Assembly (NCBI GenBank): GCA_002835545.1 | Contig: PIZK01000002.1 | Location: 1-64,000 of the forward strand | DNA from: Alteromonadales bacterium alter-6D02 | Lineage (GTDB): Bacteria > Pseudomonadota > Gammaproteobacteria > Enterobacterales > Psychrobiaceae | DNA length: 64,000 nucleotides | Direction: 5' to 3' | Part shown: positions 1 through 64,000 of the stretch, one piece after another | Layout of the letters: every line of letters begins with the position of its first letter | Numbering within the stretch: position 1 is the stretch's first letter | Program-made: the position numbers and the translations under genes | Notes under the pieces: generated by a model | Seen by the model: only the letters and a program-made list of their open reading frames with translations | What the model was told of the DNA's origin: nothing | Database searches by the model: none

Positions 1-71
1 TTTTCTGATGTTTAGTTATTTACGCGTGACGATAAGCCTACATCATTGTGTAGTGAAAAGATGTAGCTGAT

Positions 72-101
72 AGCCCCCGGATTAAGTTGTGGGGGCTTTT
101 T
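72..101 (+). terminator. Rho-independent terminator of an upstream gene outside the window
   Basis: A 7-bp GC-rich stem (AGCCCCC at 72-78 with GGGGGCT at 91-97) is followed by five T residues. No gene ends inside the window before it, so it presumably serves a gene to the left. It also insulates the operon that begins at 218. Confidence 0.8.
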
Positions 102-217
102 ACGTTCTGGGGCTGAAGGTACTGATGTCATGTATAAATAATTTTTTTAGTGTATTATGTATCGTTAATTTTCTGTTCTAATACAAAAGCTAAGGCTAGC
201 TAGAAAGGGGTTGGCGA

Positions 218-724
218 ATGTTACGTTTTATATATCTTATTACTTTATTAGGTTTTTCCAGTATTTCTATTGCGAATGAAACCAAAGAGGTGAGTATTGC
301 AGAAAAGATACAAGAGTTGAAACAGCGAGCTGCTAGCCTGCATAAAGATTTAGATCGACTAGAACGGGATCTTCTATTTCCCTCTGCAACGCAAGTTGCT
401 GTATATGTAGCGTTAAACGAAAAAAAATCAGCGGTTATCGATACAATAGAGATCAGAATTAACGGTCAAAGTGTCAGTTCATTTGCATATAATGACAATC
501 AAAAATCTGCTTTATTAAAAGGTGGCAAACAGCGTCTCTATAACGGAAATATTGCACAGGGTGAATTCCAAGTGTCTGCTAAGGTTGAGGGCACAACAAA
601 TAGCCATCAATATAGCCTAATGAAGGAAAAGCGCTTTTATAAGAGTAAAGAGGCATTATCTCTAGAAGTCAGCGTTGCTCTTTCTAGTACTAATCAACCT
701 GTAATTACTTTAATTAAGTTATAA
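218..724 (+). CDS. Small exported protein, first gene of a TolQR/TPR envelope operon
   Basis: I do not recognise a named family. The 168-residue product starts with a hydrophobic signal peptide (about residues 1-20, ending near SIA-N), so it should be periplasmic. Residues about 27-52 are charged with a heptad-like pattern (IQELKQ...LDRLERDLL), suggesting a short coiled coil. The rest looks beta-rich and soluble. A strong purine-rich Shine-Dalgarno sequence (GAAAGGGG) lies just upstream of the ATG. Only two bases separate its stop from the next start, so it is co-transcribed and probably translationally linked with the giant TPR protein. Its place as first gene of a proton-driven envelope machine suggests a structural or adaptor role; that is inference from context only. 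Confidence 0.8.
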   Translation: MLRFIYLITLLGFSSISIANETKEVSIAEKIQELKQRAASLHKDLDRLERDLLFPSATQVAVYVALNEKKSAVIDTIEIRINGQSVSSFAYNDNQKSALLKGGKQRLYNGNIAQGEFQVSAKVEGTTNSHQYSLMKEKRFYKSKEALSLEVSVALSSTNQPVITLIKL

Positions 725-726
725 GT

Positions 727-3700
727 ATGAAGTCTAAATTAACCATACTTTTTTATTTGAGCTTTATATTCTTTAGTTGCTTACCTATTAATGTAGCAGC
801 TGAAAAGTCTTCTTCTGTTTCTGCGAATAACAAATACAGAGAAGTACTGTTTCATTATCATCAAAAAGATTATTTCAACGCTTTGGTAAAGCTAATGGAG
901 CTTGGTGATGCAAATGTCTCTTCTTTATCCATACCACTCAATGTTATCAAAACAGATATAGCACTTAATTTAGAGTTGTATCAACAGGTACGACCAAACC
1001 CGTCACCAGCGCTGCTTGCTCAAGTGGGAAGTGGAACTCGATTAACTACTGCGAAGACCTTATTTTCTTTAGGTGACCTTACAGCAGCAAACGCTTACCT
1101 ATCAAATGTGCCTTATAGAGAGTTAGAAGGTGAAGACTTACTTAAAATCTCCTTTTTACAAAAGTTGATCGCCGTTCAACAACAGCAAGAAGTATCACTA
1201 TTTCTCAATGATAAAGTTCAACCCAGCTTAGCGCTAAAAAATGCTTATTTATCTCATAATATTTTACTTAACAAAATAAAAAGTGGAGCACTAGTTGAAG
1301 CGGATTTATTCGTCCACGACAGTTTTCAGAGTAACTCTGTTGAGTATACCTTGTTAAAAGATCGTAGCTATCTTGTGATGATGAGTGAATTTTTTAATCG
1401 AGGAAAATATCTACTAGTAGAGACTGCGTTTAACAAGATTAGTCATGATTCGCTTCTACGTGAAAAAGCATTACTTATATTAGGTCAATCATTAGTTAAG
1501 CGAGGTCTGTATAGACAAGCGATTAGTATCTTTGAAACTGTTATTGATAAGGCTAGCTCAAGTTCGCAAGTTGAGCTCGCGTTAATCAATAAAGCTTTTG
1601 CGCTACAAAAAAGTGCTAACTATAAAAGTGCCATAGATTTTTATGAATCGGCTCTGCGGCTTTTATCCTCTCAAGAGAAAGCTCTAGCCAGCTGGGACTA
1701 TAATATTGAACAGGATCTTTTGTGTTTGAAGTCTGGCTGTGACAAGAATATTGAAGAGTTTTATATTGAATATTTTGCGAGTAATAGCCTTTTCAATGAC
1801 CTTAAGTCTCGCGAAGATATCTTATTTCTTGATCGGTTAGTATCGCGTCAATTAATACAATTAGAGTCTATTCATCAGATACAAAGGCAAAAGCAGTCAT
1901 ATACTTTCAGTAAATTAAGTGATGAGTCCCTTACGGAATTTAACAATCAGATTAATGAACTGATTGTCGTACGCAATGAGTTTACGACGCTAATTGAGGA
2001 CGCGCTTAATCGTCAATATGGATACTTTTTTCTGCCTCAAGTTTATTTAGAACATCAGGTGAAAATAAATCAAGCGTTTAAAGAAATGGTTCAGCTTAAG
2101 CGTGAAGGATTAAATATTACAGCATCAGAGAGCCGTCTTGATTTGATTCAACGGACAATTTGGTGGCTAAGCCAAGCTAATATTGAGCAACACGCGAATG
2201 AGGTACAACTTAAATTATCCCAATTAAACCAAGTTCTTGAACTGGTTGAATTAAGCCATAATCGTTTGCACTCACATTTGGACGATACTAAAAGAATAGA
2301 TCAGGATCTTGTTAAGCTGACACAGTTTAAGGAAGGGTTAGATGCTCAGCAGCAGGGAACTTCAGAGTTACAGCAAATTCTGGAGGCAAAGATTAAGCGA
2401 AGCTTTGGCCTTGTAAAACAACGTCGACTTACCGAAATAAAGGCAAGAACTGTGTCGTCAAAGCTGGCTTGGGTAAAGCTACAAGATTTCGCCTATCAGC
2501 AGTCGGTATTAGTTGAGGAGAGTAAAAGCTACGATAAGGTTTTGTCAGAGGTAGCTCCGTCATTACAGGAACTGATAAATCATTATCAGCAGTTGTTACC
2601 ATCCCTAGCTGATGGAGATGTAAAAGAGCTTGTGGAATATCGAACGTTAACGCTACTACTGACCAAAAATGAGCAAGAACAAGAAGTGGGTACAGCAATA
2701 AGAGCAGATAGTATGGGTTTTTATGATCAGTCAATCTCTGGGTTTAAATCGTTTTTGCAGCGTTATCCTCACAGTGAAAAAACAGAACACGCATTATATC
2801 AACTAGCCAGAGCTTATGAGTCACAAGGACAGGGTGAGGCTAGCTATCAAGTTATCGAGCAATTGCTACAGACGTACCCACAATCAGGCTACGCTCAAGA
2901 GTTGTTTTTTAGGGCGGGTGAATACTTGTTCGAAAATAATCAATTTGAGCAAGCAGCAACAGCATATCAGAATGTGGTAGCAATCAACGATGATGTAGTT
3001 TATTACCACACGTCGTTATACATGCTTGCTTGGTCTTATTTTAAATTAGAGAAGTTTGAATCATCGTTGCAAACCTTTTCGTTGTTATTGGATCAATTAT
3101 TACCGCAAGAGCAGCAAGATATTGAATTAGCAGCCCTCCCGGTTTCAGTGAGGCAATTAGTTACTGACTCTTTTAGGGTTATGAGTCTTATTTTTTCTGA
3201 ACAGTTTGGTCCGCGTAGTGTGACTAAACATTATCAGCAAGTTGGTAACCGTTATTATGAATACTTAAGTTATCAGAATTTAGCTAAAGCTTACCTAGAC
3301 CACAAACGCTATTCTGATAGTGCTGCTAGTTATGGCCAATTCATTCGTTTATATCCAGAACACCATAATTCTCCAGATTATTTGATTGAGCAAATAAACA
3401 TTTATCAGCAGGGTGGCTTTCAATCTTCCGTTAAGCAACAAAAGCAAGTGTTTATCAAGCTTTATGGTGGCAGAGGACCGTTCTGGTCGGTGTGGAGTAA
3501 AGAGCGTCAGGCCCTTTTCTCTGCTCAATTAAAGAGTTATTTACTTGATGTTGCCCAAAGTTATTATCGTGATGGGCAACGCGCAGATGAGCAAGGTAAA
3601 CAACGTCCTTATGCTCAGGCTGCAAGCTTTTTTGAACAATATATCGAAACTTTTAATGATGTTGACGAAGTGGAGTTTTTGTATGCAGAAAGCTTATTCG

Positions 3701-5247
3701 CTAGTGGCCAATTTCAACAAGCAATTACTGCATATAACCAATACGCCTATCATGATAACCCTCTGGTTGTTCGTCAAAAAGTAAAGCAAGCTGATGCGGC
3801 TTATTCAGAATTGTTGGCTTACGATAAGCTCATTAAGCAGACGGCTATGGCTGACCCATCATCGCAGACAGATATAGAAATGGGCAAGCAACAACGTGAA
3901 AACTCAGCATTACGTTTTATTGAACTATTTCCACAAGATGAACGTGCTCCGGTGGTGTTAACACAAGTGATGCAACGTAACTTTAAACTTGCTCGTTACT
4001 TAAAGTCACTTGAATACGCACAGCAATTATTAGGTTGGCCACATCACACGAGTGAAAATCAACTTGAGCAAGCAAAGCTAATATTAGCCCATAGCCTGTA
4101 TAACTTAGAACGCTACCAAGAAGCGGTTGTTGCCTATCAAGATATTTTACAGTTATTAAAACCAAGTGATCATCGATTATCGTTGATTAAAGAAAATTAT
4201 GCTGCCAGTTTGTTCAATCAAGCAGAACAGTTAGCGAATAAACAAGAGCTTGCTGCGAGTGTCAATTTATTACGTACGATCGTCACTGAAGTGCCTGATA
4301 CTAGTACTCGAAAGTTGGCGCAATATAATATGGCACAATACCTTTATAAACTGGGTGAGTTTACACAAGCAGGTAGTTATTTAGCAGATTTTAGAAAACG
4401 TTACGTTAATGACGTATTAACGCAAGGGATCACAGAACAGCTAGCAAGTATTTACGAGCAACAGCAGGATTGGGCGAATGCAGCCGCTGAGTACCTGACA
4501 ATTACGAATCGTTTATCTGATAAAGAATTACAACGTAAGCCGCTGTTGTTGACTGCAACTTACTTTGAACGAGCCAATCATACCGCTCAAGCAATCACAC
4601 TCTATAAGCGTTATGTTAATAATTACCCTCGACCATTCGATCGTGCGATTGAAACTGCTTATAAATTAAACTTGCTTTATAGAGACACCAAACAAGTAGC
4701 GAAAGCTCGCTTTTGGCAGAAGAAGTTAATGGCTTTACACGATAATGGTGGTGAATTCCAAACTCCGCGATCGACATATCTAGCGGCGGAAAGTTCTTTA
4801 GTATTTGCTAATCGTGCGCATAACCGCTTTAAACGACAAAAGTTAACTTTACCATTAAAGGCCAGTTTACGGGTTAAGCAACGGAGCTTAAAGGACACGA
4901 TGGCGAGTTATCAAAAAACAGCATCTTATCAAGTTGCTGAGTTTACAACGCAAGCGACCCATCAAATGGCGCAGGTCTATCGACGCTTTGCTCAAGACTT
5001 AATGGATTCTCAGCGTCCAACAGGCTTGGATGAGTTAGCGCTGGAGCAGTATGAAATACTTTTGGAAGAGCAAGCATTTCCATTTGAAGATCAAGCGATT
5101 GCTGTTTTTGAAGGGAATACTCACTTAACGGCGCAAGGGCATTATGATGCATGGATTAAGCGTAGCTTTGCCGCATTAGCTGAGCTGATGCCTGGACGTT
5201 ATAACAAAGAAGAAGCGTTAGCTGAGGACGATGATGCAATCTATTAA
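727..5247 (+). CDS. Giant periplasmic TPR-repeat protein (GltD/AgmU-like by context)
   Basis: The 1506-residue product has a signal peptide (residues 1-25, ending at VAA-E) and no later membrane span, so it should be periplasmic. TPR-like helical pairs are clear at residues about 240-310, 665-800 (motifs such as FLQRYPHSEKTEHALYQLA and AYESQGQGEASYQV), 850-900 and 1105-1290. Residues about 480-610 are rich in Gln, Glu and Leu and probably coiled coil. Tetratricopeptide repeats of this YbgF-like type act as scaffolds for protein contacts. The gene sits between a small exported protein and a TPR lipoprotein, upstream of tolQ/exbD genes. Position and architecture recall the very large TPR protein of the Myxococcus Glt apparatus, but sequence homology was not tested. 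It overlaps the next gene by 17 bp. Confidence 0.85.
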   Translation: MKSKLTILFYLSFIFFSCLPINVAAEKSSSVSANNKYREVLFHYHQKDYFNALVKLMELGDANVSSLSIPLNVIKTDIALNLELYQQVRPNPSPALLAQVGSGTRLTTAKTLFSLGDLTAANAYLSNVPYRELEGEDLLKISFLQKLIAVQQQQEVSLFLNDKVQPSLALKNAYLSHNILLNKIKSGALVEADLFVHDSFQSNSVEYTLLKDRSYLVMMSEFFNRGKYLLVETAFNKISHDSLLREKALLILGQSLVKRGLYRQAISIFETVIDKASSSSQVELALINKAFALQKSANYKSAIDFYESALRLLSSQEKALASWDYNIEQDLLCLKSGCDKNIEEFYIEYFASNSLFNDLKSREDILFLDRLVSRQLIQLESIHQIQRQKQSYTFSKLSDESLTEFNNQINELIVVRNEFTTLIEDALNRQYGYFFLPQVYLEHQVKINQAFKEMVQLKREGLNITASESRLDLIQRTIWWLSQANIEQHANEVQLKLSQLNQVLELVELSHNRLHSHLDDTKRIDQDLVKLTQFKEGLDAQQQGTSELQQILEAKIKRSFGLVKQRRLTEIKARTVSSKLAWVKLQDFAYQQSVLVEESKSYDKVLSEVAPSLQELINHYQQLLPSLADGDVKELVEYRTLTLLLTKNEQEQEVGTAIRADSMGFYDQSISGFKSFLQRYPHSEKTEHALYQLARAYESQGQGEASYQVIEQLLQTYPQSGYAQELFFRAGEYLFENNQFEQAATAYQNVVAINDDVVYYHTSLYMLAWSYFKLEKFESSLQTFSLLLDQLLPQEQQDIELAALPVSVRQLVTDSFRVMSLIFSEQFGPRSVTKHYQQVGNRYYEYLSYQNLAKAYLDHKRYSDSAASYGQFIRLYPEHHNSPDYLIEQINIYQQGGFQSSVKQQKQVFIKLYGGRGPFWSVWSKERQALFSAQLKSYLLDVAQSYYRDGQRADEQGKQRPYAQAASFFEQYIETFNDVDEVEFLYAESLFASGQFQQAITAYNQYAYHDNPLVVRQKVKQADAAYSELLAYDKLIKQTAMADPSSQTDIEMGKQQRENSALRFIELFPQDERAPVVLTQVMQRNFKLARYLKSLEYAQQLLGWPHHTSENQLEQAKLILAHSLYNLERYQEAVVAYQDILQLLKPSDHRLSLIKENYAASLFNQAEQLANKQELAASVNLLRTIVTEVPDTSTRKLAQYNMAQYLYKLGEFTQAGSYLADFRKRYVNDVLTQGITEQLASIYEQQQDWANAAAEYLTITNRLSDKELQRKPLLLTATYFERANHTAQAITLYKRYVNNYPRPFDRAIETAYKLNLLYRDTKQVAKARFWQKKLMALHDNGGEFQTPRSTYLAAESSLVFANRAHNRFKRQKLTLPLKASLRVKQRSLKDTMASYQKTASYQVAEFTTQATHQMAQVYRRFAQDLMDSQRPTGLDELALEQYEILLEEQAFPFEDQAIAVFEGNTHLTAQGHYDAWIKRSFAALAELMPGRYNKEEALAEDDDAIY

Positions 5248-5971
5248 AAAATATACCTGTATTAGTTTAATTAGCTGCACTCTAATATTGTCGGGCTGTC
5301 AAACGGCTCCAGTCTTTGATGAGCAAACAAACAAAGTCAATGTCACTAAAGTTAAGCCTACACCTCCTGAAGAGGAGTTGATTGAGCCTGTTGTTGAAGA
5401 AAAGACGCTATCAAAAGCTCAGCATTTATTTGAGCAGCCTAATTTGTATTTAGTCAATAACCCCCCTGTGGCTGACGAGATCAAAGATCGTTTTGCTCAA
5501 GTTGTTACACTCATCAAACGTGATGAATTAACTCGGGCAAAGACAATCTTAGAAGAAATGACTTTGCAATCCCCAATGTTATCAGGACTCTGGTTAAAGT
5601 TAGGGGATATTGCGCGAATGAAGCGAGAGCAATCTTTAGCTCAACAACATTACTCGCGAGCGATTAGTTTAAACTCTAATAATTACTTTGCCCGTAACCG
5701 CTTAGCGGCTATTTATCGTCAGCAAGGTGAGTTTGAATTGTCGAAAGAGCAATATACAAAAGCATTAATGAGTTGGCCTGGCTTTGTTGAAGGTCATCGA
5801 AACTTAGGTATCTTACTGGACCTCTATTTAGGTCAAAAAGAGCAAGCGTTAGAGCATTATCAGATAGCTCAGGAGTTATTGACTTTAAATAATAAGAAAG
5901 TCGACCGAAAGCTCAAAGGCTGGATCAGAGACTTAACGCGGCAATTAGCAAAAACTGAGAAGGTAAAGTAA
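5231..5971 (+). CDS. TPR-containing outer-membrane lipoprotein
   Basis: The 246-residue product carries a lipoprotein signal ending in the lipobox LILSGC, with Cys23 as the lipidated residue. Gln at +2 predicts outer-membrane sorting by the Lol rule. Residues about 85-210 form three to four TPR units (for example LWLKLGDIARMKREQSLAQ and RLAAIYRQQGEFELSKEQY). The start overlaps the end of the giant TPR gene by 17 bp, and the second ATG of the ATGATG pair would serve equally well. It is probably the outer-membrane anchor of the TolQ/ExbD-powered system downstream, analogous in position to the TPR lipoprotein GltE/AglT of Myxococcus. That functional link is inferred. Confidence 0.85.
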   Translation: MMQSIKKYTCISLISCTLILSGCQTAPVFDEQTNKVNVTKVKPTPPEEELIEPVVEEKTLSKAQHLFEQPNLYLVNNPPVADEIKDRFAQVVTLIKRDELTRAKTILEEMTLQSPMLSGLWLKLGDIARMKREQSLAQQHYSRAISLNSNNYFARNRLAAIYRQQGEFELSKEQYTKALMSWPGFVEGHRNLGILLDLYLGQKEQALEHYQIAQELLTLNNKKVDRKLKGWIRDLTRQLAKTEKVK

Positions 5972-5974
5972 ACA

Positions 5975-6280
5975 ATGAGTTTAGTTGATCGAGCAAAGCC
6001 TGTAATGGCTCTATATTTGTTATTATCATTGACAGGTAATGTCGTTGCCGCAGAAAAGGTTAAGACACTAACCCCAGAAATCATCACGATCGAAACTACT
6101 ATTGTAGGCTCGAAAGAGAAACCTAAGTTTTTAACCATTGTACCCTGGCGGGTACAAGATGATAGTCGGTTAGGGCTGGCTAAAAAGCAGTATCAAAGCA
6201 AAGAAAAATTTAATTCGATTGGGCCAGCAGAGCTTCAAAGGCAGCAAAGGCTCTATCAACAATTACAACGCAGTAAGTAA
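5975..6280 (+). CDS. Small exported protein in the TolQR/TPR operon
   Basis: This 101-residue protein has an N-terminal hydrophobic segment (about residues 9-26, ending VVAA-E) that looks like a cleavable signal peptide, followed by a charged soluble tail rich in Lys, Gln and Arg. I do not recognise a family. It begins three bases after the stop of the TPR lipoprotein, so it belongs to the same operon. A 43-bp gap then precedes the tolQ-like gene. The short palindrome in that gap (6282-6291) has no room for a loop and is not a convincing terminator. Function unknown; it is probably a periplasmic accessory subunit of the complex. Confidence 0.7.
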   Translation: MSLVDRAKPVMALYLLLSLTGNVVAAEKVKTLTPEIITIETTIVGSKEKPKFLTIVPWRVQDDSRLGLAKKQYQSKEKFNSIGPAELQRQQRLYQQLQRSK

Positions 6281-6323
6281 CGCCATATGGCATTTTTTTC
6301 ATATTTATTCTAGGTGAAAGGTA

Positions 6324-6989
6324 ATGGATTTTTACACAACAGTTATTCGCTTTTTTCAAGATGGTGGTGCATTCATGCTGCCTATTTCTATCGTTTTAGC
6401 AATTGGGTTGGCTATTGCGATAGAAAGAATGTTGTTTTTAAGTAAGGCAAATAAAGCGAACAAGCAAGCATTACAGCATATTCAGCCGCTACTTAATCAA
6501 GAAAATTATAGCGAAATTGTTCAATATGCTAAAACAAATAAATCTGCAATAGCTAATTTAATTGCGGCTGGTCTTGAGCGCTTAGCAATCAGTAAACGCC
6601 GTGAAGATATCGAATACGCGATGGAAGAGAGCGTAGTTGAAGTAATGCCTAGGCTCGAAAAAAGAACTGCATATTTAGCGACATTAGCCAATATTGCAAC
6701 GTTGCTCGGTTTGTTAGGAACCATTATTGGTCTAATTGCAGCCTTCTCTGCAGTGGCTAACGCGGATCCTTCAGAGAAAGCGTCGTTATTATCACAAAGT
6801 ATCTCTGTCGCGATGAACACGACAGCATTTGGCTTGATTGCAGCTATACCACTGTTACTTTGTCATTCAGTTATTCAAACTAAAACTACGGAAGTTATCG
6901 ATTCGATGGAAGCTGCTGGTGTGAAGTGTTTAAACCTTTTATCAGTAAGACATAGCATAGGTAATCAAGACAACAACTCGGACAGTTAA
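6324..6989 (+). CDS. TolQ/ExbB/MotA-family proton-channel protein
   Basis: The 221-residue product has the standard three-span topology of TolQ/ExbB proteins: a first span at about residues 18-38, a cytoplasmic loop, and two further spans at about 115-140 and 160-183. The signature segments LLGLLGTIIGLIAAF and the Thr-containing ISVAMNTTAFGLIAAIP are those that line the ion path with ExbD/TolR. Length matches ExbB/TolQ. AAAGG lies just upstream of the ATG. Family members form a pentamer around an ExbD/TolR dimer in the inner membrane and convert the proton-motive force into motion. Two exbD-type genes follow immediately, as in Myxococcus aglR-aglQ-aglS. Confidence 0.93.
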   Translation: MDFYTTVIRFFQDGGAFMLPISIVLAIGLAIAIERMLFLSKANKANKQALQHIQPLLNQENYSEIVQYAKTNKSAIANLIAAGLERLAISKRREDIEYAMEESVVEVMPRLEKRTAYLATLANIATLLGLLGTIIGLIAAFSAVANADPSEKASLLSQSISVAMNTTAFGLIAAIPLLLCHSVIQTKTTEVIDSMEAAGVKCLNLLSVRHSIGNQDNNSDS

Positions 6990-6990
6990 T

Positions 6991-7503
6991 ATGTTTAGAA
7001 AATCTAGCCGTAAGCGCGAAGAGCCTGAACTAGACATCACGTCATTTATGAGTCTAATGATTGTACTTGTCCCTGTTTTACTGATGATGATGGTCTTCTC
7101 TCATATCAGTATCCTAGAGCTAAAATTACCCAGTGGATCAGGTGGGGCATCAGAACAAACTGAGGAAGTTAAGCGTCTTGAACTGTTAGTTGAAGAGGAT
7201 GCTTTGTCTTTGTTTTACCCTCAGGGCGTTTTATTAAAAACTTTGCCCAAAAAGCAAGGGCAGCATGACTATGCCACTTTAGTGCAGGCACTCAAAGAGG
7301 TTAAATTTCTTTTAAATGAAAAAGGCATTGAGAAGAAAGACATTAATCTTTTAATTGCTCCTGACATTAATTATCAGACGATTGTTTCAGTGATGGACTC
7401 GGTTCGTTCATATCAAGCCGTTGTGGCTGCTTCTGTTGTTGATGCTGAACTATTTCCTGATATTTCATTATCTGATGCGCCAGTATTTACGGAGGCTCAG
7501 TAA
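6991..7503 (+). CDS. ExbD/TolR-family protein lacking the membrane aspartate
   Basis: The 170-residue product has one N-terminal membrane span (about residues 18-38) and a periplasmic domain, as in ExbD/TolR. The motif before the span reads LDITSFMSLM. In typical ExbD/TolR proteins the equivalent motif is close to LDITPLIDVV, and its last Asp carries protons. Here Ser21 occupies that place, so this copy probably cannot conduct protons itself; the early Asp15 is retained. The gene starts one base after the tolQ-like stop, and its stop overlaps the next start (TAATG). The likely arrangement is a heterodimer with the second ExbD protein inside the channel. Confidence 0.9.
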   Translation: MFRKSSRKREEPELDITSFMSLMIVLVPVLLMMMVFSHISILELKLPSGSGGASEQTEEVKRLELLVEEDALSLFYPQGVLLKTLPKKQGQHDYATLVQALKEVKFLLNEKGIEKKDINLLIAPDINYQTIVSVMDSVRSYQAVVAASVVDAELFPDISLSDAPVFTEAQ

Positions 7504-8024
7504 TGAAGAAATCAGCACGAGCTATGCGTATTGAAAGGCACCATAAGAGAATGTCTAAAACCTCGAAGCTAAGTTTAGTATCATTAATGGATATCTTTAC
7601 GATCTTAGTATTCTTTCTCATTGTGAATTCATCAACGGTGGAAGTGCTGCAAGCTGATAAGAGTATCAAGTTGCCGCAATCGGTGTCGAAAACATTAGCT
7701 GAGGATAACCTGCTGTTATTGATTAATGATCAGGAGTTAATCCTACAGGGTAAAAAAGTTGTTGATATCGAACAGGTGATTGCAGGTAATACTGCAACTA
7801 TTGCCGAGCTAGCGTCAGAACTTGAATACCATAAACAGCGCCAACAGGGGCCTGACACTGAAGACGCTAGTATTACTATTATGGGTGATCAAGCGGTAGA
7901 GTATGCCATTTTGAAGAAGGTTCTTAAAACTTGCTCTGAAGCTGGCTTTGGTAATATCTCATTGGCGGTTGAAAAAACGGCTGCTAACAATGAGGGGGTG
8001 AATAATGCCAAAGCCAACCCATAA
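7503..8024 (+). CDS. ExbD/TolR-family protein with intact membrane aspartate
   Basis: This 173-residue protein has a basic cytoplasmic N-terminus, one membrane span (about residues 28-46) and a periplasmic domain of about 120 residues. The span begins LVSLMDIFTILVF; Asp30 matches the proton-carrying Asp of ExbD/TolR. It therefore keeps the residue that the preceding paralogue has lost. The start overlaps the previous stop by one base, and the 3' end overlaps the next gene by 20 bp, so translation of the three genes is coupled. Expected role: proton-coupled stator partner of the TolQ-like protein in the inner membrane. Confidence 0.92.
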   Translation: MKKSARAMRIERHHKRMSKTSKLSLVSLMDIFTILVFFLIVNSSTVEVLQADKSIKLPQSVSKTLAEDNLLLLINDQELILQGKKVVDIEQVIAGNTATIAELASELEYHKQRQQGPDTEDASITIMGDQAVEYAILKKVLKTCSEAGFGNISLAVEKTAANNEGVNNAKANP

Positions 8025-8943
8025 TCGCTTGGCTGTAGGCTTCCATCTGAGCAACGAAGCTGAGCGCGAGAATGCTCAATTTCGTAAAATTACATGGTTC
8101 TTGTTATTAACGACGTTAGTATTTGCTGTTGTGGTGCAGCTGACAGCATTACCAGAAGTCACACGTGAAGAAAAAGCTAAGATACCTGCTCAGTTGACGA
8201 AGTTTATTGAACGAGTAAAACTTGAAGAGAAGCCTAAGCCAGAGCCAAAACCAGAGCCAGAAAAGGAAGAGGTTATCAAAGAAGATGAGCCTGAACCGAC
8301 GGCAAAGCCACAAGATGTCGATCCTGTTAAGCTTGAGCAGGCGAGGGAGCAGGCTAAAAATAGTGGAATTCTAGCCATGGCTGATGAGCTAGCAGCCATG
8401 AGAGATGAAGTGGCACTCGTCTTGCCACAGGCTCAGTCGTTAACTACTGACGTTGCCGCGGCAGCGCCAGAAGAAGTTAAGAATGATGCTATATTTGAGG
8501 CTAAAACGGCAACATTAAACACAGAGCAGTTGGTGCAGTCCACAGCCGAGACTGTGGCTTTAGCACAGCGGGACCTGACAGTCATAGCCGGTAATACATC
8601 TGATGAAGTGGTCGTAGAACAAGCTGACTCGGATGTAGTATCAACGCTAACGTCTAAGCGAAAAACTGAAATTATTCGTCAGGTGTTAGATAAAAATAAA
8701 GGGGCATTTTATACGATTTATCGTCGAGCATTACGCCGTGACCCATCATTAGAAGGGAAGGTTACGATGCAAATTAGCGTTGCCGGCAACGGTCGTGTGT
8801 CAGCTTGTGAGATTGTTGAAAGTGAATTGGATAGTCCTGCGTTAGAGAAAAAACTCATCGCTCGAGTGAAGTTAATCAATTTCGGCTCAGAGCTTGGAAC
8901 GCCAACGACATTAAACTATTCATTTAACTTCTTACCATTTTAG
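8005..8943 (+). CDS. TonB-like protein with AgmX/PglI-type C-terminal domain
   Basis: The 312-residue product has a single membrane span near residues 29-48, followed by a Pro/Glu/Lys-rich stretch (KPEPKPEPEKEE, about residues 73-105) typical of TonB-like periplasm-spanning linkers. A variable middle leads to a C-terminal domain (about 215-310). The pattern RRDPSLEGKVTMQISVAGNG, then ACEIVESE and a final Phe-rich strand, matches the AgmX/PglI C-terminal domain of myxobacterial motility proteins, a relative of the TonB C-terminus. A GGGGG Shine-Dalgarno sequence lies inside the preceding exbD gene. It is the last gene before a strong terminator. Expected role: transmit force from the TolQ/ExbD motor to periplasmic or outer-membrane TPR partners. 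Confidence 0.88.
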   Translation: MPKPTHNRLAVGFHLSNEAERENAQFRKITWFLLLTTLVFAVVVQLTALPEVTREEKAKIPAQLTKFIERVKLEEKPKPEPKPEPEKEEVIKEDEPEPTAKPQDVDPVKLEQAREQAKNSGILAMADELAAMRDEVALVLPQAQSLTTDVAAAAPEEVKNDAIFEAKTATLNTEQLVQSTAETVALAQRDLTVIAGNTSDEVVVEQADSDVVSTLTSKRKTEIIRQVLDKNKGAFYTIYRRALRRDPSLEGKVTMQISVAGNGRVSACEIVESELDSPALEKKLIARVKLINFGSELGTPTTLNYSFNFLPF

Positions 8944-8960
8944 CTGCGCTATATGAGAGA

Positions 8961-8997
8961 AACGCCGCCATAAGTAATCATTTATGGCGGCGTTTTT
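8961..8997 (+). terminator. Rho-independent terminator of the TolQR/TPR operon
   Basis: AACGCCGCCATAA (8961-8973) pairs with TTATGGCGGCGTT (8982-8994) across an 8-base loop, with a run of T after the stem. It ends the 218-8943 operon. On the minus strand it could partly serve nagR, but the T-run there is poor. Confidence 0.93.
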
Positions 8998-9026
8998 ATT
9001 TGTTTCAGCTCTATAACGAGTATGGG

Positions 9027-10043
9027 CTAGACGTGTTTAGCACTTGAGTCACGTATTAATAATTCAGGGACAAATAGTCCATTAACAGTCTGCTCTTTCT
9101 GTTTGCGGGTTGCGGCGATCAGCATTTTAGTTGCGTTTTGTGCAATTTGATCGTTGGGCTGGTTTGCCGTGGTTAATTTGGGCCAAGTTTGTCGCGAGAA
9201 CGGACTATTTTCAAAGCCAACAATTGAGAGCTGCTGTGGAATATCAACATTCATGAGGCGCGAAGCAAATAGTGCACCAGCAGCGATTTCGTCATTACAA
9301 GAGAAAATAGCGGTTGGGCGATTTGGTAAGTTCAATAGATATTGAGCGCCTTGCACTCCTGATTCAAATGAATACTCGCCATCAACGATGTATTGAGGAT
9401 CAAGGGGAATTTGATTAGCGGTTAATGCCGCTTTATAACCTTTTAAACGCTCAGAGGTAGATTTATGGCTTTTGCCACCGCTAATAAACGAGATATGTTT
9501 ATGGCCAAGTTTAATTAAATGCTCCGTGATCTCGAAAGCTGCGGCGTAATCATCAACCATCACGCAGGGTGAGCGCTGATCTGGAATTTCATTACCAGAA
9601 AGAATACGAACAAACTTAATATCATGCTTGGTAAGCTCGTCGATAAACTCTGGCATTTCCGAGAAGGGAGGTGTTAAAACGACACCTGCAATTTGCGCGT
9701 GGCGAATCATTGTAGAAAGGTTCTCAACAATACCTTCAGCAAGCGAATCGCAAGGGTGGATAAGTAGATCATAACCTTGCTTACGGCACTCAGACAATAT
9801 GCCCTGTTGCATATCAATTACATAGTATGCATTTGGATTATCATAGATGAAAGCGATGGTATATGACTTGGTTGCTGCAAGGTTACGCGCAGCTGAATTT
9901 GGTTGGTAATTCAACGCATTTACTGAGAGCATCACTTTATCACGCGTTGCCTGTCTTACCGATGGCTCGTTATTCATAACTCGAGAAACCGTTTTTATCG
10001 ATACCCCAGCATGCTTGGCGACGTCGTTTATGTTACTTTTCAT
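9027..10043 (-). CDS. nagR: LacI-family repressor NagR
   Basis: This 338-residue LacI/GalR-family regulator has an N-terminal helix-turn-helix (NDVAKHAGVSIKTVSRVMN, about residues 4-22), a hinge helix ending near NYQPN, and a periplasmic-binding-protein-like effector domain (residues 60-338). The reading frame extends upstream to a TTG, but that extension is a hydrophobic run unlike LacI proteins, so I place the start at the ATG at 10043. It is divergent from nagX and shares with it the operator at 10149-10162, so it probably regulates itself. In Alteromonadales the LacI-type NagR controls N-acetylglucosamine use and binds a palindrome close to TGACAnCGnTGTCA; four such sites lie in this window. 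The likely inducer is GlcNAc or its 6-phosphate. Confidence 0.92.
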   Translation of the reverse strand: MKSNINDVAKHAGVSIKTVSRVMNNEPSVRQATRDKVMLSVNALNYQPNSAARNLAATKSYTIAFIYDNPNAYYVIDMQQGILSECRKQGYDLLIHPCDSLAEGIVENLSTMIRHAQIAGVVLTPPFSEMPEFIDELTKHDIKFVRILSGNEIPDQRSPCVMVDDYAAAFEITEHLIKLGHKHISFISGGKSHKSTSERLKGYKAALTANQIPLDPQYIVDGEYSFESGVQGAQYLLNLPNRPTAIFSCNDEIAAGALFASRLMNVDIPQQLSIVGFENSPFSRQTWPKLTTANQPNDQIAQNATKMLIAATRKQKEQTVNGLFVPELLIRDSSAKHV

Positions 10044-10147
10044 TAGCAAATAGAAACTCAGTAAAAAAAGGAATAAGATTAGCAGTTTTATGCGGCGCTG
10101 CAATATTTAATTGATACGCTGAAAACTTTAATCCAACTTACTTCAAA

Positions 10148-10175
10148 TTGACAGCGTTGTCACCTATGCTATGGT
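10148..10175 (+). promoter_or_regulatory. NagR operator overlapping the nagX promoter
   Basis: The palindrome TGACAGCGTTGTCA occupies 10149-10162 in the nagR-nagX divergent region. It contains a perfect -35 hexamer TTGACA (10148-10153). A -10-like TATGGT (10170-10175) follows at a 16-bp spacing. A repressor bound here would block RNA polymerase directly. Confidence 0.85.
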
Positions 10176-10252
10176 ATATTATCGCACCCATTGTGCATAT
10201 AAACGCAATTTCGTTGACTTCGCAGTTACATGCTTTACTACGAGAAAAATAA

Positions 10253-11341
10253 ATGAGTAATACTAGATACATCGCCCTTGATGCTTTCCGAGGGCTTACA
10301 ATCGCTTTGATGATTTTGGTTAATACACCGGGCTCATGGTCCCATGTTTATGCGCCATTCTTACATGCTGATTGGCACGGAGCGACTCCAACAGACTTAA
10401 TTTTCCCATTTTTCTTATTTATTATTGGCTCAGCACTTTATTTTGCGTTTAGTAAAACAAACTTCACTTATAGCCAAGATGCGGCCAAAAAGATTTTAAA
10501 GCGTACCGCAATTATTTTTGGTTTAGGCTTGGCGCTTAATGCTTATGGTCATACAGGACCGATTACAGAATTACGATTGATGGGGGTGTTGCAACGCTTA
10601 GGTATTGCCTATGGTATTGCCGCATTGATGGTTTTGACACTCAATAGCCGCCAGCTCATTATTGCTAGCGTTAGTATTTTATTGGGTTATTGGGGAATAC
10701 TACACTTACCATCTGCAAGCGATGTTTACTCTTTAGAGGGTAACTTAATTCGCCAATTTGATATTGCTGTGATGGGTGCTAATCATTTATGGCAAGGAAA
10801 AGGCTTACCTTTTGACCCTGAAGGGCTCTTAAGTACAATTCCAGCGATTGTGAATGTATTAATTGGCTTTGAAGCCACTCGAGTATTGTCGAATACTCCG
10901 AATAAAATGTCTAGTATTAATAAGTTAGTATTAGGTGCTGTTGGCTTAATCTTAATCTCGTTGGCTTGGCATCAAGTCATGCCAATCAATAAGTCACTGT
11001 GGACGAGCTCTTATGTTCTTTTCTCTTCAGGTTGTGCCTTAATTGTCTTAGCTTTCTTTATTTGGTTAGTCGATATCAAACAGCAGCTTCGATTAGTTGA
11101 CCCGTTATTGGTTTATGGTACAAACCCGATGTTTATTTACGTACTATCGTGGTTATGGGCAACCACTTATTTCTTGATTTTTATCAACCCAGAACTGACG
11201 CTTTATACCTATATGTTTGACTGCATCGCGTTAGTTATGCCTGAGAAATTAGCATCATTTACATTTGCGTTTGCGCATGTTGTGTTGTTCTGGCTAATCT
11301 CAAATATACTTTATAAACGTAATATTATTATTAAGGTGTAG
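10253..11341 (+). CDS. nagX: NagX, HGSNAT-like transmembrane protein (DUF5009)
   Basis: This 362-residue polytopic membrane protein has about 10 predicted spans. The N-terminal block YIALDAFRGLTIALMILVN and PTDLIFPFFLFIIGSAL are typical of the DUF5009 family, related to heparan-alpha-glucosaminide N-acetyltransferase. In Shewanella and relatives this gene is called nagX and belongs to the GlcNAc regulon. Its exact activity is not settled to my knowledge; transmembrane acetylation of glucosamine or sugar transport have been considered. It stands divergent from nagR under a NagR operator. It is followed by 506 bp without a gene, so it is probably transcribed alone. Confidence 0.9.
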   Translation: MSNTRYIALDAFRGLTIALMILVNTPGSWSHVYAPFLHADWHGATPTDLIFPFFLFIIGSALYFAFSKTNFTYSQDAAKKILKRTAIIFGLGLALNAYGHTGPITELRLMGVLQRLGIAYGIAALMVLTLNSRQLIIASVSILLGYWGILHLPSASDVYSLEGNLIRQFDIAVMGANHLWQGKGLPFDPEGLLSTIPAIVNVLIGFEATRVLSNTPNKMSSINKLVLGAVGLILISLAWHQVMPINKSLWTSSYVLFSSGCALIVLAFFIWLVDIKQQLRLVDPLLVYGTNPMFIYVLSWLWATTYFLIFINPELTLYTYMFDCIALVMPEKLASFTFAFAHVVLFWLISNILYKRNIIIKV

Positions 11342-11847
11342 TAAAACAATAATAAATCTTACTGTTTATCTGTATAGATAAGCTTACACATCGCTTGCTC
11401 TGTGGTTATTTGTCTCTGAATGATTACAGGGTGAGCAACAAAAATACCTCGTAACACTTTTTACCTTAAAATAACTTAATATTTTTGAACTTTTATTTTT
11501 TTACCCTCCGAGCAGTATTCTCCTTTATTTTTAGATGTTTAGTGCTGTGTTGTTCCCTAAGGCTGTTTTCGTAGTGTTTTTTAAATGTTTTGTAGATGTT
11601 AAATTTTGTTCGGTTGTTGAGCGTAATTTAGACTTTGGACTAGTAAAAATGAGCAATTGCGTGTAATGTTTACAGCGAGGTGACAACGCTGTCATTAAAT
11701 CGATGGTGTTATCACGTAAGTGAAGAATTGATTTGCGTAGAGTTTGTTAGTTTGATCAAAGAACATGTCAACTTTTATCAACCATTTATGTAGTACAAAC
11801 CCGCTTCAATCAATACAAAATAAAATAAACGTGTGAAAGGAAAGTCA
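11342..11847 (+). other. Long intergenic region upstream of the TonB-dependent receptor
   Basis: These 506 bp carry no credible gene. They hold a weak hairpin (TTATCT/AGATAA, about 11367-11382, without a T-run), several AT-rich stretches and the NagR operator at 11681-11694. The distance from operator to the receptor start (about 150 bp) implies a long 5' leader, but I see no recognisable riboswitch. No clear -35/-10 pair could be fixed by eye. Confidence 0.6.
11681..11694 (+). promoter_or_regulatory. NagR operator upstream of the TonB-dependent receptor
   Basis: TGACAACGCTGTCA is the same palindrome found before nagX, hex and nagK. It lies about 150 bp before the receptor start and should place that gene under NagR control. 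Confidence 0.85.
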
Positions 11848-14421
11848 ATGTCGAGCACTAATTTCAAAAAACACTTAATTGCAAGTAGTGTTGCAGTTGT
11901 ATTAAGTGGCGCAGCACTTCCAGTGCTTGCTGCTGAAAATACGACAGGTAAAGCTGCAGAGCAAGAAGTAGAAGTTATCCAAGTTAGCGGTATCCGTGGT
12001 AGTTTAAAAAGCAATATCAATGCAAAGAAATTTGCTGATGCAGCAGTTGATGTAATCAATGCTGAAGATATTGGTAAATTCCCAGATAAGAACGTTGCTG
12101 AATCTCTACAACGTATCCCAGGTATTACTGTACAACGCCAGTTTGGTGAAGGTGCCGGTGTTTCTATTCGTGGTGCAGGTGTTGATTTAACTCAAACTTC
12201 ATTAAATGGTCAAAACGTAGCATCTACAGGTTGGTTCGTACTTGAGCCTGCTAAGCGTAGTTTTAACTACGAGCTATTACCTTCTGAAATCGTTGGTGGC
12301 TTAGAAGTTTACAAAACATCTCAAGCCGATATCCTTGAAGGTGGTGTTGGCGGTACTGTTATCGTTAACACTCGTAAGCCATTAGATCTTGATGCAAACA
12401 CAGTTTATGGTTCTCTTGAAGCACAATACGCTGATGATTCTGGTGAAACAGATCCACAATTTTCAGGTATGTACAGCTGGAAGAATGACGCAGAAAACTT
12501 TGGTTTCTTAGTTTCTGGTGTTAGCCAAGAGCGTAACTTATTACGGCAAGGTTCAGAAGCTTGGTGGGCATGGGGCGCAGGTCCTGTTGCTTTCGAACAG
12601 CAACGTGAGCGTAGTGCTATTTCTGGTGTTTTCCAATACGCACCAACAGATAGCTTAAGCTTCACTTTAAACGCTATCGACATGAAAATGGCTGCTGATA
12701 ACACCAACTACGCATTATGGTTAACTCGTGCTTCTGGTGAAAATGATCAATACATCGGTGCTGGCATTGGTGCTGACGATGTTGGCTCTCCGGTTTCTGG
12801 TCCAATTAACGTTGCATTCTGGCAAGCACGTCCACGTGAAGCGACGATGAATTCAGATGTACTAGACCTAACGACAACTTACGAAGGCGAGACGTTCAAA
12901 CTTGAAGTTCAAGTTGGTAAGACTGAGTCAACTGGTGGTACTGATTTTGAAATGGTTGTCAATGATGGTACTGGAGGTACTGCGGTTCCTAATGGCCGTT
13001 ACGACTTCTCAAACGGCACTAAAGAGTGGAACCTAAGTAACGCTGCTGTGGCAGGTTACCGCCCTGATACATTAGGTATGGGTACAGGTGAAGCATTTAA
13101 CCGCACGCCAAAAACTGATGATGAAACATACGTTCAAGCGGATATCGAGTTCCAATTAGATCATGATTACATCACTAGCATTAAAACTGGTGTTCGTGCT
13201 TCTGACCATAATTCAACGAGCCGTCGCTTTGTGTATGAGCAAGCTGATGGTTTTAACCCAGTATTTAACACTGACACTCACGCAAACGGTACAGTAGATG
13301 TTGGTACAAACAACTACGAAATCTTAGCGTTAAACGTAGATGCAGTTAAAGCTTGGGCTAAAGATAGCATTGTTGGCGAAAACGAAGACTTAGGTTCTTA
13401 CCGTGAGATCCAAGAAGATAACGTTGCTGCTTATGTGATGGCTTCTTATAGCGGTGAAAACTTCCGCGGTAACTTCGGTGTGCGTTATGTGCAAACTGAT
13501 GCCGAGTCAGTTTTCTATCGTGACGGTGTGAAAGTTTCTGAAAAAGCTGATTACAGTGAGTTTTTACCAAGCTTTAACTTAGCGTATGACTTAGACGAAG
13601 ATCTAATCTTGCGTGTAGCTGCTGCTCGTGTAATTGCGCGTCCACAGTACAATGATATGTATGTTAATCCAAGCCCAACAGGTACGAACGATGAACAGCC
13701 AGACAACCAAAACTGGATTGTTGGTAACATCGGATTAGAACCGTTCAGCGCTGATCAGTTTGACATTGGTTTAGAGTGGTACTTTAACGAAAGCTCATTA
13801 CTTTCTGGTGCGGTATTCTTTAAGAAGGTATCAAACTTCGTAACTATCACGTCATATGATGCGCCTTCTTCGGACATTCCATTCCCTCTTCCAATTGAAG
13901 AAGAAAATGCAGCGGGTTGGACTGTATTTGAAAAGCATAACGGTAAAGATGCTGACGTTCGTGGTTTAGAGCTACAATATCAACAAGATTTTGATAATGG
14001 TTTTGGTGCGATTGTAAACTATACATTAACTGATACAAGTACTGACAGAGATACATTTGGTGATGGAAACCCATTCCTAAGTGATAGTTCTGAACATACT
14101 TATAATGTGTCTGGCTACTTTGAAAATGATACGTTCAGCACACGTTTATCATACAACTGGCGTAGTGAGTACATGTTACGTGAAGCTGGTTACGGTAACC
14201 GTATGCATGATGACTTTGGTTCTCTAGACTTAAGTGCGGTTTATCACTTAAACGAGAACGTAGACCTAAAAATTGACGCAGTTAACCTATTAGGTGAAGA
14301 TGTAGTTCAAAAAGGTTACAACCAAAATCAAACAAACAACTCTAATGGCACAATGGGCTTCCCAGCATTTGAGTACACAATGGCTACACGTGTAAACGTA
14401 GGTGTGACTTTCCGCTTCTAA
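11848..14421 (+). CDS. TonB-dependent receptor for GlcNAc/chito-oligosaccharides
   Basis: This 857-residue outer-membrane receptor has a signal peptide (about residues 1-29, ending PVLAA-E) and a segment EVIQVSGIRGSLKSN that includes a TonB-box-like start. The plug domain (about residues 45-165) has FPDKNVAESLQRIPGI, VSIRGAG and EGGVGGTVIVNTRKPL, and a 22-strand-type barrel ends in the aromatic VNVGVTFRF. The VSGIRGSL type is the large family of carbohydrate receptors in marine gammaproteobacteria and Caulobacter. I start at ATG 11848, which has AAAGGAAAG upstream; a GTG at 11833 would put the Shine-Dalgarno sequence inside the gene. The NagR operator upstream and nag genes downstream indicate GlcNAc or chitin fragments as ligand. 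A strong terminator follows. Confidence 0.93.
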   Translation: MSSTNFKKHLIASSVAVVLSGAALPVLAAENTTGKAAEQEVEVIQVSGIRGSLKSNINAKKFADAAVDVINAEDIGKFPDKNVAESLQRIPGITVQRQFGEGAGVSIRGAGVDLTQTSLNGQNVASTGWFVLEPAKRSFNYELLPSEIVGGLEVYKTSQADILEGGVGGTVIVNTRKPLDLDANTVYGSLEAQYADDSGETDPQFSGMYSWKNDAENFGFLVSGVSQERNLLRQGSEAWWAWGAGPVAFEQQRERSAISGVFQYAPTDSLSFTLNAIDMKMAADNTNYALWLTRASGENDQYIGAGIGADDVGSPVSGPINVAFWQARPREATMNSDVLDLTTTYEGETFKLEVQVGKTESTGGTDFEMVVNDGTGGTAVPNGRYDFSNGTKEWNLSNAAVAGYRPDTLGMGTGEAFNRTPKTDDETYVQADIEFQLDHDYITSIKTGVRASDHNSTSRRFVYEQADGFNPVFNTDTHANGTVDVGTNNYEILALNVDAVKAWAKDSIVGENEDLGSYREIQEDNVAAYVMASYSGENFRGNFGVRYVQTDAESVFYRDGVKVSEKADYSEFLPSFNLAYDLDEDLILRVAAARVIARPQYNDMYVNPSPTGTNDEQPDNQNWIVGNIGLEPFSADQFDIGLEWYFNESSLLSGAVFFKKVSNFVTITSYDAPSSDIPFPLPIEEENAAGWTVFEKHNGKDADVRGLELQYQQDFDNGFGAIVNYTLTDTSTDRDTFGDGNPFLSDSSEHTYNVSGYFENDTFSTRLSYNWRSEYMLREAGYGNRMHDDFGSLDLSAVYHLNENVDLKIDAVNLLGEDVVQKGYNQNQTNNSNGTMGFPAFEYTMATRVNVGVTFRF

Positions 14422-14442
14422 GCTGAAAATTAACCTAGTTAT

Positions 14443-14467
14443 AAAAGGGGCCTAGGCCCCTTTTTTT
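14443..14467 (+). terminator. Rho-independent terminator after the receptor gene
   Basis: AAAAGGGGC and GCCCCTTTT flank a tiny CTAG loop and are followed by seven T residues. It separates the abundant receptor transcript from the sapC-halogenase genes; partial read-through could set a lower level for them. Confidence 0.9.
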
Positions 14468-14526
14468 ATAGCCTCAAACTGGCTTTATATTAAAAATTTA
14501 CAAAACACTAGAGTAAGGTTTATTAC

Positions 14527-15228
14527 ATGACTAGTTCTATCTCTCCACTTAATGCTCAGCTTCATAAGGAGCTTAAGATACAAGAAAAGCATCACTACCC
14601 GCACACGAAAGGGCAGCACATACTGCCTGTCTTAGTACATGAGTTCGCTGAAGCTAGTGCTGAAATGCCAGTAGTGTTCGTAAAGAACACAGAAACAGGT
14701 CAATTTCAACCAGTTGTTATTTTAGGTTTTCAATCTGGCGAAAATGTTTTTTGTAGTGATGAGCAGTGGCTTATTAATTACGTCCCAGCAATAGCGACCC
14801 ATTATCCGTTCGCGCTTGTAGCTTCTGAGGATAACCCTCAGCAATTTCAGTTAGGTATTAAAGATGTTGAAGTATTAGCTAAAAATACCGAAGGGGAGCT
14901 GCTGTTTGATCAAAATGGCGCGGAAACAGCTTATTTGGAAAAACGTAAGAATACCTTAGGGCAGTACTATGAAAATAGCTTAATCACAGAAGGTTTCGTG
15001 AAGCTACTTGCGGATAAGGACTTGCTCGAAGAGCAAACGCTAAGTTTGACTTTAAAGGGCGACAAGATAGATATGAATGGAATCTATTTAGTTAACCAAG
15101 AAAAGTTACAGAGTTTGCCCGCAGAGGACTTCTTATTGCTGAGAAGTAAAAACTATTTATTACCAATTTACTCACATATCAATTCACTGCGCCAAATACA
15201 AAAATTGGTTGCGTTGAAGCAAAAATAG
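14527..15228 (+). CDS. SapC-family protein (first copy)
   Basis: The 233-residue product has no signal peptide and belongs to the SapC family (PF07277 type). Typical features are the N-terminal PLNAQLHKELKI, the block LPVLVHEFAEASAEMPVVF and the C-terminal YLLPIYSHINSLRQIQKL. SapC proteins are named after an S-layer-associated Campylobacter protein, but in Alteromonadales and Xanthomonadales they occur next to TonB-dependent carbohydrate receptors with tryptophan-halogenase-like genes. Their biochemical role is unknown to me. The gene follows the receptor terminator by about 60 bp and precedes the halogenase by 46 bp. A paralogue of nearly the same length lies at 16958-17656. Confidence 0.88.
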   Translation: MTSSISPLNAQLHKELKIQEKHHYPHTKGQHILPVLVHEFAEASAEMPVVFVKNTETGQFQPVVILGFQSGENVFCSDEQWLINYVPAIATHYPFALVASEDNPQQFQLGIKDVEVLAKNTEGELLFDQNGAETAYLEKRKNTLGQYYENSLITEGFVKLLADKDLLEEQTLSLTLKGDKIDMNGIYLVNQEKLQSLPAEDFLLLRSKNYLLPIYSHINSLRQIQKLVALKQK

Positions 15229-15274
15229 TATTTGATTGATCTTAGGCAGCGCTGTAGAAATGATTAGGTAACTC

Positions 15275-16837
15275 ATGGCGGAAAATACGAATAGAACAAT
15301 AAAGAAAGTGGTTATCGTCGGTGGTGGCACCGCAGGCTGGCTTGCGGCGAATCACTTAGGTAAGCAGTTAATTAACGAACACAGTGGTGTCGAAGTCTGT
15401 TTAATTGAATCTCCAAATATTCCAACTATTGGTGTCGGCGAAGGCACGGTGCCGCTGATGCGTCAAACGCTGCAAGAGCTTGGGATCAGTGAAACTGAGT
15501 TCATTCGAGAATGTGACGTTACCTTTAAGCAAGGGATTAAGTTTGTCGATTGGGTCGATAACCCAGTGGCAAACAAGCCAAGCTATTATCATCATGTTTT
15601 TGATTACCCAAACATTACTGAACTTGACTTAACACCTTATTGGCTGGATGGTTTAGCAGGTGATAAGAGTTATGCTGATGCACTCTCAATTCAAGGGGCT
15701 GTTTGTGATGCAGGGCTTGCGCCTAAATTAATTACTACACCTGAATATCAAGGGTTAACCGCTTATGCTTATCATCTTGATGCCGGAAAGTTTGCTGCTA
15801 TCTTAACTAAAAATGCGACTAAAAAGCTTGGTGTTAAACATATCTTTGCTGATGTGCTTAAGGTGAATGTCGCAGAGTCGGGTGATATAACATCTGTGAC
15901 GACAGATAGCGCGGGTGAGATAGCTGCAGATATTTTTGTTGATTGCACTGGCTTCAAAGCGTTGCTAATCGGTGAAGCGTTAGGTAGCAAGTTTATCTCG
16001 AAGCAAAACACCTTATTTGCTGATCATGCTTTGGCGATTCAAGTCCCTTATGATGAGCCAGCAGCGCCAATCCCTTCTTATACTATATCTACGGCGCAAC
16101 AAGCTGGCTGGATCTGGGATATTGGATTAAATGAGCGTCGAGGTATTGGTCATGTGTATTCATCAGCACATACCAGTCATGAACAAGCAGAGCAAGATTT
16201 ACGTCAATATATTGGTCCCGCAGCAGAAGGAATTGATGCTCGCCTTATTCCTATGAACATTGGCTATCGTGAACTCTTTTGGAAAAATAACTGTGTGGCA
16301 ATTGGGTTGTCTCAGGGATTTGTAGAACCTCTTGAAGCAACAGGTTTATTGGTGTTTGATGCAACCTCAAAGATGTTAGCGACGCAATTTCCTGCCAAGC
16401 ATGACGATATAGCGACAGTGGCAAAACAGTTTAATCGTAATGTTCAAGCGACTTGGGATAATGTTATTAGCTTTGTCAAAATGCATTACTGCTTATCTAA
16501 ACGCGATGATAGTGCGTTTTGGCTTGATAATAGGGATAAAAATAGTATTCCTGATACGTTATTAGAACAACTAGAGCTGTGGCGTAATTACGTGCCGACG
16601 CAATACGATTTCTCAAATCGCTTTGATATATTTAATCGAGAAAACTTTCTTTATGTAATGTATGGCATGCATTACCCGACGCAAATAGACGCTATTAAAT
16701 CTCGTTTTCAAGAGGATGAGGTCGCTAAGCAGCACTTTAAAATGATGGCCCAACGAACTCAGGGGGCATTAGCAAATTTGCCTTTACATCGCGAGCTGTT
16801 GCTTAAGATTGCTAGGTATGGTTTGCAAAAACGGTAA
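15275..16837 (+). CDS. Tryptophan-halogenase-family flavoprotein
   Basis: The 520-residue protein is an FAD-dependent halogenase relative (PF04820). The N-terminal dinucleotide-binding motif is VIVGGGTAGWLAANHL (residues 13-28). FKQGIKFVDW contains Lys85 near where halogenases keep the catalytic lysine (about Lys79 in PrnA). FVEPLEATG (about 349-357) matches the catalytic-glutamate segment. The signature usually written GWxWxIPL appears as GWIWDIGL, with Pro replaced by Gly, which I believe is common in the receptor-associated clade. No flavin reductase gene is nearby. It sits between two sapC genes in a NagR-controlled neighbourhood. It could halogenate or oxidise an unknown substrate; tryptophan itself is only the family name. 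Confidence 0.9.
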   Translation: MAENTNRTIKKVVIVGGGTAGWLAANHLGKQLINEHSGVEVCLIESPNIPTIGVGEGTVPLMRQTLQELGISETEFIRECDVTFKQGIKFVDWVDNPVANKPSYYHHVFDYPNITELDLTPYWLDGLAGDKSYADALSIQGAVCDAGLAPKLITTPEYQGLTAYAYHLDAGKFAAILTKNATKKLGVKHIFADVLKVNVAESGDITSVTTDSAGEIAADIFVDCTGFKALLIGEALGSKFISKQNTLFADHALAIQVPYDEPAAPIPSYTISTAQQAGWIWDIGLNERRGIGHVYSSAHTSHEQAEQDLRQYIGPAAEGIDARLIPMNIGYRELFWKNNCVAIGLSQGFVEPLEATGLLVFDATSKMLATQFPAKHDDIATVAKQFNRNVQATWDNVISFVKMHYCLSKRDDSAFWLDNRDKNSIPDTLLEQLELWRNYVPTQYDFSNRFDIFNRENFLYVMYGMHYPTQIDAIKSRFQEDEVAKQHFKMMAQRTQGALANLPLHRELLLKIARYGLQKR

Positions 16838-16847
16838 TCATGTTATG

Positions 16848-16894
16848 AAAACCAAGCTTATTTTTAAGAAAAAGTAAATTATCCCTTGGTTTTT
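16848..16894 (+). terminator. Possible Rho-independent terminator after the halogenase
   Basis: AAAACCAAG (16848-16856) pairs with CTTGGTTTT (16885-16893), enclosing an AT-rich loop of 28 bases that may itself fold. The T-run overlaps the stem, so strength is uncertain. Confidence 0.5.
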
Positions 16895-16957
16895 GTTGCA
16901 TCAGCCCCATATCAATTTTAACAATTAATTAAAATAATATTTTATTTAGGAATAACT

Positions 16958-17656
16958 ATGACTTCTCCAATTAAGCCGCTAAATGCCAACCATCATAGCG
17001 ATATTAAAATTAAAAGCGGCCTGAATCTTGATTCTGTGAAAAGACAGCAAGTACTTCCGTTAATCGTGCATGAGTTTGCGAAAGCGGGTGCAGCGATGCC
17101 AATTATTTTTATTAAACCGTCTGAAAAGGCTGAGTACCAGCCAGCGGGCTTAATGGGATTAAAGCCAGATGAAAACTTATTTTATAAAGAAGGTAAGTGG
17201 GTTGGAGACTACATCCCAGCAGTGATTACACACGCACCTTTCGCTATGGTACCGACACCAGGCGAGGAGTCTCGTTTACAAATGTTAATTAACGAAGACA
17301 GCGAGCAATGTAGTAAAACGGAAGGTGAAGCTTTATTTGCTGACGGCAAAGAGACTGAGTATCTAGTAAAGCGCAAAGAAACACTGGGTAACTATTTCCA
17401 CAGCATGCAACTAACTCGCGAGTTTAGTAAAGTGTTAGTTGAGCATGAACTATTGGTTGAGCAGTCATTGACGCTTGAAATCGCAGGTGAAAAAGTTCGT
17501 ATTAATGGTTTATTCTTAATTGATGAAAAGAAATTAAATGAATTATCAGATGAGAAGCATCTAGAGTTACGTAAACGTGGCTTCTTAGCACCGATTTACG
17601 CTCATTTAGGTTCATTACATCAGGTAAATAAGCTAGCGCAATTACGTACAGCTTAA
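16958..17656 (+). CDS. SapC-family protein (second copy)
   Basis: This 232-residue SapC protein is clearly paralogous to the one at 14527. Both share the PLNA N-terminus, the Q-x-LP(L/V)-(I/L)-VHEFA block, a middle LVKRKETLGNYF/LEKRKNTLGQYY segment and a C-terminal PIYAHLGSLHQVNKL/PIYSHINSLRQIQKL. It has no signal peptide. The gene has its own 120-bp leader after a possible terminator and is followed by a good terminator, so it may be a separate transcript. Two diverged copies flanking one halogenase suggest that the two SapC proteins act on or with that enzyme or the receptor; this is inference. Confidence 0.87.
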   Translation: MTSPIKPLNANHHSDIKIKSGLNLDSVKRQQVLPLIVHEFAKAGAAMPIIFIKPSEKAEYQPAGLMGLKPDENLFYKEGKWVGDYIPAVITHAPFAMVPTPGEESRLQMLINEDSEQCSKTEGEALFADGKETEYLVKRKETLGNYFHSMQLTREFSKVLVEHELLVEQSLTLEIAGEKVRINGLFLIDEKKLNELSDEKHLELRKRGFLAPIYAHLGSLHQVNKLAQLRTA

Positions 17657-17683
17657 TTTATTTACAAGATTAATTCTGAAAAC

Positions 17684-17711
17684 ATGGTCGCTTAAGGTGA
17701 CCATTTTTTTT
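17684..17711 (+). terminator. Rho-independent terminator after the second sapC
   Basis: ATGGTC (17684-17689) pairs with GACCAT (17699-17704) and is followed by a run of eight T residues. It closes the receptor-sapC-halogenase-sapC block before hex. Confidence 0.8.
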
Positions 17712-17779
17712 GCTTGTATTTTATTGGTTTAGGTCATTTAATATGGCATGGAATATTAAATGTGGGTAATTATTTAGTT

Positions 17780-17793
17780 TGACAGCGCTGTCA
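17780..17793 (+). promoter_or_regulatory. NagR operator upstream of hex
   Basis: TGACAGCGCTGTCA is a perfect palindrome with one extra A/T pair on each side. It contains a TTGACA -35-like hexamer (17779-17784), as in the nagX promoter, though the -10 is weak by eye. It lies 100 bp before the hex start. Confidence 0.87.
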
Positions 17794-17892
17794 AAGCTGG
17801 TAATGTAGCTCAAATTTTTTGCTATTTTTTATATTGGGATTTGTGGGTACATTGATTCCGATAAAAGAATACATCTGAAAAGGTAAATAATA

Positions 17893-20553
17893 ATGAAAAA
17901 AAGATTATCTACGGTAATGCTTAGCTTGGCGGTATTGTTGAGTGGTTGTGGTTCAGATAAAGAAACCACAGCACCGAAAAATGCTGTCGCTAAACAAGAA
18001 GCTGTCGCTACAGACCCTGTTGCTGGTTTTACTCAAGCTAGTTTTGACGCCATTGCTAACAGTTTAGACATTTCTTTTGAGCACCTGACTAATATTAAAG
18101 GTGATCACTGTGATGCGAAGAAAGCCGACGGTCACTGTTTTCAAGCCCGATTATCTTTTACTGCTGAACAAGCTATCAATGAAAAAAACCTTTCTATTTA
18201 CTTTAGTCAAGTCTCTCCTATTCAAACTTTCACTAGTGAAGGCTTAACGGTAGAACACATCAATGGTGACTTACATCGCCTGACATTAACTGATGATAAA
18301 AGTACCTTTAAAGCTGGTGAAACGAAAACTATCGATTTTAATGCGATCTATTGGTCAGTTTCAGAACACGATGCAATTCCAAATTACATCTTGCAAAAAG
18401 AAGGTTTTGAGCCACGGATTATTGCGAGCACAAAGTCATTCATTGATAGTGAAACTGGCTTAGAATCATTGCCATTTGTGAAAAGCTACACCGACGTTGA
18501 AAATCAGTTCAAACGAACTCCTGATGACAAAACGCCTTGGGCGACTACTGCTGTGTTATTCGATAATAATGCTAAGTTAGGGACAAGTAATGTTGATGTT
18601 GATTTCTCAATCTTACCGACACCACAGAAAGTTTTAGTGCCTAAAGTAGCTAGCCGTTTAGATATTAGCAACGGCTTAGCTGTTGACTTTAATGGTTTAG
18701 ATAAGTCATTACTAAATTCGGCGGTTGAACGTTTGGCTTCACTGGGAGTTCCTGCTGGTAAAAGCGGTGCTGCAGTTAGCTTGTCAGTTAATAAAAAACT
18801 AGCGGCTGAATCAGGTAGCTATAAATTAGTCATTAATAAAAGCGGCATCTCAATTGAAGGTAGCGACATTACTGGTGTCTATTACGGTTTACAATCGATT
18901 GCTGGCTTAGTGACTGTGGGTAAAAAGAGCCTGCCTCATGTCAGTATTTCTGATACACCGCACTATCAATTCCGTGGTATGCATGTTGATGTTGCGCGTA
19001 ACTTCCTAGACAAAGCATTTATTCTTGAACTGCTAGATCAAATGGCAGCTTATAAGCTTAACAAGCTTCATTTACACCTTGCTGATGATGAAGGCTGGCG
19101 TTTACAGATTCCTTGGTTACCAGAATTAACCGATATCAGTAGTAAGCGTTGTTTAGACTTTTCTGAGCGTGAGTGTTTATTACCACAATTAGGTGCCGGT
19201 CTTGATAAAAATAGTAGTGTTAATGGCTTCTATTCAGTTGATGACTACCAAGAAATTTTACGTGCAGCAAGTGCACGTCATATTCAAGTGATTCCATCAT
19301 TAGATATGCCGGGGCATTCTCGTTCATCGGTGAAGGCTATGGCAGCGCGTTATGAGCATTATAAAGCGCAAGGCGATATGGATAAGGCGACTCAATACCT
19401 ATTACACGACATTGAAGATAAGACAGAATATTCATCTGTTCAGTTCTACAACGACAATACTTTAAATGTATGTATGGACTCCACTTATGCGTTTATCGAT
19501 AAGGTAATGGATGAAGTGAAACGTATCCATGCAGAAGCGGGGCACCCACTAACGCGTTATCACATCGGCGCTGATGAAACTGCTGGTGCTTGGGTTGAGT
19601 CGCCACGTTGTAAAGAATTTTTAGCGAATAACAATGATGGCATTACTGAAGCGAAAGAACTAAGCGGCTACTTCATTGAGCGTGTTGCAAAACTACTTGA
19701 AGAGAAAGGGATCGAAACGGCTGGTTGGAGCGATGGTATGTTACATACTCGCTTTGAAAAAATGCCGAAGAAAGTTCAAGTGAACGCGTGGGATAACTTA
19801 TTCTGGGGCGGTCATAAGAGTAATCACAAAATGATCAATCAAGACTGGGAAGTTGTTTTCTCATCACCAGAAGTATTGTACTTTGATTTCCCTTATGAAG
19901 CGGACCCTAAAGAACACGGTTATTACTGGGCAGGTCGTCACACAAATACACGTAAAATCTTTGAGTTGATGCCGGATAACTTACCGTTACATGCTGAAAT
20001 TTGGTATGACCGCATGGAAACACCGTTCGAAGCAGTTGATGATGCTAAGACAGTTAAGTTACCAGGTAAATCAATGGCGGGTATTCAAGGTCAATTGTGG
20101 ACTGAAACAACACGTAGTGTTGCAATGGCTCAATATAAGATTTATCCACGTCTTCTAGCTCTTGCTGAGCGTGCATGGCATAAACCAACTTGGGCGCCAG
20201 CGTACCGCACTGAGGGTGGCACTTATAACCGCACTTCAAATTACTTTGCAGCGGAAAAACGAGCTCAGCGTGATAATCAATGGCACCGTTTTGCTAAGTT
20301 AATTGCAGAAAAAGAAATGCCTAAGATGGACCTAGCCAATATCCCTTATCGTATACCTACGGTTGGCGCGAAAGTTATTGATGGTCAGCTTCATGCCAAT
20401 GTACTTTTCCCTAGCCTAGCGATTGAATACCGTGTTGACGGTGGTCAGTGGAAAGCTTATCAAGGACCAACGGCCGTATCAGGTAAGATCGAAGTACGTG
20501 CATTATCAGCTAACGGTCAACGTAAGGGGCGACTGCTAGTCGTAAAGCAATAG
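17893..20553 (+). CDS. hex: Beta-N-acetylhexosaminidase lipoprotein (GH20)
   Basis: This 886-residue enzyme starts with a lipoprotein signal (lipobox VLLSGC, Cys19). It then shows an N-terminal CHB_HEX-type carbohydrate-binding domain (about 50-220), a GH20b domain (about 230-350), the GH20 TIM barrel (about 350-760) and a C-terminal CHB_HEX_C-like domain (about 815-886). The GH20 catalytic pair is Asp561-Glu562 in HIGADE, a variant of the usual H-x-GGDE. FRGMHVDVARNF and LHLHLADDEGWRLQIP are further family blocks. It releases GlcNAc from chito-oligosaccharide ends, acting on the membrane facing the periplasm or outside. A NagR operator lies upstream and a terminator follows, so it is transcribed alone. 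Confidence 0.95.
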   Translation: MKKRLSTVMLSLAVLLSGCGSDKETTAPKNAVAKQEAVATDPVAGFTQASFDAIANSLDISFEHLTNIKGDHCDAKKADGHCFQARLSFTAEQAINEKNLSIYFSQVSPIQTFTSEGLTVEHINGDLHRLTLTDDKSTFKAGETKTIDFNAIYWSVSEHDAIPNYILQKEGFEPRIIASTKSFIDSETGLESLPFVKSYTDVENQFKRTPDDKTPWATTAVLFDNNAKLGTSNVDVDFSILPTPQKVLVPKVASRLDISNGLAVDFNGLDKSLLNSAVERLASLGVPAGKSGAAVSLSVNKKLAAESGSYKLVINKSGISIEGSDITGVYYGLQSIAGLVTVGKKSLPHVSISDTPHYQFRGMHVDVARNFLDKAFILELLDQMAAYKLNKLHLHLADDEGWRLQIPWLPELTDISSKRCLDFSERECLLPQLGAGLDKNSSVNGFYSVDDYQEILRAASARHIQVIPSLDMPGHSRSSVKAMAARYEHYKAQGDMDKATQYLLHDIEDKTEYSSVQFYNDNTLNVCMDSTYAFIDKVMDEVKRIHAEAGHPLTRYHIGADETAGAWVESPRCKEFLANNNDGITEAKELSGYFIERVAKLLEEKGIETAGWSDGMLHTRFEKMPKKVQVNAWDNLFWGGHKSNHKMINQDWEVVFSSPEVLYFDFPYEADPKEHGYYWAGRHTNTRKIFELMPDNLPLHAEIWYDRMETPFEAVDDAKTVKLPGKSMAGIQGQLWTETTRSVAMAQYKIYPRLLALAERAWHKPTWAPAYRTEGGTYNRTSNYFAAEKRAQRDNQWHRFAKLIAEKEMPKMDLANIPYRIPTVGAKVIDGQLHANVLFPSLAIEYRVDGGQWKAYQGPTAVSGKIEVRALSANGQRKGRLLVVKQ

Positions 20554-20578
20554 CTAATTGCTTGATTAAGTAAAAATG

Positions 20579-20625
20579 AAAGTGCTTTAATAACAAACCT
20601 TTGGTTTGGTGTTAAAGCACTTTTT
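20579..20625 (+). terminator. Rho-independent terminator after hex
   Basis: A long hairpin pairs AAAGTGCTTTAA (20579-20590) with TTAAAGCACTTT (20612-20623), with further inner pairing of AACAAACC with GGTTTGGT. It ends in a T-run. Confidence 0.88.
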
Positions 20626-20658
20626 GTAAAATAAATGTAAAATAATTCAAAAACCAAA

Positions 20659-20672
20659 TGACAACGCTGTCA
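20659..20672 (+). promoter_or_regulatory. NagR operator upstream of nagK-nagA-nagP
   Basis: TGACAACGCTGTCA sits in a longer imperfect palindrome (AAATGACA...TGTCATTT). It is about 85 bp before the nagK start and should control the three-gene operon. Confidence 0.87.
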
Positions 20673-20756
20673 TTTTTGGTTAGGATTATTGATTAATAAA
20701 TATTACTTATAAAAATATTCTTGGCTTAGATTTATATCGAGCATCTGGAGCAAGCA

Positions 20757-21656
20757 GTGGTCACAAATGTAATTAATGAGCAGTCACTATTTCTAGGTAT
20801 TGATGGTGGTGGCAGTAAATGTAAAGCAACAATCATCGACGAAAACAACAATATTCTTGGAAGTGGAATAGCGGGTCCTGCAAATCCATTACATGGTTAT
20901 GAACAAACAATTAATTCAATTGTTGAATCAGCCAAGCTTGCGTTAATCGATGCAGATTTAAGTATTGATTTAGTGAGTAGTTTAACCGCTGGTGTTGGCT
21001 TAGCAGGTGTTAATTTACCAAGCTTATTTGAAAAAATGCAGCAGTGGCAGCACCCGTTTAAGCAAATGTTTTTAACGACTGACCTGCGTATTGCATGTCT
21101 TGGTGCTCATAATGGCGAAGATGGTGCGATTATGATTACTGGTACAGGTTCTTGTGGTTATAGCTTTGTTAATGGTAAAGAAACATTTATCGGTGGTCAT
21201 GGTTTCCCTCATGGCGATAAAGGAAGTGGTGCTTGGTTAGGTCTGCAGGCCGCTACAACCGTCTTACGCTCTCTAGACGGTTTAGAAAAAACAACGGCTA
21301 TGAATACGATTTTGTTAGACAAGTTAAACTGTTCTAATGCTCTTGAAATCGTTGAGGCTATTGCTAAAAAACCTGCAAGCTATTTTGCTCAACTTGCTTG
21401 TGTCGCATTTCAAGCGGCAAATGAGCAAGATGAGTTAGCATTAGCTATCGTTAATGATGGTGCAAGTTATATCAGTAATATTGCTCGTAAACTCTGTTTG
21501 GAAGGACCGATTGAGTTATCACTTATCGGAGGTTTAACGCCAGTTCTAACACCTTACTTTGAGCCTGAAATTGCATCTCGATTATCTGCGCCAACTAATC
21601 CACCTGAAATTGGTGCAATTATTTTTGCTAAACAACAGCTCGCAAAACAAGCTTAA
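20757..21656 (+). CDS. nagK: N-acetylglucosamine kinase (BadF/BadG-type)
   Basis: The 299-residue product is an ASKHA-fold kinase of the BadF/BadG/BcrA/BcrD family. The phosphate-1 loop is LGIDGGGSKCKA (Asp16), the second phosphate loop ITGTGSCGY lies near residues 128-136, and GDKGSGAWLGLQA is the family-specific block. It phosphorylates GlcNAc to GlcNAc-6-P in the cytoplasm. The start is GTG at 20757, with GGAG six bases upstream; no better ATG is available before the P-loop. It heads an operon with nagA (21-bp gap) and nagP under a NagR operator. This kinase replaces the PTS route used by enterobacteria. Confidence 0.93.
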   Translation: MVTNVINEQSLFLGIDGGGSKCKATIIDENNNILGSGIAGPANPLHGYEQTINSIVESAKLALIDADLSIDLVSSLTAGVGLAGVNLPSLFEKMQQWQHPFKQMFLTTDLRIACLGAHNGEDGAIMITGTGSCGYSFVNGKETFIGGHGFPHGDKGSGAWLGLQAATTVLRSLDGLEKTTAMNTILLDKLNCSNALEIVEAIAKKPASYFAQLACVAFQAANEQDELALAIVNDGASYISNIARKLCLEGPIELSLIGGLTPVLTPYFEPEIASRLSAPTNPPEIGAIIFAKQQLAKQA

Positions 21657-21677
21657 ATTAAAGGTAAGGTAACAATA

Positions 21678-22799
21678 ATGACACAGTTAACGATTAGTGC
21701 CGATAAGATTTTTGATGGTCAGCAATATCATGAACAGGCTCAGCTTAGTATTGATAATGGTGTTATTACCTCTATTACTGCCATCGATGGTAGTGCTAGT
21801 GAGCATATTTCTGGCTTAATTGCTCCTGGCTTTGTTGATCTGCAAGTTAACGGTGGTGGCGGTGCATTATTAAATACCCATGCGACCGTTGATGGGCTTA
21901 AGACGATGTTTCAAGCCCATCGTCAATTTGGTACCACAGCGATGTTACCAACGCTGATTACCGATACAGTTGAAGTGATGAGTGAAGCTGCTGATGCTAT
22001 CAGTCAAGCGATTGCTCAAGGTGTTGATGGTATTATTGGCGTACACTTTGAAGGTCCGCATTTAAGTATCGCGAAGAAAGGGGCACACAGTGCTGAATTT
22101 ATACGCGAAATTTCAGAGCCTGAATGGGCTGTCTTAGAACGTAAAGATTTAGGCCTGATTGCCGTTACTGTCGCCCCTGAAAATGTCTCTACTGATGATA
22201 TTAAGCGAATGGTTGCTTTAGGTATTAAGGTGTTCTTAGGCCACTCTAATGCTGATTTTTCGACAGCTCAGGCTGCCGTCGATGCTGGTGCAACAGGTTT
22301 TACTCATTTGTTTAATGCTATGTCAGCATTTACTTCTCGCGAGCCGGGCATGGTTGGAGCTGCTTTATTAAATGATAGCGCTGTATGTGGATTAATAGTT
22401 GATGGTCACCATGTTGATTACACCAGCTGTAAGGTGGCATTAAAGGCGAAGCCGCAAGGTTCGTTAGTGTTGGTTACTGATGCTATGTCTGTAGTTGGTA
22501 CCGATATTGAGCGCTTTGCTTTCTTTGACCGTGAGATTGTCCGCACTGGTGATAAATTAAATTCAACAACGGGTGAGCTAGCGGGTTCTGCGCTAGATAT
22601 GGCATCTGCGGTTAGAAATACGCACCGTCATCTAGATGTATCACTTGCTGAATCACTGAATATGGCAAGTTTATACCCAGCGCAGTATTTATCTCTAGAT
22701 AAATCGTTGGGGCGGTTGATTGTTGGCGCTCGTGCTGACTTCATTGCACTAAATGATAATGTTGAGGTAACCCGTACTTGGGTTGCTGGAAAAGAATAA
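21678..22799 (+). CDS. nagA: N-acetylglucosamine-6-phosphate deacetylase
   Basis: This 373-residue metal-dependent amidohydrolase shows the NagA blocks GLIAPGFVDLQVNGGGG, VHFEGPHLS (metal-binding Glu), GHSNAD and THLFNAMSAF (metal-binding His residues), and LVTDAMS with the catalytic Asp. Length fits NagA. It converts GlcNAc-6-P to GlcN-6-P and acetate. The gene lies between nagK and nagP with short spacing in one operon. The next pathway enzyme, glucosamine-6-phosphate deaminase, is not encoded next to it or elsewhere in the window. Confidence 0.95.
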   Translation: MTQLTISADKIFDGQQYHEQAQLSIDNGVITSITAIDGSASEHISGLIAPGFVDLQVNGGGGALLNTHATVDGLKTMFQAHRQFGTTAMLPTLITDTVEVMSEAADAISQAIAQGVDGIIGVHFEGPHLSIAKKGAHSAEFIREISEPEWAVLERKDLGLIAVTVAPENVSTDDIKRMVALGIKVFLGHSNADFSTAQAAVDAGATGFTHLFNAMSAFTSREPGMVGAALLNDSAVCGLIVDGHHVDYTSCKVALKAKPQGSLVLVTDAMSVVGTDIERFAFFDREIVRTGDKLNSTTGELAGSALDMASAVRNTHRHLDVSLAESLNMASLYPAQYLSLDKSLGRLIVGARADFIALNDNVEVTRTWVAGKE

Positions 22800-22827
22800 G
22801 AAAAGCGGTCACTCTGTTGGAGGTTTT

Positions 22828-24141
22828 ATGAATGTTGATTCAGATGTAAGTACTTCGAAGCAATCGAGTGTGATGCCGATGACTATCATTGGTATCTTGT
22901 TTTTTATCTTTGGTTTCGTGACGTGGTTAAATGGTTCACTGATCCCATTTTTAAAGATCATTTGTGAATTAAACGAATTCCAAGCGTTATTTGTTACTTT
23001 TGCGTTTTATATTGCGTATACGGTTATGGCATTACCCATGTCATCACTGTTAAATCGTACTGGTTATAAAAACGGTATGGCCATTGGTTTAGCCATCATG
23101 GTTGTTGGCTCTCTCGCATTCATCCCTGCGGCAAAAAGTGCCAATTACATGCTGTTTTTAATTGCATTATTTGTATTAGGAACCGGTTTAACTATTTTAC
23201 AAACCGCGTCAAATCCTTACGTTGTTAAAATTGGTCCTGCGAAGAGTGCGGCGATGCGTATTTCGATCATGGGTCTAATCAACAAAGCTGCAGGTGTTGT
23301 GGTGCCGCTGGTATTTACTGCTCTGATTCTTGCTGATATGGGCAATGTTTCCGAACAATCAATTGCAGCATTAACCCCAGAAGATCGCGCAGCGACGATT
23401 AATGAGCTTTCAAACAAATTGGTATGGCCATATATATATATGGCGATTGCATTAACTGCATTGATCGGCCTAGTTAAGTTTTCTTCATTACCTGAATTGG
23501 ACTTAGGGAGTGAAGAAACGGGTCATGATGAAAAATCTAGCATCATTCATTTTCCACAAGTGGTATTAGGTGCTATTGCGCTATTTGCTTATGTCGGTGT
23601 TGAAGTGATCGCTGGCGATACTATCGGTCTTTATGGTTCAGGTTTAGGCGTTGAAAACTTCGCGTCATTAACGTCATATACTATGGTATTTATGGTTATT
23701 GGTTACATTATTGGTGTTACTTGTATCCCTCGTTTTATTACTCAACAGCAAGCGCTCTTAGGCTCTGCAATCTCAGGTAGTTTGTGTATCTTAGGTGTCA
23801 TTCTTGGCTCAACATCTGATACATCGATTGCTGATGTTTTATGGGGTTGGTCTGGTATTGCTGTCATTCCTAACTCTGTGACTTTTGTTGCTTTAATGGG
23901 ATTAGCACATGCGCTTGTTTGGCCATCAATCTGGCCTCTCGCTTTAGATGGTTTAGGTAAGTTTACTTCGCAAGGCTCAGCACTATTAATTATGGGCATT
24001 TCTGGCGGGGCGATCCTACCATTAGTCTTTGGCAAGTTAGCTCATTATGGTGATACTCAAATCGCTTATTTAGTCGGGCTACCTTGTTATTTATTTATTC
24101 TCTTTTACGCAGTCAGAGGACACAAAATGCGTAAATGGTAA
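22828..24141 (+). CDS. nagP: GlcNAc permease, FHS-type MFS transporter
   Basis: This 437-residue protein has 12 predicted membrane spans and belongs to the FucP/GluP family of sugar:proton symporters. Blocks include FVTWLNGSLIPFLKI in span 1 and LQTASNPYV in span 4. In Alteromonadales the NagR-controlled member is the inner-membrane GlcNAc permease NagP. The frame is open back to a TTG inside nagA, but TTGGAGG lies five bases before the ATG at 22828, which I take as the start. It is the last gene of nagK-nagA-nagP, followed by a strong terminator. Confidence 0.92.
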   Translation: MNVDSDVSTSKQSSVMPMTIIGILFFIFGFVTWLNGSLIPFLKIICELNEFQALFVTFAFYIAYTVMALPMSSLLNRTGYKNGMAIGLAIMVVGSLAFIPAAKSANYMLFLIALFVLGTGLTILQTASNPYVVKIGPAKSAAMRISIMGLINKAAGVVVPLVFTALILADMGNVSEQSIAALTPEDRAATINELSNKLVWPYIYMAIALTALIGLVKFSSLPELDLGSEETGHDEKSSIIHFPQVVLGAIALFAYVGVEVIAGDTIGLYGSGLGVENFASLTSYTMVFMVIGYIIGVTCIPRFITQQQALLGSAISGSLCILGVILGSTSDTSIADVLWGWSGIAVIPNSVTFVALMGLAHALVWPSIWPLALDGLGKFTSQGSALLIMGISGGAILPLVFGKLAHYGDTQIAYLVGLPCYLFILFYAVRGHKMRKW

Positions 24142-24161
24142 CAGTTTACCTCAGCAGGTTT

Positions 24162-24189
24162 GCCCGGATGTCACTCCGGGCTTTTTTTT
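24162..24189 (+). terminator. Rho-independent terminator of nagK-nagA-nagP
   Basis: GCCCGGA (24162-24168) pairs with TCCGGGC (24175-24181) across a six-base loop, followed by eight T residues. Confidence 0.93.
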
Positions 24190-24407
24190 GTCAAAAAATT
24201 GTCGAGTAAAGGTTTTTTGACATTATTTAGTGTTACTTTCACTTAAAAAACAAAAAATTGAAATAAAGTCGAGTCATCGCTTGTATTATTTCTGTTCATA
24301 TATTCTACTGTGTGCAGCATAAGTAATATTGTATTCAATATAAACGTAAACCACCGAATCAGCATGGAGTTGGCTCGTTAATATCAGAAGAATGGAATGG
24401 GATATCA

Positions 24408-27400
24408 ATGAAAAAAAATAAAATTGTCAGAAGTTTTTTATCCGCAGGCATGATCTTGAACGCAGCGGTATTAGTGGGCTGTGGCGGCGGTGGGGGCGAC
24501 ACTCCAGCACCAGTAGCAGGAAACAAGAGTCCGACACTGAGTATCACTGGCGAGAATAGTATTCAAGAGCAACAGCAGTTAAGCCTAACTGCTGTTGCAG
24601 CTGACTCAGATGGCAGTGTTGCTAGTTATCAATGGGCTGTTAAATCTGGCTTACCATTGCAGTTAAGCGGTGCCAATTCTAGCAGCGTAAGCTTTACGGC
24701 TCCTGATGTTACTGAAGATACCATGACGGTATTAGCAGTCACAGTGACTGACAATGATGGCGCGACAACCACTAAAGAAATTCAGGTAACCATTAAACGT
24801 AAAATATCGAGTGTAACTATCACTGGTTTGGTGACTGACAATGTTATTGCCAATGCAACCCTTGAGATCACCATTGGTGATCAGACATTAACAGCACAAG
24901 CTAATGGTGAAGGCCGCTATACGGCTGTACTAAATGTTGATGATTCTTTGATTAATTCGTTGATCAATATTCGCGCCTTTGGTGATCCAACGATTAATCC
25001 AGGTGTTGAGTTCGCGTCTATCTTGCCACCTGTAACTACCTTAGAGGCTATTGCTGGTGACGATGGTATTGTCGATAGTGATGAAAACTTCCGAGTCAAT
25101 ATTACCAATGTGTCAACGGCTGAAGTGATTTTGATTGACCGTGCTAATGGTGGTGAGGAGATTACTACTGAAGAGCAGTTAAACACTTTGTTAGCTGACG
25201 TGGATTCTGCTGAGCAGCTTGAGCTCGCTGCGGTCATTAAGATCATTGTTGATAATGATGATTTTGACTTACCTGAAGGTGTCGATTCAACGTTTGACTT
25301 GATTACCGATGAACAAGCGACTGAAGATTATATCGAAGAAATTAACGAAACAGACCCTGACCTAATTACAGAAATCGAAACAGAGATTAGGGAAGATAAA
25401 ACGCTTGTTACCGATACCGAAGGTTTTGCCGACGCGTTTGATGCAAGCGCGGTGTTTATTCTTGATGAAGCCAATTACAGTGATGATCAGCCGTATAGCT
25501 ATCAAGAGATTGTCGTCGATGCGGCAACAAATACGACGTTATTTAAATTTTATGAGCATGATATCGCGACTAAAAGCTTTAAAGAAAAAGCCGTTGAGTC
25601 CAACGATTATTTACTCACGTCGGCTGGTTGGGTGCCTTATGCCGAAGATCACCAACTGACACAACGTAATGCCGATGGTTCGGTGATATTTGTTAATAGT
25701 CAAGGCCAAGAAACATTAGTGACAGGTGAGCTAATTGAAAGCGCTGGTAAGAATATTAGCCAATTACTACGTGAATATGGCGATGATGATTATTGGGATG
25801 ATTCATGGGCTGATAATATTAACCAGCAAGTGGCTTTCACTGAGACTGCCAGCTTATTTAAAGTTAATTTCACGACATTAAAAGCAAGTTATAACTTATG
25901 GACAGATGGCTGTGATTTAACCGATACCAAGTGTGATAATTATACTTATCTAGAAAACCACACAACGAACCGTTTAACCTCGCTTGATCATTTATTTGTT
26001 AATAAACCGTGGAATGGTGTCGATCGCAATCAACTTAAATTAATCCATGTCGAAGGTGATTACCATTACAATAACAGCTTAAAAGCAGAGTTTATTGCGT
26101 CGAAAACAGACAGTGGTTTAGTTAATTTATATGTTGAGGCTGGTGGTAACCCTATCCGCTTACTAGCTATTTCTGGCTCTTGGACTCGTGAAGTTGTTCA
26201 CGGTGAAGAGTTGATTCTATTGCATATTCCAGAAGAAGTATTAGATATTATTCACTTTGATATTGATGCGGATGATACACGCAGAATGTTTGCTTTAGTC
26301 AATGGAGCTGTGCGTAATGGTAGCTATGAAAGACCTGGTGATGTTGAGTCTGGCGATGATGTATGGATGAATCAACAAGCCTTTAATCAAGTGATAAGTC
26401 ATTTTAGCTACCTAGACACAGATAGCGATGGCGAATATGACGTTACGGATAGCGATGATGACAATGACGGTTATAGCGATAGTGCTGACGCATTCCCACG
26501 TAATCAAGCTGAGTGGTTAGATACCGACGGCGATGGTGTTGGTAATAATGCTGATACTGATGATGATGGTGATGGCGTATTAGATAATGCTGATCTTGAC
26601 CCTCTGGACTCTGAGGTGGGAGTGGCACAACCATTAACACAAGCAGAGTTGTTAGCAAGTGCTTATATCAACATCGATCATTTCTCTGTTATCGAGCCAA
26701 GTATTGGTTTAGGTTATCATAATGCAGGCGGCTTCTTATTAAATCCTGATGGTACCGCTGTGGTGCATAGCCCTTGGGAGCTTCAGGTCGATGTAAATTG
26801 GGCCTTAGCTGACGATGTGTTAACGCTGACCCCTATTGAAACTATCCCCAATGCAGCCTCTTATGATACCGAAAGATTACTTGAGTTAGGTGTTATCACA
26901 CCACAACAAGCACAAGCATACGCTGAGAGTGGCTTATCTGAATATATTCAGGTAGAAGAGCAAACAATAACAACAACCTTAAATAAAATCGGTGATAACA
27001 AGTTTGTTGAAACCAAGCATAGAACGATTACATTTACTGATGTGGATCAAGCCTTAGTGTTATTTGGTAACAGCAGTGAAGTTACTCAAACTTTCACTGA
27101 TATTACCACTGTTGACTATCAGCCGATTAATCAACTTAATGTCATTCCTTTTACTACTGAGCAAGTCCTTGGCCAATGGGTACTTCCCGAGCACATAACT
27201 GATTATCAAAGACTACTTGCTGATATCGTTAGCTTTACTGATGATGGCCTTGCCCAAAGTGAAGTCACAAAAGAAAAATTTAGCTGGACGATTGGCACTG
27301 AAGGCCAGTTGATATTGACGAGCTTAACAGCACAAGCGGCCGGCACTACTAAAATTATTAGCTACGTGCAAACAGCAGCACTTGATGGTGATCTTGATGG

Positions 27401-30400
27401 AGTTGAGTTATTAACTCACTTAACGACTGCTGAGAATACTATCATCGGTTATGGCGCTGCATTGAGAGTACAGCAAGATATTCCAGAGTTTGATGCTGAG
27501 GGAGAGTTTCTACTTAATCACTTCACGATAGCAAATTCTGATTATTATAATGAGCAAGGATTTATAAATTATGACGACCTATGGGGTTATGTGCTTCATA
27601 GTGATGGTTCGGCCAGTCGTGGTTCTGCCAATGAGTTTGATAGTGAAGAATATTCAACCGCTAGCTATATCCACTCATGGCAGTGGAGTGAAGCAAGTAC
27701 TGGCCGTATTACAATCAATGTGAATCGTGCTCAGTTTGGTGACTCATACTCTAATTGTTTTACCGCCAATGATGATTGTAATCCTTTCCGTCGCCGATTC
27801 TGGCAGCCAGTTGCACAAATTGGTGAAGAAACATTTGTGCTTGAGTGGTCCGAACGAAATATTAATGCAGATATTTTCCCGAGCGGAGAGCCTGATTGGC
27901 AAATGTTTATACCTGCACGTCTAACCTCATATCAACCTTATGACATTCATTACGATGTTGATGGTGATGGCATTCCAAATAGTATCGATATCGATGATGA
28001 TAATGATGGTATTAATGATGCTGATGATCTGTTCCCGAAAGATAATTACGAATGGGCAGATAACGATGGTGATGATATTGGTAACAACCAAGATCAAGAT
28101 GATGATAACGATGGTGTGGTCGACTGGGAAGATGAGTATCCGTTTGATAGCAATGAATCTGTAGACACTGATTTAGACGGTCTAGGTAATAATGCTGACA
28201 CTGATGATGATAATGATGGTGTACTTGACGGGGTAGACTTAGCGCCATTAGACAACGAAGTTGGCATTGCGCTTGGCTTCACAGTGGCGGACTTAGCGGA
28301 TAAATATATCTCTATCTCAGGTGGTCACTTAGATGAACCTAAAGTCAATATGGCCTATATCTCAGGTAGCAGCTTCACTTTTGTGAATGATGGAAGCGGT
28401 TCTGAAGGAAATCGAAATGGTGCAAGTGACTTTGACTGGGCGTTAGAAAATAACGTGTTGGAAAAAACCTCGACAGCACCAGTTGAATCCATTAAATATC
28501 AAACCGTTTCACAACTGGTCGAGACTGGTTTAATTACACAGGACATGGCTAATAACTATATTAATATGTATGGTGATAAATGGATTGCTGTATCAGTGAC
28601 TCGTCTATCGGAGCAATGGCAATTACTTGAAAATGGCACTGAGCAAGATAGCTTCTGGGTTGTCCCTACAGATACTTATCGCATTACTCACAATGGCGAT
28701 CGTGAAGAGCTGACAGGTGATATGGATGCTCCTGCGATTACCGTTGAAGGGGATGGCTTTAGCAGAACGTTGAAGGATTCATCTCAGTTAGCTGTTTATG
28801 ACTTTGAAGCGAGTGAGCTAACTGGCGAATGGGTTATGCCTGTTAACTATAACCCTGATGTCCCTGAGCTGTCAGCATCGACCGTGAGTTTTAATGGTGA
28901 CGGAATTAGTGGGGTTAACTTAAGTAATAGCATGGCATTTAATTGGTCACTAGATGCTGGTGTATTAGTGATTGATTACACCGATTTAGGTGCGCAGCTG
29001 CGCGTAACGCGCTTTGAGAAGAATGTAGATAGTTCTGAGCTTTATGTTGAGGTTAAACAGGGTGAAAAAACCTTTAGTACCTACATGTTAGCTGTGCAGC
29101 GAGATGATTCAGCTAATGTTGCTAGTTTAAAAGGTAACTTCCTGTTAAGCGGTATCACACTCACTAATGAAAATGTATATGACGAGGATGGTACAATTAT
29201 CCCAGATGAGTACTTTGGATTCCGCTTAGATACTGATACTCAAGCATCGCGAATACATAGTGCAAACCTTGATATTTTCGGTGAGCAGCAATGGGATCGC
29301 TGGGCTTGGCAGTCAACAGGCAATAGCCTAGTATTTACATCAATGCAATCTGACGATGGTGTCCAATATAGCGACTGCTTGCCTGAAATGGGCCAGTGTA
29401 ACCCTTATCGTCGTCGTCATTGGGAATTGTTGAAGCAAGTCGATGGTCGTGTTTATGTACTTGAGTGGGAACAGGAGAATGGTAACTCGTGGGACTTCGG
29501 TTCAACGGACGAGAGCTGGTGGACGCGTATCGCACCACGAATCAATTTCTATCAGGTGCATGAGTTAGACACTGATGCTGATGGCATTGTCGATAGCGCC
29601 GATACTGACATTGATAATGATGGCGTGTTAAATAGTGAAGATGTTCAGCCGTTTGATACTCACGTTTCTAGCGATATGGACGGTGATGGTGTTGCTGACC
29701 ATTTAGATCGTTTCCCTAGTGATGATACTGAGTGGTTTGATTCTGATAATGACGGTTTGGGAAATAACGCCGATTCAGATGATGATAACGATGGCATTGC
29801 CGACGACGTTGATAGTTCACCGTATCGCTGGAATGAATTAATGGTGAGTAATCTGACTTTTTCGGATGCTGCAGTTGAAAGCTGTGTTACTGCCGCACTC
29901 GGGGCATCAACGTCAGTTGCTAGCGTGACTTATCTAAACTGTCAGGGGGTGACTATTAATTCGCTATCTGATTTTGTTCAATTTCCGAATTTAGCGAACT
30001 TGGATTTATCGCATTCAGATGTGGCTGATTGGTCTGCCTTGGGCTCGCTGACCTCCCTTGAAGATCTTGATGTGACGGATACTAACTTGGCTGATGCTAG
30101 TCAAATAGGGCTATTGTCAGGATTAATAAAACTACAGGTCAGTCAAAATTCATCAATAACAGATTGGAGCTTTGTTAGTTCTCTTTCTTCACTTGAGCAG
30201 TTTGCTGCAGAGAATACAACGTTCAATGATTTATCATTGTTTTCTACGGTTTCATTAAGAAAACTTTATTTAAGTCAATACGATAGTCCTTCTAGGGTGA
30301 CAATGTCTAACTGGTCGAAAATAAGTGACTTCGGTGAGTTAACGAGCTTAACCGTGGCTAATACTGATTTTAGTGATTTAAGTTTAATCACTTCGAGTGT

Positions 30401-30833
30401 GTTAAGTTATTTATTTGTTGATAAAACGACGATTACAGATTGGAGTCAGCTTGACTCATATACTAGCCTGTCTACCTTAGGATTAAGTGATACTAGTTTT
30501 ACTGATTTAAGCATGCTTCCTACGCTAACGGCTTATGACTTTCTTGGTCTTAACGCAGTAACGGTGACCAACTGGAGCGAGCTAGGAAATATTGCTATGG
30601 CAGCTAATGCTACATTGATGTTATCAGGCAGTAATATCACAGAGTTAAGTACGCTATCTGGAGCTGGCTTTGTGAGCTTAAACAGCCTGTTTATTTCTAA
30701 TACAGCGGTGACTGATATTGCGCCATTGATGGATTTAACTGAATTATTACAAGTCGAGTTGGTTGGGGTGTCATTAACTGATCCCACGCAAATCGACCAA
30801 CTACGTGCAAATGGAGTTAATGTACTCGAGTAG
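24408..30833 (+). CDS. Giant surface lipoprotein with calcium repeats and leucine-rich repeats
   Basis: This 2141-residue protein begins with a lipoprotein signal (lipobox VLVGC, Cys25, followed by a Gly run) that would tether it to the outer membrane. Residues about 38-130 look like an Ig/PKD-type domain (AADSDGSVASYQW, TDNDGATTTKEI). About 140-190 resembles a carboxypeptidase-regulatory-like strand domain. Three clusters of thrombospondin type 3 calcium repeats (DxDxDGxxDxxDxDDDxDG) lie near residues 670-735, 1180-1280 and 1720-1805. Between them are two copies of a roughly 540-residue module. The last 320 residues hold about nine internalin-like leucine-rich repeats (for example LTSLEDLDVTDTNLAD). 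Acidic, secreted, probably calcium-stabilised; adhesion or surface binding is the likely role. No neighbour explains it further. Confidence 0.9.
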   Translation: MKKNKIVRSFLSAGMILNAAVLVGCGGGGGDTPAPVAGNKSPTLSITGENSIQEQQQLSLTAVAADSDGSVASYQWAVKSGLPLQLSGANSSSVSFTAPDVTEDTMTVLAVTVTDNDGATTTKEIQVTIKRKISSVTITGLVTDNVIANATLEITIGDQTLTAQANGEGRYTAVLNVDDSLINSLINIRAFGDPTINPGVEFASILPPVTTLEAIAGDDGIVDSDENFRVNITNVSTAEVILIDRANGGEEITTEEQLNTLLADVDSAEQLELAAVIKIIVDNDDFDLPEGVDSTFDLITDEQATEDYIEEINETDPDLITEIETEIREDKTLVTDTEGFADAFDASAVFILDEANYSDDQPYSYQEIVVDAATNTTLFKFYEHDIATKSFKEKAVESNDYLLTSAGWVPYAEDHQLTQRNADGSVIFVNSQGQETLVTGELIESAGKNISQLLREYGDDDYWDDSWADNINQQVAFTETASLFKVNFTTLKASYNLWTDGCDLTDTKCDNYTYLENHTTNRLTSLDHLFVNKPWNGVDRNQLKLIHVEGDYHYNNSLKAEFIASKTDSGLVNLYVEAGGNPIRLLAISGSWTREVVHGEELILLHIPEEVLDIIHFDIDADDTRRMFALVNGAVRNGSYERPGDVESGDDVWMNQQAFNQVISHFSYLDTDSDGEYDVTDSDDDNDGYSDSADAFPRNQAEWLDTDGDGVGNNADTDDDGDGVLDNADLDPLDSEVGVAQPLTQAELLASAYINIDHFSVIEPSIGLGYHNAGGFLLNPDGTAVVHSPWELQVDVNWALADDVLTLTPIETIPNAASYDTERLLELGVITPQQAQAYAESGLSEYIQVEEQTITTTLNKIGDNKFVETKHRTITFTDVDQALVLFGNSSEVTQTFTDITTVDYQPINQLNVIPFTTEQVLGQWVLPEHITDYQRLLADIVSFTDDGLAQSEVTKEKFSWTIGTEGQLILTSLTAQAAGTTKIISYVQTAALDGDLDGVELLTHLTTAENTIIGYGAALRVQQDIPEFDAEGEFLLNHFTIANSDYYNEQGFINYDDLWGYVLHSDGSASRGSANEFDSEEYSTASYIHSWQWSEASTGRITINVNRAQFGDSYSNCFTANDDCNPFRRRFWQPVAQIGEETFVLEWSERNINADIFPSGEPDWQMFIPARLTSYQPYDIHYDVDGDGIPNSIDIDDDNDGINDADDLFPKDNYEWADNDGDDIGNNQDQDDDNDGVVDWEDEYPFDSNESVDTDLDGLGNNADTDDDNDGVLDGVDLAPLDNEVGIALGFTVADLADKYISISGGHLDEPKVNMAYISGSSFTFVNDGSGSEGNRNGASDFDWALENNVLEKTSTAPVESIKYQTVSQLVETGLITQDMANNYINMYGDKWIAVSVTRLSEQWQLLENGTEQDSFWVVPTDTYRITHNGDREELTGDMDAPAITVEGDGFSRTLKDSSQLAVYDFEASELTGEWVMPVNYNPDVPELSASTVSFNGDGISGVNLSNSMAFNWSLDAGVLVIDYTDLGAQLRVTRFEKNVDSSELYVEVKQGEKTFSTYMLAVQRDDSANVASLKGNFLLSGITLTNENVYDEDGTIIPDEYFGFRLDTDTQASRIHSANLDIFGEQQWDRWAWQSTGNSLVFTSMQSDDGVQYSDCLPEMGQCNPYRRRHWELLKQVDGRVYVLEWEQENGNSWDFGSTDESWWTRIAPRINFYQVHELDTDADGIVDSADTDIDNDGVLNSEDVQPFDTHVSSDMDGDGVADHLDRFPSDDTEWFDSDNDGLGNNADSDDDNDGIADDVDSSPYRWNELMVSNLTFSDAAVESCVTAALGASTSVASVTYLNCQGVTINSLSDFVQFPNLANLDLSHSDVADWSALGSLTSLEDLDVTDTNLADASQIGLLSGLIKLQVSQNSSITDWSFVSSLSSLEQFAAENTTFNDLSLFSTVSLRKLYLSQYDSPSRVTMSNWSKISDFGELTSLTVANTDFSDLSLITSSVLSYLFVDKTTITDWSQLDSYTSLSTLGLSDTSFTDLSMLPTLTAYDFLGLNAVTVTNWSELGNIAMAANATLMLSGSNITELSTLSGAGFVSLNSLFISNTAVTDIAPLMDLTELLQVELVGVSLTDPTQIDQLRANGVNVLE
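26600..29600 (+). repeat. Tandem duplication of a 1.6-kb module inside the giant lipoprotein
   Basis: Copy A (about 26610-27960) and copy B (about 28250-29590) code for matching segments in the same order. The first is a domain with a LLELGVITPQQAQAY/LVETGLITQDMANNY block. The second is a domain with VSFTDDGL/VSFNGDGI. The third is a domain with CNPFRRRFW...FVLEW/CNPYRRRHW...YVLEW. Each copy is followed by thrombospondin type 3 repeats. The copies are well diverged, so the duplication is old. Confidence 0.8.
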
Positions 30834-30851
30834 TTATAAACTCTAACTAAG

Positions 30852-30881
30852 AACCCAAGTCATTTTGGCTTGGGTTTTTTT
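30852..30881 (+). terminator. Rho-independent terminator after the giant lipoprotein
   Basis: AACCCAAG (30852-30859) pairs with CTTGGGTT (30869-30876), followed by a T-run. Confidence 0.92.
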
Positions 30882-30980
30882 ATGTCTTTAATAATAGATA
30901 TTACACATAATTTGGTTGAAAAAAACAATTGAGCAATGCAACATAGACCTTGTTAAATCAATAAGCTAGGTGAGTTTTAG

Positions 30981-32588
30981 ATGAGTGTCAGGGACCGTTC
31001 AATTTTATGGCAAGTGATTATTATGCTGGTTGGTCTGCTTTTTTCAGCTCTCGCAGGTTGGTTAATTTATCAAGCAGAAGAAAAAAATGTGTACAGTGCG
31101 TTAAAGATTGATACTGACCGCCGCGCAGCTTCATTTTCACGTGATTTGGTTGCCAATACTGAACCACTTTATGCCATAGCTACTTTATTTGAACGCGGTG
31201 AAGTGCCTTCAATAAAACGGTTTAATACTCAGGCGAAAAAAGCGATTTCCCGTCATCCTGATATTCAGGCTATCGAATGGATCCCAAAGGTTGAACGCTC
31301 AAAAAGAGAAATGTATGAACAGCAACATCGAACCGTCTTTCCTCGTTATAAATTTACCGAACATGATGTAAATAAGGGGATGGTTAGTGCTTCCGTTAGA
31401 GACGTTCATTTTCCTGTTTATTACGTTTATCCTTACCAAGGTAATCAACAAGCGTTAGGTTACGATCTTGCTTCTGATCCCACGCGGCTACAATCATTGC
31501 TAAGTTCTCAAGCGACAGGGGAAACAACAGCGTCTGCGAGTATTAACTTAGTGCAAGATCAGGGTCAACAAAAAGGCTTTCTGGTGCTTGTTCCTATCTA
31601 TAATAATGAGCCAAATGAGTTGATAGATTACCAGTCTCAGCTATTAGGTTTTGTGTCGGGAGTTTACCGGGTTAGTGATATTTTTTATAACTCGGCGTTA
31701 CAAGAAAATCCTTTAGGCATTGAGATGAAAGTATTTGATGATACTAATGCTAACTCAAAAGCTTCGCCTGCCACTTTGTTAGTGCACCATAAATCTCGTC
31801 TTGCTGAAAAGGTGAAGGGCGGAATGGCTTATCGTAAAGAGCTGCCAACGGTGTTTGGACGACAGTGGAGTATCACTTCATCACCAACGCAAAGTTATGT
31901 TCGAGAGCATCATACATTGTTGCCGTATGTTATTAGCAGTGTTGGTATACTGTTGACGCTATTTGTGACTCATTATGTAGGTGCTATTCACCGTAAATCT
32001 AAGATGATACAAAGACTGGTAGATGAGCGCACCAAAGAGCTGTCAATTGCCAATGAGAAGTTAGAACAAGTGTCACGCACCGACTCCCTGACTGAGTTAG
32101 CTAATCGCAGATATATGGATGCCTTTTTTGTTAAAGAGTGGTCACGTGCGGCGCGTCACCAAACGAACCTTTCAGTTATCATGCTCGATATTGATCATTT
32201 TAAAGCGTATAACGACTTTTATGGTCACCAGGCTGGAGATGAGTGTTTGAAAGTTGTTGCTCAGGCACTTGCTGGGATTGTAGGACGCCCAGGAGACTTG
32301 GTTGCGCGTTACGGTGGAGAAGAATTTTCTATTATTGTTGCTCAAACAGAAAATGTAGAGCGTATTGCTGAGAATGCTAGACTCGCTGTTGAACGATTAA
32401 AGTTACCTCATCTAGCGTCTTCAACTGGAGAGTTTATTTCGATCAGTGTTGGGGTCTGTTCGGTGATACCATCAAGTCATTTTGTGCCTAATTTACTTAT
32501 CAAGGCGGCAGATGATGCCTTATATCAAGCAAAAGAGAAGGGGCGAAATAGGGTTGAGTTCGGATCGCTTGAATTCACTGAGCTTTAG
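30981..32588 (+). CDS. CHASE-GGDEF diguanylate cyclase
   Basis: This 535-residue inner-membrane protein has a first membrane span at about 9-29, a periplasmic CHASE sensor domain (about 50-250, with the block IQAIEWIPKVER and LVPIYNN), a second span near 311-333, a short coiled linker and a C-terminal GGDEF domain. The active-site loop is GGEEF at residues 445-449. RPGD (436-439), five residues before it, is a canonical inhibitory I-site, so product feedback is expected. It makes cyclic di-GMP in response to an unknown small periplasmic ligand. AGGTGAG precedes the ATG. The 3' end overlaps the convergent oxyR by 14 bp. Confidence 0.94.
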   Translation: MSVRDRSILWQVIIMLVGLLFSALAGWLIYQAEEKNVYSALKIDTDRRAASFSRDLVANTEPLYAIATLFERGEVPSIKRFNTQAKKAISRHPDIQAIEWIPKVERSKREMYEQQHRTVFPRYKFTEHDVNKGMVSASVRDVHFPVYYVYPYQGNQQALGYDLASDPTRLQSLLSSQATGETTASASINLVQDQGQQKGFLVLVPIYNNEPNELIDYQSQLLGFVSGVYRVSDIFYNSALQENPLGIEMKVFDDTNANSKASPATLLVHHKSRLAEKVKGGMAYRKELPTVFGRQWSITSSPTQSYVREHHTLLPYVISSVGILLTLFVTHYVGAIHRKSKMIQRLVDERTKELSIANEKLEQVSRTDSLTELANRRYMDAFFVKEWSRAARHQTNLSVIMLDIDHFKAYNDFYGHQAGDECLKVVAQALAGIVGRPGDLVARYGGEEFSIIVAQTENVERIAENARLAVERLKLPHLASSTGEFISISVGVCSVIPSSHFVPNLLIKAADDALYQAKEKGRNRVEFGSLEFTEL

Positions 32589-33492
32589 GTTTTATTTGCT
32601 CGCTAAAGTTTACCGTTTCCCTTATTAAAGCGACGAGCTTACGTACACAGATCATTCGAGAGTAGTTTGGCCTGACGACTAAAGATATCCCTCGGGTTGG
32701 TTGTGGATTCTCGAATGCAAGATAGTTAATATTTTCGTTGGTAAGTCCTGATTGAGTAGCGAGTGCTGGCAACAATGTGATCCCCAAGCCACAGGCAACC
32801 ATGTGACGTAAGGTTTCTAAGCTGGTGGCTTGAAAGCTATTATCTTCTTGCGCTCCTGCTGCAAAGCAATAACCCATTGCTTGATCTTTTAAGCAGTGGC
32901 CATCTTCTAGAGTCAGGATATTTTGTTGGTGTAAATCGCTCAGGAGTAGGTTTTTTTTATCACTTAGAGGATGCTCTTTAGGGCAAGCTAGCATTAAAGG
33001 TTCATCAAATAAGTGGTAAGCGTCAAACTTTTCCATTTCGGGTAAATAAGGCAAGATTAAAGCGTCTAATTTGCCTTGATTGAGTTGTTCAAGTAAAACC
33101 TTCGTTTGCTTTTCATGCAAATAAAATTTGATATTAGGTAGTGATTGGCTAAGCAGCGGCATAATCTTGGGTAATAAATACGGCGCTAATGTCGGAATTA
33201 GCCCTAAATGTAAATCACCAGCGAAGGGGTCGAGTAATGCTTTTGCTGAGGCTTCAAAATGTTGTGCAGCTTGAAGCACTTGACGAGCTTCTTTGACCAA
33301 TGTTTCACCCGCAGGAGTGAGCATCACATTGCCCCGATGACGCTCAACTAACTGTAAGCCGAGTTGGTCCTCTAGCTTCATGAGTTGGCCACTTAGGGTC
33401 GGTTGACTCACAAAGCACGCTTGAGCGGCTTGACCAAAGTGTTTGTGTTGCTCAATGGCGTCAAGATATTCAAGATCTCGTAATTTAATCAT
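32575..33492 (-). CDS. oxyR: LysR-family peroxide sensor OxyR
   Basis: The 305-residue product has an N-terminal LysR winged helix (LEYLDAIEQHKHFGQAA...SQPTLSGQLMKLE) and a LysR substrate domain. The redox segment LEDGHCLKDQAMGYCF places Cys200 and Cys209 where E. coli OxyR has Cys199 and Cys208. ATSLETLRHMVACGLGITLLP is another OxyR signature. When oxidised by hydrogen peroxide, OxyR forms a disulfide and activates catalase and peroxiredoxin genes. It lies 24 bp downstream of the LysE-type exporter gene on the same strand and may share its transcript. Its 3' end overlaps that of the diguanylate cyclase gene. Confidence 0.95.
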   Translation of the reverse strand: MIKLRDLEYLDAIEQHKHFGQAAQACFVSQPTLSGQLMKLEDQLGLQLVERHRGNVMLTPAGETLVKEARQVLQAAQHFEASAKALLDPFAGDLHLGLIPTLAPYLLPKIMPLLSQSLPNIKFYLHEKQTKVLLEQLNQGKLDALILPYLPEMEKFDAYHLFDEPLMLACPKEHPLSDKKNLLLSDLHQQNILTLEDGHCLKDQAMGYCFAAGAQEDNSFQATSLETLRHMVACGLGITLLPALATQSGLTNENINYLAFENPQPTRGISLVVRPNYSRMICVRKLVALIRETVNFSEQIKPKAQ

Positions 33493-33516
33493 CGGGAGTT
33501 ACCTTACGTAATAAAT

Positions 33517-34146
33517 TTAGCCTAATGCTAACCAGCAGCCGATCAAGACCATTAGACTGCCAGAGATACGATTAACTAATTGGATACAGCCATTTTTACT
33601 TAACACTTTTTTTAACGTTAAGCCGCCTGTGGCATATAGCATCATACAGCTAAATTCCATAAATAGAATAACCATAATTAAGACGCTTAATTGAGGAGCT
33701 AATGCTAAGTCTGGATTAATAAAAGGAGGCAACAACGACATCATAAATGCCCAACCTTTGGGATTTGCTACTGCCGTAAAATAACCTTGGCCAAATAAGG
33801 TCCAGTTTGACGCCTGTGCTTTAACATCAGTTTCAGACTCTGGCTGTAAAGATAGTTTGCCTTTACTTAGACACATTTGGACGCCAATATAAATGAGGTA
33901 GGCGCCGCCCAGCCATTTAAATATACTAAATACAGCGGGGTAATTTAGCATCATGGCTGCAACACCTAATACGGCAGCAATAGCGACTGTAGCCACACCC
34001 AAGAGCTCCCCATACATCATATATAAAGTGCGTCTAATTCCAATGCTCATACCAAGACTCATCGCTAGTGTCATGCACATGCCGGGAGTAATCGAGATGA
34101 AAAAGCTAGTCGGAATAAAAATTAAAATAAGTGATAATTCAAGCAT
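33517..34146 (-). CDS. LysE/RhtB-family amino-acid exporter
   Basis: This 209-residue inner-membrane protein has about six spans. The N-terminal LysE block FFISITPGMCMTLAMSLGMSIG and the middle FKWLGGAYLIYIGVQM are typical of the LysE/RhtB translocator family, which exports amino acids or homoserine lactones. Substrate cannot be told from sequence. It is the first gene of a probable two-gene transcript with oxyR, an unusual pairing that could put oxyR under the exporter promoter. No strong Shine-Dalgarno sequence is visible before the ATG. Confidence 0.9.
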   Translation of the reverse strand: MLELSLILIFIPTSFFISITPGMCMTLAMSLGMSIGIRRTLYMMYGELLGVATVAIAAVLGVAAMMLNYPAVFSIFKWLGGAYLIYIGVQMCLSKGKLSLQPESETDVKAQASNWTLFGQGYFTAVANPKGWAFMMSLLPPFINPDLALAPQLSVLIMVILFMEFSCMMLYATGGLTLKKVLSKNGCIQLVNRISGSLMVLIGCWLALG

Positions 34147-34294
34147 TTGATTGATATATCTAGAGTGCGGACGGCCTATTTTATCTGGATTTTATTAATA
34201 CTTCACATACTTTGTAACATAGCTATGCTTTGCCTTTGAAGTAAATAAGTTACACTGTGTTTAGTTCAGCCTGTGAGTGAAATGAGGAGTCAAT

Positions 34295-34873
34295 ATGCCG
34301 TTACCGTTAATACTATTGGGGACTGCTCTAAGTTCGGTTGCACTCTATAGTGAGCAAAAAAGCCACTTACGTAAGCAAGATCGTCAACGTTTCAGACCGA
34401 ACAATCATGATATGGGCCGTGAACCTTCAGAGTTATTGCCTAGTAAGCACTTAGTTAGGGTTATGCCGGGGAGTGTTGTTTGTTGTGAAGTGTATCAAGC
34501 CTTCCAGCATACTGGTATTGTCGTTGATGACGATACTATTATTGAATTACATGGCAGTGGCTTGATACGAGCGGTATCTTTTAAACGATTTTTACATGGA
34601 CGTAGTGGTAAGAATATTTTTATTGCTTGCGATCGTAGGGCGCAACCAATTGTGGTTAATCAGGCTATTGGGGCTGCTGTGAATGATATTTTCACTTTCC
34701 ACCGTTATGATTTATTCACCGCAAATTGCTATCGTCATACATGGCGTTGGTTAACTGGATTGGACCGTGAAATAAGTTCGTTTGAGCAATTTAATCGGTT
34801 GTTGAGTGCTCAAGCCAAACAACCGATCTATTGGGATAGAGCACACTTACCTAGCCGCTTAAATCACCTCTAA
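34295..34873 (+). CDS. LRAT-like (NlpC/P60-superfamily) protein
   Basis: The 192-residue product resembles the lecithin:retinol acyltransferase (LRAT)-like branch of the NlpC/P60 fold. Residues 71-85 read [15 protein letters not shown], matching the His-containing H-x-GIYVGDG-x-VIHL strand pair, with His72 and possibly His86 as the histidines. Residues 143-148 read ANCYRH, where LRAT proteins have NCEHF; Cys145 would be the nucleophile. The N-terminus (residues 3-18) is hydrophobic and could be an anchor. Related enzymes are acyltransferases or phospholipases; bacterial functions are mostly unknown. A good GAGG precedes the ATG. The 3' end overlaps convergent gcdH by 4 bp. Confidence 0.75.
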
Positions 34874-36048
34874 CAAAAAGCTGGAATTCCTGTGATTGCA
34901 CGGCCTAAAATTAAGGCGTGCACATCATGCGTACCTTCATAGGTATTGACCGCTTCTAGATTCATCACGTGACGAATAACTCCAAACTCATCGCTAATAC
35001 CGTTGCCGCCATGCATGTCTCTTGCAATACGGGCGATATCTAAAGCCTTGCCACAGTTATTACGTTTTAATAATGAAATAAGCTCAACAGGGCATTGATG
35101 TGTATCCATGAGTCGGCCCATTTGCAAGCAACTTTGCAAACCTAAGCTTATTTCAGTTTGCATATCGGCTAATTTCTTTTGCACGAGCTGGTTGGCTGCA
35201 AGGGGACGGTTGAACTGTTGACGATCGAGGGTGTAGCTTCTTGCTGCATTAAAGCAATATTCTGCTGCGCCTAAACTTCCCCAAGCAATACCGTAGCGAG
35301 CTTTGTTAAGGCAACCAAAAGGACCTTTCAAGCCAGTGATCTCAGGAAAAATATTTTCCTCAGGGACAAACACATTCTCCATCACAATCTCACCGGTGAT
35401 TGATGCCCGTAATGAAAACTTGCCTTCGATCTTTGGTGTAGATAGCCCATGCATCCCTTTTTCTAGAATAAACCCACGTATCACGTTATCGAGCTTCGCC
35501 CATACGACAAATACATCAGCGATAGGGGAGTTAGTGATCCACATCTTCGTGCCATTTAAGCAATAACCGCCATCGACTTTGGTTGCTTTACTGAGCATAG
35601 AGGCTGGATCACTGCCTGAGTTTGGCTCGGTTAAACCAAAGCAACCCACCCACTCGCCAGTGGCCAGTTTTGGTAAGAATTTACACCGTTGTTGTTCTGT
35701 ACCATAAGTGTAAATAGGGTACATGACTAAGGAAGATTGCACACTCATTGCACTGCGGTAGCCACTATCAACCCGTTCTACTTCACGAGCGATTAAACCA
35801 TAACTCACATAATTAGCAGCACTGCCCCCGTAGGCCTCGGGTAATGTGGAGCCCAATAAGCCTAGCTCGCCGAGTTCAAACATGATATCTCGGTCAAAGG
35901 ACTCTTGCCTATTAGCTAATAGCACTCGGGGTTGTAATTTGTCTTGGCAATAGTTATGGGCGGCATCACGGATCATTCGCTCTTCTTCGCTTAATTGTAA
36001 GGTGAGTTGCAGTGGATCTTGCCAGTTAAATTGCGGCGTGTTGTGCAT
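34870..36048 (-). CDS. gcdH: Glutaryl-CoA dehydrogenase
   Basis: This 392-residue acyl-CoA dehydrogenase matches glutaryl-CoA dehydrogenase over its whole length. [16 protein letters not shown] and [17 protein letters not shown] are flavin-side blocks. The C-terminal block [20 protein letters not shown] contains the catalytic base (about Glu371). It oxidises and decarboxylates glutaryl-CoA to crotonyl-CoA in lysine and tryptophan breakdown, using FAD and passing electrons to ETF. GGAG sits five bases before the ATG. It has no neighbouring pathway genes here; the CoA-transferase that often accompanies it is absent. Confidence 0.93.
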
Positions 36049-36147
36049 AAAGGCTCCATGTAATCGGCGGCGGGATTATAGAAGCTATATTATGCTGAAG
36101 TTTACGCCAAACCAATTATTCTATATCAACAAAATACAATTGCGCTG

Positions 36148-36681
36148 TTAACTAAAGCTGCCACTAATCGTTTGAGGTGTTTCACTGTCGTGCAGTAACT
36201 TAACGCCATGAATTAAGCGCGACAATTCTGGGCGGCATAATTCATTATTGGTTATGTCCATAATGACAATTTGCCCTTTCTCGTTTAGGACAAATAATGC
36301 TGGTTCTGCAAACGGGTGATTGGTTTCTGAAAAATCACTAGGGACTGAAATAAATAATCCCAACTCGTGCATTTGTTGTAAAGAAAGGCCGTAGGCCAAC
36401 GGGTAGGACACATGCAGTTGCTGCAAATGAGATTGTAGCTGGGGAGCATCATCGGCTGATGCTGCCACTATACTAATGCCACTTTCTGCGAGTGTTAGTT
36501 TGGCATCTTCTAAAGAGTTCAAAAATTGTGTACAGCTTTCGCTGTGCCCTCCTCGGTATATAGCGATTAGTTGCCATGTGGCATCATGGTACGGTCGACT
36601 AATTTCAATTTCAACGCCGCTGATGGTGGGTAATGAGATTCGAGGGAACTGTTCTCCTGCACCTAGTTTGTTGCTACTCAT
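36148..36681 (-). CDS. Peroxiredoxin-like (AhpC/TSA) protein without peroxidatic cysteine
   Basis: The 177-residue protein has the thioredoxin-fold layout of the AhpC/TSA family: an N-terminal FPRISLPTISG strand, an active-site segment near residue 50, the middle ISIVAASADDAPQLQSHL, and the C-terminal PALFVLNEKGQIVIMDI. The usual active site YRG-x-(H/W)-C-P-x-C reads YRGGHSESC, so the peroxidatic Cys is Ser (codon AGC) and the following Pro is Glu, while the second Cys remains. It should not reduce peroxides by the normal mechanism. The frame is otherwise intact. The ATG at 36681 is chosen over a TTG at 36693, which touches the AGGAG. The closest family is the peroxiredoxin-like proteins with YRGxHCPxC. 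Confidence 0.8.
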   Translation of the reverse strand: MSSNKLGAGEQFPRISLPTISGVEIEISRPYHDATWQLIAIYRGGHSESCTQFLNSLEDAKLTLAESGISIVAASADDAPQLQSHLQQLHVSYPLAYGLSLQQMHELGLFISVPSDFSETNHPFAEPALFVLNEKGQIVIMDITNNELCRPELSRLIHGVKLLHDSETPQTISGSFS

Positions 36682-36813
36682 GAGATTGCTCAAGCTCCTT
36701 TTTTATTCTCATTGTTTATTATAGGCAGGAGTTGGAAATTGCGCTGAGAAAAATAACAGCAAAGCCCTATGGCACTGACTTAATGAGGATTAAACCTTGA
36801 GAGAAGTATCCAT

Positions 36814-39225
36814 TTAGAAGATTTCATCAGCTTGGCGATCAAAAGGTTCAATTAATATTACGCTATTATTTTGCGTGATTCGATTAAACTGAGGTAGGTT
36901 AAAACTAATCGCAAGTTTCTCTTGCGTGATATTTTGTTGCTCTTTGGTAAATGTGTAGAAACGATATATTTCTCGAATTAATTGTTCTTCAGTTTGTTGG
37001 TCTTGCCAGTAACTAGAAAGGTGATTGTGCTCATCTAAGATATACACTTGAATCCCGGCTGTTTGCTGTTCTAAAAAGAACTGAACATAGCCGATACTGC
37101 CGTGTTCATAAATAATTCTCGTCAGTTTGTTCGTTGTTTGATGTTGGTGGGGCAGTTGGGTTAACGGTGCTTTGCTTAGTTGTTGGTATAGCTCGACTGC
37201 ACTACTAATTGTTTTGAACTCTACTTTATCTTGTTGAAAAAAAAGACCGTAAAGCTTTCCAGCAACAACTAATGACTTGACTTGAATACCTTGTTTACTC
37301 GATTTTTTGTTAATCGCAATGCACTCTTTGAGTAAAAAGAGTACATGGTCTTTTAATAACACATCATGCTGTGCTGAAAGGCTATGAACACTAAAATCCG
37401 GTGTCGGGTCTGCGGGTCTAATTAAGCTAATTAAATGGCACAGCATCTTTAATATCGCCAGATCACCGTTAAAAGAGATGGCATGATGCTCATTCCATGA
37501 GTTGCGATAAACTAAATCAATACTAGAAACTAGACTGTGTTTTTTGCTTCCAATAGAAAAAATATTACTGATGAGCCAGTCCATGATTTGTGATTGGCCG
37601 TGAAAAGACGTTGTGTTATCGCGGCACATATTCACTAATAGTATGACTTTTTCGACTCGACTTGCTTGGGACAGCGCGCTTTTCGTTGCTTGACTTTTCA
37701 CTGCAAACTCATCGCTTAGAATGTGAATTGCCTGATTCACTTTATGGCTTTCCTGAGCAATATCGATAGGGAGCTTTATTTGAGTTTTACTTGATACAAT
37801 CTGATTAACGGCGGCCCAAGCGAGTAATTTAATGATCTTCTTGTCTTCGTGAATAATAGTATTCTTGCCATAAACCGGAGCTTGGTTTAACAATAGCCAT
37901 TGCCGCTGTTGTTGTTTGTCTAAACCTCTTCTAAAAAATAGCTCATTGGTGCTTGTTCGAGCTTTGTGTTGCTGTGGTAGACGACTGATTTTTGTCGCTG
38001 ACTCTTGGTAAGCAGAATATAGCTTACGGCTAAGTACTGTTAACTCTTGGGGGTAAAGTGCCTCATCAACATGATGGGTTTGCGCCATCTTTTTCATGAA
38101 TTGATAGCTTTTTAATAATGCAGATACTAATGCTTGATGGTGGTGTTGAACATCGACGGGACTCCATCGTTCACAACGATCTAAGTGGCATATCTTTTTG
38201 TGGGTAAACCCCCATTGTTCAGTGAGTCCGGCTAAGATCTTCTGTTGATAATCGTAGTCATCAGCATTATTAATATAACTCAGCCCAGGGGCACACTTTA
38301 AATAAAAGCACTCCCGGGCTAACTCTAACCGCTCAAAGTCTTGCTGCTCTATTAAATATTTACTGACCCGTTGCAGTAATAATAAATAATGATCGGTGAA
38401 TTTCCCCTTTTTAAGCTGTTGCTGAGCCTGTTGGCTTAATAGGGTTGTTTCTGGAAAATCATTAAAATACGACTCTAACAGAATGGCCTTGAGTAATGAC
38501 TTTTCAGGTGAGTCAATGCCTTTATAAAGCTGCCACATCATTGCCCCAAAATACTCCTGGGCAGGAATGGGTTGTGGCTGACCAAAGTCTAGGTAATCAG
38601 TGGCTTGCTGTTGCTCCTTTGTATGCCAAGCAATAGGTTTTCCTGCCAGTGCTATCGCTGAACGATAAAACTCATCGAGTAACAACCAATGTTGCGCACT
38701 GCCACTTGACTCCTTGTCGAAACTTGACTTAATCTCTTGTTTAAACTGGTTGGTTGTTACAATAAATAAATGTAACTCAACACCTAATTGTTCGGCCCAT
38801 TGTTCGATTAAATAGCACTTAGCTGCTATTTTCCTATTAATCTCTTCATTATTGTTGTCATTGATACATAGCCATACATCCCAATCTGAGTTGCAGCTTT
38901 GGCCGATGCTACCAAGGCTCCCTATCGTGTAAAGCCCATCAATTAACGGCTCGGCTTTGACTGAGTGGTATTGAAAATTAAAAAAGCTTTGAGCGAGTTG
39001 CTGGGCTTTTATGCTCGGTGTGTAATGAGATATTTGACATAAGGGTATGTCTGGATCGTAACTAGGCAAACAGGGATCGTTGCAATGGATTAACAGAGGG
39101 AGTAATTCACCCAATTGCTTATTTTGCGATGTTAGTTTATCTAACATTAAGCCGATATGGCGAGAGCGATCTATTGGTGTATCAAGGATACTACTATGTT
39201 GCGCTAGCTCTGTATGGTTCACCAT
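36814..39225 (-). CDS. cyaA: Class I adenylate cyclase
   Basis: The 803-residue protein is an enterobacterial-type (class I) adenylate cyclase, which makes cyclic AMP from ATP. The catalytic nucleotidyltransferase segment IGSLGSIGQSCNSDWDVWLC (residues 101-120) has Ser103, Ser113, Asp114, Asp116 and Trp118, residues known to matter in this class. GSAQHWLLLDEFYRSAIALAGK follows near residue 175. The C-terminal half is the poorly conserved regulatory region. Length is slightly short of the E. coli enzyme (848). AAGGTAG precedes the ATG. In most gammaproteobacteria cyaA is divergent from and adjacent to hemC; here about 5.9 kb of other genes lie between them. Confidence 0.93.
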   Translation of the reverse strand: MVNHTELAQHSSILDTPIDRSRHIGLMLDKLTSQNKQLGELLPLLIHCNDPCLPSYDPDIPLCQISHYTPSIKAQQLAQSFFNFQYHSVKAEPLIDGLYTIGSLGSIGQSCNSDWDVWLCINDNNNEEINRKIAAKCYLIEQWAEQLGVELHLFIVTTNQFKQEIKSSFDKESSGSAQHWLLLDEFYRSAIALAGKPIAWHTKEQQQATDYLDFGQPQPIPAQEYFGAMMWQLYKGIDSPEKSLLKAILLESYFNDFPETTLLSQQAQQQLKKGKFTDHYLLLLQRVSKYLIEQQDFERLELARECFYLKCAPGLSYINNADDYDYQQKILAGLTEQWGFTHKKICHLDRCERWSPVDVQHHHQALVSALLKSYQFMKKMAQTHHVDEALYPQELTVLSRKLYSAYQESATKISRLPQQHKARTSTNELFFRRGLDKQQQRQWLLLNQAPVYGKNTIIHEDKKIIKLLAWAAVNQIVSSKTQIKLPIDIAQESHKVNQAIHILSDEFAVKSQATKSALSQASRVEKVILLVNMCRDNTTSFHGQSQIMDWLISNIFSIGSKKHSLVSSIDLVYRNSWNEHHAISFNGDLAILKMLCHLISLIRPADPTPDFSVHSLSAQHDVLLKDHVLFLLKECIAINKKSSKQGIQVKSLVVAGKLYGLFFQQDKVEFKTISSAVELYQQLSKAPLTQLPHQHQTTNKLTRIIYEHGSIGYVQFFLEQQTAGIQVYILDEHNHLSSYWQDQQTEEQLIREIYRFYTFTKEQQNITQEKLAISFNLPQFNRITQNNSVILIEPFDRQADEIF

Positions 39226-39342
39226 GGCTACCTTAACTCGAAAGGGTACGCCCTATTTTAGCGAATAGTCTCTTTGTTTTACCACTGTTTTTTAGCTTCA
39301 CTCATCACAGGCGTTCGCGCTGTTGTTATTTCGATAACGCTG

Positions 39343-39981
39343 TTATCTAACCGAAGCGAGTTTATTCTTTAGCCCATTGAGTGGGTAGCCTTTCTGATAT
39401 GCCTTTTGGGCGGCTTTTTCTGCAGCGTTGTATTCACCAAGTTCAAAAAGTAATAAACCATAATTGTAATTTAATTCAGCGGCGGTAGGCGTTATTTTGA
39501 GTGCCCTTTGGTACACTTTTTTTGCTTCATTGAGGCGCTTTGTCGCTTGTAGGTGCATACCAAATAGCATGTATGAAACCGCATCTTTGGGCTGGAAGTA
39601 TAATGCGCGTTTGAAATAGCAATCGGCATTATAAAACCCTTTTAAAAGCCCCCTTTGTTCATATTGTGAGACAGCATATAAGGCTTGATGATAGTTAGGA
39701 ATGGCTCGTAAGGTGTAATCTAAATCACTGGAATGTCGTTTGCCTTGTAGCCGCCTGACGTTATCATTGAAGTGGTATTTTAGCACGACACCAAGCTTAC
39801 TTCGATGCTGTGGATTAGTTGAATCAAAAGGGCCATAAGCATTGCTAAGCGGCTGCCCTTGCTTGATCCCACAGTGTTGATTATCCCTAATTGACTGGCC
39901 TTGACTAAAGAGAGGGAGAGCAATTAATGCCATTCCTAGCAAGTATTTAGCGCGATGAGATTTTTTCAAAACTTTATCCAT
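39343..39981 (-). CDS. Exported TPR protein
   Basis: This 212-residue protein has an N-terminal signal peptide or anchor (hydrophobic residues about 14-28, ending FSQGQS). A Cys-containing middle leads to three TPR units between about residues 95 and 205 (AVSYMLFGMHLQATKRLNEA, ELNYNYGLLLFELGEYNAA). It should sit in the periplasm as a protein-binding adaptor. It is divergent from the glycosyltransferase gene by 91 bp and lies between that cluster and cyaA, so it may serve the glycan cassette. I do not recognise a named family. Confidence 0.78.
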   Translation of the reverse strand: MDKVLKKSHRAKYLLGMALIALPLFSQGQSIRDNQHCGIKQGQPLSNAYGPFDSTNPQHRSKLGVVLKYHFNDNVRRLQGKRHSSDLDYTLRAIPNYHQALYAVSQYEQRGLLKGFYNADCYFKRALYFQPKDAVSYMLFGMHLQATKRLNEAKKVYQRALKITPTAAELNYNYGLLLFELGEYNAAEKAAQKAYQKGYPLNGLKNKLASVR

Positions 39982-40072
39982 ATTTTTGAACTATTCTTAA
40001 ACTCAGTATAGACATAATTATAAAAAAGATGTTGAACCTAACTAAGAATTGATTGAGGGGACGTGAACACTC

Positions 40073-41335
40073 ATGGAGGATAAATCCGTTTTGTATGTGG
40101 CTTTTCATTACCCGCCGATTTTAGGCAGTAGTGGTATGTTAAGAAGCTTAGTGTTTACTCGTTATTTGGCACATCAAGGTTGGGATGTAAGGGTATTAAG
40201 TGTCTCGTTAACGGCCTATGAAAAATGGTCGCAGCAGCAAAAAGACCTTGTCCCGAGCCAAGTAAAAGTCATACGCAGCTTTGCTAGAGATGCTGCCAAG
40301 AGTTTTAGCTTTCGAGGGAAGTATCTTTCTTGGCTGGCGTTGCCCGACAACTGGCAAAGCTGGATCATTGGCGGTGTCGTATCAGGTCTTAGAGAAATTC
40401 GTCGTCATAAGCCTAAAGTCATTGTCTCTACTTATCCAATAGCAACAGCTCATATCATCGCTTATATCCTCCATCGCCTTACAAATGTACCTTGGGTCAT
40501 TGATTTGCGTGACCCAATGGCACAAGTTGACTATCCAACCAACCCAATCAAAAAAAGAATCTTTCAGTGGATTGAGAGAGTGGCTGTTAAGCATGGTAGG
40601 TGCTTAGTGGTGACTACGGAAGGAACACGAAAGCTTTATCAGGCACGATTTCCTCAATGTGATGATGATTTTTTTAAAGTGATTAGTAACGGCTACGATG
40701 AGGAAATATTCAGGTCATTGGCTGTGCCCCCAGTGAAAATCAGCAATGGGGGAAATGATGACGCAGCAGATCCGGAACAGCCAATAACGTTGCTACATAG
40801 CGGTGTTATCTACCCAAGTGAGCGGGACCCGACGCATTTGTTTCAAGCAATAGCGACCTTAAAGAAACAGCAAAAAATTGATGCCAGTGAGTTGAGGATT
40901 AAGCTGCGTGCCGCAGGTCACTGTGCAGAGTTTAAACCGCTTATTAAGCAACTTGATATCGAAGATATTATAACGTTTTCCCCTATTGTTCCCTACAAAG
41001 AGGCGCTGGAAGAAATGTTTAGCGTCGATGGTTTATTAGTGCTTCAAGCCGCAAATTGTAATTATCAGATACCCGCTAAAGTGTATGAATACCTGAAAGT
41101 TCAAAAGCCCATTTTAGGGCTAATGCCTCAAGAAGGCGATACTGGACAATTACTTAAAGGGCAAAACTACCCCCGCGTTATCCCCCTTGATGACACCGAG
41201 CTGATCGCACAAGGGTTGATGGCATTTATAAACGATATTAAGACGCAAAACTTCAATATTCCTGCTGCACCTGCACAGCTGTCACGACAATATCAAGCGG
41301 CCAAATTTTGTGAGCTGTTAAAAGAAATAACGTAA
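40073..41335 (+). CDS. GT-B glycosyltransferase (GT4-like)
   Basis: The 420-residue protein has the two-domain GT-B layout. An N-terminal acceptor domain opens with VLYVAFHYPPILGSSGMLRS (the usual FPPxxGGxxR loop). A C-terminal nucleotide-sugar domain has LLHSGVIYPSERDP and the IPAKVYEYLKVQKPILGL block, where GT4 enzymes keep the donor-binding Glu. No membrane span is clear. It probably adds a sugar to a lipid-linked or surface glycan. It is the first gene of a same-strand run with the asparagine-synthetase-like, polysaccharide-deacetylase and DUF2914 genes, a combination typical of exopolysaccharide clusters. Donor and acceptor are unknown. Confidence 0.88.
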   Translation: MEDKSVLYVAFHYPPILGSSGMLRSLVFTRYLAHQGWDVRVLSVSLTAYEKWSQQQKDLVPSQVKVIRSFARDAAKSFSFRGKYLSWLALPDNWQSWIIGGVVSGLREIRRHKPKVIVSTYPIATAHIIAYILHRLTNVPWVIDLRDPMAQVDYPTNPIKKRIFQWIERVAVKHGRCLVVTTEGTRKLYQARFPQCDDDFFKVISNGYDEEIFRSLAVPPVKISNGGNDDAADPEQPITLLHSGVIYPSERDPTHLFQAIATLKKQQKIDASELRIKLRAAGHCAEFKPLIKQLDIEDIITFSPIVPYKEALEEMFSVDGLLVLQAANCNYQIPAKVYEYLKVQKPILGLMPQEGDTGQLLKGQNYPRVIPLDDTELIAQGLMAFINDIKTQNFNIPAAPAQLSRQYQAAKFCELLKEIT

Positions 41336-41395
41336 TTAATATGTTTATGGCAAGGTTGAGTTAGATGAATAAACCAATGATAAAAGGAAGCTAAT

Positions 41396-43138
41396 ATGCC
41401 TTCATCACTACAAAAGATTTCTGAATGTGACCTGATGTTTGCTTGGCAGCGGGATGTCTGCATTAAGTCTGACGAGGTGATTTCTCAGGCAGAAAGCTCG
41501 CAATATCAAGTGATTGTCTGGGGTAACGTCCGACCATATGGAGAAGAGCAATTGGCTAGCAATAAAGGGCGAGGAGCGGTTTGTTTACTTAATGCGCTTA
41601 AGCGCTATGGTCAGGGCTTTTACTCTCGTATTTCAGGCTTCTTTGCAGCGGTGATATATAACAAGGTTAGTCATAATATCGAGTTAATTACCGATCACGT
41701 TGGTTCGATGCCTTTATTTTATCACTTAACTGAGCATGAGCTTACCATTAGTAATAGTTTGAACGTGATGAATACTAGTGAACTGTCGCTTAACCCTCAA
41801 GCAATTTTTAATTATTGTTACTATCACTGTATTGCTGCGCCCACGACTATATATCAAGGGGTTTTTAAGCTCGAAGCGGGGCAGATGATCCGGATTGAAA
41901 CGAATAATAAATTGACTTCAAAAGTGCTATATCAACCGCGCTATCAATATAGTGAAGAAGGAGATGAAGCATTATTTACGACATGTCGCTCGCTTGTTTC
42001 TCAGGCTGTAAAACAGCAGCTTAGTCCACAATGTGGTGCTTTTTTAAGTGGTGGGCTGGATAGCTCAACTGTTGCAGGCATGCTAAAGCAGGTCCAGGGC
42101 ACGGCCAAAACATTCTCGATAGGCTTCGAGCAGAAAGAATATGATGAAAGTGCTTATGCGCAATTGACCGCGGATCATTTTTCAACGCAACACCATCGCT
42201 TAGTGTTACAACCTCAGGCGCTAATTGACAACTTTAAAGCGATTGCTAGTTATTTTGATCAACCCTTTGGTAATTCATCAGCGATGGCTGCATATAGCTG
42301 TGCTACATTTGCAAAGTCACATGGAGTAACACATTTACTTGCTGGTGATGGTGGTGATGAAATATTTGCTGGCAATGAACGTTATGCTCAGCAGCGCATC
42401 TTTGAGCATTTTCATCAGATCCCAAACATTGCTCAGCTTATACTGACAACGGCTTTTAGGCCTAAGGTACTGACGAACATACCGGGGCTTAAAAAAGTGG
42501 CTAGCTACTTAAAGCAAGCCAATGTTCCTTTGCCTGATCGTCTAGACAATTATAACTTTATGAATCAATTTCCACTGCAGGAAATGTTCACACCACAATT
42601 TTTAGCACAAGTGGATATCGCTGAGCCTCAAAAGCAAAGACAAGCTCGCTATAACCAAGCGAAAACTCAAAGCACTCTAGAGAAAATGTTGTTTTTAGAC
42701 TGGCAACACACTTTGGCCGACAATGACTTGGTGAAGGTCAGTAAGATGTGCCAAAAGGCTGGTATTGAAGTGAGCTACCCTTTGTTAGAAAAGGAGCTGG
42801 TGGACTTTAGCTGTTGTATATCACCAGGTAAAAAGTTAGCGGGTAATCAGTTAAGAGATTTTTATAAGCGAGCATTTCGGGGGTTTTTATCCAATGAAAC
42901 TCTGGAAAAAGAGAAACATGGTTTTGGCTTGCCTTTTGGGGTTTGGATGAAAGAAAGTAAGCCGTTGATGAAAATGGCAGAAGATGCTTTATGCCAATTA
43001 AATAAACGCAATATTTTTCAAGCACACTTTTTAAAGCAAGCATTAGGCAAGCATCAACAAGAACATACGAGTTATTATGGCGAATTGATTTGGATTTTAG
43101 TGATTCTAGAGTTATGGCTAGAGAGTAGGGGTTTATAA
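41396..43138 (+). CDS. Asparagine-synthetase-like protein lacking the glutaminase cysteine
   Basis: This 580-residue protein has an N-terminal Ntn-hydrolase-like domain (about 30-190) and a C-terminal ATP-pyrophosphatase domain. The ATP loop is SGGLDSS (residues 218-224), followed by LLAGDGGDEIFAGNERY near residue 315 as in AsnB. Class II amidotransferases need Cys right after the initiator Met. Here the start reads MPSSLQ, and GGAAG five bases upstream supports that start. It should therefore not hydrolyse glutamine normally; it may use ammonia or another amine, or activate a carboxylate as beta-lactam synthetase does. It lies among glycan genes; similar proteins occur in exopolysaccharide (exosortase-type) clusters. 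Confidence 0.87.
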   Translation: MPSSLQKISECDLMFAWQRDVCIKSDEVISQAESSQYQVIVWGNVRPYGEEQLASNKGRGAVCLLNALKRYGQGFYSRISGFFAAVIYNKVSHNIELITDHVGSMPLFYHLTEHELTISNSLNVMNTSELSLNPQAIFNYCYYHCIAAPTTIYQGVFKLEAGQMIRIETNNKLTSKVLYQPRYQYSEEGDEALFTTCRSLVSQAVKQQLSPQCGAFLSGGLDSSTVAGMLKQVQGTAKTFSIGFEQKEYDESAYAQLTADHFSTQHHRLVLQPQALIDNFKAIASYFDQPFGNSSAMAAYSCATFAKSHGVTHLLAGDGGDEIFAGNERYAQQRIFEHFHQIPNIAQLILTTAFRPKVLTNIPGLKKVASYLKQANVPLPDRLDNYNFMNQFPLQEMFTPQFLAQVDIAEPQKQRQARYNQAKTQSTLEKMLFLDWQHTLADNDLVKVSKMCQKAGIEVSYPLLEKELVDFSCCISPGKKLAGNQLRDFYKRAFRGFLSNETLEKEKHGFGLPFGVWMKESKPLMKMAEDALCQLNKRNIFQAHFLKQALGKHQQEHTSYYGELIWILVILELWLESRGL

Positions 43139-43139
43139 G

Positions 43140-44099
43140 GTGGGAGGATTACATCGATTATTTCAAGGTGTCGGTTCACTGTTTTCAAGTAATAGATTAA
43201 GCATCTTAATTTATCATCAAGTGTTAGAGCGTGAGGATCCATTTCGCTCAGATCTTCCGACAGCATTTCTGTTTAAGCAACAAATGGCATTGATAAAACA
43301 ATACTTTACTCCGCTGGGGTTGGATGAAGCACTTGAATTATTGGCGAAAAAAAAGCTGCCAGCCAATAGCATTGTTGTAACGTTTGACGATGGCTATGTA
43401 AATAATCTCCAAATTGCAGCGCCGATTTTAAAGTCGCTAAACATACCTGCTACCGTTTTTGTCGCCACGGCATTTACTGACGGCGAGAATATGTGGAATG
43501 ATAATATTATTGACCTTATCGCATTTGATGGCATTTGTGAGTTTGATTTTTCGTCAATTGGGTTAGGGGTTCACCAGGTCTCAAATCAACAACAGCGTTT
43601 ATCGTTAATTAATAGCACCTTAGAAGCTCTCAAATATGTGCCTTATCAAGAACGCGCTAGTCGAGTTAAAGAAATAATGATGGCACATCAATTTGAAAAC
43701 GCGTCATCGAAAATGATGAACTGGGCGCAGCTTGAGCAGCTAAACGAATATGGCGTCTCGATAGGGGCCCATACTGATGAGCATCCAATCTTAGCGGTAT
43801 TAGAGTCAGAACAGCAGCAACAACAAATAGAGCGCAATATTGAGAAGTTGTCACAGTTGCCATATGTAAGATCCCCATTGCTTTTTGCTTACCCAAATGG
43901 TCGATTCGGTGAAGATTATAATGACCAGACGATGAGTCTATTATCTAAACTGGCCATTCCTTTCGCTGTTACGACTCATGCGGGGGTGTCTTCGCCGACG
44001 ACAGACCCGCTACAATTACCACGATATACGCCGTGGCATAAATCATTATGGAAATTTCACATGCAATTACTACTAAATACATTTAATGTTCACCGCTAA
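43140..44099 (+). CDS. Polysaccharide deacetylase (CE4/NodB)
   Basis: The 319-residue protein carries a NodB-type carbohydrate esterase domain. TFDDGY (residues 81-86) supplies the catalytic Asp and metal-binding Asp; His211 and His215 in HTDEH are the metal-binding histidines. FAYPNGRFGEDY and the final RYTPWH are further CE4 blocks. No signal peptide is seen, although residues 1-15 are mildly hydrophobic. Start is GTG at 43140, one base after the preceding stop, with GGGG upstream, so it is coupled to the asparagine-synthetase-like gene. It should remove acetyl groups from an amino-sugar polymer or its lipid-linked precursor. Confidence 0.88.
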   Translation: MGGLHRLFQGVGSLFSSNRLSILIYHQVLEREDPFRSDLPTAFLFKQQMALIKQYFTPLGLDEALELLAKKKLPANSIVVTFDDGYVNNLQIAAPILKSLNIPATVFVATAFTDGENMWNDNIIDLIAFDGICEFDFSSIGLGVHQVSNQQQRLSLINSTLEALKYVPYQERASRVKEIMMAHQFENASSKMMNWAQLEQLNEYGVSIGAHTDEHPILAVLESEQQQQQIERNIEKLSQLPYVRSPLLFAYPNGRFGEDYNDQTMSLLSKLAIPFAVTTHAGVSSPTTDPLQLPRYTPWHKSLWKFHMQLLLNTFNVHR

Positions 44100-44189
44100 T
44101 TTTTTCACAAGGCTTAGCATTATCGGTTGAGTTGTTTTAAAATCGAGACCAATCAAAGGACTCGAACATATGAATAACAGGTATTTATT

Positions 44190-45002
44190 TTGCAATTAAA
44201 AATAAAGATTGAAGTGAACCCTACTCAAGAGCTGTTACGTTCTGATGTGAAACCGCCCTTTGACGTCATTAAAATTACTAAATTTGTTATTACCGTTCTT
44301 TTGATTATTATCACCATCGGCTATGTGTGCTATCGAGCGCTGATAACACCTGCTGCTCAACCAAAAATTGTTAATCAAGTTATGGCCGATGTATTAGAAC
44401 CATCACAACCTATTGCTGAAAAAATTGAGCCTGAGATATCTCCTAGTGATAAGGCTATTGAGAAAGCTCCACCGCAAACCCTTGAGGGTAAAGTGTTGGA
44501 AGCGCAGGCTCCTGATAGGCTGATTAAAGCGGGTCAACCCGAAGAGCGTTTTTTGACCACACCCCATGAAAGCCCAAAAGCTGCATCATTGTCCACGCAA
44601 AGCTTAGCTACCAATGTGGTTAAGCAAGTTAAAGCTGTGGCTTTGTCAAACCATGCCGATAGAAGTTCTCAGCAAAATTCTCATATTGTCCGAGCGCAAT
44701 TAACATCTGCTATTGTTGCACGAGAGCCGCTTGATAAGTTAAATAGTGCTATTTCTTTAGCTACAACTAATCAGGTTTATTTGTTTAGCGAAGTGAAGTT
44801 GCTTAATGGGCAGGATATATTTCACCGTTGGAGCTTGGAAGGTGAGGTTCTCGCTAATGTTAGGTTAAGCATTGATGGGGATAATTGGCGAACCTACTCA
44901 AGTAAGGCGTTTACCGATGACATGGTTGGCGCTTGGAAAGTCGAAGTAGTGAACCAGCAAAACGAAGTAATTCACTCAGTTAACTTTGATATCGCTCATT
45001 AG
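44190..45002 (+). CDS. DUF2914-domain inner-membrane protein
   Basis: This 270-residue protein has a single membrane span (about residues 29-47), a long Pro/Glu/Lys-rich linker (50-165), and a C-terminal DUF2914 domain (about 175-268). The domain is recognisable by VYLFSEVKLLNGQDIFHRW, VRLSIDGDNWRTYSSK and GAWKVEVVN. The domain probably sits in the periplasm; its function is unknown. The only start consistent with the frame before the membrane span is a TTG at 44190. A nine-codon ATG reading frame (44170-44199) with a better Shine-Dalgarno sequence overlaps it. It is the last gene of the glycan cassette, directly upstream of hemC. Confidence 0.8.
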   Translation: MQLKIKIEVNPTQELLRSDVKPPFDVIKITKFVITVLLIIITIGYVCYRALITPAAQPKIVNQVMADVLEPSQPIAEKIEPEISPSDKAIEKAPPQTLEGKVLEAQAPDRLIKAGQPEERFLTTPHESPKAASLSTQSLATNVVKQVKAVALSNHADRSSQQNSHIVRAQLTSAIVAREPLDKLNSAISLATTNQVYLFSEVKLLNGQDIFHRWSLEGEVLANVRLSIDGDNWRTYSSKAFTDDMVGAWKVEVVNQQNEVIHSVNFDIAH

Positions 45003-45092
45003 TTTATTTATTTTTATCTATCATTGCTAAGACAATGGGCAGTGATAATGTTAGTATTTGTAGTTATAAACCTTAAACGTCTTGGAAAATCT

Positions 45093-46025
45093 ATGTCTGT
45101 TGAAATTGTGCGTATTGCCACAAGAAAAAGCCCATTAGCCCTATGGCAAGCTGAGTTTGTAAAAGCTGAATTAGAGCGTTTTCATCCGTCACTTAAAGTC
45201 GAACTTGTTACTATGGTAACTAAAGGCGATAAAATTTTGGATACGCCATTAGCAAAGGTCGGTGGTAAAGGCTTATTCGTTAAAGAGCTTGAAACAGCTA
45301 TGTTAGAAGGTCGAGCTGATATTGCGGTACATTCGATGAAAGATGTGCCTGTTGATTTTCCTAAAGGCTTAGGGTTACATGTTATTTGTGAACGTGAAGA
45401 TCCGCGTGATGCGTTTGTTTCAAACACATACCAATCAATTGAGCACTTACCACAAGGTGCTGTTGTCGGTACTTCAAGTTTACGTCGCCAATGTCAGCTA
45501 CGTGCCTCTCGTCCTGATTTAGTCGTTCGTGATTTACGCGGTAATGTTGGTACTCGTTTAGGTAAACTTGATAACGGTGAGTATGATGCGATTATCCTTG
45601 CTGCTGCCGGGTTAATTCGTTTAGAGCTCGAACAACGCATCGCCTCTTTTATTGAACCAGAAGAGTCGTTACCTGCTGTTGGTCAAGGCGCTGTAGGTAT
45701 CGAGTGTCGCGACGATGATGAAAGAGTTAAAGAGTTATTAGCTCCATTAGAACACAAAGAAACTCGAACTCGTGTGTTAGCAGAAAGAGCATTAAATAAA
45801 CGCTTAGAGGGCGGCTGCCAGGTACCTATTGGTAGCTATTGTGTCCTTAATGGTGATGAGTTTTGGCTAAGAGCTCTTGTTGGTAGCCCTGATGGTAGCG
45901 TAATGTTACGTGAAGAAGCTAAAGGTCCCGTTGCCGATGCAGAGCAAACGGCAATTGATTTAGCTGACCGTTTACTTGAGCGTGGTGGGCGAGAAATTTT
46001 ACAAAAAGTATATGCCCAAGAGTAA
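45093..46025 (+). CDS. hemC: Hydroxymethylbilane synthase (porphobilinogen deaminase)
   Basis: The 310-residue enzyme joins four porphobilinogens into hydroxymethylbilane. It shows [31 protein letters not shown] and RGNVGTRL, and the dipyrromethane cofactor cysteine in [10 protein letters not shown] at Cys242, the same number as in E. coli. The frame opens further upstream, but I take the ATG at 45093, with TTGGAAA before it; the extension has no family counterpart. It heads hemC-hemD-hemX-hemY, whose genes overlap or nearly touch. In relatives this operon is usually divergent from cyaA directly. Confidence 0.97.
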
Positions 46026-46800
46026 TTTAAATTCTTTTGTCGGGAGCGTGCTTTTAACTCGCCCTCGAGGAAAAAATGAACCATTAGCTGAACTACTCTT
46101 AGCGAATGGGGTAGAATCGCATTGTTACCCATTAATAGAAATAGAGTTCCTGGCTACGCCAGAGCTGACCTCGTTAATCGGTGAGCTAACAGCAGATGAT
46201 ATTATTATCGCCATTAGTATGAATGCGGTTAACTCAGCAGCGAAGCAACTCAAGGCTTGCGGTCAACGTTGGCCACAACGGCCAACGTTTTTTGCAGTTG
46301 GCCAGGCAACGAGCCAAGCGTTTGCTGAGCAAGGGGTTGCTGCGGTGGTACCACAAGACCCCCGCACAGAAGGTTTGTTAGCTCTGCCACAACTACAAAG
46401 GCTTGATGGTAAGCGTGTTATTATCTTGCGTGGACTAGGCGGTAGAGAAACACTTGCTGAGCAGCTCAGATTACGCGGTGCTAGTGTTGATTATTGCCAA
46501 CTATATCGACGAGTCAACATTGTTAGCGATAGTGCACTATTAATCGCTCAATGGCGGGACAAAAACGTTACAACTATAGTCGTAACTAGTGCAGAAATTC
46601 TACAAAACCTATTACATTTAGTGAATAATAGCCATAAATCATGGTTAGTTGAGTTAACTATTATTGTGCCAAGCCCTCGTGTAGCCAAGGTTGCTTTAGC
46701 ACACGGATTGTCGAGAATCGTTATTGCCTCTGGTGCAAATGATCAAGCGATTTTAAGCAAATTATTGAAATTACAGAGCTCTCCCAATGAAAAAAAATAG
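46012..46800 (+). CDS. hemD: Uroporphyrinogen-III synthase
   Basis: The 262-residue protein has the poorly conserved two-lobed HemD fold. The blocks [29 protein letters not shown] and [17 protein letters not shown] are typical. The ATG at 46012 overlaps the hemC end by 14 bp; an upstream TTG in frame is less likely. It cyclises hydroxymethylbilane with inversion of ring D to uroporphyrinogen III. Its 3' end overlaps hemX by 14 bp, so translation is coupled. Confidence 0.93.
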
Positions 46801-48211
46801 AAACGCAAATCAGAAAAAATCTGGAAAAAATACCGCACAACAGGCGGAAGAACTGAAGGTTGTAGAAGATAACCTTGAACAGGGCAACGATAGTCTTGCA
46901 CAGAACAGCGACGGTGTTGAGCTGGATACTGTCAACACAAAACAAGCTGAAGAAAAATCAGTGCCAGTGGATGAAAGTGCTCAACAAACAGATGGCGACG
47001 CTGAGCCACAGCCAAAAACTATCAATGAAGATGAAGTTTCTGTAAGTGAAGAACAACCAAAAATTGAGAAGAGTAGTGTTAGCGAACAGACTACCCCTGT
47101 TGATGTTAAAGCAAAGCCAGTTGAACCTGTTGTGGCAATGAGTGCAAACATTCCAACAGAACAAGAACTCGATAAAAAGTATAAAAATAAAGTTAGCAAG
47201 TTAGCTGTCTTTGCTATTTTCTTGATCTTATTACTTGCTGGTGGCGGTGGTTATGGCGGTTATTGGCTCTACAATGAGCTAGGTGATGACAAAGCTGCTA
47301 TTAATGAGTTGAAACAATCTCAAGAAGATGAGTTTAGTAGCATGCAGCGCCAAACACAGCAAAAACTTCAAGCGCAACAGCAGTCAATTGCACAAGCGAA
47401 TGCACAATTAAGCAAAGAAATTGAACAGCAGCAAGATGTTACTCAAATACTTCAGGATAAAGTCTTAGAGTTATCTGGTCGCCGCCCAAATGATTGGTTA
47501 TTAGCTGAAGCCAATTATTTAGTTCGTCTAGCAGGACGTAAACTATGGCAAGAAAAAGATCAAAATACGGCCAGTGAGCTGTTAGCAACCGCTGATTTAC
47601 GTATTGCGGAAATGAATGATCCATCATTGATTCATATTCGAAAGGCGTTAGCTAACGATATTGCATCGCTACAAGCGCTACCTAGCGACCAAACGGAAAC
47701 ATATGCATTAAAAATTGATGGCTTAATTAGTCAGGTCGATAACTTAAAACTAAATATGATTAAACTTGCTGACGCAGTAGAAGAGGGTGACTCTAAAGAG
47801 TTATCAAACTCCGCTGATGATTGGAAAGATAACTTAGAGAAAACATGGCAATCATTTAGTGAAGGCTTTATCACTGTTCGCCGTCGTACGGGTGGTGTTG
47901 AACCTTTATTATCGCCAAAGCAACAATGGTATTTAGAAGAGAATTTAAAGAGTAAATTAATCCAAGCCCAATTAGCTATTTATCGTCATCAACAAGATGC
48001 ATTTGAACATGCAATTGAGTTGTCAACACGTTGGACTATGCAGTTCTTTGATCGCCAAGATAGCACCACTGAATTTATGTTGAGTGAGTTGGAAAAGCTG
48101 CATAAAGTATCAGTCAATATCAGCTACCCGCAACGATTAAAAAGCAGCACATTAATTACGGATGAGCTAATTACTCGTAATATTGGCCGTACTCGTACAG
48201 TGGAGCCTTAA
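46787..48211 (+). CDS. hemX: HemX-like inner-membrane protein
   Basis: The 474-residue protein has an acidic Glu/Gln-rich cytoplasmic N-terminus (about 1-130), one membrane span (about 138-160, with a Gly-rich GGGGYGGYWLY), a coiled coil (about 170-225) and a conserved C-terminal HemX domain (about 225-450, for example RPNDWLLAEANYLVRLAGRKLW). Although often annotated as uroporphyrinogen-III methyltransferase, it lacks the SAM-methyltransferase motifs. Its role in haem synthesis is unclear, perhaps scaffolding. It overlaps hemD and is followed two bases later by hemY. Confidence 0.93.
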   Translation: MKKNRNANQKKSGKNTAQQAEELKVVEDNLEQGNDSLAQNSDGVELDTVNTKQAEEKSVPVDESAQQTDGDAEPQPKTINEDEVSVSEEQPKIEKSSVSEQTTPVDVKAKPVEPVVAMSANIPTEQELDKKYKNKVSKLAVFAIFLILLLAGGGGYGGYWLYNELGDDKAAINELKQSQEDEFSSMQRQTQQKLQAQQQSIAQANAQLSKEIEQQQDVTQILQDKVLELSGRRPNDWLLAEANYLVRLAGRKLWQEKDQNTASELLATADLRIAEMNDPSLIHIRKALANDIASLQALPSDQTETYALKIDGLISQVDNLKLNMIKLADAVEEGDSKELSNSADDWKDNLEKTWQSFSEGFITVRRRTGGVEPLLSPKQQWYLEENLKSKLIQAQLAIYRHQQDAFEHAIELSTRWTMQFFDRQDSTTEFMLSELEKLHKVSVNISYPQRLKSSTLITDELITRNIGRTRTVEP

Positions 48212-48213
48212 TC

Positions 48214-49383
48214 ATGGTTAGATTATTAATTTTAGCGCTGATTATTTTTGCTGGCCTGTTTGTCGGCCCATTATTGATGGACCAAAAAGGTTATGTGCTT
48301 ATTGCTGTCAATGATTGGACGATCGAGAGTAGTGTCGTTGTTATGGTGATGCTGATTCTGGTGTTTTATGCACTGTTACAGTTTGCGGAATGGGCTTTGG
48401 TAAATACATTAACGCTATGGGGGCGAACGCGCCATTGGTTTGGTTGGCGTCGTCACCGGATTGCCAGAGAGAAAACGTTTACCAGTGTGTTAGAACTTGC
48501 CAGTGGTCAGTATCTTGCTGCAGAAAAGAATAGTACTCGCCATGTTCGTTTCAGCGAGCAGCCTTTGCTTAACTATTTAACAGCGGCGAAAGCTGCGCAG
48601 CAGCTTGGAAAGCTTGAACAACGCGATCAATACTTGGCAGCAGCTGCTGACATCGACAGTGAAAATTTAGCATTAAATACAACTAGGTTACAGTTACAAA
48701 TTGAGGAAGGTGGTTTCGACGCCGCTTATGACTGGTTACAAGATCAGCCGTCTCAAGTTCTCCAACAGCCTGAAATTATGCGTTTATCGTACAAGGTCTA
48801 TGAACATTGTGAGAAATGGAATACCTTACTTGCAATGCTAGATAAGCTTAAAAAACTTCAGGTGATTGAAGCGGAAGTTGTAGAACAGCTACGTATAAAG
48901 TGCTACCAAGGTTTGTTAAAGCAAGCGTCGCAGCAGGGCTTAGAGGCTTTACAAGCCAGCTTTAAATCCGTACCGCGTAAATTAAGAAATGAGCAAGCCG
49001 TATTTGGTCGTTATGCTTTATTGATGGTTGATTTAGGTGATTACGAAAGTGTTGAAAAAGACTTATTTAAACGTTTAACTCAAGATACTTCAGAAGACTT
49101 GCTAAACGTTATCAATGCTGTTGATGGCGACCATGTTGAAGCGTGTAAAGACAAGTTGTTGAAATTAGCTCAACGTGAAAATAAAGATGCATTACTTGCA
49201 ACTGCTACTGGTCAATTAATGGTAAAAGCTAAAGATTGGGAGCAAGCAGTATACTGGCTTGAGCATGCGGTTAAATTAACGCCGAGTGCAACCTTGTATA
49301 ACCAATTAGCGGCTGCACAGCTTGAGTTAGGTAAAGAAACAGATGCTCTTGCTAGCTTTAAAGAAGCTGCATTTTTATATTAA
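48214..49383 (+). CDS. hemY: HemY-like TPR membrane protein
   Basis: This 389-residue protein begins with two membrane spans (about 1-20 and 37-60) in the HemY_N domain (LFVGPLLMDQKGYVLIA). TPR-like helices follow to the end, including the C-terminal WLEHAVKLTPSATLYNQLAAAQL. It is the proteobacterial HemY of hemCDXY operons, not the Bacillus coproporphyrinogen oxidase of the same name. Exact function in haem synthesis is not established. It closes the haem operon, 29 bp before a diguanylate cyclase gene. Confidence 0.93.
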   Translation: MVRLLILALIIFAGLFVGPLLMDQKGYVLIAVNDWTIESSVVVMVMLILVFYALLQFAEWALVNTLTLWGRTRHWFGWRRHRIAREKTFTSVLELASGQYLAAEKNSTRHVRFSEQPLLNYLTAAKAAQQLGKLEQRDQYLAAAADIDSENLALNTTRLQLQIEEGGFDAAYDWLQDQPSQVLQQPEIMRLSYKVYEHCEKWNTLLAMLDKLKKLQVIEAEVVEQLRIKCYQGLLKQASQQGLEALQASFKSVPRKLRNEQAVFGRYALLMVDLGDYESVEKDLFKRLTQDTSEDLLNVINAVDGDHVEACKDKLLKLAQRENKDALLATATGQLMVKAKDWEQAVYWLEHAVKLTPSATLYNQLAAAQLELGKETDALASFKEAAFLY

Positions 49384-49412
49384 GGAATGAATGATTTTAA
49401 ATAGGGATCGAG

Positions 49413-50432
49413 ATGTCAATTGACGATACTGTTGTTTTCGATGACTCAGTCGCAACATTAAAGAAAACTATACCATTGATGATGAAATATAATGTGCCGG
49501 TTATTCCGGTAAATTATGCGTTATGGTATACCTATGCGTCGAATCAGATCCCTAATTTAAATAAAGAACTTGATAGTGCTATTCAATTATACAAGACTTG
49601 TCCGTCTTACCGAGCTGAGCAGCTTTATAATAAGCATGTTAAAGGTGATCAGTCTTTAGAGTTACAAAAATCCATTGAGTCTATGGTTTCGACATTGAGT
49701 CATTATGTGTCAGCTCAACGCGAAGGTGCTAAAGAGTTTCAAGATGAAATGGATAAGTGCCATGATGACTTGACTGGTGTCGTTGCTAATAAACATGACT
49801 TTGAGCAAGTTGACCATTTTGTTGATGACTTGGTATCCAAGTCATTAGCCATGAAAGATAAGGCTAAGCATTACTCCAATTCTTTAGACTCAGCACAAGA
49901 AGAGATTCGAGTATTGAAGGCGAAATTAGCTAGCAGTCAGCAAGAGGCTTTATATGATGCGCTAACTGGCTTGTTAAATCGTCGGTCATTTGAGCAAGAG
50001 GTCGAAGCTTTACTGGCGATTCCAAATACTACGATGTGTTTAGTGATGGCAGATATTGATCACTTTAAACGATTTAATGACTTGCACGGCCATTTATTGG
50101 GAGACAAAGTGCTCAAAGTAGTCGGTAAAAAGTTAACCCATAATGGTGATAATGGAGCGATGGCTTTTCGATTTGGTGGAGAAGAGTTTGCCATTCTATT
50201 GCCCGGTGTCACACTAGCTCAAGCATATGACTATGCCGAAAAGATTCGTCATTCAATCGAAAAACTCGTGATCAAAACTAAGAAAACAGGTGAGTTGATT
50301 AGCTCTATCACCTGTTCGTTTGGCGTTGCAGAGTTTTCTGCTACTAGTGATATAAATGGCTTGATTGCATTAGCCGATGAACGTTTGTACAAGGCTAAAA
50401 AGCAGGGACGAAACCGGACTGTTAAAGCATGA
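49413..50432 (+). CDS. Cytoplasmic GGDEF diguanylate cyclase without I-site
   Basis: The 339-residue protein has no membrane span. The N-terminal 170 residues are alpha-helical (IPVNYALWYTYASNQIP block, then coiled coil about 145-175) and resemble the regulatory part of VdcA/YdeH-like cyclases. The C-terminal GGDEF domain (about 180-335) has LTGLLNRRSFE and the active-site loop GGEEF at 255-259. The inhibitory RxxD is missing: the equivalent position reads DNGA. It probably makes cyclic di-GMP without product feedback. It follows hemY by 29 bp and might be partly co-transcribed with the haem operon. Confidence 0.92.
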   Translation: MSIDDTVVFDDSVATLKKTIPLMMKYNVPVIPVNYALWYTYASNQIPNLNKELDSAIQLYKTCPSYRAEQLYNKHVKGDQSLELQKSIESMVSTLSHYVSAQREGAKEFQDEMDKCHDDLTGVVANKHDFEQVDHFVDDLVSKSLAMKDKAKHYSNSLDSAQEEIRVLKAKLASSQQEALYDALTGLLNRRSFEQEVEALLAIPNTTMCLVMADIDHFKRFNDLHGHLLGDKVLKVVGKKLTHNGDNGAMAFRFGGEEFAILLPGVTLAQAYDYAEKIRHSIEKLVIKTKKTGELISSITCSFGVAEFSATSDINGLIALADERLYKAKKQGRNRTVKA

Positions 50433-50445
50433 CATAATCCCTGAG

Positions 50446-51801
50446 TTAAGGAACTCTTACAAGTTGGTAGAAACGTCTTGTCATTAATATTGCTGACAAA
50501 GTAAGTCCTGTGATAATAGCTAACCAATATCCTCTCACACCCATACCAAAGTGTTCTGCGAAGATATAACCGACTGGAAACCCGATCACCCAGTAAGCGA
50601 CAGTGCAGATCAGCATCGGAACTTTAGTATCCTTCATACCTCGTAGCGCTCCACTTGCATTTACTTGAATACCATCCGATAGTTGAAAAATTGCCGCAAG
50701 TATTAATAGCTGGACTGCCACTGTAATAACTTGAGTATCAGCAGTAAATATTTGCGCTAATTGTTGGTTAAACAAGACCATGGCTATGGCTGTTACACAG
50801 GAAATAATAACGCCAAAACCAATGCCCATATATCCGGTGTCTCTTGCTTGTATACGATCCTTTTTGCCGATGTGGTAACCAACGCGGGCAGTTACAGCAA
50901 CAGATAACCCGAGAGAAATGGTATATGCCATTGAGGATATATTTAGCGCAATTTGATGACCAGCGATCTCTGGCACTGAATAGCGACCTATCATTAAACC
51001 CACAGCACCAAATAGAGCTACCTCCATGCCTAGCCCGATTCCCATCGGCAAGCCAATTTTAAAGACTTCGCTATAGGTTTTTAGCTTTGGCTTTATCCAG
51101 TGGGTAAATAAATGATAGCCATGGTAACGTTTAGCCAAAGCAGTGTAAGAGATTAGAGATAATGCCATTACACACCATACAACCACCGTTGCCCAGCCAA
51201 CACCAACTGCTCCCATAGGTGCTAAGCCCCAGCCACCGTTGATAAACCAATAATTGCACACGACATTAAATGGTATGGCTGCAATTGAGCAATACATGAT
51301 TGCTTTTGTGGCAAACATCCCTTCATTACAGAAACGCAGGGCAAAAAAACAATAGAGAGGGATCAATCCCCAGGCCAATGCTTCGAGATAGCCGCTGGTT
51401 AATGGAATTATTTTCTCTGTTATCCCAATTTGCCAAAGTAACGGCTCAAGCGATGTTAATAGTAGCGAGCTAGGAAGAGCCAGAAGCACAGCTAGTACAA
51501 TGCCGCTCTGAAATGCTTGGCGCACACCTTTTTTATTTTCTTCACCATTAAATTGAGCGGTGATAGGGCTTAACGCTAAGAATATCCCAATAATGAAAAC
51601 AATGATTGGATTAAAAATACTGACCCCAATAGCAATGGCTGCTAACGCATCTGCGCTATAGCGTCCTGCCATGATAGTATCTATGACACCCAGCGACATT
51701 TGTGCCACTTGAGCCAAAATAGCAGGAACGGCCAGTTTTAATAATGTCTTTGCTTCAATACGGTGTTTGGCTGTATTGATCTTGTTAATAATCTGTTTCA
51801 C
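50446..51801 (-). CDS. norM: MATE-family multidrug efflux pump (NorM type)
   Basis: This 451-residue protein has 12 predicted spans and two homologous MATE halves. LAVPAILAQVAQMSLGVIDTIMAGRYSA and IGLPMGIGLGMEVALFGAVG are the paired first-span blocks, and Asp in VIDTIMAG is the conserved cation residue region. It exports cationic drugs by Na+ or H+ antiport. I use GTG at 51801, with AAGAGA before it; the frame extends to a TTG with no Shine-Dalgarno sequence. It faces the GGDEF gene (13-bp gap) and is divergent from a winged-helix regulator gene, which might control it. Confidence 0.9.
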   Translation of the reverse strand: MKQIINKINTAKHRIEAKTLLKLAVPAILAQVAQMSLGVIDTIMAGRYSADALAAIAIGVSIFNPIIVFIIGIFLALSPITAQFNGEENKKGVRQAFQSGIVLAVLLALPSSLLLTSLEPLLWQIGITEKIIPLTSGYLEALAWGLIPLYCFFALRFCNEGMFATKAIMYCSIAAIPFNVVCNYWFINGGWGLAPMGAVGVGWATVVVWCVMALSLISYTALAKRYHGYHLFTHWIKPKLKTYSEVFKIGLPMGIGLGMEVALFGAVGLMIGRYSVPEIAGHQIALNISSMAYTISLGLSVAVTARVGYHIGKKDRIQARDTGYMGIGFGVIISCVTAIAMVLFNQQLAQIFTADTQVITVAVQLLILAAIFQLSDGIQVNASGALRGMKDTKVPMLICTVAYWVIGFPVGYIFAEHFGMGVRGYWLAIITGLTLSAILMTRRFYQLVRVP

Positions 51802-51902
51802 TAATTCTCTTACTTTGGTTAAAGGCAATATAAAAAATGTTGGGTATGAGATAAACTGCGCAGAGTTGTTCTGTTTTTTGGCTTTATATTTTAGGAAGCA
51901 TT

Positions 51903-52418
51903 ATGTCGCATAAGACTTCACCTGTCATTGTTTCATCATCACATTTGGTATCTTCGTCTTGCCCACAACTTAGTGAATTTGAGTATGGATTGACAATGAT
52001 GAATAATGCATTTTTACGTTGGATGCAGCATTGTAGCCAAGCTGCTGGGGTTACTGAGTTAAGCTCGCTTGATATTCAGGTCGTTCACAATGTAGCTCAC
52101 CGAGATCGTGCTAAAAAGCTCGCTGATATTTGCTTTTCATTAAACCTAGAAGATAGCCATAACGTTGCGTACTCGTTGAGAAAATTAGTCAAGTTAGCGA
52201 TGATAACGTCAACTAAAAAAGGCAAGGAGACCTTTTATAAACCATCAGAGCAGGGTTGGCAGTTTTGTGAGCGTTATAAAGCGGTTCGGGAGCAGTGTTT
52301 GATTGACTCACTTAAAGATTTAAATCTGACGGAACAACAGTTAAGTGAAATGGCTAGTGCATTAAGAGTCCTTTCCGGTTTTTATGATCAATCTTCTCGA
52401 AGTGCTGCATCGTTGTAA
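51903..52418 (+). CDS. MarR-like winged-helix transcription regulator
   Basis: The 171-residue protein has a winged-helix DNA-binding domain (about residues 55-130). LSSLDIQVVHNVAHRDRAKKLADIC, the recognition part VAYSLRKLVKLAMI and the wing KKGKETFYKPSEQG fit the MarR-like family of predicted regulators. The first 25 residues are Ser-rich and likely disordered. AGGAAG five bases before the ATG supports the start. Divergent from norM with about 100 bp between; local control of the exporter is possible but not shown. Confidence 0.85.
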   Translation: MSHKTSPVIVSSSHLVSSSCPQLSEFEYGLTMMNNAFLRWMQHCSQAAGVTELSSLDIQVVHNVAHRDRAKKLADICFSLNLEDSHNVAYSLRKLVKLAMITSTKKGKETFYKPSEQGWQFCERYKAVREQCLIDSLKDLNLTEQQLSEMASALRVLSGFYDQSSRSAASL

Positions 52419-52721
52419 TACCAATACCGTTATTTAAGTGACCCCTTTGGTATCGCGAATAAGCGATAACGTGAATAAACGAATTAGAGTGCAGGTGCTA
52501 CGTTCCAAACAGAACCTAAGTAATAACATCGATGCCGGGAAGGTATTTATTGGCGTATGTAGTTATTCTAGATAATAAGTAACGAAGCTATCATTTTAGC
52601 CCGATAAAGATGTACACGTTATTTATGAAGTTAATATAAGTTTAATACTTTGGTTTTTTGTGAACTTTTTAACTGAATTGTGTTCTTACTATTCCACTAA
52701 GGTTGAATTCATAGGGATAAG
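52419..52721 (+). other. Intergenic region of 303 bp
   Basis: No gene is credible here. A small hairpin (TATCGC-GAATAA-GCGATA, about 52451-52468) lacks a T-run. The 3' part is AT-rich and may hold the promoter of the small gene at 52722. No SOS-box pattern (CTG-N10-CAG) was seen here. Confidence 0.5.
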
Positions 52722-52934
52722 ATGAAAGTTTTTGCAAAACAATCAATCAGACAAATTGTTAAACATATCAAGATATTCTTCCAAGGAACGATAGAGATCG
52801 ATTCGCTTGGACGTTTCAAATTTTCACAAGGGCAGCTGTGTTTACCACAAAACGCAACCCGAACGCAGAGCTCTTTTGTTCAACAGGTGAACTCATCTAT
52901 TAAGTCTAAACGGCCTGTTGCCCAGTGGGATTAG
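52722..52934 (+). CDS. Small basic orphan protein
   Basis: This 70-residue reading frame has an ATG preceded by AGGGATAAG at a suitable distance. It encodes a basic protein (KQSIRQIVKHIKIFFQGTIEIDSLGRF) without signal peptide or membrane span. I do not recognise it. It stands alone in an otherwise empty stretch between the winged-helix regulator and sulA and faces sulA convergently. Its codon use looks like the neighbours, which favours a real gene, but length alone leaves doubt. Confidence 0.5.
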   Translation: MKVFAKQSIRQIVKHIKIFFQGTIEIDSLGRFKFSQGQLCLPQNATRTQSSFVQQVNSSIKSKRPVAQWD

Positions 52935-52990
52935 CTTGATACTAGTTACACAGTAATCGAACTTTAGGCTTTACTAAATCGTCGCAAAGC

Positions 52991-53536
52991 TTAGTGAAAT
53001 GCACCACTTAACTTACTAAGATTAACATGCTGCGCTAATTGATTTTGACTATGACAATTCAATTGGCGTTGTGTTTGTTGCTGATTGATATTAAAAACGA
53101 ACGCTAAGGCGCTAGTTCGTTTTGCAGCAAGCTGCAGACGTTTTAAGTCCCTAGCATTAACTGAGTCTGGCCAAGCAATAACTGCGCTGCTAGTTCCTGA
53201 CATCAATGCTTGCTCCATTGCCCATAAAGTATCAACCTGATCTTTTGGGTGAACTAATAAAATCTTATCACTTGCGATTTGGTATTGCTCGCTTAATGCT
53301 TTGAGTTGTTGTTTCGGTGCACCAATCAATACAATCCAGCGACGCTGTTCGCTGAGCTTTTTAAGGGTTGGCCCAAGAATCTCTAACTGCTGGTCATCAT
53401 TAGATTGACTAACGATCTCGTTAATCGTTTGTGATTGCCAACCACCCTGATTTAGCAAGTTATCTAAATGGTTAAAACCTGAACTGATTGCAAAGTTGTT
53501 CTCAGTTGTTTGTTGGTTTAAATATAATGATTTCAT
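52991..53536 (-). CDS. sulA: SulA-like cell-division inhibitor
   Basis: The 181-residue protein resembles SulA, an SOS-induced inhibitor that binds FtsZ and blocks septum formation. It has a RecA-like strand layout with [32 protein letters not shown] and the [23 protein letters not shown] block. The ATG at 53536 overlaps the lexA stop as ATGA, with GGAG seven bases upstream; a TTG two codons earlier is less likely. It therefore sits in one operon with lexA, under the SOS boxes at 54191-54227. Confidence 0.88.
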
Positions 53537-54156
53537 TGCCAAGCTCCATTTCTTATCACGCCAACTGCCAAACCTTCAATTTCTAATGATTGATATTCCA
53601 AATCGACGACGATGGTTGAAAACTCTGGGTTTTCAGGGTGTAGTAAAACTTTATTATCCTGTCGTTCAAAACGTTTAACCGTTACATCGTCTTCTACACG
53701 TGCGACCACAACTTGACCTTCGTTAACCGAGGTTGTTTTGTGTACGGCTAGCAAATCGCCATCAATAATCCCAATATCTCTCATGCTCATACCGTTAACA
53801 CGTAGCAGATAATCTGCTTGTGGATGAAACATACTAGGGTCGACTTTGTAATGTGCTTCAACGTGCTCTTGAGCTAGAATCGGTTCTCCAGCAGCCACTT
53901 GGCCTATCAATGGTAAGCCTTGCTCTTCACTGTCATTGGCAGCTTCGGGAGGTAAACGAATGCCGCGTGATGTGCCAGGGATGATTTCAATAGCGCCTTT
54001 TTTGGCTAAGGCCTTAAGGTGTTCCTCAGCAGCATTTGCTGATTTAAACCCAAGCTTTTTAGCAATCTCAGCTCGTGTTGGCGGCATGCCTGTAATGGCT
54101 ATATTGTCTTTGATAAGCTGTAAGATTTCAGCCTGACGGTTAGTTAACTTTTTCAT
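53533..54156 (-). CDS. lexA: SOS repressor LexA
   Basis: This 207-residue repressor has an N-terminal winged helix ([41 protein letters not shown]) and a C-terminal S24-type self-cleaving domain. The cleavage site is Ala89-Gly90 in QVAAGEP; the catalytic pair is Ser124 (NGMSMRD) and Lys161 (VTVKRF). It represses DNA-damage genes until RecA filaments stimulate its cleavage. Two LexA boxes lie upstream, so it represses itself. It is followed by sulA with an ATGA overlap and is divergent from plsB, an arrangement conserved in part with E. coli (plsB-dgkA-lexA region). Confidence 0.97.
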
Positions 54157-54190
54157 ATACTTGCCTTAGCACCAAATTAGAATAAATGAA

Positions 54191-54206
54191 CTGGGTTTTC
54201 ATACAG
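54191..54206. promoter_or_regulatory. LexA box 1 (SOS box) of lexA-sulA
   Basis: CTG-GGTTTTCATA-CAG fits CTG-N10-CAG. It is the box nearer to the lexA start (35 bp away), separated by five bases from box 2. Confidence 0.75.
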
Positions 54207-54211
54207 TATAG

Positions 54212-54227
54212 CTGTCAGTATATACAG
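54212..54227. promoter_or_regulatory. LexA box 2 (SOS box) of lexA-sulA
   Basis: CTGTCAGTATATACAG fits CTG-N10-CAG and the AT-alternating core of gammaproteobacterial SOS boxes closely. The 21-bp step to box 1 equals that in the E. coli lexA promoter, consistent with cooperative autorepression. Confidence 0.88.
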
Positions 54228-54433
54228 TAAAAATTACTGTGCAAGTATTAATCAAAAAAACTTTACTTTAATAATTAAATTACGCCACGGTGTTCTAATC
54301 TTTAATAGATTGCTCTTATCGAGTATTAGTTAAAATGAACTTGCCACAAATAATAACTGGTAATACCTTTGGGCTTAGTATGAAATTTGATATATTACGC
54401 GTGTTTTCTGTTTAGTTATTGGTAAAAGTGTGT

Positions 54434-56854
54434 ATGACAAACTCTCTATCACGTTGGGTGAATATTTTACGTTGGCCAGTTCGCTTCTTAGTTCGTAGCA
54501 AGCTCGTACCGAAAGATCCCTGCGCCGAGCTTAATATTGATCGTCACAAGCCCATTGTCTATGTGCTTAAAACGGAGTCATTAACAGACTTGGTGGCATT
54601 AGAGAGAATTTGTAAGTCATTAAAGCTACCTTTACCTACTCAGCCACTACAACTTGGTGAACGAAAGATCCCTCGTTATTTTTGTGTGCAGGGTCGGGTG
54701 CCTGTTTTTGGCAAAAATAATGATGCCAATAAATTTATTAATCGCTTTAGTGAACTGATAAATTTCCTACGTCAACCAGAACAGCAAGATGTTCAGATTG
54801 TACCTGTAGCCTTGTTTTGGGGGCGTAAGCCAGGGCGGGAAGACGATACTGTCAAAGCTGCCGTGATTGCTGATGAACAAGCTTCTTGGCTCAGAAAGAT
54901 AATGATGGTGTTGTTTCTTGGCCGAGACAACTTTGTTCGCTTTAGTCAACCAATCTCGATGGTCGAGTTAATTGCTTCTCGTAGTAGTGATGAGCGTATT
55001 GCTCACAAGCTATCACGTCTTGCACGTTTTCATTTTCACCGGCAGGCCCAAACAATGCTAGGGCCAAAGCTGCTATATAGAAACTCACTTGATCAACGTT
55101 TGATGAAGTCGCCAGCGTTACAAGTTGCGATGCAAGAATATGCGCAGCAAAAAAATCTATCAGATGATCAAGTTAAAGCAGAAGTGTCTAAATTAGTTGA
55201 CGAAATAGCCGCTAACTACTCTGAGCGCTTGCTTCGTATTGGCGATCGTGTTCTGACTTGGTTGTGGAATAAGCTCTATAAAGGCATCAATATCAGTAAT
55301 GCGGAGCGTGTTCGTCAACTCGCTCAAGACGGAGAAGAAATAATCTTTGTGCCTTGTCATCGTAGTCACATGGATTACCTATTGCTAAGTTATGTTATTT
55401 ACCGACAGGGTATGGTGCCACCACACATTGCTGCGGGAATTAATTTAAGCTTCTGGCCTGCGGGACCAATCTTCCGCCGCGGCGGTGCTTTTTTTATGCG
55501 TCGAACGTTTAAAGGCAATAAATTATACGCTGCAGTGTTTAGGGAGTACTTGCACCAACTTTTTAATAATGGCTATTCGGTAAAGTATTTCACTGAAGGG
55601 GGTCGCTCTCGTACAGGTCGTTTACTGTCTCCTAAGACAGGCATGATTGCGATGACGGTACAAGGTGCATTGCGCGGCATCGAACGCCCAATTACTTTGG
55701 TACCCGTTTATTTAGGTTATGACCATGTCATGGAAGTGGGTACTTACCATAGTGAATTGAAAGGAAAGTCGAAAGAGAAAGAGTCAGTGGGGCAAGTGGT
55801 AAAAACATTGCGTAAACTGAAAAACTTCGGCCGTGGTTATGTGAATTTTGGTCAGCCTATTTCGCTCAATAAACACCTCGATAATGAAGTACCTCAATGG
55901 CATGAGTCTATTAATCCAATGGAGCAACAAAAGCCGTCATGGTTAACTCCAACGGTTAATAGTCTGGCTAATAAAGTGATGGTTAATATCAATAATGCTG
56001 CGGCAGTTACGGCTATTACTCTCTCGGCTCTAGTGGTATTAGGTGTTGAACGTCGTGTTATTGCTAAGTCGACATTAGAAGCCCAGCTAGACCTTTACCT
56101 CAAACTTTTACGTCAAGCGCGTTACTCTGCTGACATTACTATTCCTGAGTTAAGTGGTAAAGAGCTACTGGCTCATGCGATAGAGTTAAAGAAGTTTACC
56201 GTCAGTGAGGATGATTTAGGGCAAGTGATTAGCCTTGATATTTCTAGTGCAGTGACCATGACTTATTATCGTAATAATATCTTGCACCTGTTTGCATTGC
56301 CGTCATTAATCGCGGCCTCGTTTGTTTATCACGGGGTTAAAACAAGAGAGCAACTTGATAATGTGATTGAGCAATTATATCCATTATTGAAGAATGAATT
56401 ATTTATCGGTCTTTCTCAGCAAGAATTAGCGACTTATGTTGATGATATCTTACTATCATTAACGGCATTAGAATTGATCAGCGATAGTGATGGGCAATAC
56501 ACCATTATGACAGCTCATAAGCCGCAATTAATGATCCTTGCTCAACATATACAAGAAACATTAGAACGTTATGCGATTGTATTGAAAATTATGCAGAAGA
56601 AGCCTCATATTGAGCGTAGTGCTCTGAATAATGACAGTCACGCCTTAGCGAAACGTTTATCGAATATTCATGGTATAAACGCCCCTGAGTTCTTTGATAA
56701 GCAGGTGCTTTCAAGTTTCATTTCGGAATTAAAGGAGCAAGGCTATATTGACCATGATGATAGCCACTTACCGAAAGTGGACCAGTTGGTGGAAACAGTT
56801 AGTGGGTTATTATTACCAAATGTATTGGCAACAATTAAAGTGAGCCTGAATTAA
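54434..56854 (+). CDS. plsB: Glycerol-3-phosphate 1-O-acyltransferase
   Basis: This 806-residue membrane-associated enzyme puts the first acyl chain on sn-glycerol-3-phosphate in phospholipid synthesis. The acyltransferase HX4D motif is His309-Asp314 in PCHRSHMDYLL. FIRR-like PAGPIFRRGGAFFMRRTF, YFTEGGRSRTGRLL and PITLVPVYLGYDH are the other PlsB blocks. Length equals E. coli PlsB (807). I prefer ATG 54434 to a TTG five codons upstream. It is divergent from lexA across 277 bp and has no same-strand partner. Confidence 0.96.
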   Translation: MTNSLSRWVNILRWPVRFLVRSKLVPKDPCAELNIDRHKPIVYVLKTESLTDLVALERICKSLKLPLPTQPLQLGERKIPRYFCVQGRVPVFGKNNDANKFINRFSELINFLRQPEQQDVQIVPVALFWGRKPGREDDTVKAAVIADEQASWLRKIMMVLFLGRDNFVRFSQPISMVELIASRSSDERIAHKLSRLARFHFHRQAQTMLGPKLLYRNSLDQRLMKSPALQVAMQEYAQQKNLSDDQVKAEVSKLVDEIAANYSERLLRIGDRVLTWLWNKLYKGINISNAERVRQLAQDGEEIIFVPCHRSHMDYLLLSYVIYRQGMVPPHIAAGINLSFWPAGPIFRRGGAFFMRRTFKGNKLYAAVFREYLHQLFNNGYSVKYFTEGGRSRTGRLLSPKTGMIAMTVQGALRGIERPITLVPVYLGYDHVMEVGTYHSELKGKSKEKESVGQVVKTLRKLKNFGRGYVNFGQPISLNKHLDNEVPQWHESINPMEQQKPSWLTPTVNSLANKVMVNINNAAAVTAITLSALVVLGVERRVIAKSTLEAQLDLYLKLLRQARYSADITIPELSGKELLAHAIELKKFTVSEDDLGQVISLDISSAVTMTYYRNNILHLFALPSLIAASFVYHGVKTREQLDNVIEQLYPLLKNELFIGLSQQELATYVDDILLSLTALELISDSDGQYTIMTAHKPQLMILAQHIQETLERYAIVLKIMQKKPHIERSALNNDSHALAKRLSNIHGINAPEFFDKQVLSSFISELKEQGYIDHDDSHLPKVDQLVETVSGLLLPNVLATIKVSLN

Positions 56855-56920
56855 CCGAGTTAATACGGCTTACTTAACACCTTGACGTGGAGGATGCCGT
56901 ACTATTCTTACTACTATTTA

Positions 56921-57787
56921 TTATGCCAATAATAAATAGTGAGCAATGATACCGATAAATAAAACAGTGCCAATCCGATTGTTTTGAATGAAAGCTTGAA
57001 AGCATTTATCGCGCTCACGTGTTTTAGCTTGTTGGTATTGATGAATGAATAAACCAATACAAAGTGTCATAGCGAGATAAAACGGCCAGGTTAATGCCGC
57101 TAAACTCGCTACTTTCAACAGGCAAAGTACCGTAATTAACTGCAATAAAGCAATCGCCACTAAATCGTAACGGCCAAATAGTATGGCCGTTGATTTAACA
57201 CCAATCTTAATGTCATCTTCACGGTCAACCATTGCGTAATAGGTATCATAAGCCACAGTCCATGCTAAATTAGCGGCAAATAACCACCAACAAATTGTTG
57301 GGAGGTCGTTACTTTGGGCAGCAAAAGCCATCGGAATAGACCAGCCAAATGCGGCCCCTAATACTACTTGTGGTAAGTGAGTGTAGCGTTTCATAAACGG
57401 ATATGTCGCCGCCAACGCAACGGCAACGAATGATAGGCCGATGGTTAATGAGTTCATGGTTAATACTAACAAGAAGGCGATGGTAAGTAATATGAAAAAT
57501 AGTTGCAGCGCTTGCTTACTTGTAACAACTCCTGTGGCCAAAGGGCGCTGAGATGTGCGCTCGACATGACCATCAACTTTACGATCGGCATAATCATTAA
57601 TCACGCAACCTGCTGAACGCATTAAGAAGACGCCTAAGGTAAATACAATTAAAACGGGCCAATCAGGCATACCATCAGCGGCTAACCAGAGGGCCCAATA
57701 CGTCGGCCATAATAATAGCAGTGTGCCTATCGGTTTCTCTATCCGCATTAATTGACTAAAACCATTGAGCTCTGATTGAGTAAACAT
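56921..57787 (-). CDS. ubiA: 4-hydroxybenzoate octaprenyltransferase
   Basis: The 288-residue polytopic membrane enzyme joins a polyprenyl chain to 4-hydroxybenzoate in ubiquinone synthesis. Two Asp-rich magnesium motifs are seen: [12 protein letters not shown] near residue 64 and [13 protein letters not shown] near residue 185. [19 protein letters not shown] is the UbiA N-terminal block. About eight to nine spans. It starts eight bases after the ubiC stop, so the two genes form an operon in pathway order. Confidence 0.96.
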
Positions 57788-57795
57788 AATCGACC

Positions 57796-58389
57796 TTATT
57801 TATATGCTGTCGCGGCAGGTAAAAAATACTCTGCAACCATTAACGGGTGAGTCGCGAGTTTAAAGATTGAGCGCCTTGCCCACAACCGTTTTTGGGTTGG
57901 TTGCCCTAGTTGCTGGCTTAATGTGTGTAATGCTGAGTCAGGGTTAAAATAGGTGGCTTCAATATCACTGCGCGTCATTTCGGGTGATTGGAATAGCACT
58001 GCGCCTAATGATGTGGCACCTAATTTTGCAAGTTGATGGTCAGCGTAAGCTAACGTTTCTTCAGGAATTAATGTTCTAGCATACACTTGAGGAACACCGT
58101 CACATATTAAAATAACTTCACGGCTATGCATGTTAGTATCAGTAGCAAAAAATGATTGTTCGTGCGGGGCTAGTTTGGCGATTCCTTCTCGCAAGACTTG
58201 TACCTGAAATCGCGTTGTATCTTCGCTTAATCTTGCGGTTAACGAAGACTTATCGAATAGCCATTCATGTAATTTCGGGTTTAAATGAGCTGTTTGCGCC
58301 ATTGAGGCGGTATACCATGTGTTATTACACCCACTAGGAAAAGGGAGAGTGAGAGACGATGAGTTGATCACGGGGCTAATAGTTTTCAC
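57796..58389 (-). CDS. ubiC: Chorismate lyase
   Basis: The 197-residue protein releases pyruvate from chorismate to give 4-hydroxybenzoate, the substrate of UbiA encoded next. UbiC blocks include [22 protein letters not shown] (Arg of the active site), [21 protein letters not shown] and [20 protein letters not shown]. It is about 30 residues longer than the E. coli enzyme at the N-terminus. The start given is GTG; a second GTG six codons later is possible. The upstream neighbour fliL-like gene is divergent. Confidence 0.93.
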
Positions 58390-58550
58390 GAGCTTAACAG
58401 TTGAAAAAATGACGAACTATTATGCTTGAGCAGCGTCTAAAAATCATGTCATTTCAGGGAAATAATTGCTAAAAACCTCAGTTCGATTTAACATTAAGCA
58501 AACTTTTACTAAAGAAATTAAGTGTAATTGCTGTTTGGAGAGTAATTAAT

Positions 58551-58970
58551 ATGCGTAAGCTGACCAACATGCTGGTGCTCATCATGCTATTAGGTTGTGG
58601 TTTGAGTAGCAGTTTTCATGCACAGGCTGAAGATGGTGCACCAAAAGATTATGCGTATTTTGGCTTTGAGCCAGACATAATAACTAACTACATTAGCAAA
58701 CAAAGCAAGAAGATTGGCTATGTACGTATTACCATGGAGATTATGGTGGCGAGCCCTGATCATATTGCGATCATTGAGCATCACGCTCCGTTGCTTAGAG
58801 CGGCGGTTGTTGAAGTCTTAGGTGAGCAAGATGAGCTAAAAGTTAAATCTCCAACGGGTAAATCAGAGATTCGAGAACTTTGTTTTGAAACGATTAACCG
58901 TTTACTCAAAGAAGAGACAGGGCAAGAGCTAGCGGTAAGCCTGCTATTTACTAAGTATATTTATCATTAG
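58551..58970 (+). CDS. FliL-family exported protein
   Basis: This 139-residue protein has a signal peptide (residues about 1-27; LLGCGLSSSFHAQA-E) and a FliL-like domain (about 37-139). The pattern PDIITNYISK...IGYVRITMEIMV, HHAPLLRAAVVEVL and IRELCFETINRLL is typical. FliL normally sits at the flagellar motor with a membrane span. This copy may be cleaved or a lipoprotein-like variant (Cys16 lies in LLGC), and no flagellar gene is near. GGAGAG precedes the ATG. Similar stand-alone fliL genes occur beside ubiC in Shewanella-like genomes. Role unknown. Confidence 0.85.
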   Translation: MRKLTNMLVLIMLLGCGLSSSFHAQAEDGAPKDYAYFGFEPDIITNYISKQSKKIGYVRITMEIMVASPDHIAIIEHHAPLLRAAVVEVLGEQDELKVKSPTGKSEIRELCFETINRLLKEETGQELAVSLLFTKYIYH

Positions 58971-58975
58971 ACTAT

Positions 58976-59815
58976 TCAATGGTTTCGCTGTTTATCGCGA
59001 TCAAACCACGCTTGGATACAGCCAATGAGTAATCCGCCTAAGTGAGCCCCATTAGCTACAGGCACTGAAAAGGCATCCACAAGCCCCAGCACTAGCCATA
59101 ACAACATGAAAACTATATAAGCAGGGGGTAAGCTAAGCCCTGCTTTAGGGTTGAGTCGAGCTGACCACCAGAAATAACCCACCAAAGCATAAACCACCCC
59201 AGATAAACCACCAAATGCTGGTCCAGTCAGATAATACTGAAAGATATTGGGTAAGCTACTTGCTAAGATAAACAATAAAAGTAATTTTCTTGCCGAAAGT
59301 TGTTGTTCAATCTTTCCCCCTAAATACCACCACCACAATAAATTAAACACAATATGCATAATGGAGAAGTGCAATAACGCAGGGGTGAACAAACGCCATA
59401 TTTGTCCCATCCTTTCAAGCTCGAAGTGAGGGAAAAAGCTCAGTCCCTCATAGAGTGTCGGTATACCAAGCATAAATGTGAGATATACAAATACACAAAT
59501 AACGAAAACCGATAAAGTGACAGGTCCGGTATGGCTAATAAAATCAACTAGCAGCGATAGGTTTGCATTTTTGTGGTCCACATCAATTTGTGGGTTAGCA
59601 TTGTGCCAAGAAGCCGCGAGGTACTTTGGGTCATTTGGGTTTGTTATGAACTGTTTAAACTCTATCTCAGCGACTTGTTGTTTTGAGCTGGTATCAACCC
59701 AGATTGATACGGTATCTGGTTCTTGCTGAAGGGTACAGTAGATATCCAGTCCCATCATATAGTCGATATATGCTTGTGCCATACGTGCATTATCTAGATT
59801 ACCCACAAAAAACAT
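58976..59815 (-). CDS. glpG: Rhomboid-family intramembrane serine protease (GlpG)
   Basis: The 279-residue protein has an N-terminal cytoplasmic domain (about 1-75), six membrane spans and the GlpG catalytic dyad: Ser205 in GLSGVVYAL and His258 in NGAHLGG. HFSIMHIVFNLLWWWYLGG is the first-span signature. It cleaves membrane proteins within the bilayer. I start at ATG 59815, with AAGGGG six bases upstream; an ATG 13 codons earlier would overlap the preceding gene and has no homology. It lies 10 bp downstream of a polysaccharide deacetylase gene and is probably co-transcribed. Confidence 0.94.
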   Translation of the reverse strand: MFFVGNLDNARMAQAYIDYMMGLDIYCTLQQEPDTVSIWVDTSSKQQVAEIEFKQFITNPNDPKYLAASWHNANPQIDVDHKNANLSLLVDFISHTGPVTLSVFVICVFVYLTFMLGIPTLYEGLSFFPHFELERMGQIWRLFTPALLHFSIMHIVFNLLWWWYLGGKIEQQLSARKLLLLFILASSLPNIFQYYLTGPAFGGLSGVVYALVGYFWWSARLNPKAGLSLPPAYIVFMLLWLVLGLVDAFSVPVANGAHLGGLLIGCIQAWFDRDKQRNH

Positions 59816-59825
59816 AAGTGACCCC

Positions 59826-60884
59826 TTAGTTTTCGTACCAACTACCATCGGCATTACGGTTTATCCATGGCTGAGAAAACCAATAATATCCGGATTGGGT
59901 TCTACTCTGTGCTGTACAGTTATAACGCGAGCGTCCTGCGGGCAAATCCGTCTCAGAAGTAATGGTGAACGTATTCTCATTTATCCATTGTGGCGCAACA
60001 GCACCACCTAAAATATAGCAGTTTAATGTGGGTTTATATAAATCCTTTGTTTTTACAGTGACGGTCAATTGCGGTCGTTTGGCTAGCTCGCTATCACTGT
60101 GCTGATCTAACTGTGGGTTGGCGTTGACTAACTTGGTAACGGGCATTGCTAGGGACTTTAATTTAACTTTCAATGTTTTTAGGTTGGCATAGCGCCCTGA
60201 AGCGGGAAAGCGGGGTAAAGCACTAAAATCTGAGGTTGCAGCGAGTGCCCCTGAGTGCTGTCCGATACCAACGAAGCCCATTGAAGTAATCAATTGTTGT
60301 AGTTCACTGTTATATTCACCATAAGGGTAAGCTAAGTACTTAAAGTTATGACCCGTATGTTTAATGATTTCAGCTTCAGCCGATTCGATATCTTGTTTAA
60401 TTCTAGCTTGCCATTGTTCAACAGTTTCATCAGTTAATTGCCGATTAAGGTGTAAATGCTCCCAGCTGTGGTTGGCTATTTCAACACCTGAATCGGTCAT
60501 GGCCTTTAATTGTGCCCATGTCAGCATATTAAGATGATTAGCAGAGATCTCTTTTGGTGCGACAAAAACGGTGTAAGGAAATTGAAGTTGCTTTAAAATG
60601 GGGTCCGCATTGATTAGCACATTGGCGTAGCCATCATCAAAGGTGATAGCAACGGTTTTTTCAGCCAGCTTTTTACCGCTTCTTAAGTCATTAATAATCT
60701 TTGATAGGGGCAAAACCTTAAAGTTATTTTCTTTAAGGTAATCCATGTGTTGTTGAAACTGTTGTACGGTTAAACTGGTGGATTCTGGCGTGGTATCGCT
60801 GACATGGTGATATTGTAAAACCACGGCTGCATGAGTACTCATCGCGAATAAGCCAATAATAAAAGCTAAGCTTTTTAACCACAT
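59826..60884 (-). CDS. Exported polysaccharide deacetylase (CE4)
   Basis: The 352-residue protein has a signal peptide (MWLKSLAFIIGLFAMSTHA) and a NodB domain with ITFDDGYANVL (catalytic Asp), NHSWEHLHL (metal-binding histidines) and YLAYPYGEYNSE. A C-terminal Ig-like domain (about 260-350) with paired Cys residues follows. I start at ATG 60884, with GAGG seven bases before; the longer frame has no signal peptide at its front. It would deacetylate peptidoglycan or an exopolysaccharide in the periplasm or outside. It is divergent from dinF with only 27 bp between, and glpG follows. Confidence 0.92.
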   Translation of the reverse strand: MWLKSLAFIIGLFAMSTHAAVVLQYHHVSDTTPESTSLTVQQFQQHMDYLKENNFKVLPLSKIINDLRSGKKLAEKTVAITFDDGYANVLINADPILKQLQFPYTVFVAPKEISANHLNMLTWAQLKAMTDSGVEIANHSWEHLHLNRQLTDETVEQWQARIKQDIESAEAEIIKHTGHNFKYLAYPYGEYNSELQQLITSMGFVGIGQHSGALAATSDFSALPRFPASGRYANLKTLKVKLKSLAMPVTKLVNANPQLDQHSDSELAKRPQLTVTVKTKDLYKPTLNCYILGGAVAPQWINENTFTITSETDLPAGRSRYNCTAQSRTQSGYYWFSQPWINRNADGSWYEN

Positions 60885-60911
60885 AAAATAACCTCGAAGG
60901 AAAATAAGTCC

Positions 60912-62231
60912 GTGAGCATTGTCACCTCCATTGCCAACCAACGCAAGTTATTGCTGTTGGCACTGCCAATGATTTTATCAAACATCACTACGCCTTTACT
61001 AGGCTTGGTTGATACTGCGGTGATTGGCCACTTAGAGCATGCCTATTACTTAGGGGGTATTGCCCTAGGGAGCATGATTATTAGCATTACCTTTTGGCTC
61101 GCTGGCTTTTTACGCATGACTACCACAGGAGTATTGGCTCAAGCCTTTGCCAATGACGATAGTAGCAATGAATTAGCGTGGCGCTTATTTTTCCATTCAA
61201 TTTTTATTGCGATGGCTTTAGCTTTATCACTGCTTATTTTACAGCAACCATTGATTGAAGGTGCTTTGTGGTTAGCAGGTGCTAGCTCACAGGTTAGTCA
61301 CTATGCCGGGGTCTATTTTGATATTCGAATATATTCAGCGCCAGCGGCATTAATTAATATGGTGCTACTCGGCTTTTTTGTTGCTCGCCAACAGGTACGC
61401 TGGGTGGTTTATCAGTTATTTACCATTAACGTTATCAACATTGCTTTGGACCTTTTCTTTGTTGTTGGCTTAGAGTGGGGGGTTGCTGGGGCTGCACTAG
61501 CGTCGGTGATTGCTGACTATTGTGGTTTGGTATTGTTGTGCTGGATTATTTCACCGACTATTAAGCAGCTCGCTTGGCGTCGTTTGGTACAAGTTCAGCC
61601 CGCATTGATTAAACGCTTAGTTGGACTTAATCGTGATATTTTTATTCGATCGCTAGCGTTGCAACTGTGCTTAGCTGCGGTGACAGTGACAGGGGCGAAA
61701 CTTGGCGATGTTACCATTGCCGCGAATGCGATTTTACTTAATATGTTTATGTTTGCTTCCTATGGTTTAGATGGTTTTGCCTATGCCGCAGAGTCATTAG
61801 TTGGGGAAGCTAAAGGCAAAAAAGATAGTCAGCGCTTACAACAAGTCGTATTCTCTTGTGCGGTGTTCTGTGGTGCAATCGGTGGCTGTTTTGCATTAGG
61901 CTTATGGCTTTGGGGAGAGTTATGGATTAATTTCATGACGACAATTGAACCAGTGCAACAGGCAACATTACAGTATCTGCCGTGGATGATCGCTATCTGT
62001 GCCATTGCGTGGCTATCGTTTTTAATGGATGGTGTATTTATTGGTTTAACCAATGGCAAAGCGATGCGAAATACCATGATCATTGCCGCGGCAGTCTTCT
62101 TTGTTGTGCTCTTTTTGAGTCAAAGCGTGTCTCCAAGTTTAAATAACCACGGTTTGTGGCTAGCATTTTTTTGTTTCATGTTAACGCGAGGTGTGAGCTT
62201 AAGTTGGTGTTATCGTGAAATCAATCACTAA
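60912..62231 (+). CDS. dinF: MATE-family transporter (DinF type)
   Basis: The 439-residue protein has 12 predicted spans of the DinF branch of MATE transporters. LALPMILSNITTPLLGLVDTAVIGHL and FLRMTTTGVLAQAFAN are characteristic blocks. Start is GTG, with AAGGA about ten bases upstream. DinF-type proteins are linked to export of oxidants or drugs. In E. coli dinF follows lexA and is SOS-induced; here it lies 7 kb away, and I see no CTG-N10-CAG box in the short upstream gap. Confidence 0.92.
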   Translation: MSIVTSIANQRKLLLLALPMILSNITTPLLGLVDTAVIGHLEHAYYLGGIALGSMIISITFWLAGFLRMTTTGVLAQAFANDDSSNELAWRLFFHSIFIAMALALSLLILQQPLIEGALWLAGASSQVSHYAGVYFDIRIYSAPAALINMVLLGFFVARQQVRWVVYQLFTINVINIALDLFFVVGLEWGVAGAALASVIADYCGLVLLCWIISPTIKQLAWRRLVQVQPALIKRLVGLNRDIFIRSLALQLCLAAVTVTGAKLGDVTIAANAILLNMFMFASYGLDGFAYAAESLVGEAKGKKDSQRLQQVVFSCAVFCGAIGGCFALGLWLWGELWINFMTTIEPVQQATLQYLPWMIAICAIAWLSFLMDGVFIGLTNGKAMRNTMIIAAAVFFVVLFLSQSVSPSLNNHGLWLAFFCFMLTRGVSLSWCYREINH

Positions 62232-62308
62232 GGTGTTGTTTTTTTGTTTCTTTTCTATAGGCTTTACCTTGTCAAGATTGACATGGACTTTATAAGGATA
62301 TTTTTGTA

Positions 62309-62599
62309 ATGACTATTACACTGGTAACATTTTTTCTTCTGTACATCATTTATAGTGTTAAAGATGCTGACTTTATTGCTCGTGAGTTCCAATCTTGGCT
62401 GGCGTTGTTGAAGCATTGCTTTAGGGAGTCTGCGCTTTTACTTGGAGGAGCAACAGCAGTGGGCCTATGTGATTTATTGATCACTGCAGAAGATGACCTC
62501 ATATTCTATGCGCTATTTGGCGCTGCGATGGCTGCCGTTTATAGCATGTCTCTGATTGCAAAATTTAGCCTGCAACGATACCAACTACAAACGCAATAA
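62309..62599 (+). CDS. Small two-to-three-span membrane protein
   Basis: This 96-residue protein has hydrophobic segments at about residues 2-14, 42-57 and 65-85, so it should be an inner-membrane protein. I do not recognise a family. AAGGA lies about ten bases before the ATG. It follows dinF by 77 bp on the same strand and could be co-transcribed. A strong inverted repeat lies after it. Confidence 0.65.
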   Translation: MTITLVTFFLLYIIYSVKDADFIAREFQSWLALLKHCFRESALLLGGATAVGLCDLLITAEDDLIFYALFGAAMAAVYSMSLIAKFSLQRYQLQTQ

Positions 62600-62627
62600 C
62601 CCTTTTCTAAATCGGTCAAAGTACGCA

Positions 62628-62656
62628 AAGTGCGACATAGTGTCGCACTTCCTTGT
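62628..62656 (+). terminator. Perfect inverted repeat, possible terminator
   Basis: AAGTGCGACA (62628-62637) and TGTCGCACTT (62641-62650) form a perfect 10-bp stem with a TAG loop. The following CCTTGTTTTC has only a weak T-run, so termination may be partial or the site may bind a protein. Confidence 0.6.
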
Positions 62657-62732
62657 TTTCGCTTTATTTTAGCCCTTTACGCCCTACACTATCCTTAAGT
62701 TATTTTTTATATTTATCTAATAGGGATACCCC

Positions 62733-64000
62733 ATGAAGTTAACTCCGCTCTCTTTAGCTGTTGCTGTTTCCTGTTCTGTTTCTTCTTTCTTAGTTAACTC
62801 TACTGCACTTGCTGAACAACGCTCGGTTGATACGCAAGATTCGATGAAAAATATTGAAGTGATCACTGTTACGGCGCCAAAATTATCACAAACTGGCAAC
62901 GCTTTAGCGGAGGGTAATTTGGTTCAGCCTGATGTGGCAGATTGGCTTAAAACAGTGCCCGGCGCCAATATTAATAAGAATGGCCCTGTCACTGGGATTG
63001 CACAATATCGCGGCCTGTTTGGCGATCGCGTTGCCAAACGTATTGGTGGCCATCAAATCGTTGGTGCTGGCCCTAATGCGATGGATGCACCACTGACTTA
63101 TATTAATCCGATGATGATTGAGTCTGTGTCGGTTTATCGAGGCATAGCCCCTGTGAGCAGTGGTATTGATAGTTTAGGGGGGGCTGTTGAAGTGAAACTA
63201 AAGCGCGCTCATGTGACTAATGATTTTGATTTGTCCGGTGACTTTGCGACCAGCTTTAATAGCAACAATGATGGCTCAACGTTAGCGGCGAGTGTCAACG
63301 TAAGCGATAATAATATTGGGTTAATGGCCTATATTAGTGAGCAACAAGGTGATAACTACCAAGATGGCGATGATCTAACGATAAAATCTAGTGACTATGA
63401 TAAACGTCAGAACGGCATTGATTTACGTACTGAACAAGGTGATGTGGTACTTGGCGCAACTTGGCATCAAACTAAAACCTTAAATTCAGGGACTGTAGCT
63501 TTGCCAATGGATATCGATTATATCGATTCTGATCGCTTCAATCACGATGGTGAGTGGCAAGGACAAGAGTGGTTAGTTAAATGGCAACTGGGTTATCAAG
63601 ATGCAACTCACGGCATGGATAATTTTAGCCAGCGCACCAACATGATGTCTGCAATGCATCGTTACAACACTGCTGAAGCGACAACCTCGAATTATAAAGT
63701 CGAGTTATCAAATCAAGCATGGTTATTTGGTATTGAGGGGTTTTCTGCCGAACATGATTCGGTAATTACTAACCCAAATAATGCGATGTTTAAAGTGGTT
63801 AACTTTAATCAGGTTGAAAATCAGCGCCATTCGTTATTTGCACAGTGGTCTCCAGTGGTTGGTAAGAACAGTTATCGTGTAGGCTTACGTGTTAAGCAAA
63901 ACTATGCTGATGCCGCAGAGGTCATGAGCTCGATGGCGATGATGAACCCGAATGTTAAAGCACTGCAAGATGAGTTTAATGCTAACGATCGCTCGGTTGA
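62733..64000 (+). CDS. TonB-dependent receptor, 5' part (OprC/NosA-like plug)
   Basis: An open frame starts at ATG 62733 and runs off the window, so only about 422 residues are visible. It has a signal peptide (about 1-33, ending STALA-E), a TonB-box-like EVITVTAP, and a plug domain. GIAQYRGLFGDR and MDAPLTYINPMMIESVSVYRG...SSGIDSLGGAVEVKL match the pattern PNxMDxPLxYIxPxxIExVxVxxGxxPVSxGxDSxGG of copper-type OprC/NosA receptors. Barrel strands follow. The ligand might be a metal such as copper; that is a tentative inference from the plug motif. ATAGGGATA lies upstream of the start. Confidence 0.88.
   Translation, partial: MKLTPLSLAVAVSCSVSSFLVNSTALAEQRSVDTQDSMKNIEVITVTAPKLSQTGNALAEGNLVQPDVADWLKTVPGANINKNGPVTGIAQYRGLFGDRVAKRIGGHQIVGAGPNAMDAPLTYINPMMIESVSVYRGIAPVSSGIDSLGGAVEVKLKRAHVTNDFDLSGDFATSFNSNNDGSTLAASVNVSDNNIGLMAYISEQQGDNYQDGDDLTIKSSDYDKRQNGIDLRTEQGDVVLGATWHQTKTLNSGTVALPMDIDYIDSDRFNHDGEWQGQEWLVKWQLGYQDATHGMDNFSQRTNMMSAMHRYNTAEATTSNYKVELSNQAWLFGIEGFSAEHDSVITNPNNAMFKVVNFNQVENQRHSLFAQWSPVVGKNSYRVGLRVKQNYADAAEVMSSMAMMNPNVKALQDEFNANDRSV

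What the first reader, a model, noticed from the sequence alone, without database searches (positions are those of the whole stretch)
218..8943. Eight-gene TolQR-TPR-AgmX operon resembling the ancestral core of the Myxococcus gliding motor
Seen: signal-peptide protein, 1506-residue TPR protein, TPR lipoprotein, small exported protein, TolQ/ExbB protein, two ExbD proteins and a Pro-rich TonB-like protein with an AgmX/PglI-type C-terminus, all overlapping or nearly so and closed by one terminator. Known: Myxococcus gliding uses AglR-AglQ-AglS plus Glt proteins including giant TPR, TPR lipoprotein and AgmX-type proteins; phylogenomic work proposed an older core of unknown function. Inferred: this is such a core, a proton-driven envelope-spanning machine with unknown output in a marine gammaproteobacterium. 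It is the best candidate here for an undescribed system.
Basis: partly seen in the sequence, partly recalled or inferred. Interest (0 to 1): 0.75.

Follow-up and report, generated by a model that had tools for sequence, protein, structure and literature searches.

The report
Proton-driven envelope machine, redox-linked
These eight genes are a marine bacterium's copy of the proton-powered envelope machine from which the Myxococcus gliding motor is thought to have evolved, and in many related bacteria such genes sit beside genes for haem and redox proteins of the cell envelope, which gives a testable clue to the machine's unknown job.

Summary
The eight-gene operon is real. It fits the gltCDEG-aglRQS "core complex" published in 2011 (PMC3169522), so the gene set is described; its function is not. 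The 1506-residue protein is a GltC-GltD fusion; genus-mates encode the two separately.

New here: in 274 sampled gammaproteobacterial genomes, GltD-type proteins (63 genomes) co-occur strongly with an envelope redox/barrel module: a paralogous pair of OMP_myx_plus barrels, DUF3570, DUF4266, a TlpA-type thioredoxin, often ApbE, and haem lipoproteins. The barrel profile hits 42 genomes, all 42 with GltD. The common order is cytochrome-barrels-thioredoxin-DUF4266-DUF3570-(ApbE)-P1-C-D-E-P4-R-Q-S-G.

The window's genome carries this module, without ApbE, on another contig with second copies of P1, GltC, GltD and P4 but no motor; its only AglR-type motor is in the window. Against a simple link, three genus-mates have the motor operon but no barrel hit.

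Best reading: a proton-driven, TonB-like force machine acting on outer-membrane clients, in many lineages a redox complex. The output is inferred, not shown. One of the two ExbD-like subunits lacks the motor aspartate in all 54 readable copies. Separately, R-Q-S-G alone lies in type VI secretion clusters of six genomes.

The parts
218..724 (+). P1: exported 168-aa protein; signal peptide, helix 27-53, then an eight-strand beta sandwich
   Evidence: ORF; AlphaFold2 model mean pLDDT 87.6; no PDB match at E<=0.001; a P1 relative found in 69 of 75 fetched GltD-bearing loci
727..5247 (+). GltC-GltD fusion, 1506 aa, TPR scaffold (residues ~1-600 GltC part, ~608-1500 GltD part)
   Evidence: TPR families; relatives are mostly two separate proteins; fused in 4, split in 67, no GltC recognised in 4 of 75 loci
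5231..5971 (+). GltE-like TPR lipoprotein, 246 aa
   Evidence: TPR, lipobox LSGC; GltE model hits 24 of 25 scanned but PilW and Tgl models hit all 25, so the name rests on position
5975..6280 (+). P4: small exported protein, 101 aa
   Evidence: ORF; no family; a P4 relative found in 65 of 75 fetched GltD-bearing loci
6324..6989 (+). AglR: TolQ/ExbB-type proton-channel subunit, 221 aa
   Evidence: MotA_ExbB 101.6 bits; clade apart from own-genome TolQ/ExbB proteins
6991..7503 (+). AglQ/S-type ExbD-like subunit 1, 170 aa, without the membrane Asp (Ser21 there)
   Evidence: ExbD 43.5 bits; N or S at this column in 54 of 55 rows, 1 unreadable
7503..8024 (+). AglQ/S-type ExbD-like subunit 2, 173 aa, with the membrane Asp (Asp30)
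   Evidence: ExbD 69.7 bits; Asp in 50 of 53 rows by pattern, the other 3 read as Asp by eye
8005..8943 (+). GltG-like force transducer, 312 aa: membrane helix 18-46, Pro-rich linker, TonB/TolA-fold C-terminal domain
   Evidence: AgmX/PglI tail 66.3 bits, GltG 48.7 bits (below that model's cut-off of 650); model and PDB fold matches to TonB-family C-terminal domains
8958..8997 (+). terminator-like hairpin closing the operon

Best explanation
The operon encodes a proton-driven, envelope-spanning force machine, the gammaproteobacterial core complex. AglR with a mixed pair of ExbD-like subunits, only one of which has the usual proton-binding Asp, works the TonB-like protein GltG. GltG reaches through the periplasm and acts on a TPR scaffold (GltC-GltD, GltE, with P1 and P4) attached to the outer membrane. 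Its clients are outer-membrane complexes. In many lineages the client is a redox complex: a GltA/GltB-like pair of barrels, DUF3570, thioredoxin, DUF4266 and haem lipoproteins. In this organism the single motor probably serves two scaffold sets, its own and the one beside the redox module on contig C35. Shown: gene content, order, family assignments, co-occurrence. Inferred: physical coupling, motor sharing, the place of the redox proteins at the cell surface, and the output, for which the most likely guess is placing or working haem- and thiol-containing proteins there.
For: Family and fold assignments. The GltD part is found in 63 of 274 class genomes, DUF3570 in 71, both in 53 (Fisher p 1e-30, relatedness of genomes ignored); 32 of 98 DUF3570 rows lie within 30 kb of a GltD gene on the same contig, 22 of them on the same strand at 2.2-4.2 kb. 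The barrel profile A3 hits 42 of 274 genomes, all 42 with GltD, and 15 of 118 genomes of the order, all 15 with AglR. Gene order is conserved over many loci. Own genome: C35 holds the module with P1', GltC', GltD' and P4', then a tRNA-Ser and the contig end, no motor; one AglR hit in the genome. A combined locus of the same order (G139) groups with the window, C35, L009 and L010 in the GltD tree (99; flagged there as a long branch of unsure place). In M. xanthus, GltA and GltB are paralogous outer-membrane barrels that bind GltC (PMC4488436, passages).
Against: Three genus-mates (G289, G314, G352) have the motor operon but no barrel hit, and two (G334, G369) have neither; the genomes of L009 and L010 gave no barrel hit. 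19 of 63 GltD genomes have none of the three module markers at the cut-offs used, though one locus of the order sample (L119) shows that the cut-offs miss divergent versions. 18 of 71 DUF3570 genomes have no GltD. The C35 set lacks GltE. The DUF3570 flavin site reads SGAS in only 7 of 28 rows and SSAS in the own-genome copy; ApbE is not adjacent there. No experiment.
Confidence: 0.6

Rival explanations
1. The window operon serves a client other than the redox module, as its genus-mates suggest; the C35 set is a separate, possibly decaying or differently powered remnant of an ancestral combined locus.
For: Three genus-mates with AglR but no barrel hit; L009 and L010 genomes without a barrel hit; no motor beside the C35 set.
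Against: The C35 genes read as open frames of usual length, with motifs kept: cytochrome frame of 889 codons with a lipobox and two CxxCH, DUF4266 ending in GGGCGCN; in the class sample the barrel occurs only in genomes with GltD.
Confidence: 0.35
2. A gliding or surface-motility machine like that of Myxococcus.
For: Homology of the transducer, and likely of the motor, to Agl/Glt proteins.
Against: [quoted passage not shown] Of Glt models only GltE, GltG and GltJ hit the eight proteins, GltJ through the shared tail; whether models of the other Glt proteins exist in that library was not checked.
Confidence: 0.07
3. An ordinary ExbB-ExbD-TonB2 nutrient-uptake system with extra genes.
For: ExbB, ExbD and TonB-fold parts.
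Against: AglR clade is separate from the genome's own ExbB/TolQ proteins; constant company of TPR scaffold genes.
Confidence: 0.03

Closest known systems
Core complex gltC,D,E,G-aglR,Q,S of Gammaproteobacteria and others (Luciano et al. 2011, PMC3169522)
   Same: Same seven kinds of gene in one cluster, plus extra gene(s); function unknown
   Different: GltC and GltD fused here; second copies of P1, GltC, GltD and P4 beside a redox module elsewhere in the genome. The 2011 paper reports gltA and gltB only from Myxococcales and Bdellovibrionales (passage); here a pair of barrels of the OMP_myx_plus kind accompanies the core in many gammaproteobacteria (whether they are GltA/GltB was not tested)
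Myxococcus xanthus gliding machinery (AglRQS-Glt)
   Same: TolQ/ExbD-type motor, TonB-like GltG, TPR proteins; barrels next to GltC
   Different: No further Glt protein recognised in the operon; one ExbD-like subunit lacks the membrane Asp, whereas a review (PMC9389320, passages) says that AglQ and AglS are predicted to have it
ApbE-DUF3570-DUF4266-thioredoxin clusters (Meheust et al. 2021, PMC8238504)
   Same: Same protein families in the C35 module and in combined loci
   Different: That paper's main text does not hold the words gliding, TPR, ExbB, TolQ or motor (its supplement was not readable); the motor-linked DUF3570s are a divergent group with a mostly altered flavin site
TPR-TolQ-TolR-TolR-vWA clusters of the PVC group (PMC12204202, passages)
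   Same: TPR gene, TolQ-like gene, two different TolR-like genes and a membrane-tethered transducer in one cluster
   Different: Transducer has a vWA domain instead of a TonB fold; no comparison of sequences was made here
Tol-Pal and ExbBD-TonB
   Same: Motor type and TonB/TolA fold of the transducer
   Different: Separate AglR clade, two unlike ExbD proteins, TPR scaffold

Membership tests
2011 core complex | gltC, gltD, gltE, gltG, aglR, aglQ, aglS in one cluster | tested here: met
   GltC, GltD and GltE are named by features and gene order, not by comparison with M. xanthus proteins
2011 core complex | GltG: membrane helix, Pro-rich linker, TonB-like AgmX/PglI C-terminus | tested here: met
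2011 core complex | GltE TPR lipoprotein of the GltE family | tested here: inconclusive
   TPR and lipobox present; GltE model not more specific than PilW or Tgl models
2011 core complex | additional gene without Myxococcus homologue | tested here: inconclusive
   P1 and P4 are both conserved extras; the paper's Figure S1 was not available to say which is meant, and no Myxococcus genome was searched
2011 core complex | GltD, GltE, GltG, GltC, AglRQS group with M. xanthus sequences in trees | not testable with these tools
   no Myxococcus genome reached
M. xanthus gliding machinery | group A genes gltA, B, F, H, I, J, K | tested here: inconclusive
   GltJ model hits only through the shared tail; OMP_myx_plus barrels found on C35; the others not searched genome-wide
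ExbB-ExbD-TonB2 uptake system | motor groups with ExbB/TolQ of such systems | tested here: not met
ApbE-flavinylated DUF3570 system (own-genome C35 module) | [S/T]GA[S/T] flavin site in DUF3570 and ApbE next to it | tested here: not met
   SSAS at the site; the two ApbE genes lie on C8 and C43

The most novel reading that the evidence does not exclude
The ancestor of the Myxococcus gliding motor was a proton-driven outer-membrane machine that installs or mechanically works a surface redox complex (haem lipoproteins, thiol proteins and barrels), with AglRQS-GltG as a separable power pack that has also been recruited by type VI secretion systems.
Probability: 0.25. Interest if true: 0.88.

Novelty: new variant of a known kind. 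Interest (0 to 1): 0.64.

Why it matters
The job of the core from which the gliding motor is thought to have evolved was left open in 2011, and my searches found no later answer. The tight company of a barrel pair, DUF3570, thioredoxin and haem lipoproteins turns that question into specific experiments. The loss of the motor Asp in one of the two ExbD-like subunits in all 54 readable copies predicts a mixed axle with one proton site; whether AglQ and AglS form mixed or like pairs is stated as unknown in a 2022 review (PMC9389320, passages).

Tried and rejected
Considered that C35 and C12 are adjacent, so that the motor would follow the C35 set: no end overlap was found, and the tRNA-Ser after P4' suggests that the set ends there. 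The contig ends 340 bases after P4', so this is not proven.

Expected flavinylation of DUF3570 to be a constant feature; the site is altered in most motor-linked copies.

Expected P1 to match a known fold: nothing at E<=0.001. PDB sequence searches with the GltC-GltD fusion gave only short TPR matches, with GltG nothing useful. The TonB fold of GltG's end rests on best Foldseek E-values of 0.007 and above, but 23 of the first 24 hits are TonB/TolA-type domains.

Limits of the counts. The threshold of 160 bits that separates divergent from typical DUF3570 was set after seeing the scores; with all DUF3570 the association is 53 both, 10 GltD only, 18 DUF3570 only, 193 neither. The barrel profile A3 was built from barrels found beside GltD, so it may favour such copies; the Pfam DUF3570 model has no such bias. 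Fisher's test ignores kinship among genomes. Rows dropped before counting: GltD rows under 60 bits (148 of 274 genomes had some match at E<=0.001; the rows dropped score under 34 bits and are short TPR hits or separate matches to the GltC part) and DUF3570 rows under 39 bits. The 75 fetched GltD-bearing loci were chosen partly because DUF3570 was near, and some stop at contig or fetch ends, so their tallies are not frequencies; L009 and L118 are probably one locus (same contig number and length, identical AglR), so genus-mate G314 and L009 are not independent. Model scans took 17 (GltG, of 23 copies and the window), 21 (OMPmyx, of 27), 21 (SH3 barrel, of 24) and 25 (GltE, of 34 and the window) rows. 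In the GltD tree two rows (L083, L100) are labelled motorless only because the fetched stretch ended before the motor, and the tree is a quick one without bootstrap.

Literature searches for a link between this core and redox modules, flavinylation or T6SS listed no paper that reports it (listings, with passages read in PMC3169522, PMC12204202, PMC8238504, PMC9120999, PMC9389320, PMC4488436 and PMC5566968). Only open-licence full texts were searched; supplementary files could not be read, and the supplement of PMC8238504 lists neighbours of DUF3570 genes.

Full report
What is there. Eight ORFs in tight succession at 218-8943 encode, in order: P1 (exported, helix plus beta sandwich), a 1506-aa TPR protein, a TPR lipoprotein, P4 (small, exported), an ExbB/TolQ-type protein, two ExbD-type proteins and a Pro-rich protein with an AgmX/PglI tail. 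A long hairpin with a T run closes the operon. The window begins at the first base of a contig.

What the long protein is. Searching 274 genomes of the class with it, the strong relatives match residues ~610-1497, mostly as proteins of about 950 aa; in some genomes a separate upstream protein matches part of the first ~600 residues weakly. In 75 fetched GltD-bearing loci GltC and GltD are fused in 4, split in 67, and no GltC was recognised in 4. The three genus-mates with the operon have them split (in L117 the GltD part is itself in two frames). So it is GltC joined to GltD.

Membership. The content matches the core complex of the 2011 study, which reported gltC, D, E, G and aglR, Q, S clustered in several Gammaproteobacteria with an additional gene and with unknown function (PMC3169522; abstract, passages and two sections read). 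GltG identity is well supported (17 of 17 scanned hit the GltG and AgmX/PglI models), and its C-terminal domain has the TonB/TolA fold. AglR-type proteins form a clade apart from the seven other ExbB/TolQ-family proteins of this genome. The GltE name rests on position and features only. I could not reach Myxococcus sequences.

The company it keeps. Neighbour genes of the first 22 loci fell into recurring families, identified by Pfam and NCBIfam: a lipoprotein with a hydrazine-synthase-alpha-like middle domain and 2-3 CxxCH motifs (a lipobox-like motif in 17 of 19 long frames), an SH3-plus-barrel protein, an OMP_myx_plus barrel (161 bits, cut-off 60), a TlpA/ResA-type thioredoxin, DUF4266, DUF3570 and often ApbE. 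The two barrels are paralogues (hhalign 97.8%, E 9e-13), and all 21 scanned of each hit the OMP_myx_plus model, the SH3 one weakly. This recalls GltB and GltA, paralogous outer-membrane barrels that bind GltC (PMC4488436, passages); whether they are the same proteins was not tested. In 21 of the 75 loci the barrel, DUF3570 and AglR all lie within the fetched stretch (loci chosen partly for this). Five loci (L079-L083) add a three-gene group: a DUF1585-like protein with CxxCH, a LamG lipoprotein with CxxCH, and a Tat-signal protein T3 of no Pfam family; the group also occurs in the own genome (L084) and, whole or in part, in further loci.

How strong the association is. DUF3570 (Pfam model): 71 of 274 genomes; GltD: 63; both 53, p 1e-30. 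The divergent DUF3570 group: 45 genomes, 42 with GltD. 32 of 98 DUF3570 rows lie within 30 kb of GltD on the same contig. Barrel profile: 42 of 274 genomes, all 42 with GltD. T3: 35 of 274, 33 with GltD. GltD falls in 41 GTDB families, GltD plus barrel in 28. AglR (E<=1e-40): 60 of 274 genomes, all with GltD; the three GltD genomes without AglR are assemblies of 440 to 780 contigs. Order sample: barrel in 15 of 118, AglR in 21 of 118, all 15 among the 21 (G000, G139 and G252 are in both samples). In a sample of 378 genomes of the phylum AglR was found in 14, all of them in the same class.

The own genome. Contig C35 carries the three-gene group, the cytochrome (889-codon frame with lipobox and two CxxCH), both barrels, thioredoxin, DUF4266, DUF3570 and second copies of P1, GltC, GltD and P4, then a tRNA-Ser; no GltE, AglR, Q, S or G before the contig end, and no ApbE. 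The only AglR of the genome is in the window. In the class, 60 of 81 GltD places have AglR within 4 kb downstream; 21 do not, and 12 of those have DUF3570 within 30 kb; some of the 21 lie at contig ends. Ten genomes have two GltD places and one AglR. In the GltD tree the window, C35, L009 and L010 copies form one clade (100), next to the combined locus of G139 of the same order (99; a long branch whose place the program calls unsure). An ancestral combined locus that split in two, keeping one motor, is the simplest reading.

Results against a simple redox story. Of five other sampled genomes of the genus, three have the motor operon and none has a barrel hit. The L009 and L010 genomes gave none (G314 is probably the L009 genome). 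19 of 63 GltD genomes show none of the three module markers, and 18 of 71 DUF3570 genomes lack GltD. So the motor operon can be kept without the module, while the barrel and the divergent DUF3570 are hardly ever found without the core. The motor therefore probably has other clients too, and in this genus perhaps chiefly others. The DUF3570 flavin site is altered in most copies (7 of 28 SGAS, 13 SSAS).

The motor. At the column where ExbD/TolR carry the proton-binding Asp (that role is recalled; by the coordinates both proteins put this residue at Pfam profile position 15 if no gap intervenes), the first ExbD-like protein has Asn or Ser in 54 of 55 rows (one unreadable), and the second has Asp in 50 of 53 by pattern, the other three read as Asp by eye. 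This differs from what a review states for M. xanthus AglQ and AglS (PMC9389320, passages; [quoted passage not shown]

A side finding. R-Q-S-G without GltC/D/E follows TssM-TagF-PppA-PpkA of a type VI secretion cluster in six genomes (L120, L136-L140; in two of them a small ORF of about 90 codons lies between; neighbours named by Pfam in L120 and by BLAST to L120 in the others; in L137 the S gene was not picked up as a separate ORF). Their AglR proteins form one clade inside the AglR family (100/100). The motor plus transducer is thus a separable unit.

How it most likely works. Proton flow through AglR and the mixed ExbD-like pair moves GltG; GltG's TonB-type domain engages the TPR scaffold or an outer-membrane partner; force reaches barrels and attached proteins. 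Parts and company are shown; force transfer and output are inferred. My preferred output is placing or working cofactor-bearing proteins at the cell surface; the thioredoxin, DUF4266 and haem proteins fit this but do not prove it.

Verdict. A member of a known but unexplained kind, in a variant form (GltC-GltD fusion, split locus). The new value lies in the redox-module association, the barrel pair and the type VI link, which together make the old question testable.

Noticed in passing
L120:8205-10963; also L136, L137, L138, L139, L140: AglR-Q-S-GltG cassette without GltC/D/E after TssM-TagF-PppA-PpkA of type VI secretion clusters in six genomes; their AglRs form one clade. The one literature search made for such a motor in a T6SS locus listed no report of it.
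   Followed up: partly
L056:2-2176, L064:3-2690, L065:1363-4836: Very large multihaem proteins with 21, 36 and 45 CxxCH motifs beside or downstream of the core genes; the first two are cut by the end of the fetched stretch or contig.
   Followed up: partly
L084:1505-3118 (own contig C35) and relatives: T3: Tat-signal protein of about 540 aa, 65% mean column identity over eight rows, no Pfam family in the three copies scanned at E up to 5; in 35 of 274 genomes, 33 with GltD (G001 and G034 without).
   Followed up: partly
L045:14454-15104, L054:3813-4511, L066:2755-3387, L067:18084-18716: A PDZ protein follows GltG in four loci (PDZ by Pfam in the two scanned); its layout recalled GspC of type II secretion to me, untested.
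   Followed up: no
L117:3586-4305: In genus-mate G352 a thioredoxin-like gene lies just upstream of P1; the window contig starts too late to show whether the same holds here.
   Followed up: no
L141, L142 (G056:C7, G193:C132): R-Q-S-G stands apart from the other core genes, while P1-C-D-E-P4, barrel, DUF3570 and a giant multihaem gene lie on another contig (L064, L065).
   Followed up: partly
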